Positions 1 through 64,000 of a DNA stretch of 64,000 nucleotides are shown here, in pieces. How positions within the stretch are numbered: position 1 is the first letter of the stretch; every line of letters begins with the position of its first letter. This DNA comes from Pseudoalteromonas arctica A 37-1-2 (GTDB lineage: Bacteria; Pseudomonadota; Gammaproteobacteria; Enterobacterales; Alteromonadaceae). Location: NCBI RefSeq assembly GCF_000238395.3, contig NZ_CP011026.1:248001-312000 (forward strand), in the 5' to 3' direction. Both the position numbers and the translations under genes were made by a program. Below the pieces are notes generated by a model. It was not told where the DNA came from and searched no databases. It was given only the letters and a program-made list of their open reading frames with translations.

Positions 1-425
1 ATATCGAGTATGGGTGTGGTTTGCTCGCACTCTATAACCACTAAACGTGCCGCGCGACGTGCTATGGCGTAGCTGTCGGCAACGACAATTAATACAGGTT
101 GCCCGTGGTATTGAATTTCATGACTAGTGAGTAATACATCACCAGGAAATACCGGGCCAATATCAAGCTTACCCGGAACATCTTCGGCCGATAAAATACG
201 TTTAACGCCTTCAACTGCCAGTGCGTGACTTGTATCTATTGATTTAATAAAGCCGCTTGTAACAGGGGCGAGCACTGGGTAAGCATGTAGGCAGCCGTAT
301 GGCTCCGGGTTATCGTCGGCAAAATTTGCACTGCCACAAACTTGTTTAATAGCGCTTTCGTGATATTTAGATTGCCCAACGCTACCACCTTGCGCTTTTA
401 GTTTATCCATTTCAAAGTGACGCAT
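1..425 (-). CDS. xdhB: Xanthine dehydrogenase, molybdopterin-binding subunit (N-terminal part, runs off the left edge)
   Basis: This is the start of the large catalytic subunit that oxidises hypoxanthine/xanthine to urate at a molybdenum cofactor. About 141 residues are visible. They include GSVGQSKYHESAIKQV, GSANFADDNPEP and YHGQPVLIVVADSYAIARR, typical of the a/b hammerhead domain that opens the aldehyde oxidase/xanthine dehydrogenase large subunit. The molybdenum-binding domain lies outside the window. The chosen ATG at 425 overlaps the end of xdhA by 14 bp, implying translational coupling; an in-frame ATG at 410 is the alternative start. Family assignment is firm because it is paired with XdhA. 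Confidence 0.9.
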   Translation of the reverse strand, partial: MRHFEMDKLKAQGGSVGQSKYHESAIKQVCGSANFADDNPEPYGCLHAYPVLAPVTSGFIKSIDTSHALAVEGVKRILSAEDVPGKLDIGPVFPGDVLLTSHEIQYHGQPVLIVVADSYAIARRAARLVVIECEQTTPILD

Positions 426-1911
426 GTGAGATCCTCGTAATGGCAATGTTGTTATTGTTGCGTGCTTGCGGCTTACAAAACTCAATACCAATGCGTTGTA
501 ATAAGTTTTTGCTTACCGTAGTGCGGTAATGCGCACTGCTTCTTACATCGCTCATGGGCTTAAAGTCATCGTTAATAGCCGTTGCTGCGTCTATAAAACT
601 ACTTACTTGTAATGATTGAGATATCAGCTTTTGCTCAATATGCTGCGCGCGCTTAGGAATAGCAGCCATACCGCCCATAGCGCAGCGGGCTTGAGTGATC
701 ATGTTTTGTGAATGCTCTATAGCAAGTACCAAACACACGGTAGATATATCGTCTTCAAAGCGTTTTGATATTTTATGACACGCCAGTTTTAGCGACTCAG
801 GGCGCTTTGGGATGGTGAACTTACTAATTACTTCATCGCTTTTAAGAACTGTTTTTTTGTAATCAATAAAGTAGTCGGCAACTTTAATAGTGCGCGTACC
901 AGCGCTGCTTAATAAATCCATTGATGCATTAAGAGCGATTAAAAGGGGAGCTGGATCGCCAATAGGAGAGGCATTCCCTATGCTGCCACCAAGTGTGCCA
1001 CTGTTACGTACTTGGCTTGATCCTAAGCGTTCAAATAGCTCTTTTGACTCTGGGTAATGGTTATAAAATACCTCAACAAATTGGCTATAAGGGAGTGCTG
1101 CACCAATGTGTAACTCACCGTTATTATCTGCCAAGGTGCAAAGCTCCTTTACTTGGCTAAGGGAGATAATTACATCCGGTAAGAGCATGTTTTGGCTAAG
1201 CTCAATGGCAAAGTCGGTGCCACCAGCAACTAAATGTGCATAAGGATAAAGCGCTTTTAGCTCAACAAGTTGCTGGGCAGTTTGTGGTAAGTAAAATTTG
1301 CGAGGACCATTTTTTAAAAATGGAATATCGTCATCATATTGCGTATTAAGTGATGCTTTAAATTGAGCGGCCATTGCTGAGTACGGTTCAGCTTTACGCT
1401 CATAGCTATAGGCTTTTTCGGCTGCAAGTAATATAGGGCTATAACCTGTACAACGGCATAAGTTACCACCAAGTGCATGAATAACCGCTTTTTTACCAGG
1501 GTACGTTGGTTCATTAATATAAAGAGCCAACAAGCTCATTATTATACCAGGCGTACAAAAACCACACTGCGAACCATGGCACTCCACCAGTGCACGTTGT
1601 ACGGGGTGTAAATCGGTTAAGTTTGGGTATAAGCCAGTAGTCACAGCCTCTACCGTTACTATATGTTTTGCATGCGCATTACCTAATAACAATAAACAGC
1701 TGTTCATTGTTTTGTATTGCCAACTAGTTTGCCCGTTTGCATTTATACGCTCTTCACCCACTAAAATTGTGCACGCGCCACAGTCGCCAGTTGCACACCC
1801 TTCTTTGGTGCCCACTTTCCCTTTTTTGGTGCGTAGCCAGTCCAAAATGGTGAGACTTGGCGAACATTCTTGTACTTCAATTGGCGTGTTATTTAATAAA
1901 AATTGAATCAC
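412..1911 (-). CDS. xdhA: Xanthine dehydrogenase, iron-sulfur and FAD subunit
   Basis: Small subunit that carries electrons from the molybdenum site through two [2Fe-2S] clusters to FAD. The N-terminal ferredoxin-like domain has GCATGDCGACTILVG near residue 38. The second cluster domain has QCGFCTPGIIMS and NLCRCTGYSP. The FAD domain follows, with LVAGGTDFAIE and NSGTLGGSIGNASPIGDPAP. I choose the GTG at 1911, giving about 499 residues, because a strong AGGGGG ribosome site lies just upstream and homologues begin at MIQFLLNN-like residues. The ATG at 1947 would add 12 non-conserved residues. It is first in an operon with xdhB, and a TetR-type palindrome lies 133 bp upstream. Confidence 0.93.
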   Translation of the reverse strand: MIQFLLNNTPIEVQECSPSLTILDWLRTKKGKVGTKEGCATGDCGACTILVGEERINANGQTSWQYKTMNSCLLLLGNAHAKHIVTVEAVTTGLYPNLTDLHPVQRALVECHGSQCGFCTPGIIMSLLALYINEPTYPGKKAVIHALGGNLCRCTGYSPILLAAEKAYSYERKAEPYSAMAAQFKASLNTQYDDDIPFLKNGPRKFYLPQTAQQLVELKALYPYAHLVAGGTDFAIELSQNMLLPDVIISLSQVKELCTLADNNGELHIGAALPYSQFVEVFYNHYPESKELFERLGSSQVRNSGTLGGSIGNASPIGDPAPLLIALNASMDLLSSAGTRTIKVADYFIDYKKTVLKSDEVISKFTIPKRPESLKLACHKISKRFEDDISTVCLVLAIEHSQNMITQARCAMGGMAAIPKRAQHIEQKLISQSLQVSSFIDAATAINDDFKPMSDVRSSAHYRTTVSKNLLQRIGIEFCKPQARNNNNIAITRISHASL

Positions 1912-2043
1912 ACAGACCCCCTTAATTTTTATAAAGCCCTGATACATAAAGGCTTGGCGTATGTTTTTTCTTGTTGTTTGCGCACGGGTAACAAAAATAC
2001 TTTTTAATCTTTAATTAGCTTATTGCAGTTACTATGCCATTGT

Positions 2044-2057
2044 TGACCGCTTGGTCA
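2044..2057. promoter_or_regulatory. RutR-like operator upstream of xdhA
   Basis: The sequence TGACCGCTTGGTCA is a TGACC-N4-GGTCA palindrome. The known RutR consensus is TTGACCANNTGGTCAA. The same arms occur immediately upstream of the TetR/RutR-like gene at 21937-22590, so that regulator probably controls xanthine dehydrogenase. The site is 133 bp before the chosen xdhA start, inside the promoter region. Binding is inferred, not shown. Confidence 0.65.
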
Positions 2058-2134
2058 GTTAAGAGCGGTTGGGTTAAATTATCGAGGTATAGGTAATAAC
2101 GGAGTAGCCTTAAAAATAAGGCACGGTGAAGCGA

Positions 2135-2281
2135 ATGCTTTTACTATTTAAATCTAAAGGGGAAAATAGGGCTGGTAAAAGCACGTTAATGAAAATGCTT
2201 TGTGGTGTGATTAAACCTGACCAAGGGGACATGTTTTTTAATGGCCGTATAATACCAATCAACAATGAAAAATTAGGGTAG
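2135..2281 (+). pseudogene. Relic of an ABC transporter ATP-binding subunit
   Basis: A 48-codon frame contains GENRAGKSTLMKMLCGVIKP followed by DQGDMFFNG. This is a Walker A region (normally GENGAGKST) plus the following strand, as in sugar/nucleoside-type ABC ATPases. Nothing before or after continues the domain: the Walker B and signature motifs are missing. The conserved Asn-Gly of the P-loop reads Asn-Arg. It is therefore a decayed fragment. Nucleoside importers of this class often accompany purine genes, so it may be what remains of a transporter next to xdhAB; that link is inference. Confidence 0.75.
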
Positions 2282-2620
2282 GTGTCAGCGTTATTTTTTT
2301 ATGTAACTTTGCAAGTTGGATAGGTATTAGCCTATTAATCTTTGAGTCAATTTTTGTAGGCTATCTTGCTTATTTTGAGTGGATAAATAGCGCTAGCTTA
2401 ATTTATGAGCCTACTTATAAACAACGTGTAAAAAATACCTACTTTTAAAATAATTACCTTCTCAAATATTACCTTTCATAAAACTTAACCTCAAACTGCA
2501 TTCAGTGTAAATTACAGCGTTGTTTTTAAATGTATTTTTTAAAGTTAATTCAACTTTTAAGGGATGTTTTTTGGCACGTAAGTTGATACAACTCCTTATA
2601 AATTTTAAAAAGGAATTACC
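2282..2620 (+). other. AT-rich gap with an unassigned open frame (about 2267-2448)
   Basis: Between the ABC relic and the YicG-like gene there is an open frame ending at 2448 that would encode a hydrophobic stretch (FASWIGISLLIFESIFVGYL) and then a short polar tail. It has no convincing start codon or ribosome site. It may be the C-terminal scrap of a lost membrane protein, perhaps from the same transporter, but I cannot assign it. The remainder to 2620 is AT-rich and presumably holds the promoter of the next gene. Confidence 0.3.
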
Positions 2621-3256
2621 ATGACTGCTGAATACTTTATGGTACTAGGGTTACTCGGTGTCGCATTTTTTGCTGTTGCAGGGGCATTGCTTGGGTATGA
2701 AAAAAACATTAGTGGCTTTGGCGTAGTAGTGGTTGCAACCGTTACAGCACTAGGGGGCGGTACCCTCAGAGATATACTTTTAAACAAACCGGTATTTTGG
2801 ATTGCTACCCCGGAGTATTTGTATTCGACCTACGGGGCCGTTATAGCAACAATTGCATTTATTCGATACTTACCGCGCGTTAATAATTACTACTTTTTAT
2901 TAGTAGACGCTGTTGGTATGGCGTTATTTAATATTATGGGGATAGAAAAAGCACTCATTAATGGCTCTGGCATGGTGGTCGCAATTACCATGGGTATTAC
3001 TACAGGTATATTTGGTGGTTTAATACGCGACGTAATTTGCCGTGAGGTGCCAACTGTGATGCGCAGCGAACCTTACGCCTCTGCGTGTTTAGCGGGTGGT
3101 GCAGTTTATGCCGCTTTATTTAGCCTTAATGTAGATTACATTTGGTGTATTTTAGGGTCATTTTTCACGACTATTTTTTTAAGATTAGGCTCTTTGCATT
3201 GGGGTTGGCATTTAACTATTTTCAGAAAAAAAGACTTCAGAGATCAAAGCGACTAA
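2621..3256 (+). CDS. YicG/UPF0126 (TRIC-like) membrane protein
   Basis: A 211-residue inner-membrane protein with about seven hydrophobic segments arranged as two similar halves. Each half has the family signature, ALGGGTLRDILL near residue 46 and GIFGGLIRDVICREVP near residue 131. In E. coli the family member YicG has been described as a glycine transporter, and the fold is that of TRIC-type channels. The length matches the family, and the ribosome site AAAAAGGAATTACC precedes the ATG. Substrate here is unproven. It is a single gene followed by a convergent broken acetyltransferase. Confidence 0.85.
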   Translation: MTAEYFMVLGLLGVAFFAVAGALLGYEKNISGFGVVVVATVTALGGGTLRDILLNKPVFWIATPEYLYSTYGAVIATIAFIRYLPRVNNYYFLLVDAVGMALFNIMGIEKALINGSGMVVAITMGITTGIFGGLIRDVICREVPTVMRSEPYASACLAGGAVYAALFSLNVDYIWCILGSFFTTIFLRLGSLHWGWHLTIFRKKDFRDQSD

Positions 3257-3258
3257 TT

Positions 3259-3856
3259 TTAGCTACGAGTAGCCCGCGTTTGCATGTGGTACTCGTAATT
3301 ATTCTCATCCGTTATAGTAAAACCCAGCCGCTTATAAAGTTCTAATGCTGGGTTGTTTTTAAGTACTGTGAGTTTAATCGGTTTTGACTGCGCACTTGTA
3401 ATAACTTGTTCAATAACCGCTTTCCCATACCCTTTATTTTGATGCAGTGGATGTATTTGTAATTGCATTATTTCAACGTATTGAGCGTACGTTTGGTATT
3501 TTAAAGTACCAATTGGTACCTCATTTATAACTATAAGATGGGAGCAGTGATATTGGTCATCAAGCCTTAAAACATGCTGTTGCTCAGTTATACCAATCCG
3601 CAATAATACTTAAGCATTTTGCGGGGCTAAATGTGTCGCTACCTGCGTTAAAAAATGCTCATTTAGAACAACTAAATAGCGAATTTTTTGCCTAGCTATC
3701 AACACGTTTTTCCAGCCTCAAAATAGATCACTTAATTAAGCGAATTGGTATTAAAAATAACCCGGCATTTTCTAAGTGTTCAACCATAGTCAGTTTTCTG
3801 AGGCTTAATAAGTAGTCTCTGTCTGAATATGCTGCCTTTATGAATTTAAAAACCAT
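3259..3856 (-). pseudogene. GNAT acetyltransferase disrupted by a 160-bp element
   Basis: The gene is in two pieces. The N-terminal piece starts at ATG 3856 (MVFKFIKAAYSDRDYLLSLR) and runs through ENAGLFL before hitting the insert, whose sequence brings a stop at 3728. The C-terminal piece, ending at 3259, begins ITEQQHVLRLDDQ and carries the acetyl-CoA loop HQNKGYGKAVIEQ and the usual end, NPALELYKRLGF. Removing the insert and one copy of its 3-bp duplication joins ENAGLFL directly to TEQQH in frame. That gives about 144 residues, the normal GNAT length. Substrate unknown. Confidence 0.85.
3591..3750. mobile_element. TACCAAT...ATTGGTA MITE-like element, copy 1
   Basis: A 160-bp non-coding element starting TACCAATCCG and ending AATTGGTA, flanked on both sides by TTA (3588-3590 and 3751-3753). 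It interrupts a GNAT gene whose frame is restored by precise excision, which proves it inserted. Its right half, with ATAGATCACTTA and AATTGGTA, resembles elements at 21129-21232 and 38157-38315. No transposase is encoded, so it must move in trans if still active. Confidence 0.8.
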
Positions 3857-3953
3857 AGTGCTCCCTTGCAACAGCCTTAATGTTTATATTTGTAGAACTA
3901 ACCAAAACAAGTGCGCAGTATTAAATGTGCAAGCCAAGCTAACAAAGGCAATA

Positions 3954-5420
3954 CTACCAATACCCAAGTGCTTTCCACCAAAGCCCGCCAATAATTCCCC
4001 ATACACTTAAATTAATAACGCTCATTATAAGGCCCATTACCCACCAGTCTTTTAATGATACATAGCCTGAGCCAAACACTATGGGTGATGTGCCTGTTGC
4101 GTAATGCGTTAACGACATCATGAGTGATGAAGCGCCAGCTAACAGTAAACCTAAAAATAAAGGCGGAGCGCCAAGCGCCAAACCTGCGGCGTAAAATGCG
4201 GCAAACATAGCAGTAATATGTGCTGTGGTACTGGCAAAAAAGTAATGAGCGTAAAAATACACAGCTACCAATATAATAGCCGATACAATCCAGTCAAAGC
4301 CCAGTTGCGCAATGTTGCTCTCAACAAGTGTTGAAAACCACGTTACCAAACCTAATTTATTTAAAAAAGTGGCCATCATTACTAATGCTGAAAACCAAAC
4401 AACGGTATCCCACGCAGACTTTTCTTTAAGTACATCGTCCCAACTTAATACACCAGTCACTAATAAAACCGATAAACCTAAAAAAGCCACTGCGGTTGTG
4501 TTAACTGCGTAGTCAGCCCCTAAAATCATTGCGGGTACGCCGGCCCATAAAACAAGCAGCATAGCAAAAACACCCACCATTATTTTTTCGCCGTAACTCA
4601 TTGGGCCCATTTCAGTTAATTTAGATTCTGCATATTTTTTAGCGTCGGGCGTACTTTTAACTTCAGGTGGGTAAATGGCGTAAACAACCAAAGGCACAAG
4701 GGCAATACATAGCAAACCAGGAACAAGCGCTGCCAGCGCCCACGTACTCCAAGTAATACTGATATTTGCACCGGTAGCATCAGCAATCAGCTTTACAATT
4801 AGAGGGTTTGGCGCAGTCGCCGTAATAAACATAGCTGATGTAATAGGGTTTATATGGTAGCTCACTAAAGCAAGGTAGTGCCCAATTTTACGAGATGTAC
4901 CTTCCTCAGGGGACGAGCCAAAGCTTGTTGCTATCGACTTCATAATTGGGTGAATAATAGCGCCGCCTCGCGCGGTATTACTTGGCGTTACAGGTGCTAT
5001 AACAAGTTCAGAAAGTGCGAGTGCATAGCCAATACCAACTGTTTTTTTACCAAAAAGAGAAATAAAATTATAGCCAATGCGATTTCCCAAACCAGTTTTA
5101 GCTAACCCCCGAGATATAATAATAGCAATACCAATCAACCAAATTAATGAATTAGAAAAGCCACTTAATGCATCTTTAATAGCGCCAGATGGGCTGTCAT
5201 TAGTTACGCCGGTTAACGCAACAGAAGTAATAGCTAAAATAGCAATGGCGCCGATTGGCATTGCTTTACCAATAATGGCAACAACAGTACCAATAAATAA
5301 AGCGAGCAAATGCCATGCGTTTTCGGTAACACCTTGCGGGGGCGGTACAGCAAACCAAAGTAGTAAAACAATGGCTATAGAAATCAGTCCAGAGGTAACT
5401 CGAATATCAGTACCCTTCAT
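3954..5420 (-). CDS. DASS-family (CitT/SodiT-type) di/tricarboxylate transporter
   Basis: A 488-residue inner-membrane protein with about twelve hydrophobic segments. The two DASS signature regions are visible: APVTPSNTARGGAIIHP near residue 145 and SLTHYATGTSPIVFGSGY near residue 437. These correspond to the paired SNT/SxT loops that bind sodium and carboxylate. Such carriers import or exchange 2-oxoglutarate, malate, citrate or tartrate, and the precise substrate cannot be read here. It is monocistronic, with a long AT-rich promoter region (5421-5706) shared divergently with the DUF417 gene. Confidence 0.88.
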   Translation of the reverse strand: MKGTDIRVTSGLISIAIVLLLWFAVPPPQGVTENAWHLLALFIGTVVAIIGKAMPIGAIAILAITSVALTGVTNDSPSGAIKDALSGFSNSLIWLIGIAIIISRGLAKTGLGNRIGYNFISLFGKKTVGIGYALALSELVIAPVTPSNTARGGAIIHPIMKSIATSFGSSPEEGTSRKIGHYLALVSYHINPITSAMFITATAPNPLIVKLIADATGANISITWSTWALAALVPGLLCIALVPLVVYAIYPPEVKSTPDAKKYAESKLTEMGPMSYGEKIMVGVFAMLLVLWAGVPAMILGADYAVNTTAVAFLGLSVLLVTGVLSWDDVLKEKSAWDTVVWFSALVMMATFLNKLGLVTWFSTLVESNIAQLGFDWIVSAIILVAVYFYAHYFFASTTAHITAMFAAFYAAGLALGAPPLFLGLLLAGASSLMMSLTHYATGTSPIVFGSGYVSLKDWWVMGLIMSVINLSVWGIIGGLWWKALGYW

Positions 5421-5706
5421 TAAAAATGTCCCTAAGTTTTAGAAATGCGTGCATTCTGTGTATTGAAAAGGCGACGTTATTCTACTTCATTTTATAATAA
5501 AAAAAATGACGCACATCATATGAATATTAGACTTATTTAATTTTATTAATAAAGAGGTAATAAACTATAAACTAAAGTGATTGATTAAATTACCTGATGA
5601 GAGCTTACGTTGTGCTTAATCAACTCTTATATTTTTAAGAGTTAGCTTGAATTGTTTTATCGACTAGCAAGGTCTTTGTAAGTCTTAGCGAATACTTGGA
5701 AATACA

Positions 5707-6546
5707 ATGAACTTAAAATTAACCAACAACGTGATTACTTTTTTATTAGCGAGTAGCTTTTTGTTACTTGGCTTATCGTTTGCGTTAGGAGCAAACCCTA
5801 ATACGTTAACGGCTACGTTTAGTTTTTATGGCGTTGATTCGCTAATGTCTGTATCTGCATTAGGTTTGATTAGTGGCTCATTTATGGTTGCTTTAGCGTT
5901 TGCCACCGTGCTCGCTCACCTTAAGCTAATGAAACCTACGCCAGCACTTTTACTTGCAGCAATTATAAGTTTAGTAGCATTACTTACCTTGTTTGCCAGT
6001 AACCGTTGGATGGCTCAACTTGGCGGCTTTCCAATCATTGGTAGTGGGCAGGGCATAATTAAATACTTTGCTGTAGTGCCTTTGTATTTGTTTTTATTTT
6101 ATAAAGATAAACTTACCGACAAACAACACGTACTTTTAAACTTTATACCGGTTGCCATGGTTTTATTGTGGATCGGCGGCATGAAGTTTTATGAGTTTGA
6201 AGCAAAAGGCATTGTAAGTTTAGTAGAAACCTCACCGTTTATGTCGTGGTTATACACGGTATTTAGCGTACAAGGCGCGTCTAACGTGATTGGCGGGTTT
6301 GATGTATTATTTGCTGTGTTATTGGGCTTAGGGCTATTTTTAAATAATAAAAAGCTAATTATTGTAAGTGGCTTAGCGTGTTTAAGCGTATTTATGATGA
6401 CCCAAACATTCTTAATTACCGCCACCGGTGCATTTAGTTCTTCCACTTTATTGGAGCGCTTAGGGCAGTTTGTAATTAAAGATCTTTGGTATATAGCCAA
6501 CCTTGTTGTTATTGCTTTTTTAATGCTATTTAAACCGGCTAAATAA
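5707..6546 (+). CDS. DUF417 (YkgB-like) membrane protein with extra N-terminal domain
   Basis: 279 residues, strongly hydrophobic, about eight membrane segments. The C-terminal half has the DUF417 hallmarks: MVLLWIGGMKFYEFEAKGI, VETSPFMSWLY, and a late TGAF followed by KDLWYIANLVV. Typical YkgB proteins are about 190 residues; the first 130 residues here form an additional membrane domain. The function of the family is not established, though members are often linked to stress responses. A Rof-like gene follows 10 bp downstream, so the two are probably co-transcribed. Confidence 0.75.
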   Translation: MNLKLTNNVITFLLASSFLLLGLSFALGANPNTLTATFSFYGVDSLMSVSALGLISGSFMVALAFATVLAHLKLMKPTPALLLAAIISLVALLTLFASNRWMAQLGGFPIIGSGQGIIKYFAVVPLYLFLFYKDKLTDKQHVLLNFIPVAMVLLWIGGMKFYEFEAKGIVSLVETSPFMSWLYTVFSVQGASNVIGGFDVLFAVLLGLGLFLNNKKLIIVSGLACLSVFMMTQTFLITATGAFSSSTLLERLGQFVIKDLWYIANLVVIAFLMLFKPAK

Positions 6547-6556
6547 AGAGGACGTC

Positions 6557-6808
6557 ATGATCAGTTGCAACCAATACGACTATATCGAAATTGCCTGTAT
6601 GCACCGTTTAAGTATTGAGCTTATATTAAAAAATGGCGATGGTGTATGTGGGATAGCAACTGACACAAAGCGCAATGCTAATAGAGACGAATGCATAGTT
6701 GTTAGCGTAAATAGCGAGTTGCAACTCATTGTGCTCACTACAATTAGTATACTTAAAGCGCGTGAGAAAAACCCATACTTTGACCATGTGAACTTTGATG
6801 TAAAGTAA
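6557..6808 (+). CDS. rof: Rof/YaeO-like Rho-binding antiterminator
   Basis: 83 residues. The opening ISCNQYDYIEIACMHRLSIE matches the E. coli Rof pattern (INCDDYDNLELACQHHL), followed by L.L.NGD and a beta-barrel Sm-like pattern ending in ITTISILKA-type residues. Rof binds the transcription terminator Rho and blocks its RNA loading. The gene starts 10 bp after the DUF417 gene with ribosome site AAAGAGG. The first two-thirds matches well; the end is more divergent. Confidence 0.8.
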   Translation: MISCNQYDYIEIACMHRLSIELILKNGDGVCGIATDTKRNANRDECIVVSVNSELQLIVLTTISILKAREKNPYFDHVNFDVK

Positions 6809-7123
6809 GCACCTCACTCATTCGTTTTATTATAAACACCCCAGCGAGTCTGTATCATTAATATGTTAAGGCTCGCTTATCTCACCAATGCTTTAGCTAA
6901 TTACGCGCTAAATACATAAAGCCAAAATTTTCCTATTACTTTCTTTTGTTCTTTACTCGAGTTTTTCCACCTAACAAGGCTAAACGCCAACTATTAAAGC
7001 GTATAAAAATACTAATTCTGTAATAAGTAAGCCTTTATATGCCCGTATATGGCGTTTGGTTTTTGTGCGTTTGTTAATTATGGTCGTAAAAGGTAGCTAC
7101 ATAAATAAAGCTAACTTACAGAG
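6809..7123 (+). other. 315-bp gap after rof, no gene seen
   Basis: No coding frame with a ribosome site is visible on either strand. The stretch contains a hairpin-prone AGCGAG/CTCGCT pair near 6844-6880. It also has an attC-like inverted pair (CCTAACAAGGC near 6972 with GGCGTTTGG near 7053) that lacks a proper GTTRRRY crossover. A strong terminator follows at 7124. A non-coding transcript or long 3' untranslated region is possible but unsupported. Confidence 0.3.
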
Positions 7124-7156
7124 ACAGCTGTTTAAATAAACAGCTGTTTTAATTTT
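7124..7156 (+). terminator. Rho-independent terminator downstream of rof
   Basis: A perfect 10-bp stem, ACAGCTGTTT with AAACAGCTGT separated by a 4-base loop, is followed by TTTAATTTTG. It stands about 316 bp after the rof stop and would end transcription before the cassette region. Confidence 0.7.
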
Positions 7157-7319
7157 GTCCAATAACATTATTAAACGCCGTTTTGGTGCAAAATAACAAA
7201 GGGCTTTTTGTAGCATATTTAATTACTTGTTTACATTAAAGTTATTTAGTGGAATTATTGAACAATGTAATATACGCCATTTTGGGGGGTTATAATCTCG
7301 AAAGTGGTGTCTAATAAGC
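7147..7319 (+). repeat. Repeat C, copy 1 (leader of first cassette cluster)
   Basis: About 170 bp that are roughly 75 percent identical to 57592-57764. Shared blocks include AACATTATTAAA, AATTACTTGTTTACATTA and TGTAATATACGCC. The edges form an imperfect inverted pair: TTATTAAACGCCGTTTTGG on the left against the complement of the AAGTGGTGT..AATAAG right edge. It truncates the DUF922 gene that follows. It could be a MITE, or a relic of an integron leader/attI, since both copies stand immediately before the first gene of a cassette-like cluster. Confidence 0.65.
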
Positions 7320-7717
7320 AGATTAGTTTTAAATCTGACTGGTTTGTTAATTGGCGCTTTAACTGGAATGAAAGTAATGGTCTGTGCTCTATGACGAGTG
7401 TTAAAAGTACTGTCAAAGTTAATTTCACTCTTCCCAAGTGGGAGAATAGTAATAGTGCAGAGGTAAACCTAAAAAAGCGTTGGGCACATTATTACAATGC
7501 ACTAATTGCTCACGAAAATGGCCATAAAGACTTTGGTATTAATGCAGCTAAAGAGATTGAAAATCGTCTGTCAGTTTTAGCAGCAAAAAATTGCTCTAGT
7601 TTAAAAAGTAAAGCTAATAGTCTTGGTAAAAAGATTATTGATAAATACGTAGTGCTTGAAAAAAAGTATGATAAAAATACTAATCATGGAATGAAAAATG
7701 GGGCTGTATTCCCATAA
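7304..7717 (+). pseudogene. DUF922-type zinc-protease-like protein, 5' truncated
   Basis: The frame (up to 137 codons) carries WRFNWNESNGLCSMTSVKS, PKW, and the metal-binding HENGHKDFGINAAKEIENRL. DUF922 proteins (predicted secreted metalloproteases) normally have a signal peptide and about 70 more residues before the WDVRWRF-like strand. Here those residues are replaced by repeat C, so translation from the GTG at 7304 would start inside the repeat. The HExGH motif and C-terminal helix remain. Its stop is followed at once by an attC-like box (ACATAACAGCACG), suggesting a cassette origin. Confidence 0.65.
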
Positions 7718-7735
7718 AACATAACAGCACGACCA

Positions 7736-8010
7736 GAGGTGGACAGCAAGCACCAAAGCTCACTTTTCACCGCAAATTTTAATAGTGGTGATCCCTTACT
7801 TTTTAATGCTGTTAAGTAAGTTGATTCGTCGTAAGGCGTGTGTTTTTTCCAGCACCTAAATAGTATTCGTATCCACTTAAATGCCAATGAACTGATGATG
7901 GTATTATGAGGCTTTCCTATGGTTTCTTGCTGCCAACTATCGTGGTCAATTAACGGTGCTTTAGCCAAAAATAAATAACGCACAGATAATCCTGCTCATT
8001 CTAGAAAGAG
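7736..8010 (-). pseudogene. IS110-type transposase C-terminal relic A1
   Basis: The reverse strand encodes GKPHNTIISSLAFKWIRILF, RCWKKHTPYDESTYL and LKSKGSPLLKFAVKSEL. This is the end of an IS110/IS116-type transposase; the longer copy at 62656-62935 shows the preceding RYSFWAKAYYEQQKAKGK. No catalytic region is left. It starts directly beside the attC-like box after the DUF922 gene. The normal stop after KSEL has become Trp, so an apparent longer reverse frame runs into the cassette. The relic joins repeat B at about 8038. Confidence 0.7.
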
Positions 8011-8037
8011 TAAAAAAGGTACCCACACTAAATTTTT

Positions 8038-8191
8038 CAGTAATACTTTCCAAAACGCCAATTAAAACAACACCAAACACTTCTTTATATGCTGCGTAAA
8101 AGCACAGTAATCGATTGAACCAAAATAGGAACTCAGCTATGGTTTGTTTATCAATAAAAATAAATAAAAAAACGAGTTAATCTACAGGCTC
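8038..8191 (+). mobile_element. Solo right end of the IS1182-type element (repeat B1)
   Basis: This stretch matches the right-hand non-coding end of the intact IS at 59172-61028 (compare 60880-61028) and ends in the same terminal repeat, GAGTTAATCTACAGGCTC. The next bases are GTTGG, an attC-crossover-like GTT, leading into a small gene. No transposase part remains. Confidence 0.75.
8115..8143 (+). promoter_or_regulatory. Outward promoter-like motif in IS right end, copy 1
   Basis: TTGAAC, 17 bases, TATGGT. The motif is conserved in all four copies of this IS end and points into the gene starting at 8217, 74 bp downstream. Four of six bases match each sigma-70 hexamer with ideal spacing. Confidence 0.5.
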
Positions 8192-8216
8192 GTTGGTACT
8201 AAAGGAGTATCTAGCA

Positions 8217-8942
8217 TTGGATGATCTAATAACAAAAATCAAAAGTGTCCCTAACGAAATTTGGTGGAGAACACTTTCGTATATTATTTCCGCTTTTTTC
8301 CTTGTACCAAATATTACGATGATCATGTTTCTAATTTACATGGGAGAATATGACTTTTTCTCTTACGACTTCTTTACGGAGGGTATATTTGGAATGAAAT
8401 TGTTTTTCGTAACTACTGCTTTTTTCTTACTTATTAGTTCATTAGCAATATTTAGCCCTGTCTTATTGATTGTTGGAAAAGTTAAGAAAAAGAAAATCGA
8501 TAAACAACTAATTGCCCTGAGTATTTTATTTACTTTAATTACTTGGTCGATCCTTATCTTAGAGTTTATTTCTGGTGCTGATACTGCTCGGATTTTCTTT
8601 GTATTAGGTATGTGTGCGGTTATTATTACTCATATTTCAGTGCTAATTTACTTCAAGGCTAAGGCACAATTTATCAGTTTAGGAGCTATTACTTTTTGTA
8701 TAGTTTTTATGTCTTTTAATTGGTCTGCTCAATCCTCCAAAGTAATTTCAATTGGCTTACAGGCATTTGGCGTTGGTGGTGATTTATCAATAACAATAAC
8801 TAATGCTCAATCTGGAGTTAAAACTAAAGGGAAACTAAAATTAATATCCCCAAAATTTATATACTTTACGCCTTCAACCGAAAAGGGCGTTGCTAGTTAT
8901 TCTTTATCAAATGTAGGCTATTATGTTGTGGATAAAAAGTAG
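8217..8942 (+). CDS. Cassette-borne membrane protein, unknown function
   Basis: About 241 residues with five or six hydrophobic segments (for example SYIISAFFLVPNITMIMFLI) and a final, probably soluble, segment of about 50 residues. I do not recognise the family. The TTG at 8217 is chosen because GGAG at 8204-8207 lies 9 bases upstream. A TTG at 8193 would start inside the crossover itself. It directly follows an IS end and lies before other small membrane genes. Likely a mobile cassette gene. Confidence 0.65.
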   Translation: MDDLITKIKSVPNEIWWRTLSYIISAFFLVPNITMIMFLIYMGEYDFFSYDFFTEGIFGMKLFFVTTAFFLLISSLAIFSPVLLIVGKVKKKKIDKQLIALSILFTLITWSILILEFISGADTARIFFVLGMCAVIITHISVLIYFKAKAQFISLGAITFCIVFMSFNWSAQSSKVISIGLQAFGVGGDLSITITNAQSGVKTKGKLKLISPKFIYFTPSTEKGVASYSLSNVGYYVVDKK

Positions 8943-9063
8943 CTCTAACAAGTCGTAAAGCAGAACAAAAAAAATCTGGTTTTTACTGCTATGTCGCTTA
9001 CTTTAGCAAATATATTTTGCCTATTTAAGGCAGCACTAGATATAAAAATACAAGGATGCATGA

Positions 9064-9381
9064 TTGAATTATTTAAATTGGTTACAAAAGACATACCCAG
9101 AGCTAAATGAGATATCAAATGAAACTATTAACTCTCATATCGACAAAGCAAAGTCTGATACAGAGCTTTTTAGGGAATTCATTAAAGTATTAGGTAGCTT
9201 ATTTTTTATTATCCCGTTTAACTTATACCTTTATATTTCGGGTATTCAGGCATCTAACAGCTCTTTATATTGGTTGTTGGTTGTGGCTTCAATTGCTGTT
9301 GGTGGTTTTATCGGGCTTTATTGCGAGCAAAAGGTCATTAAAAAACGCCTTAAAAAAATAATACAGTTGAAGGCTTTTTAA
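9064..9381 (+). CDS. Small membrane protein, unknown function
   Basis: 105 residues: a polar N-terminus (NWLQKTYPELNEISNETIN), then two membrane segments near residues 43-60 and 68-86, then a basic tail (KKRLKKIIQLKAF). The start is TTG at 9064 with AAGGA about 8 bases upstream. Its stop touches the ATG of the next gene (TAA then ATG), so the two form a two-gene unit. No family recognised. The gap before it (8943-9063) holds a poor attC-like sequence. Confidence 0.6.
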   Translation: MNYLNWLQKTYPELNEISNETINSHIDKAKSDTELFREFIKVLGSLFFIIPFNLYLYISGIQASNSSLYWLLVVASIAVGGFIGLYCEQKVIKKRLKKIIQLKAF

Positions 9382-9651
9382 ATGACTAATGATGAAGTAG
9401 TTTCAAAGCTACGCAGTGCAAAAGTTAAGGTTGTCCTTTATGTTTCGGGTTTATTTTTACTTTTGACCTATGTTGATTTTTATTTGGCTGACACTTCAGA
9501 AAAAACAACACAAAGCATGCTATCAAGTTCACCGTTCTCCATTGTTATTTTTGTTTGCCTACAGTTAGCAATAATGCTTACTTTTACTTATTTGGAGAAA
9601 ATCCTTATTGGTATAAATCAAACAAAAAATAATGCCGATATATCGAATTGA
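9382..9651 (+). CDS. Small two-segment membrane protein, unknown function
   Basis: 89 residues with hydrophobic segments near 18-34 (VVLYVSGLFLLLTYVDFYL) and 52-68, and short polar ends. It starts immediately after the stop of the preceding gene, with no spacer, so it is almost certainly co-translated. No homologous family recognised. The pair might form a small membrane complex. Confidence 0.6.
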   Translation: MTNDEVVSKLRSAKVKVVLYVSGLFLLLTYVDFYLADTSEKTTQSMLSSSPFSIVIFVCLQLAIMLTFTYLEKILIGINQTKNNADISN

Positions 9652-9707
9652 AATGGCAGGCTTTTGAATTATTACCAGAGCCGCTTTTGAAAATTTATGC
9701 ATAACTG

Positions 9708-9790
9708 AGTAACTGATTGAACAAAATAGGAACTTAGCTATGGTTTGATTATCAATAAAATAAATAAAAAACGAGTTAATCTACAGGCTC
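9708..9790 (+). mobile_element. Short solo right end of the IS1182-type element (repeat B2)
   Basis: Only the last 83 bp of the IS end survive here, from CTGATTGAAC to the terminal GAGTTAATCTACAGGCTC. Notably, this minimal remnant still contains the promoter-like motif (9717-9744). The base after the end is A rather than the usual GTT, so the junction is altered. Confidence 0.65.
9717..9744 (+). promoter_or_regulatory. Outward promoter-like motif in IS right end, copy 2
   Basis: TTGAAC, 16 bases, TATGGT, pointing into the gene at 9818, 74 bp downstream. It is the best preserved part of an otherwise eroded IS end. Confidence 0.45.
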
Positions 9791-9817
9791 ATTATTTTTC
9801 GAACATCGAGGATATTT

Positions 9818-10051
9818 ATGGAAATTGAATATATTTGGGGTGTTTTAGCGGTTATTGCAGTTTTATTTATATTAATATTTGGTAACTCAATACCCAAGCA
9901 TGGCAGCGTAACTGAAGGTGATGTTATTGTTGCTTTAAAATCAGGTCATAAAGTTAGAGCAATAAAATATTATAGATCTGTTCATGGTGTAAGTTTGAAA
10001 GAAGCTAAAAATGCCATTGAAAAATTAACTTCAAAACATGCCCTGAAGTGA
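9818..10051 (+). CDS. Membrane-anchored small protein with ribosomal L7/L12 C-terminal-like domain
   Basis: 77 residues. A hydrophobic segment (GVLAVIAVLFILIFG, residues 8-22) is followed by a domain reading VALKSGHKVRAIKYYRSVHG and then VSLKEAKNAIEKL. This spacing resembles the L7/L12 C-terminal fold (V..AL..G.K..AIK..R..TGL.LKEAK..VE). Such stand-alone domains attached to a membrane anchor are widespread but functionally obscure. The start is ATG with GAGGATATTT upstream. Its 3' end merges into an IS110-type relic. Confidence 0.7.
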   Translation: MEIEYIWGVLAVIAVLFILIFGNSIPKHGSVTEGDVIVALKSGHKVRAIKYYRSVHGVSLKEAKNAIEKLTSKHALK

Positions 10052-10270
10052 GGGCCAAGTAAAATTCAGCCATTAATTGCAAGTTTTAAAAGTGGTGAGC
10101 CTCTTTGTTTTCCACCACCTAAATACAACCCTTATCCATTTGAATACCAGCGATCTAATAGTGTGGTTATATGGCTTATCCTTCACTTTTACTGCTTATA
10201 ATACGCTTTAGCCTAAAATCAACTATGCACCTATAACGATTAGAAAAACCAGCCACTCTACAAATTTTTG
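10052..10270 (-). pseudogene. IS110-type transposase relic A3 (degraded)
   Basis: The sequence resembles 62656-62935 with an internal deletion. Shared blocks include CACCACCTAAATA, ATAATACGCTTTAGCC and CATTCTACAAATTTTTG-type ends. Reading frames are broken. As with the other two copies, it starts at the 3' end of a small cassette gene. From 10271 to 10553 I see only AT-rich DNA and the opgG promoter region. Confidence 0.5.
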
Positions 10271-10469
10271 CCTTAGAAAAGTGGGCAACTAAAACCTAAA
10301 TATATCCATACCTCTTGAGGGCTTCGTTCAATAAATTGCGCTATCCCCGCTTATTTTTACTTCAGCGGTATCATTAAACGCGCGCAATTTCCCTGAAAAT
10401 CAATAGCCTAAAAAAATAATTATAGAAGGTCCTGTAGTCAAATAACAATACTTTAGTAAACGCTAGTTC

Positions 10470-10488
10470 ATATTACGTCACGTAATAT
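10470..10488. promoter_or_regulatory. 19-bp palindrome upstream of opgG
   Basis: ATATTACGTCACGTAATAT is perfectly symmetrical about a central C. It lies about 80 bp before the opgG start, where an operator would be expected. The cognate regulator is not apparent in the window. Confidence 0.5.
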
Positions 10489-10568
10489 TCATGCAGAACT
10501 TTAAGTTAAACATACGCTCGTGCAGCGTTCCCATTTTTATTTGACTCAATTTATTGGACATTCTTTTT

Positions 10569-12107
10569 ATGAAATTAAAGTTATTTATCGCAATTATTTT
10601 TAGCACTTCGATGTCGTCTTACGCGACAGAAGCAGTAGATAAAACGGAGTTTTCATTCGAAGACTTAAAAGCGCTGGCAAAAGCCTCAGCCGAAAAGCCC
10701 TATACGTCAACTAAGGTGCCAGCGCCGGAGTTAATCGATAAAATTACGTATGACGAACATTGGAAAATACGCTTTAAAGAAGATGAAACCTTATACCCAA
10801 GTGGAAAAAAGGCACCTGTACAATTATTTTACCCAGGGCGATATTTTCCTGAGCCAGTAAGTATTTACATCAGAGACGATAAAAATCAGGTTCAAAATGT
10901 ACCTTTTAGTAATGACGTTTTTGATATGCCTGATAATAGCCCAGCTCACGATCTCCCAGAAGGGTTTGGATTTGCAGGCTTTAGAATAATGCGCCCAGAT
11001 ATGAAACCAGATTGGATATCTTTTTTAGGCGCGTCTTATTTTCGTACTGACGGGCCAGAGGGACAATATGGACTGTCAGCCCGAGGTATTGCAATTAATA
11101 CGGGTATGAATCAGCCAGAAGAATTTCCGCGCTTTTCTGCATTTTGGATTGGCCCCGCAGAGAAAAAAGGTGAAAGTGTGTCTGTTTGGGCACTGCTTGA
11201 AGGGCCTTCTATCACTGGTGCTTATCGATTTGGTTTAAGCAAAGATAACAAAGAAGCCAAAGGACATATCACCTCAGTAAGCGCTAATCTGTATATGCGC
11301 GCCGATGTTGAACGTTTAGGCGTAGCACCGTTAACCAGTATGTATTGGTACTCACAAAAAGATAAAACAGAAGCTAAAGATTGGCGCCCAGAAATTCACG
11401 ACAGTGATGGACTGGCTATTCACACAGGATCGGGTCAATACGTTTGGCGCCCATTAAATAATCCTCAGTCGGTGTCGACCAATAGTTTTATTGATGAGAA
11501 CCCAAAAGGGTTTGGCTTAATCCAAAGAGATCGTGACTTTAATAACTACCAGGACGACGGCGTATTTTACAATAAGCGTTCATCAGCGTGGATAAAACCT
11601 ACTGACGATTGGGGCAAAGGCGCAGTTCAGTTAATAGAGATTCCAACAAAAGATGAAACGTTTGACAACATTGTGGCCTATTGGGTGCCCGAAAAAGAGG
11701 CGCGCAAAGGTGATGAGTTTACCTTTTCTTATGATATTGAATGGCGTCCACTCGATCCAAAATCAAAAACGCTTGCAAGCGTTGTAAATACTCGCCAAGG
11801 CTTAGGCGGAATTCCCGGCCAGCCTATTCCTGAAGGCGTTAACAAGATGGTGATTGATTTTGAAGGTCCAGTATTTAAAGGCTTAGATAACAAAAGTGGT
11901 ATAAAGCCGATTGTTGAAGCCAGCAACGGTGAAATACTAGAACCTATTGGAGTTTATCCGGTAGTTGGTACAAACCAATGGCGATTAGCGTTTGACTACA
12001 AACAAGCTAACAACAATCCGGTGAACATACGCGCGTATTTAGTTGATAAAAATGATGAAGCTATAACTGAGACATGGGTAAGTGATGCAAAGGTAACGAT
12101 TAAATAA
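10569..12107 (+). CDS. opgG: Periplasmic glucan biosynthesis protein OpgG/MdoG
   Basis: About 512 residues. A signal peptide (MKLKLFIAIIFSTSMSSYA) sends it to the periplasm, where OpgG-type proteins shape osmoregulated beta-1,2-glucans; the related OpgD has beta-1,2-glucanase activity. Family blocks are present: FYPGRYFPEPVSIYI, GFAGFRIMRPD, FLGASYFRTDGPEGQYGLSA, IQRDRDFNNYQDDG and YWVPE. The ATG at 10569 is chosen because it begins a clean signal peptide; the upstream TTG at 10554 adds nothing conserved. No opgH is next to it, which is unusual, since opgG and opgH commonly form an operon. Confidence 0.9.
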   Translation: MKLKLFIAIIFSTSMSSYATEAVDKTEFSFEDLKALAKASAEKPYTSTKVPAPELIDKITYDEHWKIRFKEDETLYPSGKKAPVQLFYPGRYFPEPVSIYIRDDKNQVQNVPFSNDVFDMPDNSPAHDLPEGFGFAGFRIMRPDMKPDWISFLGASYFRTDGPEGQYGLSARGIAINTGMNQPEEFPRFSAFWIGPAEKKGESVSVWALLEGPSITGAYRFGLSKDNKEAKGHITSVSANLYMRADVERLGVAPLTSMYWYSQKDKTEAKDWRPEIHDSDGLAIHTGSGQYVWRPLNNPQSVSTNSFIDENPKGFGLIQRDRDFNNYQDDGVFYNKRSSAWIKPTDDWGKGAVQLIEIPTKDETFDNIVAYWVPEKEARKGDEFTFSYDIEWRPLDPKSKTLASVVNTRQGLGGIPGQPIPEGVNKMVIDFEGPVFKGLDNKSGIKPIVEASNGEILEPIGVYPVVGTNQWRLAFDYKQANNNPVNIRAYLVDKNDEAITETWVSDAKVTIK

Positions 12108-12274
12108 GACCTTAAAGTAACTGTTTAGCATATTGTTCTTAAATGAACTCAGGCGCTTTTTATCCTTGTTCTTTTTAATGCTTGGCTTTATGTATGCTTT
12201 AATTAAATTTATAATTCAAGCATACAAATTACGTGCATAAAAAGTAATGGATACAAATTTTAGTGGAACTTAAT

Positions 12275-13462
12275 ATGACATTTTTAAAAAATGTAAAGCA
12301 ACAAGCGGCGACTAAAACGCCTTCTGAATTAGAGCGTTTATGGCAGCGAATTGAAAAACATACTAAGCGTAACGCAAACTTTGATATTAAAAAGCAGATC
12401 CTGTTTTCTCAATTTCAAGAACAAGTAGAGCACCATGAGCAAATTCAAGCTCAAATGATTGCAGAACAAATTATTCATTTTAGTAAGTTTATCCAACGTA
12501 AAAGCTTAACTATTGAACAGCGTAATGAACTTGTGGATTGGATAAATGAAGATTTAGATTATTTGTCAGAACATCCATTCATTGGCGAGTTGAATGTTGA
12601 GGAAGTGTCTCAAGTTTTTCAATCTTACCTAAATAAGTATAACCAAGATACGGTTAGTACAATCCCTTCTTCAGAGTTAAACATATTACGTAATATGTTA
12701 CAGCAAGATTTCCCCGGTTTAGAATTAACAGATGACGAACTGAGAGAAATAACAGCTGATCCTTCATTGCTTTATAAGCACCTTGACGAGCAAGGTTTTG
12801 GTGAGGAGAAAGATGATGAAGCGTTTAGTGCAGATAATATGCACTATGAACAAGATGAAGATTGGGATGACTTTTTTGACCAACACGAGCGATTTGATCG
12901 CGATGAAATTAAACAACAAAAAAACAACTCAAAATTAGAAAAGTTATTTAAAGGCTCGCAGCTAAACAAAATGTATAAACGTTTAGCATCTAAGTTGCAT
13001 CCAGATAAAGAATCTGATCTTGCAAAAAAAGCAGAAAAACACGAACTAATGCAACAGTTAGTACAAGCTCGAAAAGAGAAAGACGGTTTTACTTTATTAC
13101 AACTTTACATAAGCCATTTTGACGACGATGTCGATTTTGACGAAGAAACCAAAGCAAACTTAATTCCGTTACTGCAAAATAAAATAATCGAGCTAAATGA
13201 ACAGCATCGGCAACAAAAAGAAAGTAATGACCAATATACAATTGTGTGGCGTAAGTTTAATGGTCGTAGTAAAGCGCAAATTAAAGATAATTTTGTAAAC
13301 CATTTAGCGGCGCTAAATAATGAATGTGATGAAATTGCTAAACGTTTAGAGTATTGCACTACGGTTAAATCACTTAAAGAAGAGCTTAACAACCGAATTA
13401 TGAATAAACGTCATATGCCCATGTCTTTAGAGGCGGCTCTGGAAAACATGTTCAATTTTTGA
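12275..13462 (+). CDS. J-domain (DnaJ-like) protein
   Basis: About 395 residues, soluble and highly charged. Near residue 240 it contains MYKRLASKLHPDKESDL, with the HPD tripeptide that stimulates Hsp70 ATPase, followed by the last helix (LMQQLVQARKEKDG). The first 170 residues are helical and partly coiled-coil; an acidic stretch (DEAFSADNMHYEQDEDWDD) precedes the J-domain. The tail is helical. The J-domain is internal rather than N-terminal, unlike classical DnaJ. The partner chaperone is presumably DnaK. Start ATG 12275; GTG at 12263 is possible. Confidence 0.75.
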   Translation: MTFLKNVKQQAATKTPSELERLWQRIEKHTKRNANFDIKKQILFSQFQEQVEHHEQIQAQMIAEQIIHFSKFIQRKSLTIEQRNELVDWINEDLDYLSEHPFIGELNVEEVSQVFQSYLNKYNQDTVSTIPSSELNILRNMLQQDFPGLELTDDELREITADPSLLYKHLDEQGFGEEKDDEAFSADNMHYEQDEDWDDFFDQHERFDRDEIKQQKNNSKLEKLFKGSQLNKMYKRLASKLHPDKESDLAKKAEKHELMQQLVQARKEKDGFTLLQLYISHFDDDVDFDEETKANLIPLLQNKIIELNEQHRQQKESNDQYTIVWRKFNGRSKAQIKDNFVNHLAALNNECDEIAKRLEYCTTVKSLKEELNNRIMNKRHMPMSLEAALENMFNF

Positions 13463-13537
13463 TGAATTAACAGTGACGCCAGCCTAAGTTTTTTCATTAA
13501 GTTAGAATGGCTGTCCTGTTTAGCTGTTTCTTTACGC

Positions 13538-13788
13538 TGCGGCAACTGTATTGCCTTGTTCATAATGTAGAAAAGCTGCAAAACGCGATGTATTAAGAAA
13601 GATAAGCCCTTAGTACCTCAATAAAGTCACTCAAACACCAGTGTTCCCTTCTAAAATACTAATTTAAACAACACCGAACACTTTTTGTATTTTACGTAAA
13701 ATACAGTAAACGATTGAACCAAAATATGAACTCGGCTATGGTTTATTTACCAATAAAAATAAATAAAAAACGAGTTAACCTGCTGCTT
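13538..13788 (+). mobile_element. IS1182-type 3' relic: last transposase codons plus right end (repeat B3)
   Basis: 13538-13602 matches the last 20 or so codons of the transposase at 59293-60831 (CGGCAACTGTATTGCCTTGT is shared) but has an internal stop. 13639-13788 matches the non-coding right end, although its final terminal repeat is altered (GAGTTAACCTGCTG). GTTAGC, a consensus attC crossover, follows at 13789. Confidence 0.7.
13714..13742 (+). promoter_or_regulatory. Outward promoter-like motif in IS right end, copy 3
   Basis: TTGAAC, 17 bases, TATGGT, pointing toward the gene at 13811, 69 bp downstream. The surrounding IS sequence has diverged more than the two hexamers have. Confidence 0.45.
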
Positions 13789-13810
13789 GTTAGCTGTTTC
13801 GAGGGATTGC

Positions 13811-14173
13811 ATGTTTTTTTTGAGTAAATTATTTTGTTGGGAGCGAGGTAGGCAAAAGTCAGGCTACGATAAAATGTTGATTTGTGGTGCTACGTGGCCA
13901 ATTAAATTTGATACATATTTGCTTAAATTCCCACAAGGAAGTGAAATAGCACCACACACAGACAAAGTTGAATCTGGTAAACACTATCGATTGAATATAG
14001 TGCTTAAAAAAGCAGATTTGGGTGGTGAGTTTATTTGCAGTAATCCGATATTTGAAACAAAGCGGGTTAAGCTATTCCGCCCTGATGTAAGTGAGCATCA
14101 GGTATCAAAAGTTATAAAAGGTAATAGATATTTACTCAGCATTGGGTGGATAAAAGGGAGCTCTAAATGCTAG
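13811..14173 (+). CDS. 2OG-Fe(II) oxygenase-fold protein
   Basis: About 120 residues. PHTDKVESGKHYRLNIVLKK provides an HxD pair and an Arg/Asn-rich strand. Later, EHQVSKVIKGNRYLLSIGWI gives the distal His and the substrate-side strand of the double-stranded beta-helix fold. The protein is shorter than typical prolyl hydroxylase-like enzymes and looks like a minimal core. The ATG at 13811 follows CGAGGGA. The gene lies 20 bp after an attC crossover and an IS end, so it is a probable cassette. It overlaps the next gene by 7 bp. Substrate unknown. Confidence 0.6.
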   Translation: MFFLSKLFCWERGRQKSGYDKMLICGATWPIKFDTYLLKFPQGSEIAPHTDKVESGKHYRLNIVLKKADLGGEFICSNPIFETKRVKLFRPDVSEHQVSKVIKGNRYLLSIGWIKGSSKC

Positions 14174-14415
14174 ATTTAAGACCTAATTGTGAATGTTGTG
14201 ATAAGAATCTACCTGTACAGTCCACAGAGGCTTTTATTTGTTCATTTGAATGCACATTTTGTTCTGGCTGTGCTCAAGCGCTGTTAAATAACGTGTGCCC
14301 AAACTGCTCAGGTAATTTGGTGCAGCGGCCAATTCGCCCTTTGGCTGCACTAAAAAATTACCCAGCATCGACTAAGCGGGTATTAAACGAAAGTGGTTGT
14401 GCGCCAAACATATAA
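14167..14415 (+). CDS. DUF1272 cysteine-rich protein
   Basis: 82 residues. MLDLRPNCECCDKNLP, then FICSFECTFCSGCAQ and VCPNCSGNLVQRPIRP, give a double CxxC zinc-binding pattern characteristic of DUF1272. The function is not established; zinc binding is inferred from the cysteines. The ATG overlaps the previous gene's stop (ATGCTAG), indicating coupled translation. Confidence 0.85.
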   Translation: MLDLRPNCECCDKNLPVQSTEAFICSFECTFCSGCAQALLNNVCPNCSGNLVQRPIRPLAALKNYPASTKRVLNESGCAPNI

Positions 14416-14459
14416 GAACATAAAGTATAATAATTACATTTTCTGGGTATGGAGATCTG

Positions 14460-14762
14460 ATGAGAAAATCCTTTGAATTTACTGTTAAGTCAATCAAAGT
14501 TAAAATAATTAACGCTTGGTTTAGTGGTGCTAAATTATATGTGAATGGTGACTTACGAGATACTGACAAAACTTTGTTCGCTTTTAGGAATAATACTTTA
14601 CTATCTGCAAATTTAGGTGAGTTGGGTGTTCTAGAAATCAAGCCATTATCGGGGCTAATTACCGTTGAAATGGATGCATATTTGGTCAATGATACAAACA
14701 TTCAACATGTATATAGCTCACATAAACGCCTTAGCCTAAAAGAGCAAAGGGCAGCTCGATAA
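14460..14762 (+). CDS. Hypothetical protein
   Basis: 100 residues, no signal peptide or membrane segment, with alternating hydrophobic residues suggesting a beta-rich fold (VKIINAWFSGAKLYVNGDLR and VLEIKPLSGLITVEMDAYL). The tail is basic (HKRLSLKEQRAAR). I do not recognise it. The ATG follows TATGGAGATCTG. It is the third gene in the run after the IS end and may be co-transcribed. Confidence 0.6.
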   Translation: MRKSFEFTVKSIKVKIINAWFSGAKLYVNGDLRDTDKTLFAFRNNTLLSANLGELGVLEIKPLSGLITVEMDAYLVNDTNIQHVYSSHKRLSLKEQRAAR

Positions 14763-14820
14763 AGCTACTTTAAATAACGTATATTCCTGTGTTTTCCTGC
14801 ATTTACCTGCCTTCAGTAAT

Positions 14821-14852
14821 AACCTCCAAATGACTTTGAGGAGGTTTAAATT
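14821..14852. terminator. Hairpin between convergent genes
   Basis: AACCTCC pairs with GGAGGTT across a 12-base loop, followed by TTAAATT on the plus strand. The stem is modest and the T-run weak, but it stands between two convergent operons. Confidence 0.4.
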
Positions 14853-14900
14853 CCTAAGCATACCAAGTTAATCTATTTGGTTTACTCGATTCCCTTAAAA

Positions 14901-16184
14901 TCACTCATACTCTTTCACGTAAAGTAAAAGCGCGCTGTACATTACACTGAGTGCCTTTGTTACATCTTTGTCGATAACAGCCTCTGCTGGGTGATGGCTT
15001 ATACCGCCTGGGCTGCGTATAAATAACATGCCAACGGGGCAAATTGGAGCGATTGCCATTGCATCGTGCCCAGCGCCTGAGGCAAGTGAAGGCGATACTT
15101 GGTTGTTGAGTTTACATGCGCTTGAAAACAAATGCTGAATAGTGGTGTCGCACGCAACGGCACCGGCGGCGTGTGTCCATTGCCAATCAAGCGTTAAATT
15201 GCGTTTGCTTGCTATAGACTGTGCGCTGCTTTGTATGGCGCTTAGTAAATTAGCGAGATCGGTGTCGCTTTGTGCACGTGCGTCTAGGCTTATGGTTGTT
15301 TTGCCTGCAATCACGTTTGTAGCCCCAGGGCGAGACTGTATTTGCCCTACGGTGGCAACTTCGCCATTTTTAGCATTGTTTGCTAGTTTTTCAATTTCGG
15401 TTACTAATTCGGCGCAGCCTGCTAACGAATCCTGACGTAAATTCATTGGGGTTGTACCCGCATGACCGCTTTGGCCTGTTAGGGTAAGCATGGCGCGTTT
15501 TGCCCCTGCAATGGCCGTTACAACGCCTAACGCCTGATTAACCGATTCGAGCACAGGACCTTGCTCTATATGAGTTTCCCAGTAAGCTAGTAATTCGCTT
15601 TTATTTAGTGCGGCCTTTGCGTAGTTGTTGGGATTTAAGCCAAAGTCGAGCATGGCTTGGCGCATAGTTATGCCGTTTGTGTCTTCAATGTTTAGCCACT
15701 GTGGGTCAAATTCGTTAGCGAGGGCTTTTGAGCCAATTAAAGTTGTGGCAAAGCGAGTGCCTTCTTCATCGCAAAAGCCCACTACATCTAAATGAAAGGG
15801 CAGGTCGAGCTTTAACTTATGTGCAAGCGCTGCAATTTCTATCCCCAGTAGTACACCTAAAATACCATCAAACGCACCTGCGTTTGGTACGGTGTCGAGG
15901 TGCGATCCTATAATTAAACGTTTAGCATGGGGGTTTGATGATTTTAGTCGCCCCCAAAGGTTGCCCACTTCGTCTTGCCACGATTGCATGCCCGCCTCAA
16001 CCATCCACGATGCAGTAACGGCGTTACACTCTTTGTGCTCTTTTGATAAGTACACGCGGTGAATACCGTCTTGCATTTGCGATAGTGCGCTGAGGGTTTT
16101 ACAGCGAGATAAAGCGCGTGTTGCGTATTCATCAGCAAGTTCTTTGTTTAACAAAGGCTTTAAAAGGGGGCTTACAATCGTCAT
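14901..16184 (-). CDS. allC: Allantoate amidohydrolase (M20 family)
   Basis: 427 residues, cytosolic zinc enzyme releasing ammonia and carbon dioxide from allantoate to give ureidoglycine. Zinc ligands are visible: GSHLDTVPNAGAFDG (His, Asp), FCDEEGTRF (Glu), ETHIEQGPVLE (His) and SHHPAE near the end (His). The dimerisation domain has GAKRAMLTLTGQSGHAGTTP. The related N-carbamoyl-amino-acid hydrolases share these motifs, but the neighbour pucG favours allantoate. It is the last gene of the operon reading leftward from 21044. Confidence 0.85.
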   Translation of the reverse strand: MTIVSPLLKPLLNKELADEYATRALSRCKTLSALSQMQDGIHRVYLSKEHKECNAVTASWMVEAGMQSWQDEVGNLWGRLKSSNPHAKRLIIGSHLDTVPNAGAFDGILGVLLGIEIAALAHKLKLDLPFHLDVVGFCDEEGTRFATTLIGSKALANEFDPQWLNIEDTNGITMRQAMLDFGLNPNNYAKAALNKSELLAYWETHIEQGPVLESVNQALGVVTAIAGAKRAMLTLTGQSGHAGTTPMNLRQDSLAGCAELVTEIEKLANNAKNGEVATVGQIQSRPGATNVIAGKTTISLDARAQSDTDLANLLSAIQSSAQSIASKRNLTLDWQWTHAAGAVACDTTIQHLFSSACKLNNQVSPSLASGAGHDAMAIAPICPVGMLFIRSPGGISHHPAEAVIDKDVTKALSVMYSALLLYVKEYE

Positions 16185-16198
16185 GCTAAATCCTTTTT

Positions 16199-17428
16199 TT
16201 ATTTATAGTGAGCGAGGGCGGCAATGGCGGCTTCGCCTTTAGGGCCTTTGTAACCGTTGGCATGTAAGCAAGCGTCTAAGCTTGCAAGTGTTTGTAATAC
16301 AGCATCTTTGCGGGCGTTGTAGCCCATGGTGCCAATACGCCAAATTTTGCCATGAAGTGGCCCAAACGAGGTGCCAATTTCTATTCCAAAATCGGTTAGC
16401 ATTTGTCCGCGTACGTGGTCGGCATTAATGCCCTCGGGTATATAAACACCCAGCACGTTGTTCATTTTATGCGTTAAATCGCCAAATACATTTAAGCCGA
16501 GCGCTTGAATGCCTGTTAGCATGGCATCGCCATGTAATTTGTGGCGCGCTACGCAGTTATCCACGCCTTCTTCAATGACTATGCGGGCGCATTCTGAGGC
16601 GCAGTAAAGCATGCTGGTGGCTTCGGTATGATGATTTAGGCGCTCCTCTCCCCAGTAATTCATGATCATACCTAAATCAAAATAGTTAGAGCGTACAAAG
16701 GGCTCTGTACCATTGGTATGTTCGGTCGTGCGAATGCCTGCTTCTACCTTTTTACGTTTTTGAATCCACTCGGCGCATTTGTCGCTTAGTGTTAATGGCG
16801 CTGACCCAGAAGGTCCGCCTAAACACTTTTGTAGGCCAACAGAAAGTGCATCGAGTTTCCACTCATCGGCAGGAAGTTCGTTACCCACAATAGATGCGGT
16901 AGCATCACAATAAAATAGTACATCGTGCTTTTGGCAAATATCGCCAATATGCTCAAGAGGTTGGTTCATGGTGGTGGATGTATCGCCTTGTACCATAGCA
17001 AGTACATGGGGTTTTACATCAACAATGGCTTTTTCGATTTGTTCTGGCGTAAACACTTCGCCCCACGGTACTTCTATTGTGTGCACCTTTGCGCCAACGC
17101 GTTCTGCTATTTCAGCAAGTAGGTGGCCAAAGCGCCCCATAATTGGCACTAGTACTTTATCGCCTGGGCGTAAAATAGAGCATAAAACGGCTTCAATACC
17201 CGCGCGCGATGTGCCATCTATTAGCATGGTCCATTCGTTTTTAGTTTTAAAAATTTCGCGGTAACGTGCCATGGTTTCGTTCATAAAACCGGTCATTACT
17301 GGGTCGTATTGGCCTATAAGCTGCGCCGACATAGCACGTAAAACACGAGGGTCGGCATTAATTGGGCCTGGTCCCATTAATAAACGCTGTGGTGGGTTTA
17401 AGGTTTGAACTTGCGTGTTATTAAACAT
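16199..17428 (-). CDS. pucG: Ureidoglycine-glyoxylate aminotransferase
   Basis: 409 residues, class V PLP-dependent aminotransferase. It opens with RLLMGPGPINADPRVLRAMS and carries LIDGTSRAGIEAVL. FYCDATASIVGNELPADEW supplies the cofactor-binding Asp. SVGLQKCLGGPSGSAPLTLS supplies the Schiff-base lysine. PucG transfers the amino group of ureidoglycine to glyoxylate, giving glycine and oxalurate. Alanine-glyoxylate aminotransferases are close relatives, and the choice rests on adjacency to allC, 14 bp downstream. The Gly-rich N-terminus and length match the family. Confidence 0.85.
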   Translation of the reverse strand: MFNNTQVQTLNPPQRLLMGPGPINADPRVLRAMSAQLIGQYDPVMTGFMNETMARYREIFKTKNEWTMLIDGTSRAGIEAVLCSILRPGDKVLVPIMGRFGHLLAEIAERVGAKVHTIEVPWGEVFTPEQIEKAIVDVKPHVLAMVQGDTSTTMNQPLEHIGDICQKHDVLFYCDATASIVGNELPADEWKLDALSVGLQKCLGGPSGSAPLTLSDKCAEWIQKRKKVEAGIRTTEHTNGTEPFVRSNYFDLGMIMNYWGEERLNHHTEATSMLYCASECARIVIEEGVDNCVARHKLHGDAMLTGIQALGLNVFGDLTHKMNNVLGVYIPEGINADHVRGQMLTDFGIEIGTSFGPLHGKIWRIGTMGYNARKDAVLQTLASLDACLHANGYKGPKGEAAIAALAHYK

Positions 17429-17431
17429 ATT

Positions 17432-18256
17432 TTAGGCTCCCAGAGTCTGAATAAGCATGCGTATGCCGGTTATCATTAAGACAACGGCAAAAGCGCGTTT
17501 TAGTTGTTTTTGATCCAGCTTGCTACCAATTTTTACGCCAATAGGCGCAAATAAAATAGTCAGCGGAATAATAAGAAAAAAGGCAGGGAGGTTAACCAAC
17601 CCCCACGTACCTAGGGGAGCATCGGTTGGCGTTGTGCCAATACTTAATAAGGTAATAACGCCAGGTAGCGCAATCAACAAACCAAAAACGGCCGCAGTAC
17701 CTACTGCAACATGGGCGCGTACATTAAATGCGTTTAGCATAGGTACGCCAATAGTGCCGCCACCTATGCCAATCATTACCGACAAACCACCTACAATACT
17801 TGCCATAACGCCTTGACCAAATTTACCTGGCAGTTGTTTTACAAGCGCGGGTGCGCCGGCTCTAAATAACATGTTTAAACTGACTAAAATAGCAATACAG
17901 GCAAACATAAGTACCAGTGCATTACCGCGTATTGAGTGCGCTAAGTAGCTGCCTACAACGGCCATAACTAAAATAAATGGTGCCCAGTATTTTATTAGCG
18001 CAAGGTCAATATTCCCTTTGCTATGATGCGAGCGAATAGATGAGAGCGAAGTAGGTACTATGGTTGCAAGTGATGTAGCGGTGGCTATCATCATTGCCGA
18101 CTCTGGGCTTACGCCAAAACCTTGCAGTAAAAAATACAGCACAGGTACGATAACAATACCGCCGCCTACACCAAAAAGTCCTGCTAAAATACCAGCAAAA
18201 ATACCGGTTGCTATTAAGGCCGCTACTATTGGCCATTGGTTTATTATTTCTGACAT
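17432..18256 (-). CDS. TSUP (TauE/SafE) family permease
   Basis: 274 residues, about eight membrane segments. The two TSUP repeats are visible: GILAGLFGVGGGIVIVPVL near residue 23 and SVMIGIGGGTIGVPMLNAF near residue 157. Family members move sulfite, sulfoacetate or other organic anions. Within a ureide operon it could export or import an oxo-acid such as oxalurate, oxamate or glyoxylate; that is inference. It overlaps the upstream hydrolase gene by 13 bp and precedes pucG by 3 bp. Confidence 0.85.
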   Translation of the reverse strand: MSEIINQWPIVAALIATGIFAGILAGLFGVGGGIVIVPVLYFLLQGFGVSPESAMMIATATSLATIVPTSLSSIRSHHSKGNIDLALIKYWAPFILVMAVVGSYLAHSIRGNALVLMFACIAILVSLNMLFRAGAPALVKQLPGKFGQGVMASIVGGLSVMIGIGGGTIGVPMLNAFNVRAHVAVGTAAVFGLLIALPGVITLLSIGTTPTDAPLGTWGLVNLPAFFLIIPLTILFAPIGVKIGSKLDQKQLKRAFAVVLMITGIRMLIQTLGA

Positions 18257-19845
18257 TGTGTTCCTGCTGTAGTTACTGTTGCACGTCCATCTGAACGAGG
18301 ATCTGTTGCAGCTTCAAGGCTTGTAGGTGTATCTAAAATAGCCCCAGCGTGCCCCATCATTTCGTTATTATTATCAACGCTTACCCAATCGTGGTCACGT
18401 TGATTTAATTCATGTTCTATATGAAAAACTAACTCTTTTTCAATTTTTAAATTTGTACTCGTATCGCCCCATGTGCGTCCAAGTAACCAACGAGGGTCGC
18501 TAATTGCTTGTTTTATTGATTTATTTCGCCACGCGTAGCCTGCAAAAACAGCGGCTTGAGTTTGTGGCTGCCCTTCACCGCCCATTGTTCCGTAAGCAAG
18601 TCGACGACCATCGCTAAACTTTGCCAGTGCTGGGTTAAGTGTATGAGCGGGCTTTTTATTAGGAGCAAGGGCGTTAATATTGTTACTCGCATCAATATCT
18701 TCATTGTTTAAACTAAAGCTTAAACCACGGTTATTCCACACAAAGCCGCCTTCACTCATTAATATTCCGCTGCCAAATTCCCAGTAAATACTTTGAATAA
18801 AGCTGACTAATTGCCCGTTTTTATCTCTGGCTGCCATCCACACAGTATCGCCAGGCTCTGCGTTAAATGGCCATTTTTTGGCTTTACTCATATCAATATT
18901 GTTAGCAAGTTCGCTTAAGCGATTATCGGTTAGTGCGTTTTTATAATCATCCCCTAACACATCAGGGTCAGCCCAAAGGGTAGGGCGATGGGTAAAGCTT
19001 TGTTTAGTTGCCTCAACAATTAAGTGCGTCCAGTCGGCATCGGTTTTAGCTAAATGCTTTAACTTATTTACGGCACCAATTATTTGTAGTGAATGCACGC
19101 CCTGTGTTGGCGCGGGTAAGTTGTAGCAATCAATACCACTGAGGTTTGCATTTAGCGCAGTAACTACCTCGGCTTTAGTATTTGCAATGTCACCTGCGGT
19201 AATTGAGCTGCCTGCTTTTGCTAAGTCGGCGGCAAATGAGTTGGCAAGTGCGCCTTCATAAAATGCGTTTAAACCATGCTTTGCTAGGTATTCAAACGTT
19301 GCTGCAAGTTTAGGGTTTTTAAAATGCTGGCCTGCTTGTAAGGGCTTGCCATTGGGTATGTAGAGGTTTTTAAACGCGTCATTGGTATTGTTAGCAGTGG
19401 CTAGCTTTTCGCAGCCTGCTTGCAAGCTTTTTGTAACGGTAAAACCCTCGCGAGCAAGTTCAATAGCAGGTGCTAAAATTTTTGACAGTGGTAGTGCCGC
19501 ATGCTCATCTAGTTCAAGCGCCTTTTGCCAACCGCGAATTGTACCCGCTTGAGTTAGTGCGCTTAATCCGCCGCGCTCTGGTATTTGCGTGAGCGAGTTA
19601 TACGCCGTTGTATTAGTTGCTGCGCGGCCGCAGGCGTCAATAGCGGTAGGCGTTTTTTGGCTTGGGTTATCGATAAGCCAAAAGCTGTCGCCACCAATTG
19701 AGTTCATATGTGGATATACAACGCTAATCGCAGCGGCAGCCGCTACCATAGCCTCGGTAGCTGTACCGCCTTGTTTTAGTATATTTATACCCGCCTCTGT
19801 TGCCGAAAAATGAGACGCGGTAAATGCAATGTTGTGTGTGGTCAT
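18244..19845 (-). CDS. hpxW: Gamma-glutamyltranspeptidase-like Ntn hydrolase, probable oxamate amidohydrolase (HpxW-like)
   Basis: 533 residues. The N-terminal GGT region is clear (ASHFSATEAGINILKQGGTA; YPHMNSIGGDSFWLID), as is the processing site with the nucleophile Thr in GDTVWMAARDKNGQLVSFIQ, followed by YWEFGSGILM. There is no signal peptide, unlike periplasmic GGTs, which points to a cytosolic role. In Klebsiella, HpxW is a GGT-fold oxamate amidohydrolase of purine use. The setting beside pucG, allC and an amidase fits this. Overlaps of 4 and 13 bp with its neighbours show a tight operon. Exact substrate is inferred. Confidence 0.7.
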   Translation of the reverse strand: MTTHNIAFTASHFSATEAGINILKQGGTATEAMVAAAAAISVVYPHMNSIGGDSFWLIDNPSQKTPTAIDACGRAATNTTAYNSLTQIPERGGLSALTQAGTIRGWQKALELDEHAALPLSKILAPAIELAREGFTVTKSLQAGCEKLATANNTNDAFKNLYIPNGKPLQAGQHFKNPKLAATFEYLAKHGLNAFYEGALANSFAADLAKAGSSITAGDIANTKAEVVTALNANLSGIDCYNLPAPTQGVHSLQIIGAVNKLKHLAKTDADWTHLIVEATKQSFTHRPTLWADPDVLGDDYKNALTDNRLSELANNIDMSKAKKWPFNAEPGDTVWMAARDKNGQLVSFIQSIYWEFGSGILMSEGGFVWNNRGLSFSLNNEDIDASNNINALAPNKKPAHTLNPALAKFSDGRRLAYGTMGGEGQPQTQAAVFAGYAWRNKSIKQAISDPRWLLGRTWGDTSTNLKIEKELVFHIEHELNQRDHDWVSVDNNNEMMGHAGAILDTPTSLEAATDPRSDGRATVTTAGTQCQK

Positions 19846-21044
19846 GCCGGTGTGTCCTGTTTAAAGTGTGCAGCTAGGTGCTTAACGCAAGCAAGTAGGC
19901 TTTTATCGTTACCGTGGCTCATCATTAATGAAAAACCATACGGATGATCATTTGCTAAATCAGCCAGCGGTAAATGCACTTGCGCTGAGCCACTAAGCCC
20001 TGCAATTGCCGAAAGCGTAATAATTTGCATGCGTAAGGCGCTTGTGTCGGCGCCTAATTTAGGTGCGGTTGTGGGGGTGGTTGGCAAAAATAAACAGCTG
20101 TTTGTATTTAGGTTTTTAGCTATTAGTGTTTGCCATTGGGTTTGTACTTTTAGTGCTTCTTGTTCTTCTTGAACAGTTAGGGCAAGCGCCATATTAAAAC
20201 GTGCCGCAATTGCAGGAGCAAACTGGGGAAGTTGCCCCGGCAATTGAAGCCAATCTTTATGCGTTTTTGCGATTGCTCGCCCTTGCAGTACTCTAAAACT
20301 ATCAGCAAGTTCATTTAATAAGTTGCTGTTAGGTAGTTCAAATTCTTTATGGTGCTTAAAATTAGGCTTGGTTTTTTCAAGCAATTGTTTAAGTGGGGCT
20401 TGTAAAGCAGGGTCAACGAGTTCAAATAGTGCTTCGCAAATAACCAGCGTATTTACTTTATTAATAGCTTGTTGTGGTAATAATATATCGCCAACGCTGC
20501 TTAATAGCTCGGCGCTTTGGGTAAGCCAACCTATGGTATCAAAAGGGGGAGCCAACGGTATTAGGCCGTCTTTTTCAATCACGTTATGGCTTGGCCTTAT
20601 GCCATATAAACCACAATAGCTGGCGGGTATTCTAATTGAGCCGCCGGTGTCGGTGCCTAAGCCAATATCAGCTAAGTTAGCAGCAACTGCAGCAGCAGAC
20701 CCCATACTCGAACCACCGCAAGCATGCCCTTTTAATTTAGGATTTTGCGCAGCGCCATAATGTATATTACTACCCTCTAAGCTATAAGCCAGTTCGTCAG
20801 TATGGGTAAAGCCTATAAAGTTACAACCAGCGGTCATGAGCTTATTAACCGAGCTTGCCGTATTTTTAGCCGGTTTAGCTGTTTTAAACCAGTTTGGGTT
20901 GCCTGCGCTGTTACGCTCGCCCTTTACTGCAAATACATCTTTTACAGCTAAGCGATTGTTTGCAAGCACTCCAGAGTGGTTTGTTTGCCACAGGGTAGGA
21001 CCGTGATTGCAAAATATACCTTTGTTGTTTTTTTTATCACTCAT
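19842..21044 (-). CDS. Amidase signature enzyme of the ureide operon
   Basis: 400 residues. The Ser-cisSer-Lys triad is present: Lys in NRLAVKDVFAVKG near residue 34, CGGSSMGSAAAVAAN with the cis-Ser, and GTDTGGSIRIPASYCG with the catalytic Ser region. No signal peptide. Amidase signature proteins (AtzE/HpxY type) occur in purine clusters of other bacteria. Here it may hydrolyse oxalurate or a related carbamoyl compound made by PucG; this is inference. It is the first gene of the leftward operon after a 406-bp gap with an operator-like palindrome. Confidence 0.8.
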   Translation of the reverse strand: MSDKKNNKGIFCNHGPTLWQTNHSGVLANNRLAVKDVFAVKGERNSAGNPNWFKTAKPAKNTASSVNKLMTAGCNFIGFTHTDELAYSLEGSNIHYGAAQNPKLKGHACGGSSMGSAAAVAANLADIGLGTDTGGSIRIPASYCGLYGIRPSHNVIEKDGLIPLAPPFDTIGWLTQSAELLSSVGDILLPQQAINKVNTLVICEALFELVDPALQAPLKQLLEKTKPNFKHHKEFELPNSNLLNELADSFRVLQGRAIAKTHKDWLQLPGQLPQFAPAIAARFNMALALTVQEEQEALKVQTQWQTLIAKNLNTNSCLFLPTTPTTAPKLGADTSALRMQIITLSAIAGLSGSAQVHLPLADLANDHPYGFSLMMSHGNDKSLLACVKHLAAHFKQDTPA

Positions 21045-21128
21045 TTGCAGCTCATTATTATAAAACTGACCAAGTACTTACTTATTAAGTTAAGAGTGAT
21101 TAAAAAGCGGGCTGGTTATTATTATGAA

Positions 21129-21232
21129 TACCAATTTTATTAAAAACATGATCATTTTATCGGATTAAATAGCGCACTCACTGCGTCATTTTCTTCTCGT
21201 TATAATAGATCACTAATTTAATGCAATTGCTA
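21129..21232. mobile_element. TACCAAT...ATTGGTA MITE-like element, copy 2 (short, eroded)
   Basis: It starts TACCAATTTTATTAAAAACA and continues with GATCATTTTATCG, then TAATAGATCACT and TTAATGCAATTGC, matching copy 3 at 38157-38315 but about 55 bp shorter. The right end reads ATTGCTA instead of ATTGGTA. It lies in the leader between the RraA-like gene and the amidase. Confidence 0.65.
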
Positions 21233-21309
21233 AAGCTGTGCTTTTTAATCGGTAGTTTTGATTTTATAGTGCTTAGACTAAGCAAGAGGAATGCCATAAA
21301 TTAAAATCC

Positions 21310-21323
21310 TGTCCAACTGGTCA
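21310..21323. promoter_or_regulatory. RutR-like operator before the amidase operon
   Basis: TGTCCAACTGGTCA differs by one base from the TGACCANNTGGTCA consensus. It is embedded in longer symmetry: AAATCCTG on the left and CAGGATTT on the right (21304-21329). It is 266 bp upstream of the amidase start, with MITE copy 2 in between. No gene is seen in the rest of 21045-21450. Confidence 0.5.
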
Positions 21324-21450
21324 GGATTTAGTGGGTTGTATGAGATTTGTAAGTGTGGGCTGTAGAAATAGTGAGATTAAAATGAGCTAAAACAAACCAA
21401 TTTGGTGCGCAGATGCACCAAGTTGGTCTTTATTTATATGGTTTTGAGTG

Positions 21451-21933
21451 CTAAATAAGGGGCGTTTTACTGATGATTAAACCGTTAATATCGGCGTAAA
21501 CCCAATCGTTAGGTTCTATGGTGGTGCTAAGCATGGTAATAGCTTGGTTTTTATCACCAAAGCCGCGCTTTAAGGTACTACGTGGTGTAGAGCCTAGCGC
21601 CATTACAGGTAAGTTCATCGTGGCAAGTATTTCTATATCTCGGCAACAGCCATTTATTATTACGCCTTCCCAGCCATTACTTAAGGCACGCTCAGCCATA
21701 ATATCGCCTATAAACGCAAAGCGTTTGCTCGCAAACCCGTTTATAACCAATACTTTACCTTCACCATTTTCATGCAATATATCGGCGGCAAAAGAGTTAT
21801 CTTCTGGGCAGGTAACGGTAACTACTTTGCCATAAAACGTGGTTTTTTTACCAAAGTGGTAAAGGCCGCTGTCTGCTACTTGCACGTTATCGCGATGATC
21901 GTCAAATAAATCGGGTGTAGTAAAGGGTATCAT
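21451..21933 (-). CDS. RraA-like protein (RNase E inhibitor or 2-oxo-acid aldolase fold)
   Basis: 160 residues, full family length. It shows ENGEGKVLVINGFASKRFAF, NGWEGVIINGCCRDIEIL and DWVYADINGLIIS. The Gly..Cys-Arg-Asp segment matches the metal and pyruvate-binding residues of HMG/oxaloacetate aldolases of this fold. E. coli RraA, which inhibits RNase E, has A-V-R-Q there. So this may be an enzyme of the ureide pathway rather than an RNase regulator. It lies 3 bp after the TetR gene and shares its transcript. Confidence 0.75.
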   Translation of the reverse strand: MIPFTTPDLFDDHRDNVQVADSGLYHFGKKTTFYGKVVTVTCPEDNSFAADILHENGEGKVLVINGFASKRFAFIGDIMAERALSNGWEGVIINGCCRDIEILATMNLPVMALGSTPRSTLKRGFGDKNQAITMLSTTIEPNDWVYADINGLIISKTPLI

Positions 21934-21936
21934 GGG

Positions 21937-22590
21937 TTAAGTCTCACTTTGCTCAGGTATTTTAAGACCAATACCTTTTAAAATTATGTGGGCAATTGAT
22001 TGCGTAATTTGTGCCACATCGGTTTCGTCGTACTCTAATTTGTTCATTACGAGTAAAACCTCAGCCTGAAAGTCGGCGTAATATTGCGTGGTAGACCAAA
22101 TAGTAAAGAGCAAATGGTAGGGGTCAACCTTATCCATTTTATCTGCGTCCATCCATGCTTGAAGTACATCAACCTTTTGTTTAACCCAAGGGCGGGTATT
22201 GGTTCTAAAGTAGTTTTGTAAATAAGGGGCACCGCGCAGTATTTCACTAGCAAATAAGCGAGATTGCATTGGCTGATTTACGGCCAGTATTACTTTGCTT
22301 TTAATATAGTTATAAAGCACGGTAGCTGGATCGTCGTTAATTGTGACGTTATCAAGCCCTAAGTTCCAATTAGCTATTATGCGGTCAATCACAGATTCGT
22401 ACAGACCATCCTTACTTTTAAAGTAATACAAAATATTAGCTTTTGGCACCTGCGCTTCTTTAGCAACCATGCTCATACTTGCTCCGTCGTAACCTAATTG
22501 CGAAAACAATTGCTCGGCGGCATCTAAAATTAGTTTTTGGTTTTTCTCGCGTGTGACTTCTTTTTTATTTGGCTTTATTTGTGTGGTCAT
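21937..22590 (-). CDS. TetR family regulator, RutR-like
   Basis: About 217 residues. The helix-turn-helix region reads QKLILDAAEQLFSQLGYDGA then MVAKEAQVPKANILYYFKSK, very like RutR, with a large C-terminal effector domain. I place the start at ATG 22590. The frame could extend to a TTG at 22641, but that codon lies inside the operator palindrome 22635-22648. RutR regulates pyrimidine and purine genes in E. coli. Here it probably represses itself, the RraA-like gene, the ureide operon and xdhAB, releasing on a purine-derived ligand (inferred). Confidence 0.85.
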   Translation of the reverse strand: MTTQIKPNKKEVTREKNQKLILDAAEQLFSQLGYDGASMSMVAKEAQVPKANILYYFKSKDGLYESVIDRIIANWNLGLDNVTINDDPATVLYNYIKSKVILAVNQPMQSRLFASEILRGAPYLQNYFRTNTRPWVKQKVDVLQAWMDADKMDKVDPYHLLFTIWSTTQYYADFQAEVLLVMNKLEYDETDVAQITQSIAHIILKGIGLKIPEQSET

Positions 22591-22634
22591 TATAAAGTTT
22601 GCGTGTTTAACGTATTGATTGATTGTAGCTTTAC

Positions 22635-22648
22635 TGACCAAAAGGTCA
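22635..22648. promoter_or_regulatory. RutR-like operator, autoregulatory
   Basis: TGACCAAAAGGTCA is a perfect TGACC-N4-GGTCA palindrome 45 bp upstream of the TetR start, where it would block transcription of the regulator. It has the same arms as the site before xdhA. Confidence 0.7.
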
Positions 22649-22771
22649 ATTACTAAAAAGTGTGAATGTTAAAAACAGGCGAGAGGTTTAAGCTATTAAC
22701 TTTAATTGTTTAATTAAATAATTACTGTTAGTTTAGTTTCAAATTTACGAGTAGTACTTTTGGATTGGCAA

Positions 22772-23680
22772 ATGGATTTTATAAGCAAAAATAAATATAC
22801 ACTATATGGAGTCGCTGCAATATTACTGTGGAGTTGCTTAGTTGCATTACTACGGGATATTTCTGAGTTGTTTAGCCCCATTGGTGGTGCGGCGGCTATG
22901 TATTCTGTCAGTGCGATATTTTTAATTTTGGTTATGGGAGTGCCCAAGTTTAGTGGGTTTTCAAAACGTTACTTGGTAATAGGTACTTTGTTATTTGTAG
23001 CGTACGAAATTTGCTTGGCGCTTTCTATTGGTATGGCAAATAGTCGTCATCAGGCGATGGAAATGGCGGTTATTAATTATTTATGGCCCACGCTAACAAT
23101 ATTACTCTCTATTATTATTGGTCGTAAAAAAGTAAGTTACTGGGTTTACCCAAGTATGATTATTGCTTTTTTAGGCGTTGCTTGGTGTATTACGGGCGAT
23201 CAAGAAATGTCTCTCGATACGCTTGTTACTAACTTTGCAGATAATCCTGCTACTTATCTAATGGCATTAGCTGCTGCGTTTATATGGGCTATTTATTGCG
23301 TAGTAACGCAAAAACTGAGTAATGGTAAAAATGCTATTACGCTATTTTTTACTGTTACGGCAATGAGTTTGTGGGCGCAATATGGTTTTAGTAATGAAGC
23401 GCCATTAACGTTTTCGCTCAGCTCAAGCATAACGTTGCTATTAGCTGGTGTAGTCGTGGGGAGCGGTTATGCACTGTGGAATCAAGCTATTATTGGCGGT
23501 AACTTAATGCTTTTGGGAACGCTTTCGTACTTTACACCGGTGTTTTCTACTATTATTTCGGCGTTGTATTTATCTATTACGCTGAGTGCTTCGTTTTGGC
23601 AAGGGGTTGTACTGGTAACAGTGGGCTCGCTAATTTGCTACTTTGTAACGCGAGAAAAGCCTAAACGCACAGTAAACTAA
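22772..23680 (+). CDS. yddG: YddG-type aromatic amino acid / methyl viologen exporter (DMT family)
   Basis: About 302 residues and ten membrane segments. It is close to E. coli YddG along its length: GGAAAMYSVSAIFLI, LFVAYEICLALSIG, HHQA-like RHQAMEMAVINYLWPTLTI, FIWAIYCVVTQK and SYFTPVFSTIISALYLS. YddG exports aromatic amino acids and some toxic cations through the inner membrane. The ATG at 22772 is taken as the start. It is monocistronic, ending in a clear terminator. Its physiological cargo here is unknown. Confidence 0.85.
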   Translation: MDFISKNKYTLYGVAAILLWSCLVALLRDISELFSPIGGAAAMYSVSAIFLILVMGVPKFSGFSKRYLVIGTLLFVAYEICLALSIGMANSRHQAMEMAVINYLWPTLTILLSIIIGRKKVSYWVYPSMIIAFLGVAWCITGDQEMSLDTLVTNFADNPATYLMALAAAFIWAIYCVVTQKLSNGKNAITLFFTVTAMSLWAQYGFSNEAPLTFSLSSSITLLLAGVVVGSGYALWNQAIIGGNLMLLGTLSYFTPVFSTIISALYLSITLSASFWQGVVLVTVGSLICYFVTREKPKRTVN

Positions 23681-23728
23681 TCTACGTTAGTTAATGTTTT
23701 TATATTTTAAATCTAAATTTATAACTTT

Positions 23729-23762
23729 AATGAGGCGTGCAATACGCCTCATTAAGTTTTTC
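23729..23762. terminator. Bidirectional terminator after yddG
   Basis: AATGAGGCG and CGCCTCATT form a 9-bp stem with a 7-base loop, followed by AAGTTTTTC. It separates yddG from the convergent iron-uptake operon. Confidence 0.8.
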
Positions 23763-23763
23763 T

Positions 23764-25326
23764 TTATAATTTTGCAGGTATAACGGCATAGCTTACTGAT
23801 TTATTTCTAACTTTTTTTGCACAATAATAAAATATTAATGCAAATACTGCAGCGCTAATATCAACAAAACCGCTTTGATAATATTTTAAAAAATCATCAG
23901 CTAATAAAGCCTGTATAAGTGTTGAAACCCCCATTCCAGCAGATAAAAGTGTAATACCCATTAAGCCCCAATAGCTAGCGTGGTGAGTTCCTTTAAAAAA
24001 GGTATAAGCAACAAAGGCAAAAAATACCAAATAGTAACTATAGAGATAGCTGTAATTTGCGTTACCCATATATTGGTTAGTCCATTTAGCTTGTAATAAA
24101 GTGGCAACCACTGCAATCATTGACCCTAAGCAAACACCAATTGTTAAATTTGCCATAAATCGTGTACTTCGTTTGTTGGCATCTTGTTTAAAGCGCTTGT
24201 CTAGCCATAATAAGTTACCAGAGTAAAATAAGAATGCGCCAAGTAGTCCCATAACAAAATACCCCCAACGTCCCCATTCACCTCCATAAGTACCAAAGTG
24301 AAGTGAAAAGAAACTTCCTACTATATTACCCCAAACACCATCATCTCCTTGCGGATAGCTTGAGTTAAGTACTTCTAATGTATAGGGGTGTAAGAATAAG
24401 TAGTCGGTATCAGGTCCGCGAACGACAGCGCTGTTATTACTCATTTTTAATGTTGCTGTCGGACTGTTTGTATTTAAACGACTAAATGAAATATGAATTG
24501 GCTCATAACCTGGAGCGTAGTTTTTTGCCGCTAGGAGCTGTTTATTTATGCTTGGTAAGTTTGCAATATGATAATTATGTGCTGCTGGGGCAGGTCGTTG
24601 AAAAAAGGATTTATCGCCATAAAATGCTGATAGACCATCATAAATTAGATCATGAAATGCAAATACCACCACAGTAAACGCTATAATTAAATGAAAAGGC
24701 AAACTGGCGATTCCAACTAAATTATGACTATCGAGCCAAAAGCGACTGGCACCTTTTTCTTTTCGAATCGCAAAAAAGGTTTTTACAAGCGTGGGTAGTA
24801 AAATAATTACGCCAGATACCAATGCTAAAAAGTACAGCGCAGATGCTATACCGAGTATATATACGCCTGATTGGTCGTGCCCAATTTCGCCTGCAAACCC
24901 TGCGGTTCGATGTAAGTAATCTATTAAATCTGCAAGTTTATTCTCACTTTGTTGCTGTATTACAAGATTATTTTGTTGGTTTAGATAGAGTACCTGTAAT
25001 TGATTATCAAGTTTCATTCCGCGTTCTTTACCTTGGCTATACCAAGATAGTGGCGCTTGATTTGTTAATAAATCGAGAGAAAAACCATTACCCATTTGCT
25101 CAGGGTACTTAGCTATTGCTTGATCAACTAATGTTTGGTGATTGTTAGTTTGTGGTTTAGTCACTGGTGCACTGGCGGGGTTTGCCCACTGTGCTAATTC
25201 GTGTTTAAACATGGTTAAACTACCAGCATAAAAACCTATAAAAAGTACTAAACCTGCAATTATTCCTGTCCATGTATGCACGCCTTGGTAGGTACGCAAA
25301 ATATCGGCTCTTACTCTCATAGCCAA
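23764..25326 (-). CDS. PepSY-domain iron-uptake membrane protein
   Basis: 520 residues. The N-terminus has RTYQGVHTWTGIIAGLVLFI, typical of the PepSY-associated membrane (PiuB/FoxB-like) family. A periplasmic loop holds the PepSY-like region, and further segments include WLDSHNLVGIASLPFHLIIA and LHFGTYGGEWGRWGYFVMG. Such proteins are thought to reduce or release iron from siderophores at the inner membrane. It overlaps the preceding small gene by 10 bp and belongs with the divergent TonB receptor. Confidence 0.85.
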   Translation of the reverse strand: MAMRVRADILRTYQGVHTWTGIIAGLVLFIGFYAGSLTMFKHELAQWANPASAPVTKPQTNNHQTLVDQAIAKYPEQMGNGFSLDLLTNQAPLSWYSQGKERGMKLDNQLQVLYLNQQNNLVIQQQSENKLADLIDYLHRTAGFAGEIGHDQSGVYILGIASALYFLALVSGVIILLPTLVKTFFAIRKEKGASRFWLDSHNLVGIASLPFHLIIAFTVVVFAFHDLIYDGLSAFYGDKSFFQRPAPAAHNYHIANLPSINKQLLAAKNYAPGYEPIHISFSRLNTNSPTATLKMSNNSAVVRGPDTDYLFLHPYTLEVLNSSYPQGDDGVWGNIVGSFFSLHFGTYGGEWGRWGYFVMGLLGAFLFYSGNLLWLDKRFKQDANKRSTRFMANLTIGVCLGSMIAVVATLLQAKWTNQYMGNANYSYLYSYYLVFFAFVAYTFFKGTHHASYWGLMGITLLSAGMGVSTLIQALLADDFLKYYQSGFVDISAAVFALIFYYCAKKVRNKSVSYAVIPAKL

Positions 25327-25613
25327 TTCCTTAAAATTATAAATAAACTATATAGCGTTATATTTAAGCCCCCAAGTGTCAGCCAAGCATTTTTTGCTGA
25401 ACTAAACAGGTAGGTGAAGCTAAAAATAGTTAACCATAAAATGGGTATCATCCACATATTAAATTGCACTTTGTCGGGCGCATCTATGCCTCCCGCTCCG
25501 TACCATGCAAAAAAAGCAACGAGAATAAACGCTAGCGCTAGCCCTAAAAAACAACCAGCCAAACTTTTACCAAGCCAAGTTGGTTTTATTTTTTGCCTTT
25601 GTGCAGATGACAT
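25317..25613 (-). CDS. Small inner-membrane protein of iron-uptake operon (DUF3649-like)
   Basis: 98 residues, three membrane segments (LAGCFLGLALAFILVAFFAW; MWMIPILWLTIFSFTYLFS; LTLGGLNITLYSLFIIL). The AWYG and WMIP motifs and the position between a DUF3325-like gene and a PepSY gene match the DUF3649 partner seen in siderophore loci. Role unknown, possibly stabilising the PepSY protein. It overlaps both neighbours. Confidence 0.7.
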   Translation of the reverse strand: MSSAQRQKIKPTWLGKSLAGCFLGLALAFILVAFFAWYGAGGIDAPDKVQFNMWMIPILWLTIFSFTYLFSSAKNAWLTLGGLNITLYSLFIILRNWL

Positions 25614-25873
25614 TATTTTACTTCCTTGTGTTTAATCAGGCTTACGAGCGGAATTATTATTAAAGCGAGCATTATCATTAAAATGATAAAAAATACGGCT
25701 GCCGCATTAGAAAAAGCATATAAGGCTAATGGTATTGCAATAACAAAAAGGATAAATGCGAGCTTGCGCCAACTTTTATTAATGGGTTTGCTTAGTAGCC
25801 GTTGGTGGCGGTTACTAAGATAAAACAGGGATGTAGCAGTAAATAAAATAAGAGAAAGGGTAAGTTGCAACAT
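25613..25873 (-). CDS. Small inner-membrane protein of iron-uptake operon (DUF3325-like)
   Basis: 86 residues with three hydrophobic stretches. LFYLSNRHQRLLSKPINKSW followed by RKLAFILFVIAIPL resembles DUF3325, which has the pattern RH....P. then LR. It is the first gene of a leftward three-gene operon, divergent from the TonB receptor across a Fur-like region. Function not established. Confidence 0.65.
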   Translation of the reverse strand: MLQLTLSLILFTATSLFYLSNRHQRLLSKPINKSWRKLAFILFVIAIPLALYAFSNAAAVFFIILMIMLALIIIPLVSLIKHKEVK

Positions 25874-25887
25874 AAATTAAAATACTT

Positions 25888-25924
25888 GTTAATGATATTG
25901 CTATTCTAAATGATAATTAAACTC
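25888..25924. promoter_or_regulatory. Two adjacent Fur-box-like sites in a divergent promoter
   Basis: By eye, 25888-25906 matches the 19-base Fur consensus at 13 positions and 25906-25924 at 12, each containing ATGATA. They lie between the divergent iron-uptake operon and the TonB receptor, the expected place for iron repression. The score is by hand and moderate. Confidence 0.5.
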
Positions 25925-25994
25925 AATTGCAACAAGTGTATGTTTGTGCTATTTTTCCGAAAAATAAAACAACTATCCATAAAAGGAAATAACT

Positions 25995-28043
25995 GTGGTA
26001 GCTTCATTTAAGCTTAATAAACTTTCACTACTGATTACAAGCTCTTTGTTATTGGCTCAAAGCAATGCATTTGCTGATGAAACAAGTCGAGAATCAATAG
26101 ATACAATTATTGTAACAGGCGAAAAAATCGAAAGGTCACTCAAAGATACGATTACATCGGTTGCAGTGGTAGATAAGTCACTATTAGAAAATGGACAACT
26201 AGGTTCGGTTTCAGAAGCTTTGGCAGAAATGGCAAATGTAGTGGTACTTACTGGAGCCGTGCCAGATATGCGCGGTGTGTCGGGTAATGGTGGTGCAACA
26301 GGTTTTAACTCATTTAGTGGAGGCTCTAAAGCAAGAGTATCAATGCTTGTTGATGGTGTAAGTCAGCCATTTGTAGCTGATTTAACCGGTGATACAGGTT
26401 TGTGGGATATAGATCAAATAGCGGTATACCGTGGACCGCAGTCAACTAGCAATGGTCGTAATAGCATTGGTGGTGCAGTTTATATGACAACCAAAGCACC
26501 AACACAAGATTTTGAAGGTGCTGTACGCGTTGGGTATAGAAATCAAGATAGTTACCTTGATACAGCCGCTGTTGTTTCGGGGGCTTTGATTGAAGATGTA
26601 CTAGCATTTCGTTTGTCTACTCAATATGTATATGGTGAAACCTTTAGCAACCCAACGATACATGAAACCAATCCAACAGATAAAAACTTAAATCAGCTTA
26701 ATACCAGTAGTACGCGTGCAAAATTACTGTATACCCCAACAACAGATTTAGCTGTACAGCTAACTTACTCTACCTACAGTGAAGAGGGTAATACAGGTCG
26801 TAAGTACTTTGAAGGTGATGAACCGTTTGATTATGTGCCTTTATTTCAGCGCGATATGGATACCCAGTCAGACACGACTCAGGTAAATATTGATTATAAA
26901 ATAAATGATAACTTTTCGTTCGATATACTACTCGCATATATGGATTATGAATGGGGCTTTGAAGCATATGAGGCACTTGCCAGTGCGGAGTCTGATATTT
27001 CTATGGATGAAAAAAATATCACAATTGATAGTAAATTAAACTTTGGCTTAAATAGTGATTTTTATTCGGGCTTTGTAGGTATTGCTTATTTTGACCGTGA
27101 ACAAGACTTTAAAAGCGTTGGTGCAACCAATTATTTTGGTGACGATAGTAGTGACTCTAAAGCAATTTATGGCGAAACAAGCTTTGAGTTAACAAATGAG
27201 CTTACGTTAACAGCGGGGCTGCGAGTTGAGCGTGAAGAACAACTTCGTAATTTTGATATGGCTTTTGGTGGCAGCAGATTAGTTGAGCAATTAGATAATT
27301 CTAATACGATAAAACTACCTACGGTAGCTGTTCAATATAAAGTAACTGACAACACTACCTTATCGGCAAGTGCTCGCCGTGGTTATAACGCTGGTGGTGG
27401 TGCCTTAGATTTTGCTGCACAAGAATATTATTACTACGAGCAAGAATCAGTAAATACCTATGAAGTAGGCTCGCGTAGCGTACTAAATAATGGTGATTTA
27501 AATATTAGTGCTAATATTTTTTACAATAACTTTAATGGTTATCAAGCCTTAAGCTCAAGTCGAAAAATCACTAATATTGACGATGCACATAGCTATGGCT
27601 TAGAGCTTGAAGCATATAGCATGTTAGATGATCAATGGCAGTTACATGCAGGGCTAGGTTTGTTAAAAACTAAAATAGATGAATCAGCGACTTATTCAGA
27701 TGCAGTAGGTAACGAATTAAACTCAGCACCAGAGCTAACTGCAAGTTTAGGGTTATCGCATTGGTTTACAGATAGCTTAAAGTTAAATGTGAGCGCTAAT
27801 TATGTAGACGATTACTATGGAGATTTAACTAATACAGAAGAGCGTGTTGCCGGAGGTTATACAATTACGCGTGCAACAATAAGCTATAACAGCGATCATT
27901 GGTTGGTGAGTGCTTTTATTAATAATGCATTAGATGAAGAAGCATTTACGTCAGTTGAACCTGCAAGTGGTCCCTACCCAACAGGTTATGTTGCGGTAGT
28001 GAATCCTCAAACGTTAGGTGCTTCAGTAACGTATCGTTTTTAA
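25995..28043 (+). CDS. TonB-dependent receptor, probable siderophore receptor
   Basis: 682 residues. It has a signal peptide ending NAFA, a TonB-box-like DTIIVTGEK, and a plug domain with MRGVSGNGGATGFNSFSGG, LVDGVSQPF and IAVYRGPQSTSNGRNSIGGA. A 22-strand barrel ends in the usual aromatic residue (VTYRF). The start is GTG at 25995 with AAAGGAA just upstream. The divergent PepSY operon and Fur-like sites suggest an iron-siderophore ligand; which one is unknown. A terminator follows at 28108. Confidence 0.88.
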   Translation: MVASFKLNKLSLLITSSLLLAQSNAFADETSRESIDTIIVTGEKIERSLKDTITSVAVVDKSLLENGQLGSVSEALAEMANVVVLTGAVPDMRGVSGNGGATGFNSFSGGSKARVSMLVDGVSQPFVADLTGDTGLWDIDQIAVYRGPQSTSNGRNSIGGAVYMTTKAPTQDFEGAVRVGYRNQDSYLDTAAVVSGALIEDVLAFRLSTQYVYGETFSNPTIHETNPTDKNLNQLNTSSTRAKLLYTPTTDLAVQLTYSTYSEEGNTGRKYFEGDEPFDYVPLFQRDMDTQSDTTQVNIDYKINDNFSFDILLAYMDYEWGFEAYEALASAESDISMDEKNITIDSKLNFGLNSDFYSGFVGIAYFDREQDFKSVGATNYFGDDSSDSKAIYGETSFELTNELTLTAGLRVEREEQLRNFDMAFGGSRLVEQLDNSNTIKLPTVAVQYKVTDNTTLSASARRGYNAGGGALDFAAQEYYYYEQESVNTYEVGSRSVLNNGDLNISANIFYNNFNGYQALSSSRKITNIDDAHSYGLELEAYSMLDDQWQLHAGLGLLKTKIDESATYSDAVGNELNSAPELTASLGLSHWFTDSLKLNVSANYVDDYYGDLTNTEERVAGGYTITRATISYNSDHWLVSAFINNALDEEAFTSVEPASGPYPTGYVAVVNPQTLGASVTYRF

Positions 28044-28107
28044 CGTGCATTAATTAAATAATGAGGATGACTATTAAAATTAAGCAGTAAATTTTAATAA
28101 ACAAAGT

Positions 28108-28133
28108 AGCCCTATTATTTTAGGGCTTTTTGT
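28108..28133 (+). terminator. Terminator after the TonB receptor
   Basis: AGCCCTA pairs with TAGGGCT around a 6-base loop, followed by TTTTTG. Confidence 0.75.
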
Positions 28134-28143
28134 TGCGTGCAGA

Positions 28144-28659
28144 TTATTTTGCATTATTTACCTGCGCTAGTAACTCTATAACTTTTTGTTGACCAAATGT
28201 TTGTGCAAATTGCTCGGCTGTTTGACCGGCTTTGTTTTGATGCGCGTTGTCGCAATCAAGTGATACGAGTGTTTTAGCTATACTAAATTCACCTCTAAAA
28301 ATAGCGGCCATTAGCGCTGTGTTGCCACGGTTATCTTCTAGACAGGCATTAGCGCCTAAGTGTAAAAGTGTGTTGACCGTGTTTTTATTACCATGGTAAG
28401 TAGCAATCATTAACGCGGTGTAGCCTTTATTGTTGTAGCTGTCGATAGGAATACCAGCATCTACAAATTGCTCTATTACAGCGGTGTCGTTTGTACGTGC
28501 TGCGGCAAAGTAATAAGCAAATAAACTCTCGTATTGTGTTTTTGCAGAATGTTGGGTTTCAGATTGCGTACTGGGTGTTTGTGTATCTGATGTATTTTGA
28601 GCGTAAACGCTACTGGTAAAGCTTAGCAGTAGAGCGACTATAATTAATAAATTACGCAT
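28144..28659 (-). CDS. ankB: Periplasmic ankyrin-repeat protein, catalase partner
   Basis: 171 residues. A signal peptide (MRNLLIIVALLLSFTSSVYA) precedes three ankyrin repeats, for example NKGYTALMIATYHGNKNTV and DNRGNTALMAAIFRGEFSIA, then KAGQTAEQFAQTFGQQKV. In Pseudomonas aeruginosa a periplasmic ankyrin protein (AnkB) downstream of katB is needed for full catalase activity. The same order is seen here, 99 bp after katB, so it very likely serves the same purpose. Confidence 0.85.
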   Translation of the reverse strand: MRNLLIIVALLLSFTSSVYAQNTSDTQTPSTQSETQHSAKTQYESLFAYYFAAARTNDTAVIEQFVDAGIPIDSYNNKGYTALMIATYHGNKNTVNTLLHLGANACLEDNRGNTALMAAIFRGEFSIAKTLVSLDCDNAHQNKAGQTAEQFAQTFGQQKVIELLAQVNNAK

Positions 28660-28679
28660 AACAATTGTCTCTTATAAAA

Positions 28680-28703
28680 GAGGAAGGGGTTTATTCCTTC
28701 CTC
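28680..28703 (-). promoter_or_regulatory. Intercistronic hairpin between katB and ankB
   Basis: GAGGAAGG and CCTTCCTC form a perfect 8-bp stem with an 8-base loop in the 99-bp gap. It may tune the relative amounts of the two messages; it lacks a long T-run on the minus strand. Confidence 0.45.
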
Positions 28704-28758
28704 ATGGTTGTGGTTTAAATAGCTATTTAGTTGGGACTAATTGCTTTTAACTAGTTGC

Positions 28759-30285
28759 TTATAAGTTAGCGGCTAGTTGTTTAACCATTTTAATATCGCC
28801 GTTTACAGCTTTAGTTAAGCGTGTACCGTACTCGCTATCAGCTTTGTAAAAGTGACTAAGCATTTTGTGTTTAACACTGCTGTTTTGCACTTTGCGTAAA
28901 TCGCCTGCTAGGTTATTAATTAGGTTTGTACGTTCTTGCTTGCTAAAACCACGGTATAAAACACCTGCTTGCGCAAAGTTTTGCTGCTTTTTAATGGCGG
29001 CTTGTTGTACAAAACCTTTAAGCTCTGTATTACTTCTACGGGCAATTGGGTTTTCAGCTACGTTTTCTTGGCTTGGTTGATAGTTTACGTTGCTTTGAGT
29101 ATTACCATAGTTCATTGCGCCGTCTTGGTTGTAGTTAACCACTTCAACTTTTGCACGGTTAATTGGCAACTGTTGATGGTTAGCACCAAGGCGATACATT
29201 TGCGTATCTGCGTATGAAAATACACGCCCTTGTAATAACTTATCTTCTGAGGGTTCAATACCCGCAATAATGTTAGACGGTGCCATTGCTACTTGTTCTG
29301 TTGACTGAAAAAAGTTAGTTGGCATGCGATTAAGCGTTAATGTACCTGCCTTCACTTCTTTTACACCTAACCACATTTTTGTTGCATCTAATGGGTTGTA
29401 ATCAAAGTCGTCAAGCTGCGACGGATCAAGCGTTTTAATGTATAGATCCCATTCTGGGAAGTTACCTTTATTTACTTCGCTGTATAAATCACGCGTTAAA
29501 TGTTGAAAGTCTTGGCCTTGAACTTCAGCGACTTCTTTTGCATTTAAATTCTCAATGCCTTGTTTACTTACCCAATGAAATTTAACGTACTTAACATCGC
29601 CCGATTTATTGATCATTTTATAAGAGTGTACACCCCAACCATCCATTTTACGTAAGCTTGCTGGTGTGCCGTAGTCGCTATAAACCCACGTTAACATGTG
29701 AGTAGAGCCTGGTTCGTATGAAAAAAAGTCAAAAACACGGTTAGGATCTTGAATGTTATCTACAGGTGATGGCTTTAATGAATGGATCATATCTGGAAAT
29801 TTAATTGCATCACGAATAAAAAACACCGGTAAGTTAAGGCCCACTAAATCCCAGTTACCTTGATCGGTGTAAAATTTAATCGCAAAGCCACGTGGGTCGC
29901 GCAGTGTTTCTGGGCTACCTTTTGAGTGAATTACCGATGAAAAACGTACAAAAACGTCAGTTTCTTTACCGGCCTCGGTAAAAGGTGCTGCCATGGTTAA
30001 ATCATCTAAACTTTTTGATGCCACAAATACACCATGAGCACCCGTACCACGAGCATGCACAACACGCTCAGGAATACGCTCACGTGCAAAGCGTTGCAGT
30101 TTTTGAATTAGTTGCACGTCTTCTAGTAATACACTGCCACGTTCGCCAGCAGTAATTGAATTTTGGTTGTCGCCAACAGCTGCGCCGTTATCTTTAGTAA
30201 GAGTTGTTGCTGCGCTTGCCGGTAATGCCATTGCAAGTGCCAGTGCACTTAGTGTTAATTTTGTTTTGTTTATTTGAGTATTCAT
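28759..30285 (-). CDS. katB: Periplasmic catalase (KatB-type)
   Basis: About 508 residues, monofunctional haem catalase removing hydrogen peroxide. A signal peptide (LTLSALALAMALPASA) indicates periplasmic location. Catalytic and haem motifs: ERIPERVVHARGTGAHGVF (His), VRFSSVIHSKGSPE, GNWDLVGLNLPVFFIRDAIK (Asn), and the proximal RVFSYADTQMYRLG (Tyr). The start is ATG 30285, since the earlier ATG at 30297 contains the ribosome site GAGGT. Followed by ankB. Length is that of small-subunit catalases. Confidence 0.92.
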   Translation of the reverse strand: MNTQINKTKLTLSALALAMALPASAATTLTKDNGAAVGDNQNSITAGERGSVLLEDVQLIQKLQRFARERIPERVVHARGTGAHGVFVASKSLDDLTMAAPFTEAGKETDVFVRFSSVIHSKGSPETLRDPRGFAIKFYTDQGNWDLVGLNLPVFFIRDAIKFPDMIHSLKPSPVDNIQDPNRVFDFFSYEPGSTHMLTWVYSDYGTPASLRKMDGWGVHSYKMINKSGDVKYVKFHWVSKQGIENLNAKEVAEVQGQDFQHLTRDLYSEVNKGNFPEWDLYIKTLDPSQLDDFDYNPLDATKMWLGVKEVKAGTLTLNRMPTNFFQSTEQVAMAPSNIIAGIEPSEDKLLQGRVFSYADTQMYRLGANHQQLPINRAKVEVVNYNQDGAMNYGNTQSNVNYQPSQENVAENPIARRSNTELKGFVQQAAIKKQQNFAQAGVLYRGFSKQERTNLINNLAGDLRKVQNSSVKHKMLSHFYKADSEYGTRLTKAVNGDIKMVKQLAANL

Positions 30286-30712
30286 TGTCGACCTCATCTA
30301 TTTAAAAGTGCCGGCAGTGGTGCAGGCTGTTAATCTGTTAACGATAGTATTAAGTTTATTAACTTCGGTAAAACTGATTAATTAGATTGATGTGATTTGT
30401 AAAACAGATGAAATGAATTTGCAGATACACTTTTTACATTAATGTAATTTTTTTACTACGACCTTAGTCACAATATGCTTTTATAAAATTTATTAAATAC
30501 AAAGGTTTTTAGTTTTATCTGGCGGTATTTTCACCACGTTGGTGCGTTTTATACTTACAGTGTGTTGACATACTCGCGCAATAAAGGGAATATGCTCACC
30601 CTATGGGCTTATGCCCATCGTTGGATTGTGCTAAAAAGTTGCACAATATTAATCGCGCTTAACTCGTTATGCTTAAATTAGCTAAATCAAACAGTTTGAA
30701 TAAGGTGACAAG
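30286..30712. other. 427-bp divergent regulatory gap, no gene seen
   Basis: No credible coding frame. A short perfect stem, ATGGGC/GCCCAT with a TTAT loop, is at 30603-30618, about 95 bp before the HAD gene. The katB promoter presumably lies in the left half, but I cannot name an operator (for example OxyR) by eye. Confidence 0.4.
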
Positions 30713-31393
30713 ATGAATACTAATATTGAGCTAGTGATATTTGATTGTGATGGCGTTGTTATTGATAGCGAAATTTTAAGCGCACAAGTACTCATTAATA
30801 TGCTTGTTGAAAAAGGCGTTGAGATTGAACGCGCTTATGTACAGCAACACTTTTTAGGCTGCAACTTTAAAACAGTAAGCCAAAAAATAGCGGATGCATT
30901 TAATGTCACTCTTCCTGAAAGCTTTGAAGGTGACTACCGCGAGGCACTATTAAACGAATTTGAAACCGGACTAACCACGACTGATGGTATAGAAGACGTA
31001 CTTAACAATTTAGCTGTGCCTATTTGTATAGCTACTAGCAGCAGCCCAGCACGCACCGCAAAAGCGTTGAGCGTAGTGAGTTTAAGTAAGTACTTTAGCG
31101 ATACGGTTTTTACCAGCAGCGAAGTTAAGCGTGGTAAACCAGCGCCTGATTTATTTTTACATGCAGCTAAGCGAATGGGTGTAAAGCCAGAGCATTGCTT
31201 AGTAATTGAAGACAGTAAAGCCGGCGTAAATGCAGGAATTGACGCCAATATGCAAGTACTGCATTACAGTGGCGGGCAGCACATGCAAGCGGCCATTAAC
31301 TATGTTCATAAAGCGTATCCAAATGTTGCTCACTTAACTCATTGGCAGCAGTTTTTTACAGCTTATCCTGCACTTAAAAGTAAAAACATTTAA
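30713..31393 (+). CDS. HAD-superfamily phosphatase/phosphomutase
   Basis: 226 residues, HAD subfamily IA. Motif I is VIFDCDGVVIDSEIL, motif II is PICIATSSSPART, the motif III lysine is in KRGKPAPDLFLHAAKRMG, and motif IV is CLVIEDSKAGVNAG. The cap domain resembles beta-phosphoglucomutase and sugar phosphatases such as E. coli YieH. It precedes the mannitol genes by 178 bp; it could act on a sugar phosphate from that pathway, but it may be separate. The ATG follows AAGGTGACAAG. Confidence 0.8.
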   Translation: MNTNIELVIFDCDGVVIDSEILSAQVLINMLVEKGVEIERAYVQQHFLGCNFKTVSQKIADAFNVTLPESFEGDYREALLNEFETGLTTTDGIEDVLNNLAVPICIATSSSPARTAKALSVVSLSKYFSDTVFTSSEVKRGKPAPDLFLHAAKRMGVKPEHCLVIEDSKAGVNAGIDANMQVLHYSGGQHMQAAINYVHKAYPNVAHLTHWQQFFTAYPALKSKNI

Positions 31394-31570
31394 ACATGGC
31401 TACTTATACCAACACATTTATAGGGTTTATAAGTGGCAAAATATAAGCGTTGTTAGTACTGGTATTAATTATAAAAACTAAAACAAGTGGTTAAGCGTTT
31501 ATAAAACTAAATTATAAGAAGCAAAGTCTTTAGGTATTAAGTACTTTGCTGTTAACAACTAGGAAATACC

Positions 31571-33292
31571 ATGGCAACGAGTCCACACACACACACATTT
31601 AAAGATGTAAACGAAGAGCAACTTCCGGTTGCTAATAATAAGCTTCACGGCTGGAAACATTTTGCAGGGCTATACGCTGGTGAACATGTTGCTGCCACTG
31701 AATTTGTTATTGGTGCAACGTTTGTTGCATTAGGCGCTTCAACCATCGACATTCTACTGGGTTTATTAATAGGTAACCTGTTAGCAATGTGTTCTTGGTG
31801 GCTAATTACGGCACCCATCGCAGTACAAACCCGCTTAAGTTTATATAACTACTTAAACAAAATTGCTGGTAACTCAATGACCAAGCTCTATAACTGGGCT
31901 AACGTGGTTATTTTTAGTGTTATATCGGCGGCCATGATCACGGTATCCTCCACGGCCGTGCGGTTTTTGTTCGACATACCCGCGCAGCTTGACTGGTATC
32001 CAAACAGCTTTTGGTTTGTCGCTATTGTTTTAGCCGTTGGCTCTATTGTTGTATTTGTTGCTATGTATGGCTTTTCAACCGTTGCTGACTTTTCAAAACT
32101 GTGCGCGCCCTGGCTATTTGTTATATTTATTGCAGGCTCGTTCGCGTTATTCCCTGAGCTTTCAAACCACGTATTAGGGTCTACCTCTTTAACTAGCTTT
32201 AGCGACTTTATGACCATAGGCGACTCCTCCATCTGGACGGGCACCAATGCCGATGGCGAAAAAGGCATTGGCCTATTAGAAGTGATTGGTTTTGCATGGG
32301 CTGCTAACTCAATTACTCATTTTGGTTTAATCGACATGGCTATTTTTAGATTTGCCAAACGCAAAAGCTATGGCTTGTTCTCTGGTGTGGGCATGTTTTT
32401 TGGGCATTACTTAGCGTGGATCTCTGCCGGTATTATGGGCGCAGGTGTTGCGGTATTACTTAAAACAACTATTTCATCACTTGATCCGGGCGATGTTGCA
32501 TACCATGCATTAGGTTGGACTGGCTTTGTTATTGTAATTATTGCCGGTTGGACTACAGCTAACGCAAACCTTTACCGTGCAGGCCTTGCAGCGCAATCTA
32601 TATTTGTTAATCAATCACGTGAACGCACCACCGCTATTGTAGGTGTTGTAACCGTAATAATTGCGTGCTTCCCGTTTGTATTTTCACAAATGCTACCACT
32701 ACTTACCTACGCCGGTTTATTAGTTGTGCCAGTGGGCGGCATTGTGTTTGCTGAACATGTGTTATTTCCTAAAATTGGCCTAACACGTTACTGGGCTAAA
32801 TATAAAAATATTACCCGCAGCATCCCTGCTATTGCCTCATGGGCACTTGCACTTGTGTTCGGTTTTGGCTTAAACGCAATTGATGTAATGTCGTTTTACT
32901 ACTTGTTTATTCCTACCTGGATTTTCACCATCGTTATTTACACACTTTTAGCTAAAAAATACGGTGCCGGTGAAGATTACACGCAAGAGATTGCAGCAGA
33001 AGAGCAAGAGCAACGTGATATTAAAGAATATCAAGCAGCTGAGGCTAAAGACATTCCAAAGCCAGTAATCGATAGCTCTGTATTTACCAAAGTTCTTAAT
33101 GGCATATCGACTATTTCATTGGTGATTATTTTTATATTTGCCAGCCAAGTGATGTTTTTCAGTGACACTATGGTGATGTACAGCGCTAATAAGTCGCAGT
33201 TCGAAATTGCCTGTTTTATTTGTACTGTTATTTATTTTGTTACTGCGTACTGGTCGTTAAAACGCCATAAAGTACTCAATACAGCATCGTAA
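31571..33292 (+). CDS. NCS1/cytosine-permease-type transporter in the mannitol operon
   Basis: 573 residues, about twelve membrane segments. It shows GLYAGEHVAATEFVIGATFV near the start, NLLAMCSWWLITAPIAVQTR, and GWTTANANLYRAGLAAQSIF in mid-protein, all typical of the NCS1 nucleobase:cation symporter superfamily. Its C-terminal tail is longer than that of CodB. It is directly followed by mannitol dehydrogenase and fructokinase (61-bp and 2-bp gaps), with no other mannitol transporter nearby. I infer a polyol, probably mannitol, as substrate. The nucleobase role cannot be excluded. Confidence 0.75.
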   Translation: MATSPHTHTFKDVNEEQLPVANNKLHGWKHFAGLYAGEHVAATEFVIGATFVALGASTIDILLGLLIGNLLAMCSWWLITAPIAVQTRLSLYNYLNKIAGNSMTKLYNWANVVIFSVISAAMITVSSTAVRFLFDIPAQLDWYPNSFWFVAIVLAVGSIVVFVAMYGFSTVADFSKLCAPWLFVIFIAGSFALFPELSNHVLGSTSLTSFSDFMTIGDSSIWTGTNADGEKGIGLLEVIGFAWAANSITHFGLIDMAIFRFAKRKSYGLFSGVGMFFGHYLAWISAGIMGAGVAVLLKTTISSLDPGDVAYHALGWTGFVIVIIAGWTTANANLYRAGLAAQSIFVNQSRERTTAIVGVVTVIIACFPFVFSQMLPLLTYAGLLVVPVGGIVFAEHVLFPKIGLTRYWAKYKNITRSIPAIASWALALVFGFGLNAIDVMSFYYLFIPTWIFTIVIYTLLAKKYGAGEDYTQEIAAEEQEQRDIKEYQAAEAKDIPKPVIDSSVFTKVLNGISTISLVIIFIFASQVMFFSDTMVMYSANKSQFEIACFICTVIYFVTAYWSLKRHKVLNTAS

Positions 33293-33352
33293 TTACTTAT
33301 CGTAATACAGTATCGTAATTTATATTTTATCTTTGTTTAGTAAGGTCACACC

Positions 33353-34876
33353 ATGACACAATACCAACACACAAACGCTCTTGTTACAGGGCTAAACCAA
33401 CAGAGCTTGGCTCAATTACCAAGCCATGTTGATACACCAACCTACGACCGTAGCGCAGTTAAAGCCGGTATTGTACATATTGGTGTGGGCGGCTTTCATC
33501 GTGCTCACCAAGCGGTATATGTTAACGAGCTTTTAAAAACCCCAGGCTCTGAGCAATGGGGCATATGTGGTGTTGGCCTGTTAGAGGGTAACCGTGGTTT
33601 GCGTGATACTTTAAAGCAGCAAGATTACCTTTATACGCTTACTGTTAGGCACCCAGACGGTAAAATAGATAACAAAGTAATTGGCTCAATGATCGACTTT
33701 TTGTTTGCCCCAGAGGACAAACAAGCGGTAATTAATAAACTCGCACACAGCGATACTAAAATTGTGTCGCTTACTATTACCGAAGGCGGTTATAACTTTA
33801 ACCCGGCAACGGGCGAATTTGATTACAGCAATTCAGATATTATTAACGACATTAATAACCCGAACGACCCAATTACGGCGTTTGGTTACATTACTGCTGC
33901 GCTAAAACTGCGTAAAGAGCAAGGTTTGGGCGCGTTTACAGTACAGTCGTGCGATAACATTCAGCATAACGGTAACGTAACACGCAAAATGCTTTTAGCC
34001 TTTGCCACAGAGCAAGACAAAAACCTAAGTGAGTGGATTGAGCAAAACGTATCGTTTCCAAATGCAATGGTTGACCGCATAACACCTGTATCTAAAAAGA
34101 GTGATATTGATTACGTGGTTGATGCCTATGGTGTTAGCGACGAGTGGCCAATTACCTGTGAGTCGTTTACACAATGGGTAATAGAGGACACATTTAGTGA
34201 CGGCCGACCAAATTGGGACGTTGTTGGTGCACAGTTTGTTACTGATGTAACGCCTTATGAAACCATGAAAATACGTTTACTTAATGCAGGGCATTCTGTA
34301 CTTGGTTTATTAGGTTCAATCCATGGCTACGGCACTATTGACGAAACGGTATCGGATGAATTATTTGCCACATACCTACGTGCTTTTATGGATAAAGAAG
34401 TAACGCCAAATCTTGAACCACTTGAAGGCATTGACCTTGAAAGTTACAAAGATACGTTAATAGAGCGTTTTGCTAATCCTAATATTAAAGACAGCCTAGC
34501 GCGTATCTGTAGTGAAAGCTCAGCTAAACTGCCTAAGTTTTTAATTGCCACAATTAACGAAAACCTAGTACAAGGTCGAGATGTTTCACTGGCAACGCTT
34601 GTTATTGCTACTTGGTGTTTATACAGCGATAAAGGTTTAAGTGAAAACGGCGAGCAACTTGAAATTCAAGATGCGATGCACAAAGAGCTTAATTCTTACG
34701 CGCAAGAGACTCAAACTAGCCCGATTGCATTTTTAAAGTTAACGAGCTTGTTTGGTAAGCTTGAGCATAACGAAACGTTTACTGCTGAATATAAAAAGTC
34801 GATTGCTGCGTTGTATGCACCTAATAGTAAAATTAAAGCCATTATGCAGGCTGTACTTGATCAAAAGAGTAACTAA
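33353..34876 (+). CDS. mtlK: Mannitol 2-dehydrogenase (polyol dehydrogenase family)
   Basis: 507 residues, NAD-dependent long-chain polyol dehydrogenase. VHIGVGGFHRAHQAVYVNEL is the nucleotide-binding region, followed by GLLEGNRGLRDTL and FTVQSCDNIQHNGN. NAMVDRITPVSKKSD and then MKIRLLNAGHSVLGLLG supply the catalytic lysine helix and substrate residues. The reaction is mannitol to fructose; relatives act on arabinitol or fructuronate. The fructokinase starting 2 bp after this gene's stop supports mannitol. Confidence 0.85.
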   Translation: MTQYQHTNALVTGLNQQSLAQLPSHVDTPTYDRSAVKAGIVHIGVGGFHRAHQAVYVNELLKTPGSEQWGICGVGLLEGNRGLRDTLKQQDYLYTLTVRHPDGKIDNKVIGSMIDFLFAPEDKQAVINKLAHSDTKIVSLTITEGGYNFNPATGEFDYSNSDIINDINNPNDPITAFGYITAALKLRKEQGLGAFTVQSCDNIQHNGNVTRKMLLAFATEQDKNLSEWIEQNVSFPNAMVDRITPVSKKSDIDYVVDAYGVSDEWPITCESFTQWVIEDTFSDGRPNWDVVGAQFVTDVTPYETMKIRLLNAGHSVLGLLGSIHGYGTIDETVSDELFATYLRAFMDKEVTPNLEPLEGIDLESYKDTLIERFANPNIKDSLARICSESSAKLPKFLIATINENLVQGRDVSLATLVIATWCLYSDKGLSENGEQLEIQDAMHKELNSYAQETQTSPIAFLKLTSLFGKLEHNETFTAEYKKSIAALYAPNSKIKAIMQAVLDQKSN

Positions 34877-34878
34877 TT

Positions 34879-35796
34879 ATGAGCATTTTAATTAATCATA
34901 AATCAGGCGAAAACGTAAGTGTTAGCTGTTTTGGCGAAGTACTGTGGGATTGTTTTGATTCAGGTAAACGCTTAGGTGGCGCGCCACTTAATATGTGTGT
35001 GCGTATTAACTCACTTGGCATTAAAGCCGACATGATCAGCGCTGTTGGTAACGACGAGTTAGGCGCTGAGTTACTAGGCGAAATTACTAGCAAAGGCGTA
35101 AGCTGCGAATACATTGCTATTAATAGTGACAAAAAAACTAGCACGGTTGAGGTAACGCTCGACAGTGGTGGCTCTGCAAGTTATGAAATAGTGGCAGATA
35201 CTGCGTGGGATAATATAGCGCTTACCGATGAGTTACTTAGTAAAGTTAAAAGTAGCGATGTATTTGTATTTGGCAGCCTAATTGGGCGAAGCGAAGCGTC
35301 TTTAGCAACGTTAAATCAACTAGTTGATGTAGCAAACTTTAAGGTATTTGACGTAAATCTACGTGCACCGCATTACAAGCTAGAAACACTTGTAGATTTA
35401 ATGAATAAAGCAGACTTTATTAAGTTAAACGATGAAGAGCTATACGAAATTGCAAAAGCGATGGGTTGTAAGTTTCATTCGCTTGAACAAAATTTAGCGT
35501 TTATAGCACAGCAAACAAATACCGATTACTTATGTGTAACCAAAGGCAGCCACGGTGCTTTATTAACAATCAAAGGCGAAAATTTTTATAATTCAGGTTA
35601 TTTAATTAGCGTAATTGACACTGTTGGCGCAGGGGATTCGTTTTTAGGTTCGTTAATTTATCAGCTTTGTAGCAACGACGACGCGCAATATGCCGTTGAC
35701 TTTGCATGTGCCGTTGGAGCAATGGTCGCCGAAAGTTCTGGTGCAACACCTACTTTAACGCATGAACAAATTAGTGAGTTTATGAACCCACTTTAA
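34879..35796 (+). CDS. Fructokinase (PfkB family) of the mannitol operon
   Basis: 305 residues. It has a ribokinase-fold start (VSCFGEVLWDCFDSGKRLGG; APLNMCVRINSLG) and the anion-hole/catalytic motif IDTVGAGDSFLGSLIYQL. Converts fructose to fructose 6-phosphate after mannitol oxidation. It begins 2 bp after the mannitol dehydrogenase stop, so the genes are co-translated. It is distinct from the sucrose-cluster kinase at 41040-41987. A terminator follows at 35812. Confidence 0.85.
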   Translation: MSILINHKSGENVSVSCFGEVLWDCFDSGKRLGGAPLNMCVRINSLGIKADMISAVGNDELGAELLGEITSKGVSCEYIAINSDKKTSTVEVTLDSGGSASYEIVADTAWDNIALTDELLSKVKSSDVFVFGSLIGRSEASLATLNQLVDVANFKVFDVNLRAPHYKLETLVDLMNKADFIKLNDEELYEIAKAMGCKFHSLEQNLAFIAQQTNTDYLCVTKGSHGALLTIKGENFYNSGYLISVIDTVGAGDSFLGSLIYQLCSNDDAQYAVDFACAVGAMVAESSGATPTLTHEQISEFMNPL

Positions 35797-35811
35797 AAAA
35801 CATTGTGTGTG

Positions 35812-35847
35812 AAAGCGGTTATACGTAAAAGTTTAACCGCTTTTTTT
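35812..35847 (+). terminator. Terminator of the mannitol operon
   Basis: AAAGCGGTT pairs with AACCGCTTT around a 14-base loop, followed by TTTTTTTG. Confidence 0.8.
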
Positions 35848-36054
35848 GTGCCTAAAATAAGACGCAGGCGATAAGTGAGTGTTAAGTGTGCAGGTTGCGT
35901 AAATAGTGGCTTATATCGATTATTGTATTAGCTAAACGTCTTATTGTTTGAGGGTTGAAGCTTTGTTATTGTTCGTCGATTATTCACGGATTGAAAAGGC
36001 GGGGCGACACACAATGCGCTCTATAACTAAAATACAAAAAGAGAAACGTGCTTT

Positions 36055-37524
36055 ATGATCATCTTTTTTATCTGCCTCACTATTTTAATACTGGGCTATA
36101 AGTTTTACAGCCCATTTGTTGAAAAACAAGCCGGTTTGGATTCAACTGCTGACACACCACAAAAACGCTTTAGCGAGGGTGTTGATTACGTAGCTATTCA
36201 CCCTGTACGAGCATTTTTAATTCAGTTTTTAAACATTGCTGGCGTAGGTCCAATATTTGGCCCAATTTTAGGTGCTTTATACGGACCAGTTGCACTAGTA
36301 TGGATTGTACTTGGTAATGTTTTAGGTGGCGCTGTACACGACTTCTTCTCAGGTGTAATGAGTATAAAAGAAGACGGTAAAAGCTTACCAGAAATCGCAG
36401 GCCATTATTACAACGTCGTATTTAAAGGCTTTATGCTTGTATTTACTGCCATGCTACTGTTTTTTGTAGGTGTGGTATTTATTATGAGCCCTGCAGGTTT
36501 GCTAAGTAACCTTGATTTTTTTGAAGGTACAATACTGGCAAATAATACCTTTTGGGTACTCGCTATTTTAGCGTATTACTTTTTAGCTACCTTGCTACCA
36601 ATTGATAAAATCATTACTAAGTTTTACCCAATTTTTGGTGCGCTAATGATTGTAATGACAGTGGCAATTGCTATTTCATTACTTATTAATGCGCCGCACT
36701 TACCGGTACCAAGTGACTTTTTAGCTTACTTTGAAGCTGACCATGCTCACGACTTTTTAGAACCAAATCCAGATGGACTACCAACATGGCCATTGTTATT
36801 TATAACAATTACCTGTGGTGCTATTAGTGGTTTTCACTCTACTCAAGCGCCAATTATTGCGCGCTGTTTAACTAACGAAAAATACGTACGTCCAGTTTAC
36901 TACGGCGCAATGATGTGTGAAGGTATTGTAGGTTGTGTATGGGCACTTGCTGGTATTGCAGCGTTCCCAGATGGTTACGCTGGCTTAAAAGCATTGCTTG
37001 ATCAAGGTGGTCCAGGTTTAGTTGTTAACCATGTAGCTAACAGTTACTTAGGTGTATTTGGCGGTATAATGGCAATTATTGCAGTAGCCGTTTTCCCAAT
37101 TACTTCTGGTGATACAGCGTTCCGCTCATTACGTTTAACAGTTGTTGATGCGTTTAATATTCCGCAAAGTTTACGTAATCGCTTATTAGTGGCTGTACCT
37201 ATACTTACTATTGCTTACTTTATGACGAAACTCGATTTTTCATTAATTTGGCGCTACTTTGCATTTTCAAACATGCTGCTTTCTACAAGCGTATTATGGC
37301 TTGCCACTAAGTACTTGTTTGACCGTGGTACATTCCATTGGATTGCGAGTGTTCCTGCTGTTATAGCAACTGCGGTAACGGTTTCTTATATTGGTACTGC
37401 CGCAATTGGTCTTAACTTATCAAGTGATTTAGGTAAACCTATTGGCGCTGTAGTAACAGTGATTGGCTTAATTGTTTTAGCTATTGTGCACTCTAAGCAT
37501 AAAGTTAAACCAACAGCGGTTTAA
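36055..37524 (+). CDS. CstA-family carbon starvation / peptide transporter
   Basis: 489 residues, about thirteen membrane segments. Family blocks: GVDYVAIHPVRAFLIQFLNI, AGVGPIFGPILGALYGPVA, GNVLGGAVHDFFSGVMS, and GAISGFHSTQAPIIARCLTN. CstA-type proteins take up peptides or pyruvate when carbon is scarce. This is the short form lacking the C-terminal extension of E. coli CstA. Monocistronic, ending at a strong bidirectional terminator. Confidence 0.9.
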   Translation: MIIFFICLTILILGYKFYSPFVEKQAGLDSTADTPQKRFSEGVDYVAIHPVRAFLIQFLNIAGVGPIFGPILGALYGPVALVWIVLGNVLGGAVHDFFSGVMSIKEDGKSLPEIAGHYYNVVFKGFMLVFTAMLLFFVGVVFIMSPAGLLSNLDFFEGTILANNTFWVLAILAYYFLATLLPIDKIITKFYPIFGALMIVMTVAIAISLLINAPHLPVPSDFLAYFEADHAHDFLEPNPDGLPTWPLLFITITCGAISGFHSTQAPIIARCLTNEKYVRPVYYGAMMCEGIVGCVWALAGIAAFPDGYAGLKALLDQGGPGLVVNHVANSYLGVFGGIMAIIAVAVFPITSGDTAFRSLRLTVVDAFNIPQSLRNRLLVAVPILTIAYFMTKLDFSLIWRYFAFSNMLLSTSVLWLATKYLFDRGTFHWIASVPAVIATAVTVSYIGTAAIGLNLSSDLGKPIGAVVTVIGLIVLAIVHSKHKVKPTAV

Positions 37525-37553
37525 TAATAATCACATAAGTTATTTCAAGCATT

Positions 37554-37594
37554 AAAAAAGCGAGCTATTCATAATGAATAGCTCGCTTTTTTTG
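37554..37594. terminator. Strong bidirectional terminator
   Basis: AAAAAAGCGAGCTATTC and GAATAGCTCGCTTTTTTT form a 17-bp stem around ATAAT. It serves both cstA and the convergent TetR gene. Confidence 0.92.
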
Positions 37595-37611
37595 TGTACT
37601 AAATTTAGGTA

Positions 37612-38130
37612 TTACTGAGTTGCAAGTTCAAAGTAACTGTTATCGTCGAGCGTTTTGCTTATCATCATAGCGCCCTCAAGCAGGCTCACTGTTTGAATAG
37701 CCGCTTTAGTAGGGTTGAGGTCACCATTAGCTAAGTGCGCAGCGCTAAGCCATGTTAAATTTTGATTAAAAAAGCGTTTTACTTCAAGGCGTACTTTATC
37801 TGGAAGGCTATCGCTTTCGGCTCCTAGCAAACCACATAAACACATTTTACGATCGGTTACTAATGCACTTCTAAAAAGCTGAGTGTACACATCAATAGGA
37901 TTTTTACCGCTTGCTTTAAGCTCGCTTGGCTCGCCTAACGCAGCTAAAAAAGAATTAGTATATTGATGAGCAAGCTCAGCACCTAAATCGGCCTTAGTCG
38001 GAAAGTGATAGTGCACACTGGCGCTCTTAATTCCAACTTCGCTTGCGAGCTCTCTAAAACTAAAATTACTGTACCCGCCAAGGCGCACCTTGTTTTCAGC
38101 TGCTTTTAATAACGCTTCTTTTTTACTCAC
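37612..38130 (-). CDS. TetR/AcrR family regulator (NemR/AcuR-like)
   Basis: 172 residues. The HTH is KVRLGGYSNFSFRELASEVG then IKSASVHYHFPTKADLG. The ligand domain contains TDRKMCLCGLLGAESDSLP, with a cysteine pair like that of NemR/AcuR-type sensors of electrophiles. It is divergent from a glutathione S-transferase, whose promoter carries palindromic sites; it probably represses that gene and responds to reactive compounds. A MITE sits in its own promoter region. Confidence 0.8.
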   Translation of the reverse strand: MSKKEALLKAAENKVRLGGYSNFSFRELASEVGIKSASVHYHFPTKADLGAELAHQYTNSFLAALGEPSELKASGKNPIDVYTQLFRSALVTDRKMCLCGLLGAESDSLPDKVRLEVKRFFNQNLTWLSAAHLANGDLNPTKAAIQTVSLLEGAMMISKTLDDNSYFELATQ

Positions 38131-38156
38131 TTTTAATATTTTCCTATCTGCAGTAA

Positions 38157-38315
38157 TACCAATTTTATTAAAACATGATCATTGTATCGCATTAAACAAC
38201 TCACTAACTGCGTTAAAAATTATTCATATAGAATAACTAGATGTCATAATTTTCGCCTTGTTATTGCGCTATTTTCTTAGCGCAATAATAGATCACTTAT
38301 TTAATGCAATTGGTA
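38157..38315. mobile_element. TACCAAT...ATTGGTA MITE-like element, copy 3
   Basis: About 159 bp, starting TACCAATTTTATTAAAACAT and ending TTTAATGCAATTGGTA, flanked by TAA on the left and TAG on the right. An internal hairpin-prone region (TTGCGCTATTTTC..TTAGCGCAA) is present. It lies 26 bp upstream of the TetR start codon, so it may alter that promoter. Confidence 0.75.
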
Positions 38316-38326
38316 TAGCAAAATTA

Positions 38327-38343
38327 TCGACCAGTAGGTAGTT
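38327..38343. promoter_or_regulatory. Possible second TetR-type site
   Basis: TCGACCAGTAGGTAGTT shares the AGTAGGTAG core with the site at 38459-38472 and lies between the MITE and the GST promoter. It is a weaker palindrome (ACC-N4-GGT). Confidence 0.35.
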
Positions 38344-38427
38344 ATTTACAAGCGTTTTTATTTTTAAGCAACCCCCTAATTTTATTATGAATTAAGTTAA
38401 ATCCTATAAATCAGAAAAATTTAAACG

Positions 38428-38472
38428 TTGACTTAAATTTAGTTTAATATTATATATTACCTATCGGTAGGT
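38428..38472 (+). promoter_or_regulatory. Promoter of the GST gene with overlapping operator
   Basis: TTGACT, 17 bases, TATATA forms a good sigma-70 promoter. Directly after it, ACCTATCGGTAGGT (38459-38472) is a palindrome at the transcription start, an ideal place for repression by the divergent TetR protein. Confidence 0.65.
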
Positions 38473-38520
38473 AGGTTTCTGCCATTAATTCACTTTTAAA
38501 CAATAAAGATAGAGATTGCT

Positions 38521-39141
38521 ATGAAAATTTATGATGTAGAAAACTTTCCAAACCCACTTCGTGTTCGTATCGCTTTAGCTGAAAAAAATGCCACTGCAAA
38601 TGTTGAGTTTGTAGCTGTTGATTTATTAAATGGTGAGCACAGAACAGAAGCCTTCTTAGCTAAAAACCCATTAGCAGGTGTGCCCGTATTAGAGCTAGAT
38701 GACGGCACATTTATATCAGAAAGTACCGCTATTACTGAGTATATTGATACCGCATTTGAAGGCCCATCTTTAATGGGTGAAACCGCAAAAGAGCGTGCAG
38801 TAATTAACATGATGCAAAAACGCGCAGAATCTATGGTGCTTGACGCTGTGGCAACTTACTTTCATCATGCAACTGATGGCTTAGGTCCAGAGCTTGAAAC
38901 GTATCAAAATGTGGCTTGGGGTGAAAAACAAGGCGAAAAAGCACGCCAAGGGTTTAGCTATTTTAATGATGTACTAGCGCAATCGGCGTTTGTTGCTGGT
39001 GAGCAGTTTAGTATTGCTGATATTACATTGTATGCTGGTCTGGTATTTGCTGGATTTGCACAAATAGCAATCCCGAATGAGTTAACCCATTTAGTTGCAT
39101 GGCAAGAAAAAGTAGCAAAACGCCCAAGTGTTGCGGCTTAA
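38521..39141 (+). CDS. Glutathione S-transferase
   Basis: 206 residues, cytosolic. The thioredoxin-like N-terminus has NFPNPLRVRIALAEKN, then NPLAGVPVLELDDGTFISES with the cis-Pro and glutathione-binding Glu-Ser. The C-terminal helical domain has VAGEQFSIADITLYAGLVFA with the conserved Asp cap. Conjugates glutathione to electrophiles; the specific substrate is unknown. It is controlled by a promoter with an operator palindrome and followed 50 bp later by a cupin gene. Confidence 0.9.
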   Translation: MKIYDVENFPNPLRVRIALAEKNATANVEFVAVDLLNGEHRTEAFLAKNPLAGVPVLELDDGTFISESTAITEYIDTAFEGPSLMGETAKERAVINMMQKRAESMVLDAVATYFHHATDGLGPELETYQNVAWGEKQGEKARQGFSYFNDVLAQSAFVAGEQFSIADITLYAGLVFAGFAQIAIPNELTHLVAWQEKVAKRPSVAA

Positions 39142-39190
39142 TTAGGTTGTTAGTTTAAAATTTAAGTGAAGTTACGCTTAGGAGCCAAAT

Positions 39191-39883
39191 ATGAAAATTG
39201 CTGCCGATTTTAGTAAACGAGTTGTGGTACATAGCGAAACGCTACCGTGGGTTGCATCGCCAATGGCGGGTGTTGATAGACGAGCACTGGACCGAGTGGG
39301 CGACGAAGTTGCTCGCGCAACGACTATTGTTCGTTATGCACCTGGCAGTGAATTTTCGCCGCATGTTCATACAGGCGGTGAAGAGTTTGTTGTGCTTGAA
39401 GGGGTATTTCAAGATGAACATGGTGACTTTGTGGCAGGTTCTTATATCCGTAACCCACCGCAATCAAAGCACAAACCGGGGTCTGAAAATGGCTGCGTTA
39501 TATTTGTAAAGTTATGGCAGTTTCAGCCAGATGATCGAACCCACGTGCGTTTACAAACAGACTTGATGCAAAGTACGGCGCACCCTAGTTTTAAAAATGT
39601 AGCCGTAACCCCTTTATACAAAGACGATTTTGAAGACGTAAGCTTGTTGGACTTTAAGCCCAACGCCTGCATGGTTATAAGCGCAAAAGGCGGAGCAGAG
39701 CTGCTAGTACTGGAAGGCTCATTTGATGAGCAAGCCGATACCCTTGTAAAAAACAGTTGGTTAAGAGTGCCTATTAACAGCTCTGTTAACGTTAAAGCGG
39801 GAAGTAATGGTGCAAAAGTATGGCTTAAAACGGGCCATTTAACTGATGTAGAAAACCAGATATCTCGCGTACAAAATGCGTAA
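39191..39883 (+). CDS. ChrR-like bicupin protein
   Basis: 230 residues with two cupin domains. The first has the metal site PHVHTGGEEFVVLEGVFQDE and GSYIRNPPQSKH, as in the cupin domain of the anti-sigma factor ChrR. The second (residues 130-220) is degenerate: VLEGSFDEQAD without the histidines. The N-terminal zinc anti-sigma domain of ChrR is missing, so it is not a full anti-sigma factor. It sits downstream of the GST and may join the same stress response. Confidence 0.75.
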   Translation: MKIAADFSKRVVVHSETLPWVASPMAGVDRRALDRVGDEVARATTIVRYAPGSEFSPHVHTGGEEFVVLEGVFQDEHGDFVAGSYIRNPPQSKHKPGSENGCVIFVKLWQFQPDDRTHVRLQTDLMQSTAHPSFKNVAVTPLYKDDFEDVSLLDFKPNACMVISAKGGAELLVLEGSFDEQADTLVKNSWLRVPINSSVNVKAGSNGAKVWLKTGHLTDVENQISRVQNA

Positions 39884-40004
39884 TTGAGTCGTTTATTTGA
39901 GACTATTTAATGATCTAGCTCAGGACTATTTATTGATTTAGTTCAGGACTAATTAATTTTAGAAGGTGTACTTTTGCTACTCAGCCTATTTAAGGAGAGC
40001 AGTA

Positions 40005-40385
40005 ATGGTACACACAACACATGGTTTATCGATTGGTCTTGAACGTGCAGGAAGAGAGTTTTTTTTAAAACTTAAAGCCGTTGGTACGCTTACTCACGAC
40101 GACTACAAAATAATTACACCAATGATAAATTCAGCTCTTGGCGAAGTTAAGCACCCAGTCGTGAACGCCTTAATAGATGGTAGCGAACTTGAAGGTTGGG
40201 AACTACGCGCAGCGTGGGATGACTTAAAGTTAGGTGTTAAGCACTCTAAAGAATTTAAAAAAGTAGCTATTTACGGTAATAAAGAGTGGCAAGCTCGAAT
40301 GGCAAAAATAGGTAACTGGTTTATCTCGGGTGAGGTTCAATACTTTGAAAATGCTACCGCAGCCATAGATTGGCTAGATGAATAG
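40005..40385 (+). CDS. SpoIIAA-like (STAS-related) protein
   Basis: About 126 residues. FFLKLKAVGTLTHDDYKIIT then VNALIDGSELEGWELRAAWD and FKKVAIYGNKEWQARMAKIG match the SpoIIAA-like family (a STAS-like fold, often lipid-binding). The ATG at 40005 follows AAGGAGAGCAGTA, so the longer frame from 39966 is rejected. Function unknown. Monocistronic, with a terminator at 40407. Confidence 0.75.
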   Translation: MVHTTHGLSIGLERAGREFFLKLKAVGTLTHDDYKIITPMINSALGEVKHPVVNALIDGSELEGWELRAAWDDLKLGVKHSKEFKKVAIYGNKEWQARMAKIGNWFISGEVQYFENATAAIDWLDE

Positions 40386-40406
40386 CTTGATTGAAAAAAT
40401 TAAATT

Positions 40407-40432
40407 AAAGCACTCTTATCGAGTGCTTTTTT
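40407..40432 (+). terminator. Terminator after the SpoIIAA-like gene
   Basis: AAAGCACTC pairs with GAGTGCTTT around TTATC, followed by TTTT. Confidence 0.82.
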
Positions 40433-40542
40433 GCTCTATGAGTAACATTGTTAGGTAGTTACATTCGGTTTATTTCAATTGTTAATACTGCTCTATTAAA
40501 ATACACTCATTATTATTGAGCAAACTACACATTATAAAAACA

Positions 40543-40995
40543 ATGAAACAAGTACTTACCTTTATTACATTCCTGATATTTTCGACATCGATACATGCAG
40601 AAGATAACAACATATTCACGCCGGTGAGCGATCTTTTTTTGGCTGTTTCTAACGTTGACCACACGCAAATGCGTGCAGCCGTTGATGATTCATTTTTACT
40701 TTTAGAGCACGGTGAAGTGTGGACTATTAATGACTTTATAAATGTTGTTAAGCCTTCTGACTTTATAAGAACTAATTATTTTAGTGTTATAAATTCGCGT
40801 GTAGTGGGTGATGTTGCTTTTATTAATTACTGGAATAAAGCCAATATTAAAAACACCGAAAGAAGTATTGATATTTATTGGTTAGAAAGTGCCGTTGTAT
40901 CAAAAGTGGGCGATAAATGGTTGTTATCGCAAATGCACTCAACTCGATTACCCCAAGATGAAATACCTAAAGGTGTCACCTTTATAAAGCAATAG
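40543..40995 (+). CDS. Secreted NTF2/SnoaL-like protein (DUF4440 type)
   Basis: About 150 residues. The signal peptide MKQVLTFITFLIFSTSIHA indicates export. The mature part reads like an NTF2-fold domain: DLFLAVSNVDHTQMRAAVDD, LLEHGEVWTINDFI, and near the end VVSKVGDKWLLSQMHSTRLP. These small proteins are often unassigned hydrolase or binding domains. ATG 40543 is chosen because it starts the signal peptide. Function unknown. Confidence 0.65.
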   Translation: MKQVLTFITFLIFSTSIHAEDNNIFTPVSDLFLAVSNVDHTQMRAAVDDSFLLLEHGEVWTINDFINVVKPSDFIRTNYFSVINSRVVGDVAFINYWNKANIKNTERSIDIYWLESAVVSKVGDKWLLSQMHSTRLPQDEIPKGVTFIKQ

Positions 40996-41010
40996 ATACA
41001 ACTCTAATTT

Positions 41011-41037
41011 AAAGCCCCGTAATATGGGGCTTTAATC
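41011..41037. terminator. Bidirectional terminator
   Basis: AAAGCCCC and GGGGCTTT form an 8-bp stem around 7 bases, between convergent genes. Confidence 0.8.
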
Positions 41038-41039
41038 AT

Positions 41040-41987
41040 TTAAAGTACATCAGCCAGTACAGGTAATGCCGGAAATGCCCCTTTTGCTAAACACGCTTTA
41101 GAACCACATTTAAGAGCAAAGTGCAGGGCGTCTTTTACGCTCGCTTTATCATTTAGTTTATCTGCTAGTGGTAAATCACTTCCTAAGTTATTTAAGTAGT
41201 ATAAAACCCCCGCTATAAATGCATCCCCTGCGCTTGTTGTATCTACGGCGTTTATTTTTGGTGCAGATTCGTTAAGTGTAAATGCGCTGTGGTAAACCTT
41301 GGCAGGCTCTGGCCCATCGGTTAAAAACACCAGTTTTACTCCGGTATTTAATAGCGTTTGAATGTAATCATCGCTCGTTGTATCACTATGCTGAGCTAAA
41401 AAATTAAGCTCATCACGCGAGAGTTTTACTATGTCACAATAGGTGTAACAAGCTTTTACATTGCTTGCTATATCGCTTGTGTTTTCCCACAAGCTGTAGC
41501 GTAAATTTACATCAAAACTGACGAGCTTATTATTCGCTTTTGCAAGTTCTAGCGCTTTAACTGTTGTGTTGGCAATTGCTGATTCGGTTAATGTGTTTGA
41601 ACAAAAGTGTAGTGTGCTTATTTCTTGCCAATTTATATGCGTTAAATGCGCCGGGGTTAATAGTACATCGGCTGTGTTATGGCGATAAAAGCCAAAACTA
41701 CGCTCGCCGGTTTCATCAAGGCTTACTATAACCATAGCGGTTTGTGAGCCTGCAATGGTAAATAAATAGTCTGTATTTACATTGTATTGCGCTAATGCAT
41801 TACTTAATTGATTGGCAAAATGATCGTCCCCTCTACCACCACAAAATGAAGCTTCACCTCCGAGTTTTGCATAGCCAACAGCTACATTGGCAGGTGCGCC
41901 ACCTGGTATAGGTAAATAGGCAGAGTTATTAGCATCTTGTGGCAGCATATCAATTAATAGCTCGCCTAAGCACAGAAGTTTGGTCAT
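41040..41987 (-). CDS. scrK: Fructokinase (PfkB family) of the sucrose cluster
   Basis: 315 residues. LCLGELLIDMLPQ, PIPGGAPANVAVGYAKLGG and GRGDDHFANQL are followed by the catalytic AVDTTSAGDAFIAGVLYYL. Phosphorylates the fructose released by sucrose phosphorylase. It is downstream of the TonB receptor gene on the same strand (113-bp gap), so it is probably in the same regulon. It differs clearly from the mannitol-operon kinase (34879-35796). Confidence 0.88.
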   Translation of the reverse strand: MTKLLCLGELLIDMLPQDANNSAYLPIPGGAPANVAVGYAKLGGEASFCGGRGDDHFANQLSNALAQYNVNTDYLFTIAGSQTAMVIVSLDETGERSFGFYRHNTADVLLTPAHLTHINWQEISTLHFCSNTLTESAIANTTVKALELAKANNKLVSFDVNLRYSLWENTSDIASNVKACYTYCDIVKLSRDELNFLAQHSDTTSDDYIQTLLNTGVKLVFLTDGPEPAKVYHSAFTLNESAPKINAVDTTSAGDAFIAGVLYYLNNLGSDLPLADKLNDKASVKDALHFALKCGSKACLAKGAFPALPVLADVL

Positions 41988-42100
41988 TTGGAATATCCTA
42001 AAAAGCCTAGCAAGGCTAGGCTAAAAAACGTGAAGGGTGTTAATTATTCATTCTTTAAAAGGCGCTACAGTGATTACTCACCGCAGCGCAATACACACAT

Positions 42101-44491
42101 TTAGTTAAAAGCGTATTTTAAAGTTACCGACGTTGTGCGGCCGTTAATAGCACGGGCACGAATAATGTTGTTTTCAGGTACTGAGCCTTCTTCGGCTTCT
42201 GTAATACCTACTGTGTCAAATAGGTTGTTCACATTAAGCGCAATATTAAGGTTTTCAGATAAATCATAGCTTACAAAGCCATTTACCTGTGTGTAGCCGT
42301 CAAATTGCAAGTCGTTATTATCTTGAGCGTACGCATCGGTAGTACCAATGAAACTTACCCCTGCAGCGCCTTTTTCATAGTTGTAACGTGCCATTAATGA
42401 GTAAATTAAATCGGCTTGACGACGTGGCGTATTACCTACAACATCTGGGTTAAGCGCATCTTTTGCTATTTCTGCATCGGTCCAGGTTAAATTACCACGA
42501 AAATCCCATGCATCAATAAAGTAAGTAGATTCTATTTCAATCCCTTTTGCTTCGTATTCACGGTCAAAAAATGTTTGTGATGTTGCTTCAAAGTTTTGCT
42601 CTTCAGTTTCGGCAAAAAACGCAGTAGCAAATACTGATAACGAATCAAAGCGCTTCTTAACACCAAACTCAAACTGGTTTACTTCATCAACAGCGTCTTC
42701 TTTTGCAACAGAGCCGTCGGCGCGTACTTTACCAAATAAAAGTCGGTCGGCGTTTGCTCGCCCGCCCTTACTTATACGTGCAAACGTGGCAAGGCTTGGG
42801 TCAATTTGGTAATTAGCACCAATTGAATAAGAAGAATAGTTCCAGTCATAATTTACTGGGCTTGCGTTTGCAGTGTCAATACCTGCAACGTTTTGCTCAG
42901 GGATTGATATTTCACCGTCGCGGTTCATATCTACTGTTGAAGTCACTGCACCTGCGTATGTTCCGCGAGCTTCACCACTGTCGTAGCGAGCACTTGCATC
43001 AATGCTTACGTCGCCTAATTTAGTAGAAAATGCAACGTATGGGGCGCGTGTATCGTATTCCGTATCGTAATCACGTTGGCAACAGTTACCAAATGCACTG
43101 TAAGCGTATAAACCGTTTTCAGATAACTCAGTGCCATCGGCACCTGTTACATTTAGTAATGCAGCATTGTCACCCTTGAGCTCCATTACGTAAGAGTTCC
43201 ATAACCACGACATCGCAATGTTTTGCGTAGATGCATAGTAACCAAATGTAAGGCTGGTATCATCATCGAACGATTTAGTTAATTTAAAGTCATTAACTAT
43301 AGAGCCGAAGTCATTCATTGTGACATCAAATGTCACCATCTTCATTGCTAAACCATCGTTAAACGCTTCACCGGTGTTCGCGTTACTCAAGGTTGCACCT
43401 GCGCCACCAATGCTTTCAGCTATTGATGTTGCACTACCGACTTGTTCTGTGAAAGGTGAATTAAAGTTACCGCTAATTGATGACTTACGGAAACGGTTTT
43501 CAATACGCCAATCGTTATCTAGATCAAATACAGCTTCAAAACCAACAGAATCAACCTTTGGATTCATACCATCACGGATATCGCCGCTGCTAATTTGGTT
43601 TTCACCATTTAAGCGTACTGTTTTAGTAAATAACGCTGAGTGAGGGGTGTCTGACTGCGCATCAAAGCCAGCAATAGAGTCACCATTTGAGTACATTGGC
43701 ATAGGAAGGTAGCCAACACTCTTATCGTCTAAGTGTTTGTAATAAAGGCGAACGTAGCCATTTTCAAAATCTTTTGTAAGGTTAGCTTTAATTTGGCCAC
43801 CTTTATTAGACGTGTAACCTGTTTCGCGCGGGCCTTCGCCTTGTCGAACAAAACCACCAACATGAAAACGCACGCTATCGGTTAAGTAAGTGCCGTATTC
43901 AAAGTCTGTACGAACGCTGTCGTAATCTAAGCCTAGTGTTGTAGACACACTGCCAGATTCGTTTTCGCCATTTTTAGAGATAAAGTTAATAATGCCACCA
44001 GGTGCATTACTTGCTGCAGTAGATGCTGAGCCACCACGAATCGATTCAATTGTTTGCACCGTATTATCTAATCGCATAAAAATATCAGAATTACCAAAAG
44101 CGATGTCACCGTATTGCATTACAGGTAACCCATCTTCTTGTAATTGTAGAAATTTAGCACCGCCTGATGCTACAGGTAAACCACGAACAGCAATATTTGC
44201 ATTACCTTCGCCACCTGTCGATTCTGCACGAATACCCGGAATAATTCTAAAAGCCTCGGCTGTTGAGCGAGGAGTAGACACCTGAACTTGTTCAAGTGAT
44301 ACGCTACTAACTGAAACGCTTGAAGCCATGATTGTTGTTCGACGTGGTACGCCGGTTACAACTATTGTTTCAAGACCTTTGTTTTGTGATGCTTCAGGTG
44401 TTGCTTGGTCTGTTTCTTGTGCGTGAACGCCTTGACTTACGGCAAGTGCTAAAGCGCTGATTAAATATAAAGGTGTATTGTGTGTTGTCAT
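42101..44491 (-). CDS. TonB-dependent receptor for sucrose or related sugar
   Basis: 796 residues. It has a signal peptide (ISALALAVSQGVHA), a TonB-box-like TIVVTGVPRR, and a plug with IPGIRAESTGGEGNANIAVR, LQEDGLPVMQYGD and IESIRGGSASTAASNAPGG. The barrel ends LKYAFN with an aromatic Phe near the end. The location between fructokinase and a sugar MFS permease, with a LacI-type operator 32 bp upstream, argues for sucrose import over the outer membrane. Confidence 0.88.
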   Translation of the reverse strand: MTTHNTPLYLISALALAVSQGVHAQETDQATPEASQNKGLETIVVTGVPRRTTIMASSVSVSSVSLEQVQVSTPRSTAEAFRIIPGIRAESTGGEGNANIAVRGLPVASGGAKFLQLQEDGLPVMQYGDIAFGNSDIFMRLDNTVQTIESIRGGSASTAASNAPGGIINFISKNGENESGSVSTTLGLDYDSVRTDFEYGTYLTDSVRFHVGGFVRQGEGPRETGYTSNKGGQIKANLTKDFENGYVRLYYKHLDDKSVGYLPMPMYSNGDSIAGFDAQSDTPHSALFTKTVRLNGENQISSGDIRDGMNPKVDSVGFEAVFDLDNDWRIENRFRKSSISGNFNSPFTEQVGSATSIAESIGGAGATLSNANTGEAFNDGLAMKMVTFDVTMNDFGSIVNDFKLTKSFDDDTSLTFGYYASTQNIAMSWLWNSYVMELKGDNAALLNVTGADGTELSENGLYAYSAFGNCCQRDYDTEYDTRAPYVAFSTKLGDVSIDASARYDSGEARGTYAGAVTSTVDMNRDGEISIPEQNVAGIDTANASPVNYDWNYSSYSIGANYQIDPSLATFARISKGGRANADRLLFGKVRADGSVAKEDAVDEVNQFEFGVKKRFDSLSVFATAFFAETEEQNFEATSQTFFDREYEAKGIEIESTYFIDAWDFRGNLTWTDAEIAKDALNPDVVGNTPRRQADLIYSLMARYNYEKGAAGVSFIGTTDAYAQDNNDLQFDGYTQVNGFVSYDLSENLNIALNVNNLFDTVGITEAEEGSVPENNIIRARAINGRTTSVTLKYAFN

Positions 44492-44522
44492 GTGAACGCC
44501 TCGTTGTGTTGATCCCAGTAGG

Positions 44523-44564
44523 ATTTGTTATTTTCACTTAATCGATTAAGTGAAAATAACAAAT
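44523..44564. promoter_or_regulatory. 42-bp perfect palindrome, LacI-type operator
   Basis: Centred on CTTAATCGATTAAG, it extends without mismatch from ATTTGTTATTTTCA to TGAAAATAACAAAT. The same core occurs before the sucrose phosphorylase gene (46030-46043). LacI-family proteins bind even palindromes centred on CG. It lies 32 bp before the TonB receptor start; it could also form a hairpin in transcripts. Confidence 0.8.
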
Positions 44565-44661
44565 ATTTTACAATAAGCAAATCATTTTGTGTTTAATTTG
44601 CTCTTTTATTATTCATATGTTGATTTTCAAAGTGTTTTTTATTGTATTGAGATACAAGTTT

Positions 44662-45888
44662 TTAAGCTGTTGGGTTATTTTCTTGTAAAGCACTCATTGA
44701 TGGGTCGCGTAAATAATTGAACAACATAGCTACAAATAAAATCACGGCAAACCCTGTTGCTAAGTAAAAGCCATAGCGCACATGGCCAAAGTAATCGCTG
44801 ATCATACCCATAAATAAAGGAGCTAAAGCAGCCGATAATGCGGTAAAAAATAATATAACGCCGGCTACGGCTCCATGGCGCTCAGCAGGAAAACACGATA
44901 TACCTTTAGAGTTTAAAGTTGGGTAAACCATAGACATAAATAAACCTGAAAGAGGTAGTAACCCTACAGCCCAGTCAACGCCACCAATAAGTGTACCCAC
45001 ATAACAAAGCGCAATACCTAAGCTTAAATAAGCCATAACACCTTGCCAGCTATAACGATTTAGTAACCATACGGCAATAAAACGACCTGCAGCACGTAGT
45101 ATAAAAAATATAGTAAGTGCATAAGTGGCAAGGAGCGGCCAAGAGCCTGTGTAGTCCTTTAATAGCGTTGGCATCCATACATAAATAGCCACTTCAGTCG
45201 CTACATATAGTGCAATAGCCAAAGAAAAGCCAAGTGCATAAGGGTTTTTTACCATTTTTAGGGTGGTGGCCAAAGAGGCTGGCTTTTCAGTTGTTTTAAC
45301 TACGTCAGGGTAGTCTGCGCGCCATGCTAATAAAGCAAGAACTAAACACATTACGCCCGCAGTAATATACAGGTATGTCCAACTTACGTTTTGCACTAAT
45401 AAAACACCAACTAGGGCAGGGCCTACAATAGCGCCAATGCCAAAAAAGCCCTCAACCTTGTTCATGGTTTTAGTATGGTCGTCGTTACTATGTGAAATAT
45501 CGCCAAGCAATGCCAGTGCGCCGGTTTTAAATAAACCAATGGCCAGGCCTATGCAGCAAAGCAATACTAAAAAGAAGGTAAAACTGGTGCTAAATGCAAA
45601 TAAAAAACAACTGGCAGAAAATATTAATAGACCCAGCATAATGGTTTTTTTACGGCCAAGGCTGTCAGCTAAAAAGCCTAAAAATAAGCCACTAAAGGCT
45701 ATTAATGCCATGGGAGCGTAATGAAATGCACTAGCTTGAGTCATGCTCAAACCGAAATCTTTTATAAGTTCGGGGATTATCATGCCGACTGCGTCAGAGG
45801 TCATGGCAAACATAAAAAACATCATGTATGTAAGCCAGCGTATTTGTTGCAGTGGGTCGCTGCTTACGTGTGTGTGTGATTTTGTCAT
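44662..45888 (-). CDS. MFS transporter, probable sucrose permease
   Basis: About 408 residues and twelve membrane segments. The signature loop GFLADSLGRKKTIMLGLLIF lies after segment 2; KTGALALLGDISH and MVYPTLNSKGISCFPAERHG are further conserved spots. Together with the TonB receptor it would move sucrose across both membranes. ATG 45888 follows CGAGGAATAAACAC; the frame to 45921 uses a TTG without a ribosome site. It is divergent from sucrose phosphorylase and shares its operator. Confidence 0.8.
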   Translation of the reverse strand: MTKSHTHVSSDPLQQIRWLTYMMFFMFAMTSDAVGMIIPELIKDFGLSMTQASAFHYAPMALIAFSGLFLGFLADSLGRKKTIMLGLLIFSASCFLFAFSTSFTFFLVLLCCIGLAIGLFKTGALALLGDISHSNDDHTKTMNKVEGFFGIGAIVGPALVGVLLVQNVSWTYLYITAGVMCLVLALLAWRADYPDVVKTTEKPASLATTLKMVKNPYALGFSLAIALYVATEVAIYVWMPTLLKDYTGSWPLLATYALTIFFILRAAGRFIAVWLLNRYSWQGVMAYLSLGIALCYVGTLIGGVDWAVGLLPLSGLFMSMVYPTLNSKGISCFPAERHGAVAGVILFFTALSAALAPLFMGMISDYFGHVRYGFYLATGFAVILFVAMLFNYLRDPSMSALQENNPTA

Positions 45889-46029
45889 GTGTTTATTCCT
45901 CGTTAAATTCTCTATTAACACTTCGTAAGTCAGTCAGTTGCTTACTGTAGTATTACGTGAGCCACGAAATTTGTATGTAAAATTATTAAAAATTACTTGT
46001 AAATTCTTACTCGCTAGTTAAAGATATAT

Positions 46030-46043
46030 CTTAATCGATTAAG
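46030..46043. promoter_or_regulatory. LacI-type operator before sucrose phosphorylase
   Basis: CTTAATCGATTAAG is identical to the core of the 42-bp palindrome at 44523-44564. It sits 22 bp before the sucrose phosphorylase start and in the divergent promoter of the MFS gene. Confidence 0.78.
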
Positions 46044-46064
46044 TTTCAACATGGTAATCACACA

Positions 46065-47537
46065 ATGATGAAGAATAAAGTTCAATTGATCACATATGCT
46101 GATCGAATCACTGGTCAAAATATAGGCGCGCTAACCACACTTTTAAACGGCCCTTTAAAAGGCGTATTTGGTGGTGTGCACTTATTGCCATTTTACAATC
46201 CTATTGATGGCAGCGATGCTGGCTTTGACCCTATTGATCATAGTGAAGTTGATTCTAGAATAGGTACTTGGGAAGACATACAGGTATTAGGTAAAGATCT
46301 CGACTTAATGGCAGACCTAATTGTTAACCATGTATCGGCGCAGTCTTTTCAGTTTCAAGATGTATTAGCTAAAGGTAAGCAATCAGAATTTTGGGATTTG
46401 TTTTTAACCAAAGAAGATATATTTCCAAATGGTATGAGCGAAGCTGAACAAAAAGCAATTTACCGCCCACGCCCAGGTAGCTGTTTTACACCAATGCAGT
46501 GTGGCGACGGCCAAACGTATGACTTTTGGACCACTTTTACCGACAATCAAATCGATATAAACGTAAAAGTAGAAGCCGGTGTTGCGTATTTAAATAACGT
46601 ACTAACTAAATTTTCGGCTAACAATGTAAATATTATTCGTTTAGATGCGGCGGGTTACGCCATTAAGCAAGCGGGCACTAACTGCTTTATGCTTGATGAG
46701 ACGTTTGGCTACCTAGATAACTTATCTAAGCAAGCAAACGATTTAGGTATGGAAACCATTGCGGAAATACATAGCCATTATCAAACTCAGGTAGAAGTGG
46801 CAAAACGTGTAAATATGGTTTACGACTTTGCGTTACCACCACTTATTTTACACAGCTTATTTAATAACGATGTAGATGCACTGCTCAAATGGTTACAAAT
46901 TTCGCCACGTAATTGCTTAACTGTACTTGATACACATGACGGTATTGGCATTATTGACGCAGGTCCAATGGGCGACAAACCAGGGCTATTAAATGCACAG
47001 CAGATTGATAACCTAGTCGAAACAATGCACGCTAACAGTAACAACCAAAGCCGCCAAGCTACGGGCGCTGCGGCGAGTAATGTCGACTTGTATCAAGTTA
47101 ACTGTACGTACTACAACGCATTAGGCGCTAAAGACTTTGATTACTTACTGTCGCGTGCAATTCAATTTTTTGCACCAGGTGTACCACAAGTGTATTACGG
47201 CGGCCTATTTGCTTGCGAAAACGATATGGAATTACTGACAAATACAAATGTTGGCCGTGATATTAACCGCCCATATTTAGATGCAAATATAATCGATAAA
47301 GCCTTAAATAAGCCTGTAGTAAAAGGTTTTATTGAATTAATTAAAATTCGCAATTCACACCCTGCATTTGCAGGTGAGTTTAGTGCGCAAGGTGAAGGCA
47401 GTATGTGTTGTTTATCGTGGCAACTAGGTGAGCAAACTATTTCACTTACTGTTGATTTTAAATTACGCCATGCACTGATTACGCAGGTAAACGGTGATGA
47501 AGAAACAACGATTAACTTAAATTCATTTTTAGCTTAA
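46065..47537 (+). CDS. Sucrose phosphorylase (GH13)
   Basis: 490 residues. VQLITYADRITGQNIGAL, GVHLLPFYNPIDGSDAGFDP and DLIVNHVSAQS are typical of sucrose phosphorylases. The nucleophile Asp is in NIIRLDAAGYAIK, the acid/base Glu in METIAEIHSHY, and the stabilising Asp in VLDTHDGIGI. Converts sucrose and phosphate to glucose 1-phosphate and fructose. Related enzymes use sucrose 6-phosphate or glucosylglycerate, but the adjacent fructokinase favours sucrose. Two adjacent ATGs at 46065 and 46068. Confidence 0.9.
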   Translation: MMKNKVQLITYADRITGQNIGALTTLLNGPLKGVFGGVHLLPFYNPIDGSDAGFDPIDHSEVDSRIGTWEDIQVLGKDLDLMADLIVNHVSAQSFQFQDVLAKGKQSEFWDLFLTKEDIFPNGMSEAEQKAIYRPRPGSCFTPMQCGDGQTYDFWTTFTDNQIDINVKVEAGVAYLNNVLTKFSANNVNIIRLDAAGYAIKQAGTNCFMLDETFGYLDNLSKQANDLGMETIAEIHSHYQTQVEVAKRVNMVYDFALPPLILHSLFNNDVDALLKWLQISPRNCLTVLDTHDGIGIIDAGPMGDKPGLLNAQQIDNLVETMHANSNNQSRQATGAAASNVDLYQVNCTYYNALGAKDFDYLLSRAIQFFAPGVPQVYYGGLFACENDMELLTNTNVGRDINRPYLDANIIDKALNKPVVKGFIELIKIRNSHPAFAGEFSAQGEGSMCCLSWQLGEQTISLTVDFKLRHALITQVNGDEETTINLNSFLA

Positions 47538-47572
47538 TGCTATAAAAGTAATTTACAAACGCCATGTAAAGC

Positions 47573-47606
47573 AAAAGCCAAGCTACTTAAGCTTGGCTTT
47601 TTAACA
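47573..47606. terminator. Bidirectional terminator after sucrose phosphorylase
   Basis: AAAAGCCAAGC and GCTTGGCTTTT form an 11-bp stem with a 7-base loop. Confidence 0.85.
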
Positions 47607-47632
47607 CATAAAACAATTACAAGGCTTGTAAG

Positions 47633-48664
47633 CTAACTACTGGCACCAATCTCTAATTCGTAACTGACTTCCTGAGTTTTTTCTTCTTTAGAAATAAATA
47701 ATTCAGCGGCTATAACGCCTTTTTCTTGGCTGTTTTGATGAATGGTGGTGAGGCGAGGTACAAACCGGGCTGCTTCATCAATACCATCAAAGCCCACAAT
47801 ACGCAGTTCTTCACCTATTTTTATGCCTTGTTTTATTGCTTCTCGCATTGTGGCAAGGGCAATTAAATCACTCATACAAATTATAACGTTAGGACGCGGT
47901 GATGCACTAAGTACTTCTTTTGCAGCAATATTGGCAAAACGTTCGCTACTTTCAGGAATGTTCCAAATACGATCGTCAGCTACCGTAATATTTGCCTCGC
48001 TTAAAGCACGTTGATAACCACGTAAACGTTGATGCGAAATAGATTGTCCGGTTTCAAATTCGTGATGCTCATACACCCGGCACAATACGTTTTCATCAAG
48101 TAATCTAAGGCCTAATATAGCCACTTTATCGTTTTGATTATGCAGTACGTGTTTAGCTATTTCGTAACTTGCTTGCTCGTTATTAATATTTACAGAGGCA
48201 TTGCGAGCAATATCAAAATCAATTGTCACTACATGTTTAGACACAGTTTTTAACTGCTCAACTAACGCGTTATTACGAGGGCGGCCATAACAAATAAAGC
48301 CATCTACAAAGTCGACTATGTTATTAAGGGTATCGCTATTACCTGAAAACAATAAAACATTAATGCCGTTTTTTTCAAGCACCGAAGTAACACCGCGCAT
48401 AAAGCTGCTAGCCACAGGATCCGACACCATGTATTCCACACTATCGGGCAGTACTAAAGCGACAATATTAAATGTGCCATTACGCAATGATTGCGCGGCC
48501 TTATTAGGCCCGTAATAGCCCAAAGTTTTACACGCTGCAAGAATATCGTCTCGGCGTTTAGCCGATAGCTGATCAGGGCGATTAAACGCATTAGATACTG
48601 TCGCGTTAGACACACCTAACTCTAGAGCGATACTTTTTAAGGTCCAGTGGGCCGGTTTTCTCAT
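47633..48664 (-). CDS. LacI family regulator of the sucrose genes
   Basis: 343 residues. The N-terminal HTH is WTLKSIALELGVSNATVSNA followed by FNRPDQLSAKRRDDILAAC; the periplasmic-binding-like domain ends near IVGFDGIDEAARFVPRLTTI. It is convergent with sucrose phosphorylase and very likely binds the TTAATCGATTAA sites at 44523-44564 and 46030-46043. I see no such site before its own start. Sugar ligand inferred. Confidence 0.85.
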   Translation of the reverse strand: MRKPAHWTLKSIALELGVSNATVSNAFNRPDQLSAKRRDDILAACKTLGYYGPNKAAQSLRNGTFNIVALVLPDSVEYMVSDPVASSFMRGVTSVLEKNGINVLLFSGNSDTLNNIVDFVDGFICYGRPRNNALVEQLKTVSKHVVTIDFDIARNASVNINNEQASYEIAKHVLHNQNDKVAILGLRLLDENVLCRVYEHHEFETGQSISHQRLRGYQRALSEANITVADDRIWNIPESSERFANIAAKEVLSASPRPNVIICMSDLIALATMREAIKQGIKIGEELRIVGFDGIDEAARFVPRLTTIHQNSQEKGVIAAELFISKEEKTQEVSYELEIGASS

Positions 48665-48778
48665 GAGTTATGATTATCCTTTAAAAAGACTGTGCTTAAA
48701 TTAATAGAGATAGTATAAAATCAAATAATAGTTATAGCTATAAACTGGCATGAAGTATGATGACTTAATACTTTCATT

Positions 48779-49678
48779 TTATTTTTTAACCTCGGCCCAC
48801 TGGGCTTTTAGCCAGCGGCTTAGGGTAATAATATCGGTTTGTTTTGCTCGCGATTTTTTATATACAAAATAAAATTTACAGCCGGTTTCAACTCCATGCA
48901 GTGGCAACTTAACTAAGTGGTTATCGTGCTGTGAGGCAATAAAAAACGCATCAATAAGCGTAATACCTAAATTATAACGCGCAGCTTCTGCGGCCAGTAT
49001 AACGTGACTAAAGTGATTAACTCTTACGTTTTTAGGTAGCTCAAAGCCGCCGCTTTTACACCATTGCTGCCAGTCATTGGTGCTACGTTGCTCTGACTCA
49101 TCATACTGCACCGACAACAGCGGGTGCTTCCATAATTCATTGGGCAGCGATTGATTTTTTAATTGCTGCCACATGCCTTTGCCACAAGCAGGGTAAAGCT
49201 TTTCTGCAAATAAAAATAAGCTGACAAACTCACCTTTAGGTGGCGTTGTGGTAATAAAACAATCGGCAACACGGTCGCTAAAATCCGCCTCATCTACAAT
49301 CATATTTAAAGTTAAGTCGATATCTGGCGAGTCATGTTTAAAGCTTTCTAATCGCGGTATTAACCACTTTACAGCTAATGAGCTATAAAGTGCTAAACGA
49401 ATATGCCCAGGCTCGCCGTAACGTATTTTTTGTGTGGCAGAGGCTAAACTGGTTAATGAATGACTCACTTCTTGATAGTAACGATTGCCCGCGTCGGTTA
49501 ACGAAAAGCTACGACCACTGCGGTTAAATAGCGGCTCGTTTAAATATTGCTCTAGTAATTTAACCTGATGGCTCACGGCACTTTGCGTCACATTAAGGTG
49601 TTCAGCCGCTTTAGAAAAACTATTTAATCGCGCTACAGATTCAAAACACTGAACAGCACGTAATGGGGGCAATTTCAT
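48779..49678 (-). CDS. LysR family regulator (GcvA-like)
   Basis: 299 residues. The HTH reads AVQCFESVARLNSFSKAAEH and LNVTQSAVSHQVKLLEQYLN, followed by PLFNRSGRSFSLTDAGNRYY, which resembles the GcvA/AmpR branch. It is divergent from a DMT transporter with a 97-bp gap, so it probably controls that gene. Effector unknown. Confidence 0.88.
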   Translation of the reverse strand: MKLPPLRAVQCFESVARLNSFSKAAEHLNVTQSAVSHQVKLLEQYLNEPLFNRSGRSFSLTDAGNRYYQEVSHSLTSLASATQKIRYGEPGHIRLALYSSLAVKWLIPRLESFKHDSPDIDLTLNMIVDEADFSDRVADCFITTTPPKGEFVSLFLFAEKLYPACGKGMWQQLKNQSLPNELWKHPLLSVQYDESEQRSTNDWQQWCKSGGFELPKNVRVNHFSHVILAAEAARYNLGITLIDAFFIASQHDNHLVKLPLHGVETGCKFYFVYKKSRAKQTDIITLSRWLKAQWAEVKK

Positions 49679-49775
49679 TATTAGTTAAACTCATACTAAA
49701 AGTATTTTAATCATTATACATAATTAAACGAATTGCTCTATGCTAGCGTTTTTAATTTGCGGGCACGGAGTAACA

Positions 49776-50651
49776 ATGCAAAAAATATCGGTTGGCTTAG
49801 GCATGACATTACTTGTGGTGGGTAATATTATTGCGGTTTTTTCTGATGCTATAATCAAAACTTTACCAGCAGAAAGTCCCACGTTTCAGTTTGTATTTAT
49901 GCGCCAACTTACCGCAGTATTAATTTTGCTCCCGTTTTGTTTGTCGGCGAATAAAAAACATTTATTTGCCGGTTTAAAATGGCATGCGGTACGCGGACAT
50001 GTATGGTTATTTGGTATTATATTTATGGTGTTTGCGCTCAAAGCTTTACCGCTTGCAACCGCTAACGCTATTTTTTATGCAGCGCCTTTATTAATGCTGC
50101 CTTTAGCAGTAATGATATTTCGTGAACAGCTAACAAAAAGCAGCATAGCTGTGGCTGTTATTGGCTTTATAGGGGTACTTATTGTTATTCAGCCTACCGA
50201 CATTAATTGGGCGGCTATATTTGCACTTGTAGTCGCAATTACACTAGCAATAAATAATGTACTAATACGAAAGTTACCTAAGCATCATAGTATTATGCAA
50301 ACCTTGTTACTTACCAATTTAGTAGGTATGCCTGTGGGATTGGGTTTGGCGCTGTGGGAAAACGAGCCATGGCATTGGGCCGCACTTATTACTGCGTTTG
50401 GCTCTACACTGTTTATTTTAATTTATGCGGGAATTTGCGTGTATGTTTATAGCAAAATCGAATCGAGCCAAGTTGCTAGCGCTGAATATAGTGGCTTAGT
50501 GGCGGCTGTCGTTGTTGGGTTATTTTGGTTTGGCGAAGTACCTACACTTGGCTTAATAATTGGCGCATCGTTAATTATTTTACCCTTAGTATGGTTGGCT
50601 AACGTACAAAAAAACAAACAGCGATTGGTTAAACGTCAACTCACAAAATAA
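49776..50651 (+). CDS. DMT-family (EamA) transporter
   Basis: About 291 residues, ten membrane segments in two EamA halves: FQFVFMRQLTAVLILLPFCL, ALKALPLATANAIFYAAPLL and IESSQVASAEYSGLVAAVVV. Such proteins export amino acids or related metabolites. ATG 49776 is chosen for its GGAGTAACA ribosome site; the first ATG at 49740 lacks one. It is paired with the divergent LysR gene. Confidence 0.8.
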   Translation: MQKISVGLGMTLLVVGNIIAVFSDAIIKTLPAESPTFQFVFMRQLTAVLILLPFCLSANKKHLFAGLKWHAVRGHVWLFGIIFMVFALKALPLATANAIFYAAPLLMLPLAVMIFREQLTKSSIAVAVIGFIGVLIVIQPTDINWAAIFALVVAITLAINNVLIRKLPKHHSIMQTLLLTNLVGMPVGLGLALWENEPWHWAALITAFGSTLFILIYAGICVYVYSKIESSQVASAEYSGLVAAVVVGLFWFGEVPTLGLIIGASLIILPLVWLANVQKNKQRLVKRQLTK

Positions 50652-50683
50652 ACTACTGCGCGTGGTGTGTACTGCGCAGTAGT
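50652..50683. terminator. Hairpin between convergent genes
   Basis: ACTACTGCGC and GCGCAGTAGT form a 10-bp stem with a 12-base loop. There is no T-run, so termination is uncertain. Confidence 0.5.
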
Positions 50684-50733
50684 AAATAGTCGTTTAAGCC
50701 AAATAAACAAATATAAGTTAATTAGAGCTTATA

Positions 50734-51954
50734 TTACTTTTGTAAACCAAACGGGTCGTCAATACTGTGGCTAGGCTCGGTAAACCATTTTGCACCACTG
50801 TCGGTCATATAAAAATGATCTTCTAAGCGCACCCCAAATTCATCCGGTATAACCAGCATTGGCTCGTTACTAAAACACATGCCAGCGGCTAGTGGCGTTT
50901 TATTACCGCCTACCAAATAAGGCCATTCGTGAATATCTAAACCAATGCCGTGGCCTGTACGGTGCGGGCAACCAGGTGTTTGATAATCAGGGCCTAAACC
51001 TTGCTCAGCTAAGTAGCTGCGCGCAGCTGTATCTACGTCTTCACATGGCACGCCAATTTTTGCTGCATTGAAAGCTGCAATTTGTGCTGCTTTTTCATTA
51101 TTCCAAAATTGACGTTGGCGATCAGTTGCTTCACCAAACACATAAGTGCGGGTAATATCAGATAAGTAATCATGTACTTTACAGCCAGTATCAATAAGTA
51201 CCATGTCGCCTTTTTTAAGGATTTGCGGATCTTTTACCCCATGCGGAAATGACGTTGCAAGCCCAAATAACACGATACAAAAGTAGTTACCCGGCGCGCC
51301 TACTTTTTGATGCGCTAGCTTTATAAACTCTTCAACTTCAGTGGTACTAATACCCTCGTGCAGCATGCTTGCCGTAGCTTGGTGAACCACTAAGGTCATA
51401 TCCATAGCGCGTTGCATTAATGCCAGCTCATTGGCTGATTTATGCATTCTACAATGTGCTGTAACAGGTTGAGCATTCACTAAATTTAAGCCCGTTTGCG
51501 CTTTATTAATACCATCAAAAATAAAGAACTGCGCGCTTTCGTCAATACCAATAGTGCCATTAGCCGCAATACCCATTTCCGTTAATATATTAACAAATAA
51601 CTGATATGGGTTTTGATGCTCTTGCCAACCACGGATTGGCCCGTCAATTACTTTAAAACCATTGAGTGAGCCAATTTCAAAATAAGGAGCTATGTATTGC
51701 ACTTCACCTTTAGCAGGCAAAATTGCGCCAACTAAACGCTCACTTGCATACCAACGCATACCGGTAAAATAGGCGAGGTTAGTACCTGCATTTAAATAAA
51801 TGGCATCAATGCCATTGTTTTGCATATACGTTTGCGCTTTGGCTATACGAGATAAATATTCTGCCGGTTGAATAGGGGTTAAATCGCTGGTCATATTGCT
51901 TAAGCTAGCGAGTGCTTGTTCTTTGGTTTGGGTGCCAATATCAATTGTGGTCAT
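50734..51954 (-). CDS. M24 metallopeptidase (Xaa-Pro aminopeptidase / DoeA-like)
   Basis: 406 residues. The creatinase-like N-terminal domain (AGTNLAYFTGMRWYASERLV) precedes the pita-bread domain. Metal ligands are visible: VLIDTGCKVHDYLSDITRTY (two Asp), GHGIGLDIHEWPY (His), SNEPMLVIPDEFGVRLED (two Glu). It resembles Xaa-Pro dipeptidases and ectoine hydrolase DoeA. No ectoine genes are nearby, so a peptidase role is the default. Monocistronic, starting after GAGGAGATC. Confidence 0.82.
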   Translation of the reverse strand: MTTIDIGTQTKEQALASLSNMTSDLTPIQPAEYLSRIAKAQTYMQNNGIDAIYLNAGTNLAYFTGMRWYASERLVGAILPAKGEVQYIAPYFEIGSLNGFKVIDGPIRGWQEHQNPYQLFVNILTEMGIAANGTIGIDESAQFFIFDGINKAQTGLNLVNAQPVTAHCRMHKSANELALMQRAMDMTLVVHQATASMLHEGISTTEVEEFIKLAHQKVGAPGNYFCIVLFGLATSFPHGVKDPQILKKGDMVLIDTGCKVHDYLSDITRTYVFGEATDRQRQFWNNEKAAQIAAFNAAKIGVPCEDVDTAARSYLAEQGLGPDYQTPGCPHRTGHGIGLDIHEWPYLVGGNKTPLAAGMCFSNEPMLVIPDEFGVRLEDHFYMTDSGAKWFTEPSHSIDDPFGLQK

Positions 51955-52142
51955 AATGATCTCCTCTTTTATGCGGCTATTGTGCTTGTGCGGCAGGTTA
52001 ACTGCAAGTTGCTTGCGGTAAAACTTTGTAATCTGAGCATGTATTTAATAAAGCCAATGCGCTATATTAATCTAAGTGCTAGGCAGTTTGATTGCTGCGT
52101 ATGTTGTTAGTAAACTATAAAAATAAAAACAAAGGTGGGTGT

Positions 52143-52538
52143 ATGGCTCTGTTGTGGTTGGGGGTTTTATTTATAATAATTGGCACTTTGCCATTTGTAC
52201 GCTGGTTAAAATGTAAAGTAAGTAAACGCCACTGGCGGGTTTGTGTGGTAGAACAAATAACTGCCGTGGCAAATAATCAAATAACAGCACCCGAAATGTT
52301 GCATCAGCCAACTATGCTAGTGAGTTTTCGTTTTGATGGGCAGGTGCACAGTGTATTAGTGGAATATCGTGAAAAAATGTTTACCCGTTTTAAACAAGGT
52401 AAAACCTGCACACTGTTAGTTGACAAAAATAACCCGCAGCAGGTTTATAATAACGCAATACTTTGGCAAAGCTACGGATTAGTATGGTTATTAGCCGGTA
52501 TTAGTTTATGTGCTTTTAGTTATTTTAGTTTGATTTAG
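52143..52538 (+). CDS. DUF3592-like membrane protein
   Basis: About 131 residues. Two membrane segments (LLWLGVLFIIIGTLPFV and SYGLVWLLAGISLCAFSYF) flank a beta-rich loop with VSFRFDGQVHSVLVEY and CTLLVDKNNPQQVYNNAIL, as in DUF3592. Function unknown. ATG 52143 follows AAAGGTGGGT. The stop codon lies within a short tandem repeat. Confidence 0.7.
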   Translation: MALLWLGVLFIIIGTLPFVRWLKCKVSKRHWRVCVVEQITAVANNQITAPEMLHQPTMLVSFRFDGQVHSVLVEYREKMFTRFKQGKTCTLLVDKNNPQQVYNNAILWQSYGLVWLLAGISLCAFSYFSLI

Positions 52539-52567
52539 TTTGATTTAGTTTGATTTAGCTTGATTTA
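52524..52567. repeat. Tandem 10-bp repeat over a stop codon
   Basis: The unit TTTAGTTTGA occurs four times in a row (the last with one change) plus a partial copy. It covers the end of the DUF3592 gene. Each unit offers a TAG in that frame only once per three units, so copy-number change would alter the C-terminus. Confidence 0.85.
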
Positions 52568-53185
52568 AATCCCCTCGTTATCCCTTAATAGCGTTTAAGT
52601 GCAGCGCTTTTGAGGGAGCTTATCATGCGTTTTATTACTCTGTTTACTCTTCTTTTATTTCATCCTAACCCTCGTTTTACAGCTACCAGATTAATTTTAC
52701 AGTTGCGCAGATAATCAAAAAACTCGTCATTAGTTTAATTATTGCGCGGTGGTTTTTCACGCTGAAATGTAAGTAAGTGGGCTCATTGTTTCCTCTGTGT
52801 TTTTGTTATGTTTACTTTGTGTTTTCCTTTTTTAATCAATGGTTTGTGACCCCTGTAAAATCTTATACTATCGCTGTTTGCTATATTGAATAACCCCCAG
52901 TGGTTGGATAAAATCCTTTTCAAATTGGTTATTACTGATCACAGCTCATTTACTACGAGTTATCGTAGCTGATCATTATTAGCGCCAAAATAGTTAGCTT
53001 AAAGTTAACAGCTATATGCCTTTAATTTTTACTGACACAAAGTTAACTAAAAACTCCATCTTTAAAAGTAACTAATTTCGTATTTGTAGCTAGCAACCAG
53101 CACTGCTTAGCTAAATTACGGCTGCATTTTAATTAAATAGCGCTGCAAATACATTTAATGTAACCCCACAACGACTATGGTAAAC
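52568..53185 (+). other. Long leader region before the maltoporin, with a possible 29-residue peptide
   Basis: An ATG at 52625 behind GAGGGAGCTTATC opens a 29-codon frame to 52714 (MRFITLFTLLLFHPNPRF, then a basic end). It has a good ribosome site but no known match. The remainder (52715-53185) is AT-rich, with a long imperfect inverted pair around TGATCACAGCTC and GTAGCTGATCA near 52936-52978. This may be the promoter region of the porin. Confidence 0.35.
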
Positions 53186-54571
53186 ATGAAATATAACAAA
53201 CGAATTAAACCCTCTTTATCACTACTTTCAATATTATGCGCAGCTACAATGAGTGTTCACGCAGCAGAGCGCCCCGCTGGTTTATCGGATGAAGATATTG
53301 CATACGTTAAACAGTTAATTAATAATGAAATGCAAGCTCAGGATGAGGCTAAAGCTAAGCAAGAATTGGATAATGGGTTTGAATTTAATGGGTATTTTCG
53401 CTCAGGTACAAACACCATTATAGGGAGTGGCAGTAAAAATAATGGCTCTTGTTATTCACTAAACTACCCTAAAAATGATGGGGTTTATTATCGCTTAGGT
53501 AACGAATGCAGAGACTACAGCGAGTTTCAGCTGACTAAAAAAACAGCAGCTAAATGGGGTTAATTTTAAAGCCGTATTTATGATGGACTTTGCCGGGGAT
53601 TCAAGAGATCCAATCGCAACGGAGGAGTGGTCTAGACGCTCAAGGCAGCTTTATGTAGAAACAGACAACTTACTCGATAATGGTACGCTATGGATTGGCC
53701 GCAGATATTATTACGATAAGGCAGTTGGTAGCGTACATATATTAGATTACAAACATATGCAAAGCTCGGGTAACGGCGTGGGTGTGTCCGACATTACGGT
53801 AAATGAAACCGATAAGCTGCATCTTGCTGCCATCACTTATGGTGGCGAGGGCGAACTTACAGGTAACAAAGCCACTGCAGATACTAACTATCAAAACTTT
53901 ATGGCCGACGTACGCTATGAAATGGATGTAGGCGATGCGGGTAAAGTGGTATTTGCACTGCAAAACTTATTTGTAAATGATGCAATTGATGAAGCAGGGC
54001 TTACCGATGGCAGAACGTTTACAGTGCAATGGCAAAAGCAGTTAGGCAATGTTGATCAAAAAACAGTGATTCAATATGGTACCGGCGCCATGGCGCAAAA
54101 CCCAGGCGCTGCCGGTACTGATGGCGGAAGCTTTGATTATGCGGCAGATAGCAGCTCAAGTGGCTTTCGTATTTTTAATAATGGCTTAATTGATATTACC
54201 GAAAAATTTAAACTAGATTACATGGTAATGTACGAAAAATCATCTGATTATCACACCCTAAAAAGTGTTGGTGTGCGCCCGCATTATTCAATATCGCCGC
54301 ATTGGAGTGTGCTTGGTGAAGTGGGTATAACGCTTATCAAACTAAAACCAATGGCATTGAAAATGATGAGCAAACACTCATGAAATATGCGCTAGCATTA
54401 CAAGCAACCGCCGACTCTACCGAATATTGGTCGCGTCCATCGTTACGCTTTTATCTAAGTAACTTTGATTGGAACAAGGCTGCTGGGCAAGAATCTGGGT
54501 TAAGTGTTGCAGGCAAAGAGGGCGACGAAAGTGCCTTAGTTGCAGGCGCTCAGGTTGAAATTTGGTTTTAA
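53186..54571 (+). pseudogene. lamB: Maltoporin-like (LamB) outer-membrane porin with two frameshifts
   Basis: Read as one gene of about 460 residues. Signal peptide (LSILCAATMSVHA), coiled leader (YVKQLINNEMQAQDEAKAKQ), then GFEFNGYFRSGTNTI and a Cys-containing first loop as in maltoporins. The frame breaks at a GGGG run near 53558 (one extra base) and resumes with NFKAVFMMDFAGDS. It breaks again near 54325 (one missing base) and resumes NAYQTKTNGIENDE to the end EIWF. The +1 and -1 shifts cancel. Either recent decay or base-calling errors in homopolymers. Confidence 0.8.
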
Positions 54572-54611
54572 TACGCAGTATTAATGCGCCATAAAAAATA
54601 CAATAAAATAA

Positions 54612-54642
54612 GTTTCGCAGGCGCATTTAGTGCCTTCGAAAC
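54612..54642 (+). terminator. Hairpin after the maltoporin gene
   Basis: GTTTCG-c-AGGC pairs with GCCT-t-CGAAAC. Moderate stem without a clear T-run. Confidence 0.35.
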
Positions 54643-54672
54643 GTTAATTAACCTCGCTATAAAATTAACCTA

Positions 54673-54696
54673 AACCATCACTTAATGGTTTTTTTT
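54673..54696 (+). terminator. Terminator overlapping the end of the AraC gene
   Basis: AACCAT pairs with ATGGTT around CACTTA, followed by TTTTTT on the plus strand. It would stop maltoporin transcription. Confidence 0.65.
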
Positions 54697-55584
54697 GGCA
54701 ATGCTTGCTGGTGGTACGCCATAGGCTTGTTTAAATAATCGGCTAAAATGGCTAGGGCAATTAAAACCCAGCTCATAACACGCTTGGCTAACCGTGCGCC
54801 CCTGTAACAATTTACTATAGGCTCTTTTAAGCCTAAGTTGCTGCTGCCACAGTGCTGGGCTCGTACCAAACGCCAACTTAAATTGTTGATAAAACTTGCT
54901 GCGACTCATGCAGGCAATTTTACACAGCTTCTCTATATCCAATGCCTCATTTAAGTGCTCTTCTATGTATTGCAAAGCATTATTTACCGGTGTTTTAAGC
55001 TGCGGATTATTGCCATGTTTTAGCAATAAATCTCGACTTTGCTGCTGTAGCAAACGGGTAATAAGCTCGTTTAACGATAAGTCGATTAAATAACCTCGCT
55101 GCTCGTCGGGCTCACTAAATAAATGCACCATACGCGCTAAAAGTTGTTGGGTTTGGCTATTGTGCTGGCTATGTACCAGCTGCGGTGTATAGGCAAATAA
55201 GTCATCGCTGGCAAAGCGTTGCTCAATATTGAGTGCATTAGCCACCTGCGTTATTTTATCTGTACTTATTTCTATGGCAAGGCAGGTAGTAGGCGCGTTT
55301 AAAGATGCTTGTTCAAAGTCAATTAACACCCCTTGCTCTGGTGCTAATACAAAGGATTCGTGAGGTAAAAATGCCTTATGATATTGGCAGCTCTCTACAT
55401 GCATTACCTTTTTACCACTAAGCATGGCACAAAAAAGTAATTCTTTTGAATGCAAAGCTACTTTTTGCGCATTTTGATAAGTATCGTAAATACTTAGCTC
55501 GCTATTATCGGCAGCAAAGGTCACTTTATTTTCAATTAGCACCTTTAATTGCTGACGTTGCTTATTTAATTGCGGAGTATGCAT
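54682..55584 (-). CDS. AraC family regulator
   Basis: About 300 residues. The C-terminal double HTH is clear: EHLNEALDIEKLCKIACMSR then SKFYQQFKLAFGTSPALWQQ and ACYELGFNCPSHFSRLFKQA. The N-terminal sensing domain is divergent. ATG 55584 follows AAAAGGGATTAAA; upstream in-frame ATGs lack ribosome sites. It is divergent from the aldehyde dehydrogenase, with 185 bp between, and probably activates it. Confidence 0.82.
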   Translation of the reverse strand: MHTPQLNKQRQQLKVLIENKVTFAADNSELSIYDTYQNAQKVALHSKELLFCAMLSGKKVMHVESCQYHKAFLPHESFVLAPEQGVLIDFEQASLNAPTTCLAIEISTDKITQVANALNIEQRFASDDLFAYTPQLVHSQHNSQTQQLLARMVHLFSEPDEQRGYLIDLSLNELITRLLQQQSRDLLLKHGNNPQLKTPVNNALQYIEEHLNEALDIEKLCKIACMSRSKFYQQFKLAFGTSPALWQQQLRLKRAYSKLLQGRTVSQACYELGFNCPSHFSRLFKQAYGVPPASIAKKNH

Positions 55585-55769
55585 TTTAATCCCTTTTAAA
55601 TCTGGACTCATAGACAGCTTTTGTGGACAGCAATACATGCTTTTAAGTGTTTGATAGTCTAATGTCAATCAATGCTGATTAATTATAAAACAGCACTTGA
55701 TTAAATATAAAGCAAAAAGACTTATTTAATAGCTCGACTTTTAGCTAATAACAACAAGAGAGTGTCACT

Positions 55770-57290
55770 ATGATTTATGCAAATCCAGGCGAAAAAGATG
55801 CACTAATTACCTTTAAAGCGCAATACGAAAACTACATTGGTGGAGAATGGGTAAAGCCAGTAAACGGCCAGTACTTTGAAAATATTAGCCCTGTAAACGG
55901 CAAAGTGTTTTGCAAAGTAGCGCGCTCCGACAAAGACGACATTGAGCTTGCGCTCGACAAAGCCCATGCAGTAAAAGCGCAGTGGGGCACTACATCGGTT
56001 ACCGATCGTAGTAACGTATTACTAAAAATAGCCGACCGTATTGAACAAAATTTAGAGTTACTTGCGGTTGCCGAAACGTGGGACAACGGCAAAGCAATTC
56101 GCGAAACACTCGCGGCCGATATTCCACTAGCCGCCGATCACTTTCGTTATTTTGCAGGTTGCCTGCGCTCACAAGAGGGCGGTATTAGTGAAATTGATGA
56201 AACTACCGTTGCCTATCATTTTAATGAACCGTTAGGTGTAGTTGGGCAAATAATTCCGTGGAACTTCCCAATACTAATGGCAGCGTGGAAGCTAGCCCCA
56301 GCCTTAGCTGCGGGCAACTGTGTAATACTAAAACCGGCAGAGCAAACCCCTGCCTCTATTTTAGTGTTAATGGAAGTGATTGGCGACTTACTGCCAGCGG
56401 GCGTACTCAACGTAGTTAATGGCTTTGGTAAAGAAGCAGGTGAAGCCCTGGCTACCAACACCCGTATTGCTAAAATCGCCTTTACGGGGTCTACCCCAGT
56501 GGGTTCACATATTTTAAAATGCGCCGCCGAAAACATTATTCCATCAACGGTAGAGCTAGGTGGTAAGTCACCCAATATTTTCTTTAGCGATGTAATGGAC
56601 AAAGACGACGCGTTTTTATCTAAAGCAATAGAGGGCGCAATACTGGCCTACTTTAACCAAGGTGAAGTGTGTACTTGCCCATCGCGACTATTTATTCAAG
56701 AAGATATTTACGAGCAATTTATTGAACGCATTTTACAGCGTACAGCACAAATTAAACGCGGTAACCCGCTAGATACCGAAACCATGGTAGGTGCGCAGGC
56801 GTCTAAAGCGCAATTCGATAAAATATTAAGCTACATCGAAATTGGTAAAAAAGAAGGCGCCGAAGTACTTACTGGTGGTAACGTAGAGCAGTTAAGCGAT
56901 GAGCTTAACGGCGGATATTACATTCAGCCTACGCTATTAAAAGGCACCAACGACATGCGGGTATTCCAAGAAGAGATTTTTGGCCCGGTTATTTCAATGT
57001 CGACCTTTAAAGACGAAGCCGAAGCGTTGGCACTTGCCAATAGCTCTGAATTTGGTTTAGGCGCCGGTGTATGGAGCCGCAACATGAACCAAGCGTATCG
57101 TATGGGGCGTAAAATTGAGGCAGGCCGAGTATGGACTAACTGCTACCACATGTATCCGGCTCATGCCGCGTTTGGCGGCTATAAAAAATCAGGTATTGGT
57201 CGCGAAAACCACAAACTCGCACTGGGTCACTACCAACAAACTAAAAACCTATTAGTAAGCTATAGCGAAGATCCGCTCGGCTTCTTTTAA
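55770..57290 (+). CDS. Aldehyde dehydrogenase (AldB/ExaC type)
   Basis: 506 residues, NAD(P)-dependent. [20 protein letters not shown], the cofactor loop [13 protein letters not shown], catalytic Glu in [13 protein letters not shown] and catalytic Cys in [14 protein letters not shown]. The [10 protein letters not shown] stretch is characteristic of ExaC/AldB acetaldehyde dehydrogenases. Oxidises short aldehydes to acids in the cytosol. Likely regulated by the divergent AraC protein. A terminator follows at 57333. Confidence 0.9.
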
Positions 57291-57332
57291 TTTTAAGTAC
57301 AAAGTTAAAATAAACAACCGTTAAGTAATGAC

Positions 57333-57360
57333 AGCGCTGCATATTTGCAGCGCTTTTTTG
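57333..57360 (+). terminator. Terminator after the aldehyde dehydrogenase
   Basis: AGCGCTGC pairs with GCAGCGCT around ATATTT, followed by TTTTT. The following 57361-57591 contains no recognisable gene. Confidence 0.85.
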
Positions 57361-57591
57361 TACATTGGTTTAATTAATTTAAAACGACTCAACCGCGTTA
57401 TCGCTCTTAGCACTAGGATAGTGCGTACCATGAAATTACATAAAAGTTGTAACCCATACCCATTGAAGGTAAGCATCAATCGTGTTTTTGCACACTTTTA
57501 TTATATGTGTTCTTTTTTCAGTGTTAATAAAGGGTATTTCATACAAGCTAAATTTATAACTAATAACTGTATAAATTGGCAATAGTTGCGG

Positions 57592-57764
57592 CTTTGTCGG
57601 ATAACATTATTAAAAGTCGTTTTGGGGCATTTTAACAAAGGCAGTTTTATAACACACGTAATTACTTGTTTACATTAGAGTTGTTTGATGGAACTATTAA
57701 GCTATGTAATATACGCCGTTTTGGGGTGTTATAAACCCCCAAAGTGGTGTTCAATAAGCTGTTA
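57592..57764 (+). repeat. Repeat C, copy 2 (leader of second cassette cluster)
   Basis: About 75 percent identical to 7147-7319, including AATTACTTGTTTACATTA and TGTAATATACGCCGTTTTGG. The inner part folds (TTTTGGGG with CCCCAAA). It stands 19 bp before the first cassette gene. Possible MITE, or integron leader relic. Confidence 0.65.
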
Positions 57765-57782
57765 TATTTTAAAGGTTGGACA

Positions 57783-58199
57783 ATGATAAAAAACATACTG
57801 AAGAGTGCACTCAATAACTTCCAAGCATTTTTAGTCACTTGGGTGGTAATCATAATCGTTAATCAACTTTTTATATTCGGGGCATGCTTTGCTCCATACT
57901 GCCTTTTGGCTGCGTTACCACACACCTTTGTTATTGCTGTTTTGCTTAATTACTTCCTAAATGCTGAGGAATCAAATAAGCAACTGAACTCTTCAAAAAT
58001 AGACAGCAATAGTGATTTTAAATATACACAGGCAGATAATCATATAGAAGATAATGAGTTCGAAGAAACAGAAATACCCTTCTGCCCAAAGTGTGGGTCT
58101 AAAATGGCCCTAAGAACAGCTAAAAATGGTGCGCATGCAGGGAATAAGTTCTGGGGTTGCTCAAAATACCCCAAGTGCAAAGGGTTGTTAAATATATAA
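57783..58199 (+). CDS. Membrane protein with topoisomerase-type zinc ribbon (cassette gene)
   Basis: 138 residues. Two hydrophobic segments near residues 15-55 (FLVTWVVIIIVNQLFIF and AALPHTFVIAVLLNYFL), an acidic linker, then a zinc ribbon PFCPKCGSKMALRTAKNGAH and FWGCSKYPKCKGLLNI. This is the C4 topoisomerase-I-type domain found at the tail of TopA and in restriction-related proteins. ATG 57783 follows AAAGGTTGGACA. An attC site follows immediately, marking a gene cassette. Function unknown. Confidence 0.75.
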   Translation: MIKNILKSALNNFQAFLVTWVVIIIVNQLFIFGACFAPYCLLAALPHTFVIAVLLNYFLNAEESNKQLNSSKIDSNSDFKYTQADNHIEDNEFEETEIPFCPKCGSKMALRTAKNGAHAGNKFWGCSKYPKCKGLLNI

Positions 58200-58200
58200 A

Positions 58201-58300
58201 ATATAACAAGGCATTTAAACGGAACTAAAACAGTGGGTTAGGTTTCGCTTCGCTACACATTTTAACCCACAATTTTAGTCCGCTTAATGCGGGCGTTAGC
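58201..58300 (+). other. attC recombination site 1
   Basis: The 5' box ATATAACAAGGCATTTAA and the 3' box TTAATGCGGGCGTTAGC are complementary in the manner of attC sites (R'' AACA, R' G/TTAGC). The inner arms GAACTAAAACAGTGGGTTA and TAACCCACAATTTTAGTC pair well. This is the best-preserved site of the array, ending the zinc-ribbon cassette. Confidence 0.9.
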
Positions 58301-58323
58301 ATTAACTCAATAGGTATATCTCA

Positions 58324-59133
58324 ATGAAACATGGTCCAAATATACTATTCATATCTCATGGAGGTGGGCCAATGCCACTTCTAGGCGATGAAGGGCACAA
58401 AGAGATGGTGAATTGTTTACAAGACATTGCTACTAAAATAATTAAGCCATCGGCTATCATCGTGATTAGTGCACATTGGGAGGAAACCATACCGACCATT
58501 ACTTCCGGGGATAAGCCAAGTTTAATTTACGATTATTACGGGTTTCCACAAGAATCGTACAATATTGAATACCCTTGTATGGGGGAGCCTCAGCTAGCGG
58601 AGCAGATTTATAACTTGCTCGAAAGCGAAGGAATTGACGCTAATCTCAATGAGAAACGGGGTTTCGATCATGGCCTTTTTGTGCCGTTAAAAATAATGTA
58701 CCCAAATGCGGATATTCCATGCGTTCAGCTGTCCCTTGTTAACAGTCTTGACCCCGATCAGCACTTAAACATAGGGCAGGCACTTCAAAACTTGGATTAT
58801 AAAGATTTACTTGTTATTGGTTCGGGATTTTCATTTCATAACATGAAGGCTTTTTTTGAATCAGATACCAACGAGTCAAAAGCAAAGAATGAAGCCTTTG
58901 AGACTTGGCTTCTAGAGACATGCTCTAATTCAGGTTTCAGTGAAAAGGAAAGGAGGGCCAGGCTATCTCAATGGGCTACAGCCCCTGCTGCCCGTTATTG
59001 TCATCCCAGAGAAGAGCATTTGTTACCGTTACACGTCTGCTATGGAATTGCTCAACGAAGTTGTTCGGAATCTTTTGAATTGAAGATACTAAACAAGAAG
59101 TCGAGCATGTATCTTTGGTCAACAAAATGCTAA
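58324..59133 (+). CDS. DODA-type class III extradiol dioxygenase (YgiD-like), cassette gene
   Basis: 269 residues. Metal and catalytic His residues: LFISHGGGPMPLLGDEGHKE, VISAHWEETIPTI, RGFDHGLFVPLKIMYP and the late YCHPREEHLLPLHVCYG. E. coli YgiD and plant DODA open the ring of L-DOPA; the physiological substrate in bacteria is unsettled. Flanked by attC sites 1 and 2, so it travels as a cassette. Base use is slightly richer in GC than its neighbours. The gene is full length. Confidence 0.85.
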   Translation: MKHGPNILFISHGGGPMPLLGDEGHKEMVNCLQDIATKIIKPSAIIVISAHWEETIPTITSGDKPSLIYDYYGFPQESYNIEYPCMGEPQLAEQIYNLLESEGIDANLNEKRGFDHGLFVPLKIMYPNADIPCVQLSLVNSLDPDQHLNIGQALQNLDYKDLLVIGSGFSFHNMKAFFESDTNESKAKNEAFETWLLETCSNSGFSEKERRARLSQWATAPAARYCHPREEHLLPLHVCYGIAQRSCSESFELKILNKKSSMYLWSTKC

Positions 59134-59171
59134 CAAAGCGTTGCACCGGACAAGCCGGTGAACGCGGCGTT
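59128..59171 (+). other. attC site 2, split by the IS at its crossover
   Basis: Short site: TGCTAACAAAGCGTTGCACC then GGACAAGCCGGTGAACGCGG ending CGTT. CACCGG pairs with CCGGTG, and GCGTTG with the AACGC side. The remaining GTTAGC of the crossover is found on the far side of the IS at 61029. Confidence 0.8.
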
Positions 59172-59292
59172 GAGGCTGTAGAATTACTCTTTTTAGGAAC
59201 GTATCTTACTATTTCGAATTGATTGCTTTTTAACCTTGAACCCATCCGTTCGCTGTGATCTAATAGATATTATTCACCCACGGTAAATCGTT

Positions 59293-60831
59293 ATGGCCAA
59301 CTACAAGCCTGACTTATCCTGTCAAAATAAATTCATTCCTATCAATTTTGCTGAGCAAATTTTGCCTGGCACATTTGAATATGCTCTTTGTTATATTGTC
59401 GAAAACAAGCTCGATTTATCGGGCTTTGACGCGTGGTATAACAACGACAAAACGGGCGCGGCGGCGTATCCGCCATCGGTGATGTTAAAGATTATTTTAC
59501 TGGGTTATGCACATGGATTAATTAGTAGCCGTCGGATTGCAAAGGCTTGCGAGCATAATATTTTATTTATGAGTGTGTCGGGGGATATCCAGCCGCATTA
59601 CACATCTATAGCGGGTTTTGTGGCTAAAATGCATGAACAGATTGAGCCGCTTTTTACGCAAGTGCTGATGATATGTGATGAGGAAGGCTTGATAGGCCGC
59701 AACATGTTTGCCATTGATGGGTGTAAATTAAAGTCCAATGCGAGTAAAGAGTGGAGTGGCACATTCGATGAGTTAGGTCGCAAAAAAGCAAAACTAGAAC
59801 GCGCAAGCAAACGTATTATTGAACGCCACCAATCACAAGATGGGCTGGGCGAAGAATTGATAACTCAGGATTTAAAACAAAAAGAAAAGCTAGATAAAAG
59901 TGCAGGTAAAATCACCGAGTTTTTAGCCACTCACAAAGAAAAAACAGGCAGTAAAGGCAAGCCAGTTAAAAGTAATATCACCGACCCCGACAGCGCGAAA
60001 ATGACGACCTCAAAAGGGACAATTCAAGGCTACAACGGCATCGCGATAAACGATGATAAACACCAAATTATCCTGCAAGCTCAAGCGTGGGGTTCAGTGG
60101 GTGAACAACAAACCTTACAGCCAGCCATTGCACAATTAAAACAGCAGCTTGCTAAACTCAATACAGAAAAACGGGCAGATGAACCCACGATTAAATTCAC
60201 TGCAGACAGTGGGTTTAACAGCGAAGTGAATCTTGAATTTATGGCGCAAAGCGGGTTCGATACCTACATTGCGGATAACCAATTTAGAAAAAGAAACCCG
60301 CTGTTTAAAGCCAGCGAAACATACGAAACGGAGCAAGAAAAGCGCAGATTAAAACGCAGTAAAGGCAAACCACGACTATTTACCTCAGATGATTTTCATT
60401 ATGATGAAGCAACCCAAACATGCCGCTGCCCTGCAGGCAATGCCATGTGGCGAAGCGGTATAAATGTAAACAGCCATAACCAAAAATACACCCGGTTCTG
60501 CGGTTACTTAAAAGACTGTAAAACGTGTCCGCTACAGCAACAATGCATGCGAAAGCCGCCCATTAAAACAGGGCGACAAGTGCAGTTTATCAATAATGAA
60601 TCACGCAAAAAGCTGAGCTATGTAGACAAAATGAAAGTAAAAATAGACAGCCCGATAGGTCGACGACAATACAGTAAACGACTTGGTTGTATTGAGCCGG
60701 TGTTTGGCAACATTACAGTGAATAAAGGCATGAATAAGTTGACCTTACGGGGGCAAGCGAAAGTGAATGCGCAGTGGCAACTGTATTGCCTTGTTCATAA
60801 TATAGAAAAACTGCAAAACACGATGCATTAA
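59293..60831 (+). CDS. IS1182-family transposase
   Basis: 512 residues, apparently intact. The N-terminal DUF772 region reads AYPPSVMLKIILLGYAHGLI and SSRRIAKACEHNILFMSVSG. The DDE residues are in FAIDGCKLKSNASKEW (D), FTADSGFNSEVNLEF (D) and GCIEPVFGNITVNKGM (E). A cysteine cluster (CRCPAGN; CGYLKDCKTCPLQQQCM) resembles the zinc knuckle of this family. ATG follows CACGGTAAATCGTT, a weak ribosome site, as expected for a self-limiting transposase. Confidence 0.93.
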   Translation: MANYKPDLSCQNKFIPINFAEQILPGTFEYALCYIVENKLDLSGFDAWYNNDKTGAAAYPPSVMLKIILLGYAHGLISSRRIAKACEHNILFMSVSGDIQPHYTSIAGFVAKMHEQIEPLFTQVLMICDEEGLIGRNMFAIDGCKLKSNASKEWSGTFDELGRKKAKLERASKRIIERHQSQDGLGEELITQDLKQKEKLDKSAGKITEFLATHKEKTGSKGKPVKSNITDPDSAKMTTSKGTIQGYNGIAINDDKHQIILQAQAWGSVGEQQTLQPAIAQLKQQLAKLNTEKRADEPTIKFTADSGFNSEVNLEFMAQSGFDTYIADNQFRKRNPLFKASETYETEQEKRRLKRSKGKPRLFTSDDFHYDEATQTCRCPAGNAMWRSGINVNSHNQKYTRFCGYLKDCKTCPLQQQCMRKPPIKTGRQVQFINNESRKKLSYVDKMKVKIDSPIGRRQYSKRLGCIEPVFGNITVNKGMNKLTLRGQAKVNAQWQLYCLVHNIEKLQNTMH

Positions 60832-60950
60832 GAAGGGGAAGCCCTTTTAACCTAAAATAAAGCCACTTAAACACCAGTAATAGCTTCCAAAATACCAATT
60901 AAAACAACATCAAACACCCACTTTATATTCTGCATAAAATAAGTAATCGA

Positions 60951-60979
60951 TTGAACCAAAATAGGAACTCAGCTATGGT
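60951..60979 (+). promoter_or_regulatory. Outward promoter-like motif in the intact IS right end
   Basis: TTGAAC, 17 bases, TATGGT, about 50 bp inside the right end and 96 bp before the next gene's start at 61075. It is the reference copy for the three solo ends. Confidence 0.5.
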
Positions 60980-61034
60980 TTGTTTATCAATAAAAAACAA
61001 ATAAAAAAACGAGTAAATCTACAGGCTCGTTAGC

Positions 61035-61082
61035 TGTATATTAGCTCGATGAAAATTAGGTGTATATTAGCTCGATGAAAAT
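61035..61082. repeat. Tandem duplication around a start codon
   Basis: TGTATATTAGCTCGATGAAA occurs twice, 26 bp apart (61035 and 61061), each copy carrying an ATG. The second copy supplies the true start at 61075; the first ATG (61049) is in a different frame. Confidence 0.85.
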
Positions 61083-61494
61083 ATTGCTATCCCTTTTGGC
61101 TCTTGTTGCATTATCTGTTGAAGCGGATGAGTGTTCGATGAATACGCCCGAGCAAACATTAGAGTGCTACGGTGAATATACTAGAGCCAAAGATGTAGAC
61201 TCGCTAAAAACAATCTACTGGGAGCTTAAATCGTTTCACTTTTCAGACAAGGTTCTAGAAGAATCTGCATATAAAGTCATTGAAAGAAAAGTCTATGAAA
61301 AAGACCTAGAACTAGGCGGCGCATTGTCTGAAGTTCCACTTTGGGCAAAGAAGGGGAACGTGGAGCTTATATCAGAGAAATCTACGAATGGTGCTAAAAA
61401 TACATACAGCCATATATTCAGAAAGATAAACGACAAATGGTATATGGTTGGACATAGTGCCCACGGTGTTGATGACTTCGATGAAGATTGGTAA
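61075..61494 (+). CDS. Small secreted protein (NTF2-like), cassette gene
   Basis: 139 residues. A signal peptide (MKILLSLLALVALSVEA) suggests export. MNTPEQTLECYGEYTRAKDV and the closing FRKINDKWYMVGHSAHGVDD resemble small NTF2/DUF4878-type domains, which assemble as cones. No active residues are evident. It is flanked by an IS end and attC site 3. Function unknown. Confidence 0.65.
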   Translation: MKILLSLLALVALSVEADECSMNTPEQTLECYGEYTRAKDVDSLKTIYWELKSFHFSDKVLEESAYKVIERKVYEKDLELGGALSEVPLWAKKGNVELISEKSTNGAKNTYSHIFRKINDKWYMVGHSAHGVDDFDEDW

Positions 61495-61498
61495 ACAC

Positions 61499-61572
61499 CT
61501 AACAAAGCCAGCCAGTGTCGCCAGCAAGCTGGCTGGACTCGTTTCACTCGCCCCTGCTGGCAGGCGTTATGC
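61499..61572 (+). other. attC recombination site 3
   Basis: CCTAACAAAGCCAGCCAGTG and CTGCTGGCAGGCGTTATGC form the outer boxes, with an inner stem CCAGCAAGCTGGC. The crossover is G/TTATGC. Ends the preceding cassette and starts the DUF2846 cassette. Confidence 0.88.
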
Positions 61573-61623
61573 TATTTCAATCAAACGAGCACTTGAAGCT
61601 CATAATTACAAAAAGGAAAAACA

Positions 61624-62081
61624 ATGAATAAAGTTTTAACCACTATTGCGGTAACAGTATTCTTGCTACCGGTTGTACTAGTGTTCCAATGGAGTCAAAA
61701 GAAAAAAGTGAACTCGCAAAACAATATAACTCCCCCTCAGAAGGAAAATCTGGCTTATATGTATATAGAGCTGGCAGCTTTGGCGGAGCACTTAAAAAAG
61801 ATGTATGGCTAAATGGTAAGTGTGTTGGCGAAACAGCCCCTAACATTTTCTTTTATGAAGAAATAGAGGGCAATACTGAACATAAAGTTTCTACAGAATC
61901 AGAATTCTCGCCTAATGATCTACTTATAAAAACTGAAAGTGGTAAAAACTACTTTGTTAGCCAATACATAAAAATGGGCGTTTTTGTTGGTGGTGCTGGT
62001 GTAGAACTAGTTGACGAAAAGAAAGGAAAAAAACAAGTATCTAAATTAGACATGGCTATAAAAGGTACATGTAGTAAATAG
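61624..62081 (+). pseudogene. DUF2846 lipoprotein with a frameshift at the lipobox (cassette gene)
   Basis: The first 16 codons (MNKVLTTIAVTVFLLP) are a signal peptide. One base earlier in frame, the DNA reads LLTGCTSVPMESKEKSELAK, a perfect lipobox (LTGC). The rest is a full DUF2846 domain: SEGKSGLYVYRAGSFGGALK, NIFFYEEIEGNTEH and YFVSQYIKMGVFVGGAGVEL. One missing base near 61669-61671 separates signal and domain; restoring it gives 152 residues. Either recent inactivation or sequencing error. Confidence 0.75.
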
Positions 62082-62083
62082 CA

Positions 62084-62169
62084 TAACAAATTGCTTAAAA
62101 AGAAAAATTACAGCTGGCTCGCGCTTCGCGCATTATAGCCAACCGTAATTTTCCTCTTAGCAAAGCGTT
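62084..62169 (+). other. attC site 4, split by a MITE at its crossover
   Basis: GCATAACAAATTGCTTAAAA begins the site, AAATTAC..GTAATTT forms the inner stem, and TTAGCAAAGCGTT ends the left part. The MITE follows, and GTTAGC resumes at 62316. Before insertion the site read GCGTTAGC. Confidence 0.85.
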
Positions 62170-62315
62170 GAGGCTATAGAATTACTCTTTTTTAAGAAAA
62201 ACAGCCTGTTTTATGGGTTCCAAATGCATTACCTAATGCCTTAAAAGCGCTTAGAATTAATTGTAGGAGCTCGTTTTTAAATTGATTTTGGCTGTTGGAG
62301 TTATTCTACAGCCTC
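62170..62315. mobile_element. 146-bp MITE with IS1182-type ends, inserted in attC
   Basis: Ends are GAGGCTATAGAATTACTC and GAGTTATTCTACAGCCTC, matching the ends of the IS at 59172-61028. It is flanked by GTT on both sides. No coding capacity, and internal sequence unrelated to the parent, so it would depend on the parent's transposase. Confidence 0.85.
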
Positions 62316-62336
62316 GTTAGCATTACAAGGAAGTTT

Positions 62337-62633
62337 ATGTCTATTTGCCCTAATTGTACTAAAAACATCAAACCTTTCAGTTTGTCTTTTTCCGTATTTC
62401 CACTTTACTTTAAGTGTGCTGACTGTAATGTAAGATTGAAGTTGGTCAGTTCAAAATTATTTTGGATTACATTTTTGCTTTATTTATTATTAATCGTTGT
62501 ATTACTAACTTATATTCCCTTTTTTACTGAGTACAATATCGGAGTCATCGTTGCAATAACAGGTTGGTTTGCTGTTTATTATAAAATTACACCTACTTTA
62601 TTCAACAAAGACAATCTTGAACTTTACAGATAA
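62337..62633 (+). CDS. Small zinc-ribbon membrane protein, cassette gene
   Basis: 98 residues. The N-terminal SICPNCTKNIKPFS and FKCADCNVRLKLV form a two-CxxC zinc ribbon. Two hydrophobic segments follow (WITFLLYLLLIVVLLTYI and IGVIVAITGWFAVYY). ATG 62337 follows CAAGGAAG. The crossover GTTAGC lies 16 bp upstream and an attC-like 5' box follows the stop. Function unknown. Confidence 0.7.
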   Translation: MSICPNCTKNIKPFSLSFSVFPLYFKCADCNVRLKLVSSKLFWITFLLYLLLIVVLLTYIPFFTEYNIGVIVAITGWFAVYYKITPTLFNKDNLELYR

Positions 62634-62638
62634 TTTAA

Positions 62639-62655
62639 TGCTAACAACACGCCCT
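62639..62655 (+). other. attC 5' half-site, truncated by an IS110-type relic
   Basis: TGCTAACAACACGCCCT matches the start of an attC, but the complementary half is missing; the IS110-type sequence begins at GAGGTGGACAGC. Confidence 0.55.
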
Positions 62656-62935
62656 GAGGTGGACAGCAAGCACTAAAGCTCACTTTCCACCGCAAATTTT
62701 AACAGCGGTGATCCCTTACTTTTCAATGCGATTAAGTAAGTTGATTCATCGTAGGGCGTATGTGTTTTTCAGCACCTAAATAGTATTTTTATCCACTTAA
62801 ATGCCAGTGATCTAATAATACTGTTGTGCGGCTTACCCTTGGCTTTTTGTTGCTCATAATACGCTTTAGCCCAAAATGAATAACGAATAGTAAAGCCAGC
62901 CCATTCTACAAATTTTTGCTTTAAAATTTAGAAAT
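62656..62935 (-). pseudogene. IS110-type transposase C-terminal relic A2
   Basis: The reverse strand reads KFVEWAGFTIRYSFWAKAYY, EQQKAKGKPHNSIIRSLAFK and LKSKGSPLLKFAVESEL then stop, with an internal stop after RC. It is the longest of three related relics. The catalytic part is absent. It lies directly against an attC half-site, as does relic A1. No gene is seen from 62936 to 63053. Confidence 0.7.
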
Positions 62936-62992
62936 TATACAGACATCCTTAAAGTTTTCACCTGGCGTATTCATAGAGTATTTTATTTATAC

Positions 62993-63026
62993 CAATCTAC
63001 ATCAAAGGGCTTTTAAGTAGATTGGC
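62993..63026. terminator. Hairpin downstream of the fatty acid hydroxylase gene
   Basis: CCAATCTAC pairs with GTAGATTGG around 16 bases; it is 28 bp past the end of the leftward gene. The ATACCAAT start resembles the small MITE family ends. Confidence 0.5.
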
Positions 63027-63053
63027 ATTGTGTAAAGTGCAATATAGTTGTTT

Positions 63054-63845
63054 TTACTTGTTTTTAAACGGCATGATGAGTAACCCCCACAGCGAGGCGT
63101 TTTGCTTAGCACTTGGGTATTCAACCAAACCTATATCTATTTCTGCGTCAACTTTTTTGGCCTCACTTTTATAGCTGCGAAAAAGTTTGTCCCACCAAAT
63201 TACGCTAAACCCATAGTTTGAGTTTGTTTCACTCACTACTCTACTGTGGTGAATGCGGTGCAGTATTTGCGTCATTAATATAAGGCGTAGTGGCTTTTCA
63301 ATGGCGTTTGGTAGGCGTATGTTTGCATGGTTAAACAAGGCGAGTCCATTTAACGCGATTTCAAATATAATTACGGCAATGGCGGGTACGCCAAGTGCAG
63401 TAACTGCAATGAGTTTTATAACTATGCTAAGCACAATTTCGATGGGGTGAAAGCGCAGGCCGGTACTGGTATCTACGTGCGCATCGGCGTGGTGTACGCG
63501 GTGTAAACGCCATAATAGTGGCACTTTATGAAACAATCTGTGCTGCCAATAAATGAGTATATCGAGCAGTACAAGGCTTAGCACTATGGTTACTATGCTA
63601 GGTATGGCTAGTTGGTTAAATAAGCCAATGCTGTGCTCTTGATTATAAAGTGCTACTGCGGTTAAACCAATAGGTACGGCTAAGCGCGCAATGATAGATG
63701 AGGCAAACACTAAGCCAAAATTTGCAAACCAGCGAGTGCAGCTTTTAATGGGCGATTGCCTTGCGGGCTGTCGCCATTCAAGCAGCATCATTATGACTAA
63801 AATGCTAAAAAAGCAACCGAGTCGCCACCAAACTTCGTTAGTCAT
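63054..63845 (-). CDS. Sterol desaturase / fatty acid hydroxylase family protein
   Basis: 263 residues, about five membrane segments. The di-iron histidine clusters are IYWQHRLFHKVPLLW, RLHRVHHADAHVDTSTGLRF and ILHRIHHSRVVSETNSNYGF, the usual three boxes. Members hydroxylate or desaturate lipids in the membrane using oxygen. The exact lipid substrate is unknown. The ATG overlaps the upstream gene by 8 bp, indicating an operon. Confidence 0.88.
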   Translation of the reverse strand: MTNEVWWRLGCFFSILVIMMLLEWRQPARQSPIKSCTRWFANFGLVFASSIIARLAVPIGLTAVALYNQEHSIGLFNQLAIPSIVTIVLSLVLLDILIYWQHRLFHKVPLLWRLHRVHHADAHVDTSTGLRFHPIEIVLSIVIKLIAVTALGVPAIAVIIFEIALNGLALFNHANIRLPNAIEKPLRLILMTQILHRIHHSRVVSETNSNYGFSVIWWDKLFRSYKSEAKKVDAEIDIGLVEYPSAKQNASLWGLLIMPFKNK

Positions 63846-64000
63846 TATTATTTATAACCTCATTGGCTTCTTGCTGTTTAAGTGTGTGATAACCGCCATG
63901 TATACGGGTAAAAATAGTTATGCCACACGCAATAGCAAAAATGCTCGCCATAACCGCAAAGTGCTGCGGCCAAATACAAAAGGCTATAAATAGCGCTATT
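63838..64000 (-). CDS. C-terminal part of a membrane protein, probably CDP-alcohol phosphatidyltransferase-like
   Basis: The last 53 codons are visible. Two hydrophobic stretches (IALFIAFCIWPQHFAVMASI; FAIACGITIFTRI) precede HGGYHTLKQQ and an Asn-rich tail. The pattern matches the end of CDP-alcohol phosphatidyltransferase-type proteins, but the active-site motif is off the edge, so the assignment is tentative. Its stop overlaps the start of the hydroxylase gene. Confidence 0.45.
   Translation of the reverse strand, partial: IALFIAFCIWPQHFAVMASIFAIACGITIFTRIHGGYHTLKQQEANEVINNND

Follow-up and report, generated by a model that had tools for sequence, protein, structure and literature searches.

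An IS1182-like insertion sequence and related MITEs at the GTT triplet of integron attC sites

Interrupted attC sites in the window

Two elements with matching ends in one cassette array of the window, the whole analyzed stretch of 64,000 nucleotides from Pseudoalteromonas arctica A 37-1-2, raise the question of what brings a transposon to the same three bases of an attC site. Each of them, an IS and a MITE, splits an attC at its GTT and has GTT on both sides (Table 1). Read directly, the IS junctions are ...GAACGCGGCGTT followed by GAGGCTGTAGAATTACTC on the left and GAGTAAATCTACAGGCTC followed by GTTAGC on the right; those of the MITE are ...TTAGCAAAGCGTT followed by GAGGCTATAGAATTACTC and GAGTTATTCTACAGCCTC followed by GTTAGC. 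The initial annotation had placed both elements in this way, exactly to the base. We take the GTT triplet of R' to contain the integron crossover. The list of open reading frames (ORFs) also holds a longer version of the last cassette ORF (62295-62633), the start of which lies inside the MITE.

Table 1. Features of the cassette array around the IS and the MITE (window coordinates)
Feature	Position	Strand	Evidence
Upstream cassette attC, uninterrupted, same array	58202..58300	+	R1 80.7 bits, E 1.9e-17; among 34 training sequences
Cassette ORF, 269 aa; its attC holds the IS	58324..59133	+	ORF list
IS-split attC, left part (R''-L''-L'-GTT)	59130..59171	+	Sequence; joined-site fold; weak anchored match, filters off; intact 41-nt attC in L301-L303
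Target triplet GTT, left copy at IS	59169..59171	+	Sequence
IS, 1857 bp, transposase gene uninterrupted	59172..61028	+	Sequence; 1 of genome's 3 full-length copies
IS left terminal inverted repeat GAGGCTGTAGAATTACTC	59172..59189	+	Sequence
Transposase gene, 512 aa	59293..60831	+	ORF list; NCBIfam and Pfam matches; alignment
IS right terminal inverted repeat, minus strand = GAGCCTGTAGATTTACTC	61011..61028	-	Sequence
GTT right copy and remainder of R' (GTTAGC), IS side	61029..61034	+	Sequence
Cassette ORF after IS, 144 aa	61060..61494	+	ORF list
attC of 144-aa cassette, uninterrupted	61498..61571	+	R1 23 bits, E 0.0034
Cassette ORF, 130 aa; its attC holds the MITE	61689..62081	+	ORF list
MITE-split attC, left part	62082..62169	+	R1 match 62082-62173, 44.4 bits
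GTT left copy at MITE	62167..62169	+	Sequence
MITE, 146 bp, IS-like ends	62170..62315	+	Sequence
GTT right copy and remainder of R' (GTTAGC), MITE side	62316..62321	+	Sequence
ORF of cassette downstream of MITE	62337..62633	+	Sequence; ORF list

When the flanks were joined with one GTT kept, both sites gave bottom-strand attC-like hairpins, of 46 and 91 nt as cut. Neither an ad hoc attC pairing score nor a constrained-fold score separated the junctions from background GTT sites, and a covariance model (R1) was therefore adopted. It was trained on 34 element-free attCs, including the upstream one in the window, with four of 38 candidates (L119, L124, L155, and L171) excluded by eye, of which L155 was acceptable in hindsight. 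The model matched four places in the window, namely the three listed in Table 1, the last of which ends at the MITE junction, and positions 8944-9040. At the IS junction, the short attC was missed at default filters; with the filters off, it gave an anchored but weak match (L001 1458-1504, 11.4 bits, E 1.8). Three further genomes of the genus have the 41-nt attC sequence of this junction without an insertion. No attC-model match at E<=5 was found inside the IS, which thus has no attC of its own, unlike an integron gene cassette.

Transposase and family placement

The transposase scored 260.9 bits against the NCBIfam IS1182 model NF033551, under its cut-off of 270, so that the IS1182 type proposed in the initial annotation is right only as the nearest family. 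Other members of the clade straddle this cut-off, with L195 (301.3), L197 (288.9), and L199 (273.8) above it and L201 (264.9), L202 (262.8), and L204 (251.7) under it. Domains DUF772 and DDE_Tnp_1_6, which make up the IS1182 family architecture, were both found above the Pfam gathering score. Only DDE-type families of NCBIfam and Pfam matched the transposase, with no match to the IS110/IS1111 family, and a sequence search of solved structures gave nothing useful. Residues D142, D305, and E468 did not vary among 34 aligned sequences and are candidates for the DDE triad. Terminal inverted repeats similar to GAGGCTGTAGAA (up to 3/12 mismatches) were present at 75 left and 69 right ends in 80 loci of named relatives.

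In the tree, built without L151 and L167 (no ORF of 300 aa) and with attC and non-attC labels as known at that time, a single branch with 100/100 support set all 57 rows of the group apart. They form their own clade, which sits on a long branch and leaves 10 of the 15 distant IS1182 proteins outside, as seen with a midpoint root only and with a long-branch warning from the program. The IS is a divergent branch, with IS1182 as the nearest family. In two homology searches, each limited to scoring 8000 candidates, homologues numbered at least 5245 proteins at E<=1e-20 and at least 7933 at E<=1e-60, sets that may overlap and reflect protein homology only; the plasmid collection contained only 3 records with a relative.

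Insertion points in the genome, the genus, and more distant relatives

The window's genome carries three full-length copies of the IS and four full-length MITEs, all located at the GTT of an attC or attC-like site; an attC-model match ends at the junction (the copy is "anchored") for L001, L002, L003, L017, L018, and L019 and not for L020. Since all seven copies share the insertion point, this is not a coincidence of two. Among 29 loci of the genus, GTT preceded all 22 left ends reaching IS base 1 and followed all 20 right ends (one, in L051, with a changed base at the tip). Sixty further ends had the GTT triplet at 16/20 left and 37/40 right ends, and 16 of the 20 left junctions were anchored. 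Some remnants with the right end only, starting near IS position 1538, seem to descend from one decayed copy. Genomes that encode an integron integrase more often carry the IS (47/51 versus 40/57, Fisher p 0.006).

The 80 loci of named relatives cover protein identities from 98% to 43%. The flanking triplets were identical in 62 of the 65 loci with both ends resolved (58 GTT, 2 AAC, 1 ATT, and 1 AAT) and unequal in three. The attC model was anchored in 54 of 79 loci with an end resolved, comprising 50 from all 122 model matches and four from a second model search (12/23, entered by hand), which took in 23 of the 30 loci unanchored at that point. With E of about 1 to 3, the weakest anchored matches were counted solely by position. 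Anchoring was found in 33/36 loci at 70% identity or more and 18/35 below 60%, and 52 of the 54 anchored copies were oriented the same way. The initial annotation had concluded specific targeting from two hits, and the counts in the genome and among its relatives bear this out; in the copies examined, the situation is the opposite of the contrary case named there, that most relatives lie in non-attC DNA.

Selection could in principle produce such a picture if insertion took place at numerous GTT sites and was tolerated only in non-coding attCs: attCs are intergenic, insertions there are likely neutral, and off-attC copies exist. However, the copies occupy one attC triplet rather than any intergenic place, and the closest ones read (L048, L049, and L050; 98 to 91% DNA identity) are already anchored in attCs. 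The distant IS1182 members read lack the pattern. In a draw of 229 genomes of the class, where 25 of 30 loci were taken and 23 were readable (L207 gave no hit, L210 was too short), GTT was present on both sides in 8/8 relatives at 40-45% identity versus 0/15 at 20-26%. Insertion without targeting is thus highly improbable.

The 25 loci lacking an anchored match include four without the left end, two with a left flank of 5 bp, and 19 others. Among the latter, L165, L169, L170, and L174 looked attC-like by eye, and 11 did not (L135, L136, L150, L156, L158, L160-L163, L167, and L173). In Desulfospira joergensenii, only one of eight copies was anchored; there and in some others, copies occupy a GTT that is not part of a recognisable attC. 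Hairpins next to the GTT were only weakly enriched at the 11 off-attC copies (p 0.016). The specificity claimed initially is strong and common to the sampled clade but not absolute. Two related elements, L134 and L140 (AAC on both sides), are reversed.

These off-attC copies bear on whether the transposase reads only a short linear sequence similar to GGCGTTA, with attCs being hit because they contain it. GTT is retained at the off-attC copies, CGTT occurs in 4/10 strictly non-attC ones, and the bases at attC insertions are mostly GCGTT. On the other hand, GGCGTTA was found at none of the off-attC sites examined, and the model matches at targeted attCs span 46 to 127 nt with arms differing in sequence. 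Moreover, with 60 GCGTTA hexamers on the two strands of the window but only four model matches to attC at E<=0.01, the coincidence is unlikely to be explained by a short sequence alone. We consider recognition without structure unlikely.

Flanks of the MITEs were GTT on both sides in 51 of 62 distinct copies and unequal in the other 11, including three of the four full-length MITEs of the window's genome. By hand count, 25 of 31 MITE junctions were anchored. The triplets of both element types are informative about another possible agent, the integron integrase, which might capture an excised circle with GTT between its ends and, treating it as a cassette, recombine it at the G^TT of an attC. 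This would likewise give GTT on both sides, since the triplet holds the integrase crossover as we understand it, and would agree with the prevailing orientation. In that case, however, the right triplet should take its first base from the element independently of the target, while L147 has ATT on both sides. A right-hand ATT is also present in L171, L280, and two MITEs of L330, although single-sided changes could be later mutations, and non-GTT triplets occur at seven left and six right MITE ends. Off-attC copies flanked by GTT and the reversed L134 and L140 also disagree with capture, and the sole integrase above the cut-off in the window's genome is interrupted by a stop, which may be a later loss. 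The duplicated ATT, the reversed copies, and the off-attC copies thus indicate the transposase rather than the integrase, whose involvement appears extremely improbable.

Proposed targeting and known attC-associated elements

Judging from the sequences, a clade of IS1182-like transposons very probably selects attC sites by its own transposase. The enzyme would choose the integron attC and make a 3-bp staggered cut at the R' core, around its GTT, duplicating this triplet and leaving the attC arms intact left of the element, with the transposase gene nearly always running in the attC direction. MITEs would be non-autonomous elements with the same ends, mobilised in trans by the IS transposase. 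The integron integrase recognises attC largely via its fold; the transposase likewise may read a folded or extruded hairpin, beyond GTT and the adjacent bases.

A tentative extension, which we lean slightly against, is that the whole DDE-type clade is dedicated to integrons because the enzyme recognises attC in its folded form (cruciform or single-stranded) and cleaves the foot of the hairpin, and that the left attC still works, making the element and the downstream cassette recombinable as a unit. Movement as a unit is hinted at by the MITE pairs L017/L323 and L336/L337, in which the same MITE (97-98%) and the same downstream cassette (98-99%) follow different upstream attCs. Apart from this extension, a DDE-type transposase lineage able to find attC sites would be an independent reader of them, many environmental cassette arrays would be shaped, perhaps locked or relabelled, by a dedicated transposon, and these IS and their MITEs could be used as attC markers. 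The initial annotation knew of no attC targeting in the IS1182 family, and open-access text likewise gave no earlier report for an IS1182-like clade.

Among mobile elements targeting attC, PMC7923331 describes group IIC-attC introns, found even where an array lacks an integrase gene, as retroelements that enter at R'' (TTGT/T) on the bottom strand, in the orientation opposite to that of cassettes. Relative to that description, the IS is a DNA transposon located at R' (GTT), usually in the attC direction. It has no reverse transcriptase ORF, its sole long ORF being the transposase gene, and the window has no Rfam match at the gathering threshold.

Within the IS1182 family, IS1272 of staphylococci targets stem-loops (inverted repeats), which it replaces without target duplication, and some members target palindromes according to Siguier et al., as reported in PMC5678879. 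Compared with IS1272 as presented there, the hairpin stays in our case, 3 bp are duplicated, and one target class (attC) is used across the sampled clade.

Target duplication is not known in the IS1111-attC group. PMC11187229, referring to Tetu and Holmes 2008 and Post and Hall 2009, describes these insertion sequences (ISKpn4, ISPst6) as specialised on one end of attC, with a DEDD transposase, seekRNA guidance, and subterminal repeats. The elements analyzed here resemble that group, as so described, in attC specialisation but differ in their transposase, which family matches place in the DDE type, in the terminal position of their inverted repeats, and in the 3-bp duplication, the triplet being identical in 62/65 loci. 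This suggests another, unrelated kind of transposon apparently specialised on integrons.

Insertion sites in the cassette array and its host genome

The genome (4.7 Mb) comprises three contigs, and the cassette array holding both elements is located on the second; the window corresponds to C2:248001-312000. According to the initial annotation, the IS1182-like IS and the MITE each split an attC at its GTT, with GTT on either side, and this was borne out by the sequence and by the folds of the joined sites. Deletion of the element together with one GTT left attC-like sites of 46 nt (IS) and 91 nt (MITE) with good bottom-strand folds. An identical uninterrupted version of the IS-interrupted 41-nt attC was present in three other genomes (L301, L302, and L303), and another genome contained an 80% relative of the MITE-bearing cassette without the MITE (L312). 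The ends of the MITE closely resembled those of the IS.

Features of the window and of its genome (C1–C3, contigs)
Feature	Position	Description	Basis
IS	window 59172-61028	GTT on left, GTTAGC on right	sequence
MITE	window 62170-62315	GTT on left, GTTAGC on right	sequence
Right-end IS remnant	window 8038-8191	followed by GTT	
Right-end IS remnant	window 9695-9790	followed by ATT	
Right-end IS remnant	window 13535-13781		
attC-model match in decayed region	window 8944-9040		covariance model
Integron integrase gene	C2:532542-533459	sole match in the genome above the family threshold; broken by two stop codons; ~220 kb away from the array in the window	
Tyrosine recombinase copies (L011-L015)	C1:1575244, C1:2591889, C2:405067, C2:533843, C3:41907	five, equal-scoring	

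The 512-aa transposase matched DUF772 and DDE_Tnp_1_6 and scored 260.9 bits against NCBIfam IS1182, below the cut-off of 270. Residues D142, D305, and E468 showed no variation across 34 aligned sequences and probably form the catalytic triad. Both the scan of species genomes and the transposase tree placed the nearest named transposase in Pseudoalteromonas.

DNA searches of the same genome yielded 13 IS matches, three of them full length, and five MITE matches, four of them full length. All three full-length IS copies had GTT on both sides (GTT/GTT) and lay inside attCs. The four MITEs occupied the same attC point, with GTT on the right in every case and GTT, GAT, CTT, or ATT on the left, so that three of them no longer display a perfect duplication. 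The attC covariance model R1 was anchored, with its match ending at the element junction, at every full-length IS and MITE except L020, weakly at L001.

The 10 partial IS matches all represented the right part of the element, and GTT directly followed all four of those read with an intact right end (L004, L005, L006, and L008). The window also contains a second, decayed cassette-like region with three right-end remnants. Remnants in genomes of the genus often share left breakpoints (IS position 1538 or 1394) and a decayed stretch, as in L004, L005, and L006; those with common breakpoints are perhaps copies of one defective derivative. The palindrome AATTAGGATGACACCCATCCTAATT, or a sequence close to it, occurs near L004 and L005.

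Copies across the genus and in more distant relatives

Among 108 genomes of the genus, 51 had an IS match at the DNA level and 25 a MITE match. At 29 loci (L048-L076), GTT preceded 22/22 left ends reaching IS base 1 and followed 20/20 right ends, the tip of L051 having one altered base. Sixty further ends were picked from among the genus matches listed: 16 of 20 left ends had GTT (the others 2 GCT, 1 ATT, and 1 GTG at a truncated end), as did 37 of 40 right ends (the others GGT, ATT, and GTA), and the R1 match stopped at the junction for 16 of these 20 left ends. The genus genomes of these counts overlap partly with the named-relative set.

GTT/GTT flanked 51 of the 62 distinct MITE copies read, and R1 was anchored at 25 of 31 elements of the first MITE batch (default filters, hand count). 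Composites of the form IS-GTT-MITE (L261 and L348, the same place) and MITE-GTT-MITE (L324) were observed, which would be expected were the GTT at the attC foot hit repeatedly. The pairs L017/L323 and L336/L337 each had the MITE and downstream cassette in common and different upstream attCs; this may reflect recombination that used the half-site on the MITE's left, independent MITE insertion being another possibility.

The named relatives are the best 80 among 278 from a single scan of species genomes; one end or both could be located in 79, and both in 65. Flanking triplets were equal in 62 of the 65 (58 GTT, 2 AAC, 1 ATT, 1 AAT) and unequal in L130, L155, and L171. R1 had been trained on 34 element-free attCs (4 of 38 candidates were left out), some from tested loci and none from a left junction; it was run at a loose E-value of 10, and matches were counted only if their end lay no more than a few bases from the junction. 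Scanned in this way, the flanks placed most copies in attC: R1 was anchored at 54 of the 79 relatives, 50 with default filters and four with filters off (L122, L128, L130, and L164). Where a left end had been located (75 loci), anchoring reached 33/36 at ≥70% protein identity, 3/4 at 60–69%, and 18/35 below 60%. The transposase gene was co-directional with the attC in 52 of the 54 and reversed in L134 (Photobacterium damselae) and L140, where a neighbouring attC is oriented like the interrupted one. Both, like L135 with its AAT/AAT duplication, are relatives of 61–63% identity; L134 did not join L135 and L140 in the transposase tree.

Desulfospira joergensenii contributed eight of the best 80 relatives, all GTT/GTT; one was R1-anchored (L164), two were attC-like by eye (L165 and L170), and the remainder were not. 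L136 and L162 apparently lie in coding sequence, judged by eye. At 11 sites judged by eye to be non-attC, a stem beside GTT was weakly enriched (p = 0.016 versus 3287 background GTT sites).

A class draw of 229 genomes gave NF033551 matches in 34; 25 loci went to the end finder and 23 were readable. GTT/GTT was found in 8/8 whose identity with the window protein was 39.6–45.0% (L195, L197, L199, L201, L202, L204, L206, and L211) and in 0/15 at 19.7–25.7%, some end calls there being weak. The true ends of L202 are three bases outside those called, only GTT separates L197 and L211 from the contig end on the left, and L199 has the protein and flanks of the named relative L175. In an IQ-TREE tree of 67 transposases, midpoint-rooted and with a long-branch warning that included L166, L195, and L197, the 57 GTT/attC-group rows fell together (100/100), apart from 10 of the 15 distant proteins, with off-attC copies dispersed within the group.

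Transposase or integron integrase

Alternatively, the integron integrase could have inserted the element as a cassette, in which case the right triplet would not follow the target. The most direct evidence against this is L147, a copy flanked by ATT/ATT; the reversed copies and the off-attC copies with the same duplication likewise speak for the transposase. One-sided triplet variants, seen on the left and on the right, may be later mutations. An integrase match at E≤1e-60 was absent from 4 of the 51 element-bearing genomes, which may have lost the gene; elements were commoner in genomes with such a match (present in 47/51 element-bearing genomes versus 40/57 of the others, p = 0.006).

An IS remnant or MITE is located within ~6 kb of three of the five tyrosine recombinase copies, and one copy adjoins the broken integron integrase. 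In L013 the 277-aa recombinase is followed by frames that, judged by eye, look transposase-like. These copies possibly represent an IS91-like element carrying the recombinase gene.

Relation to known targeting elements

Targeting of attC by this IS clade is real, specific, and common to the sampled clade, so the earlier proposal that two hits at one attC position imply specific targeting held up; how the elements transpose, and that folded DNA is recognised, are inferences. No recognisable report of attC targeting by the IS1182 family was found in searches of an open-access collection, subscription papers and ISfinder being outside their scope. The consulted portions of PMC10057117 and PMC9374279 contain IS1182 and no attC, and such targeting was not recognised in those of PMC12444791, PMC9229058, and PMC11023631 either. 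Known attC specialists are IS1111-attC elements (PMC11187229) and group IIC-attC introns (PMC7923331), and stem-loop targeting within the IS1182 family is known for IS1272 (PMC5678879). The nearest known kinds are the palindrome-seeking IS1182 members by family and the attC-seeking IS1111 elements by target.
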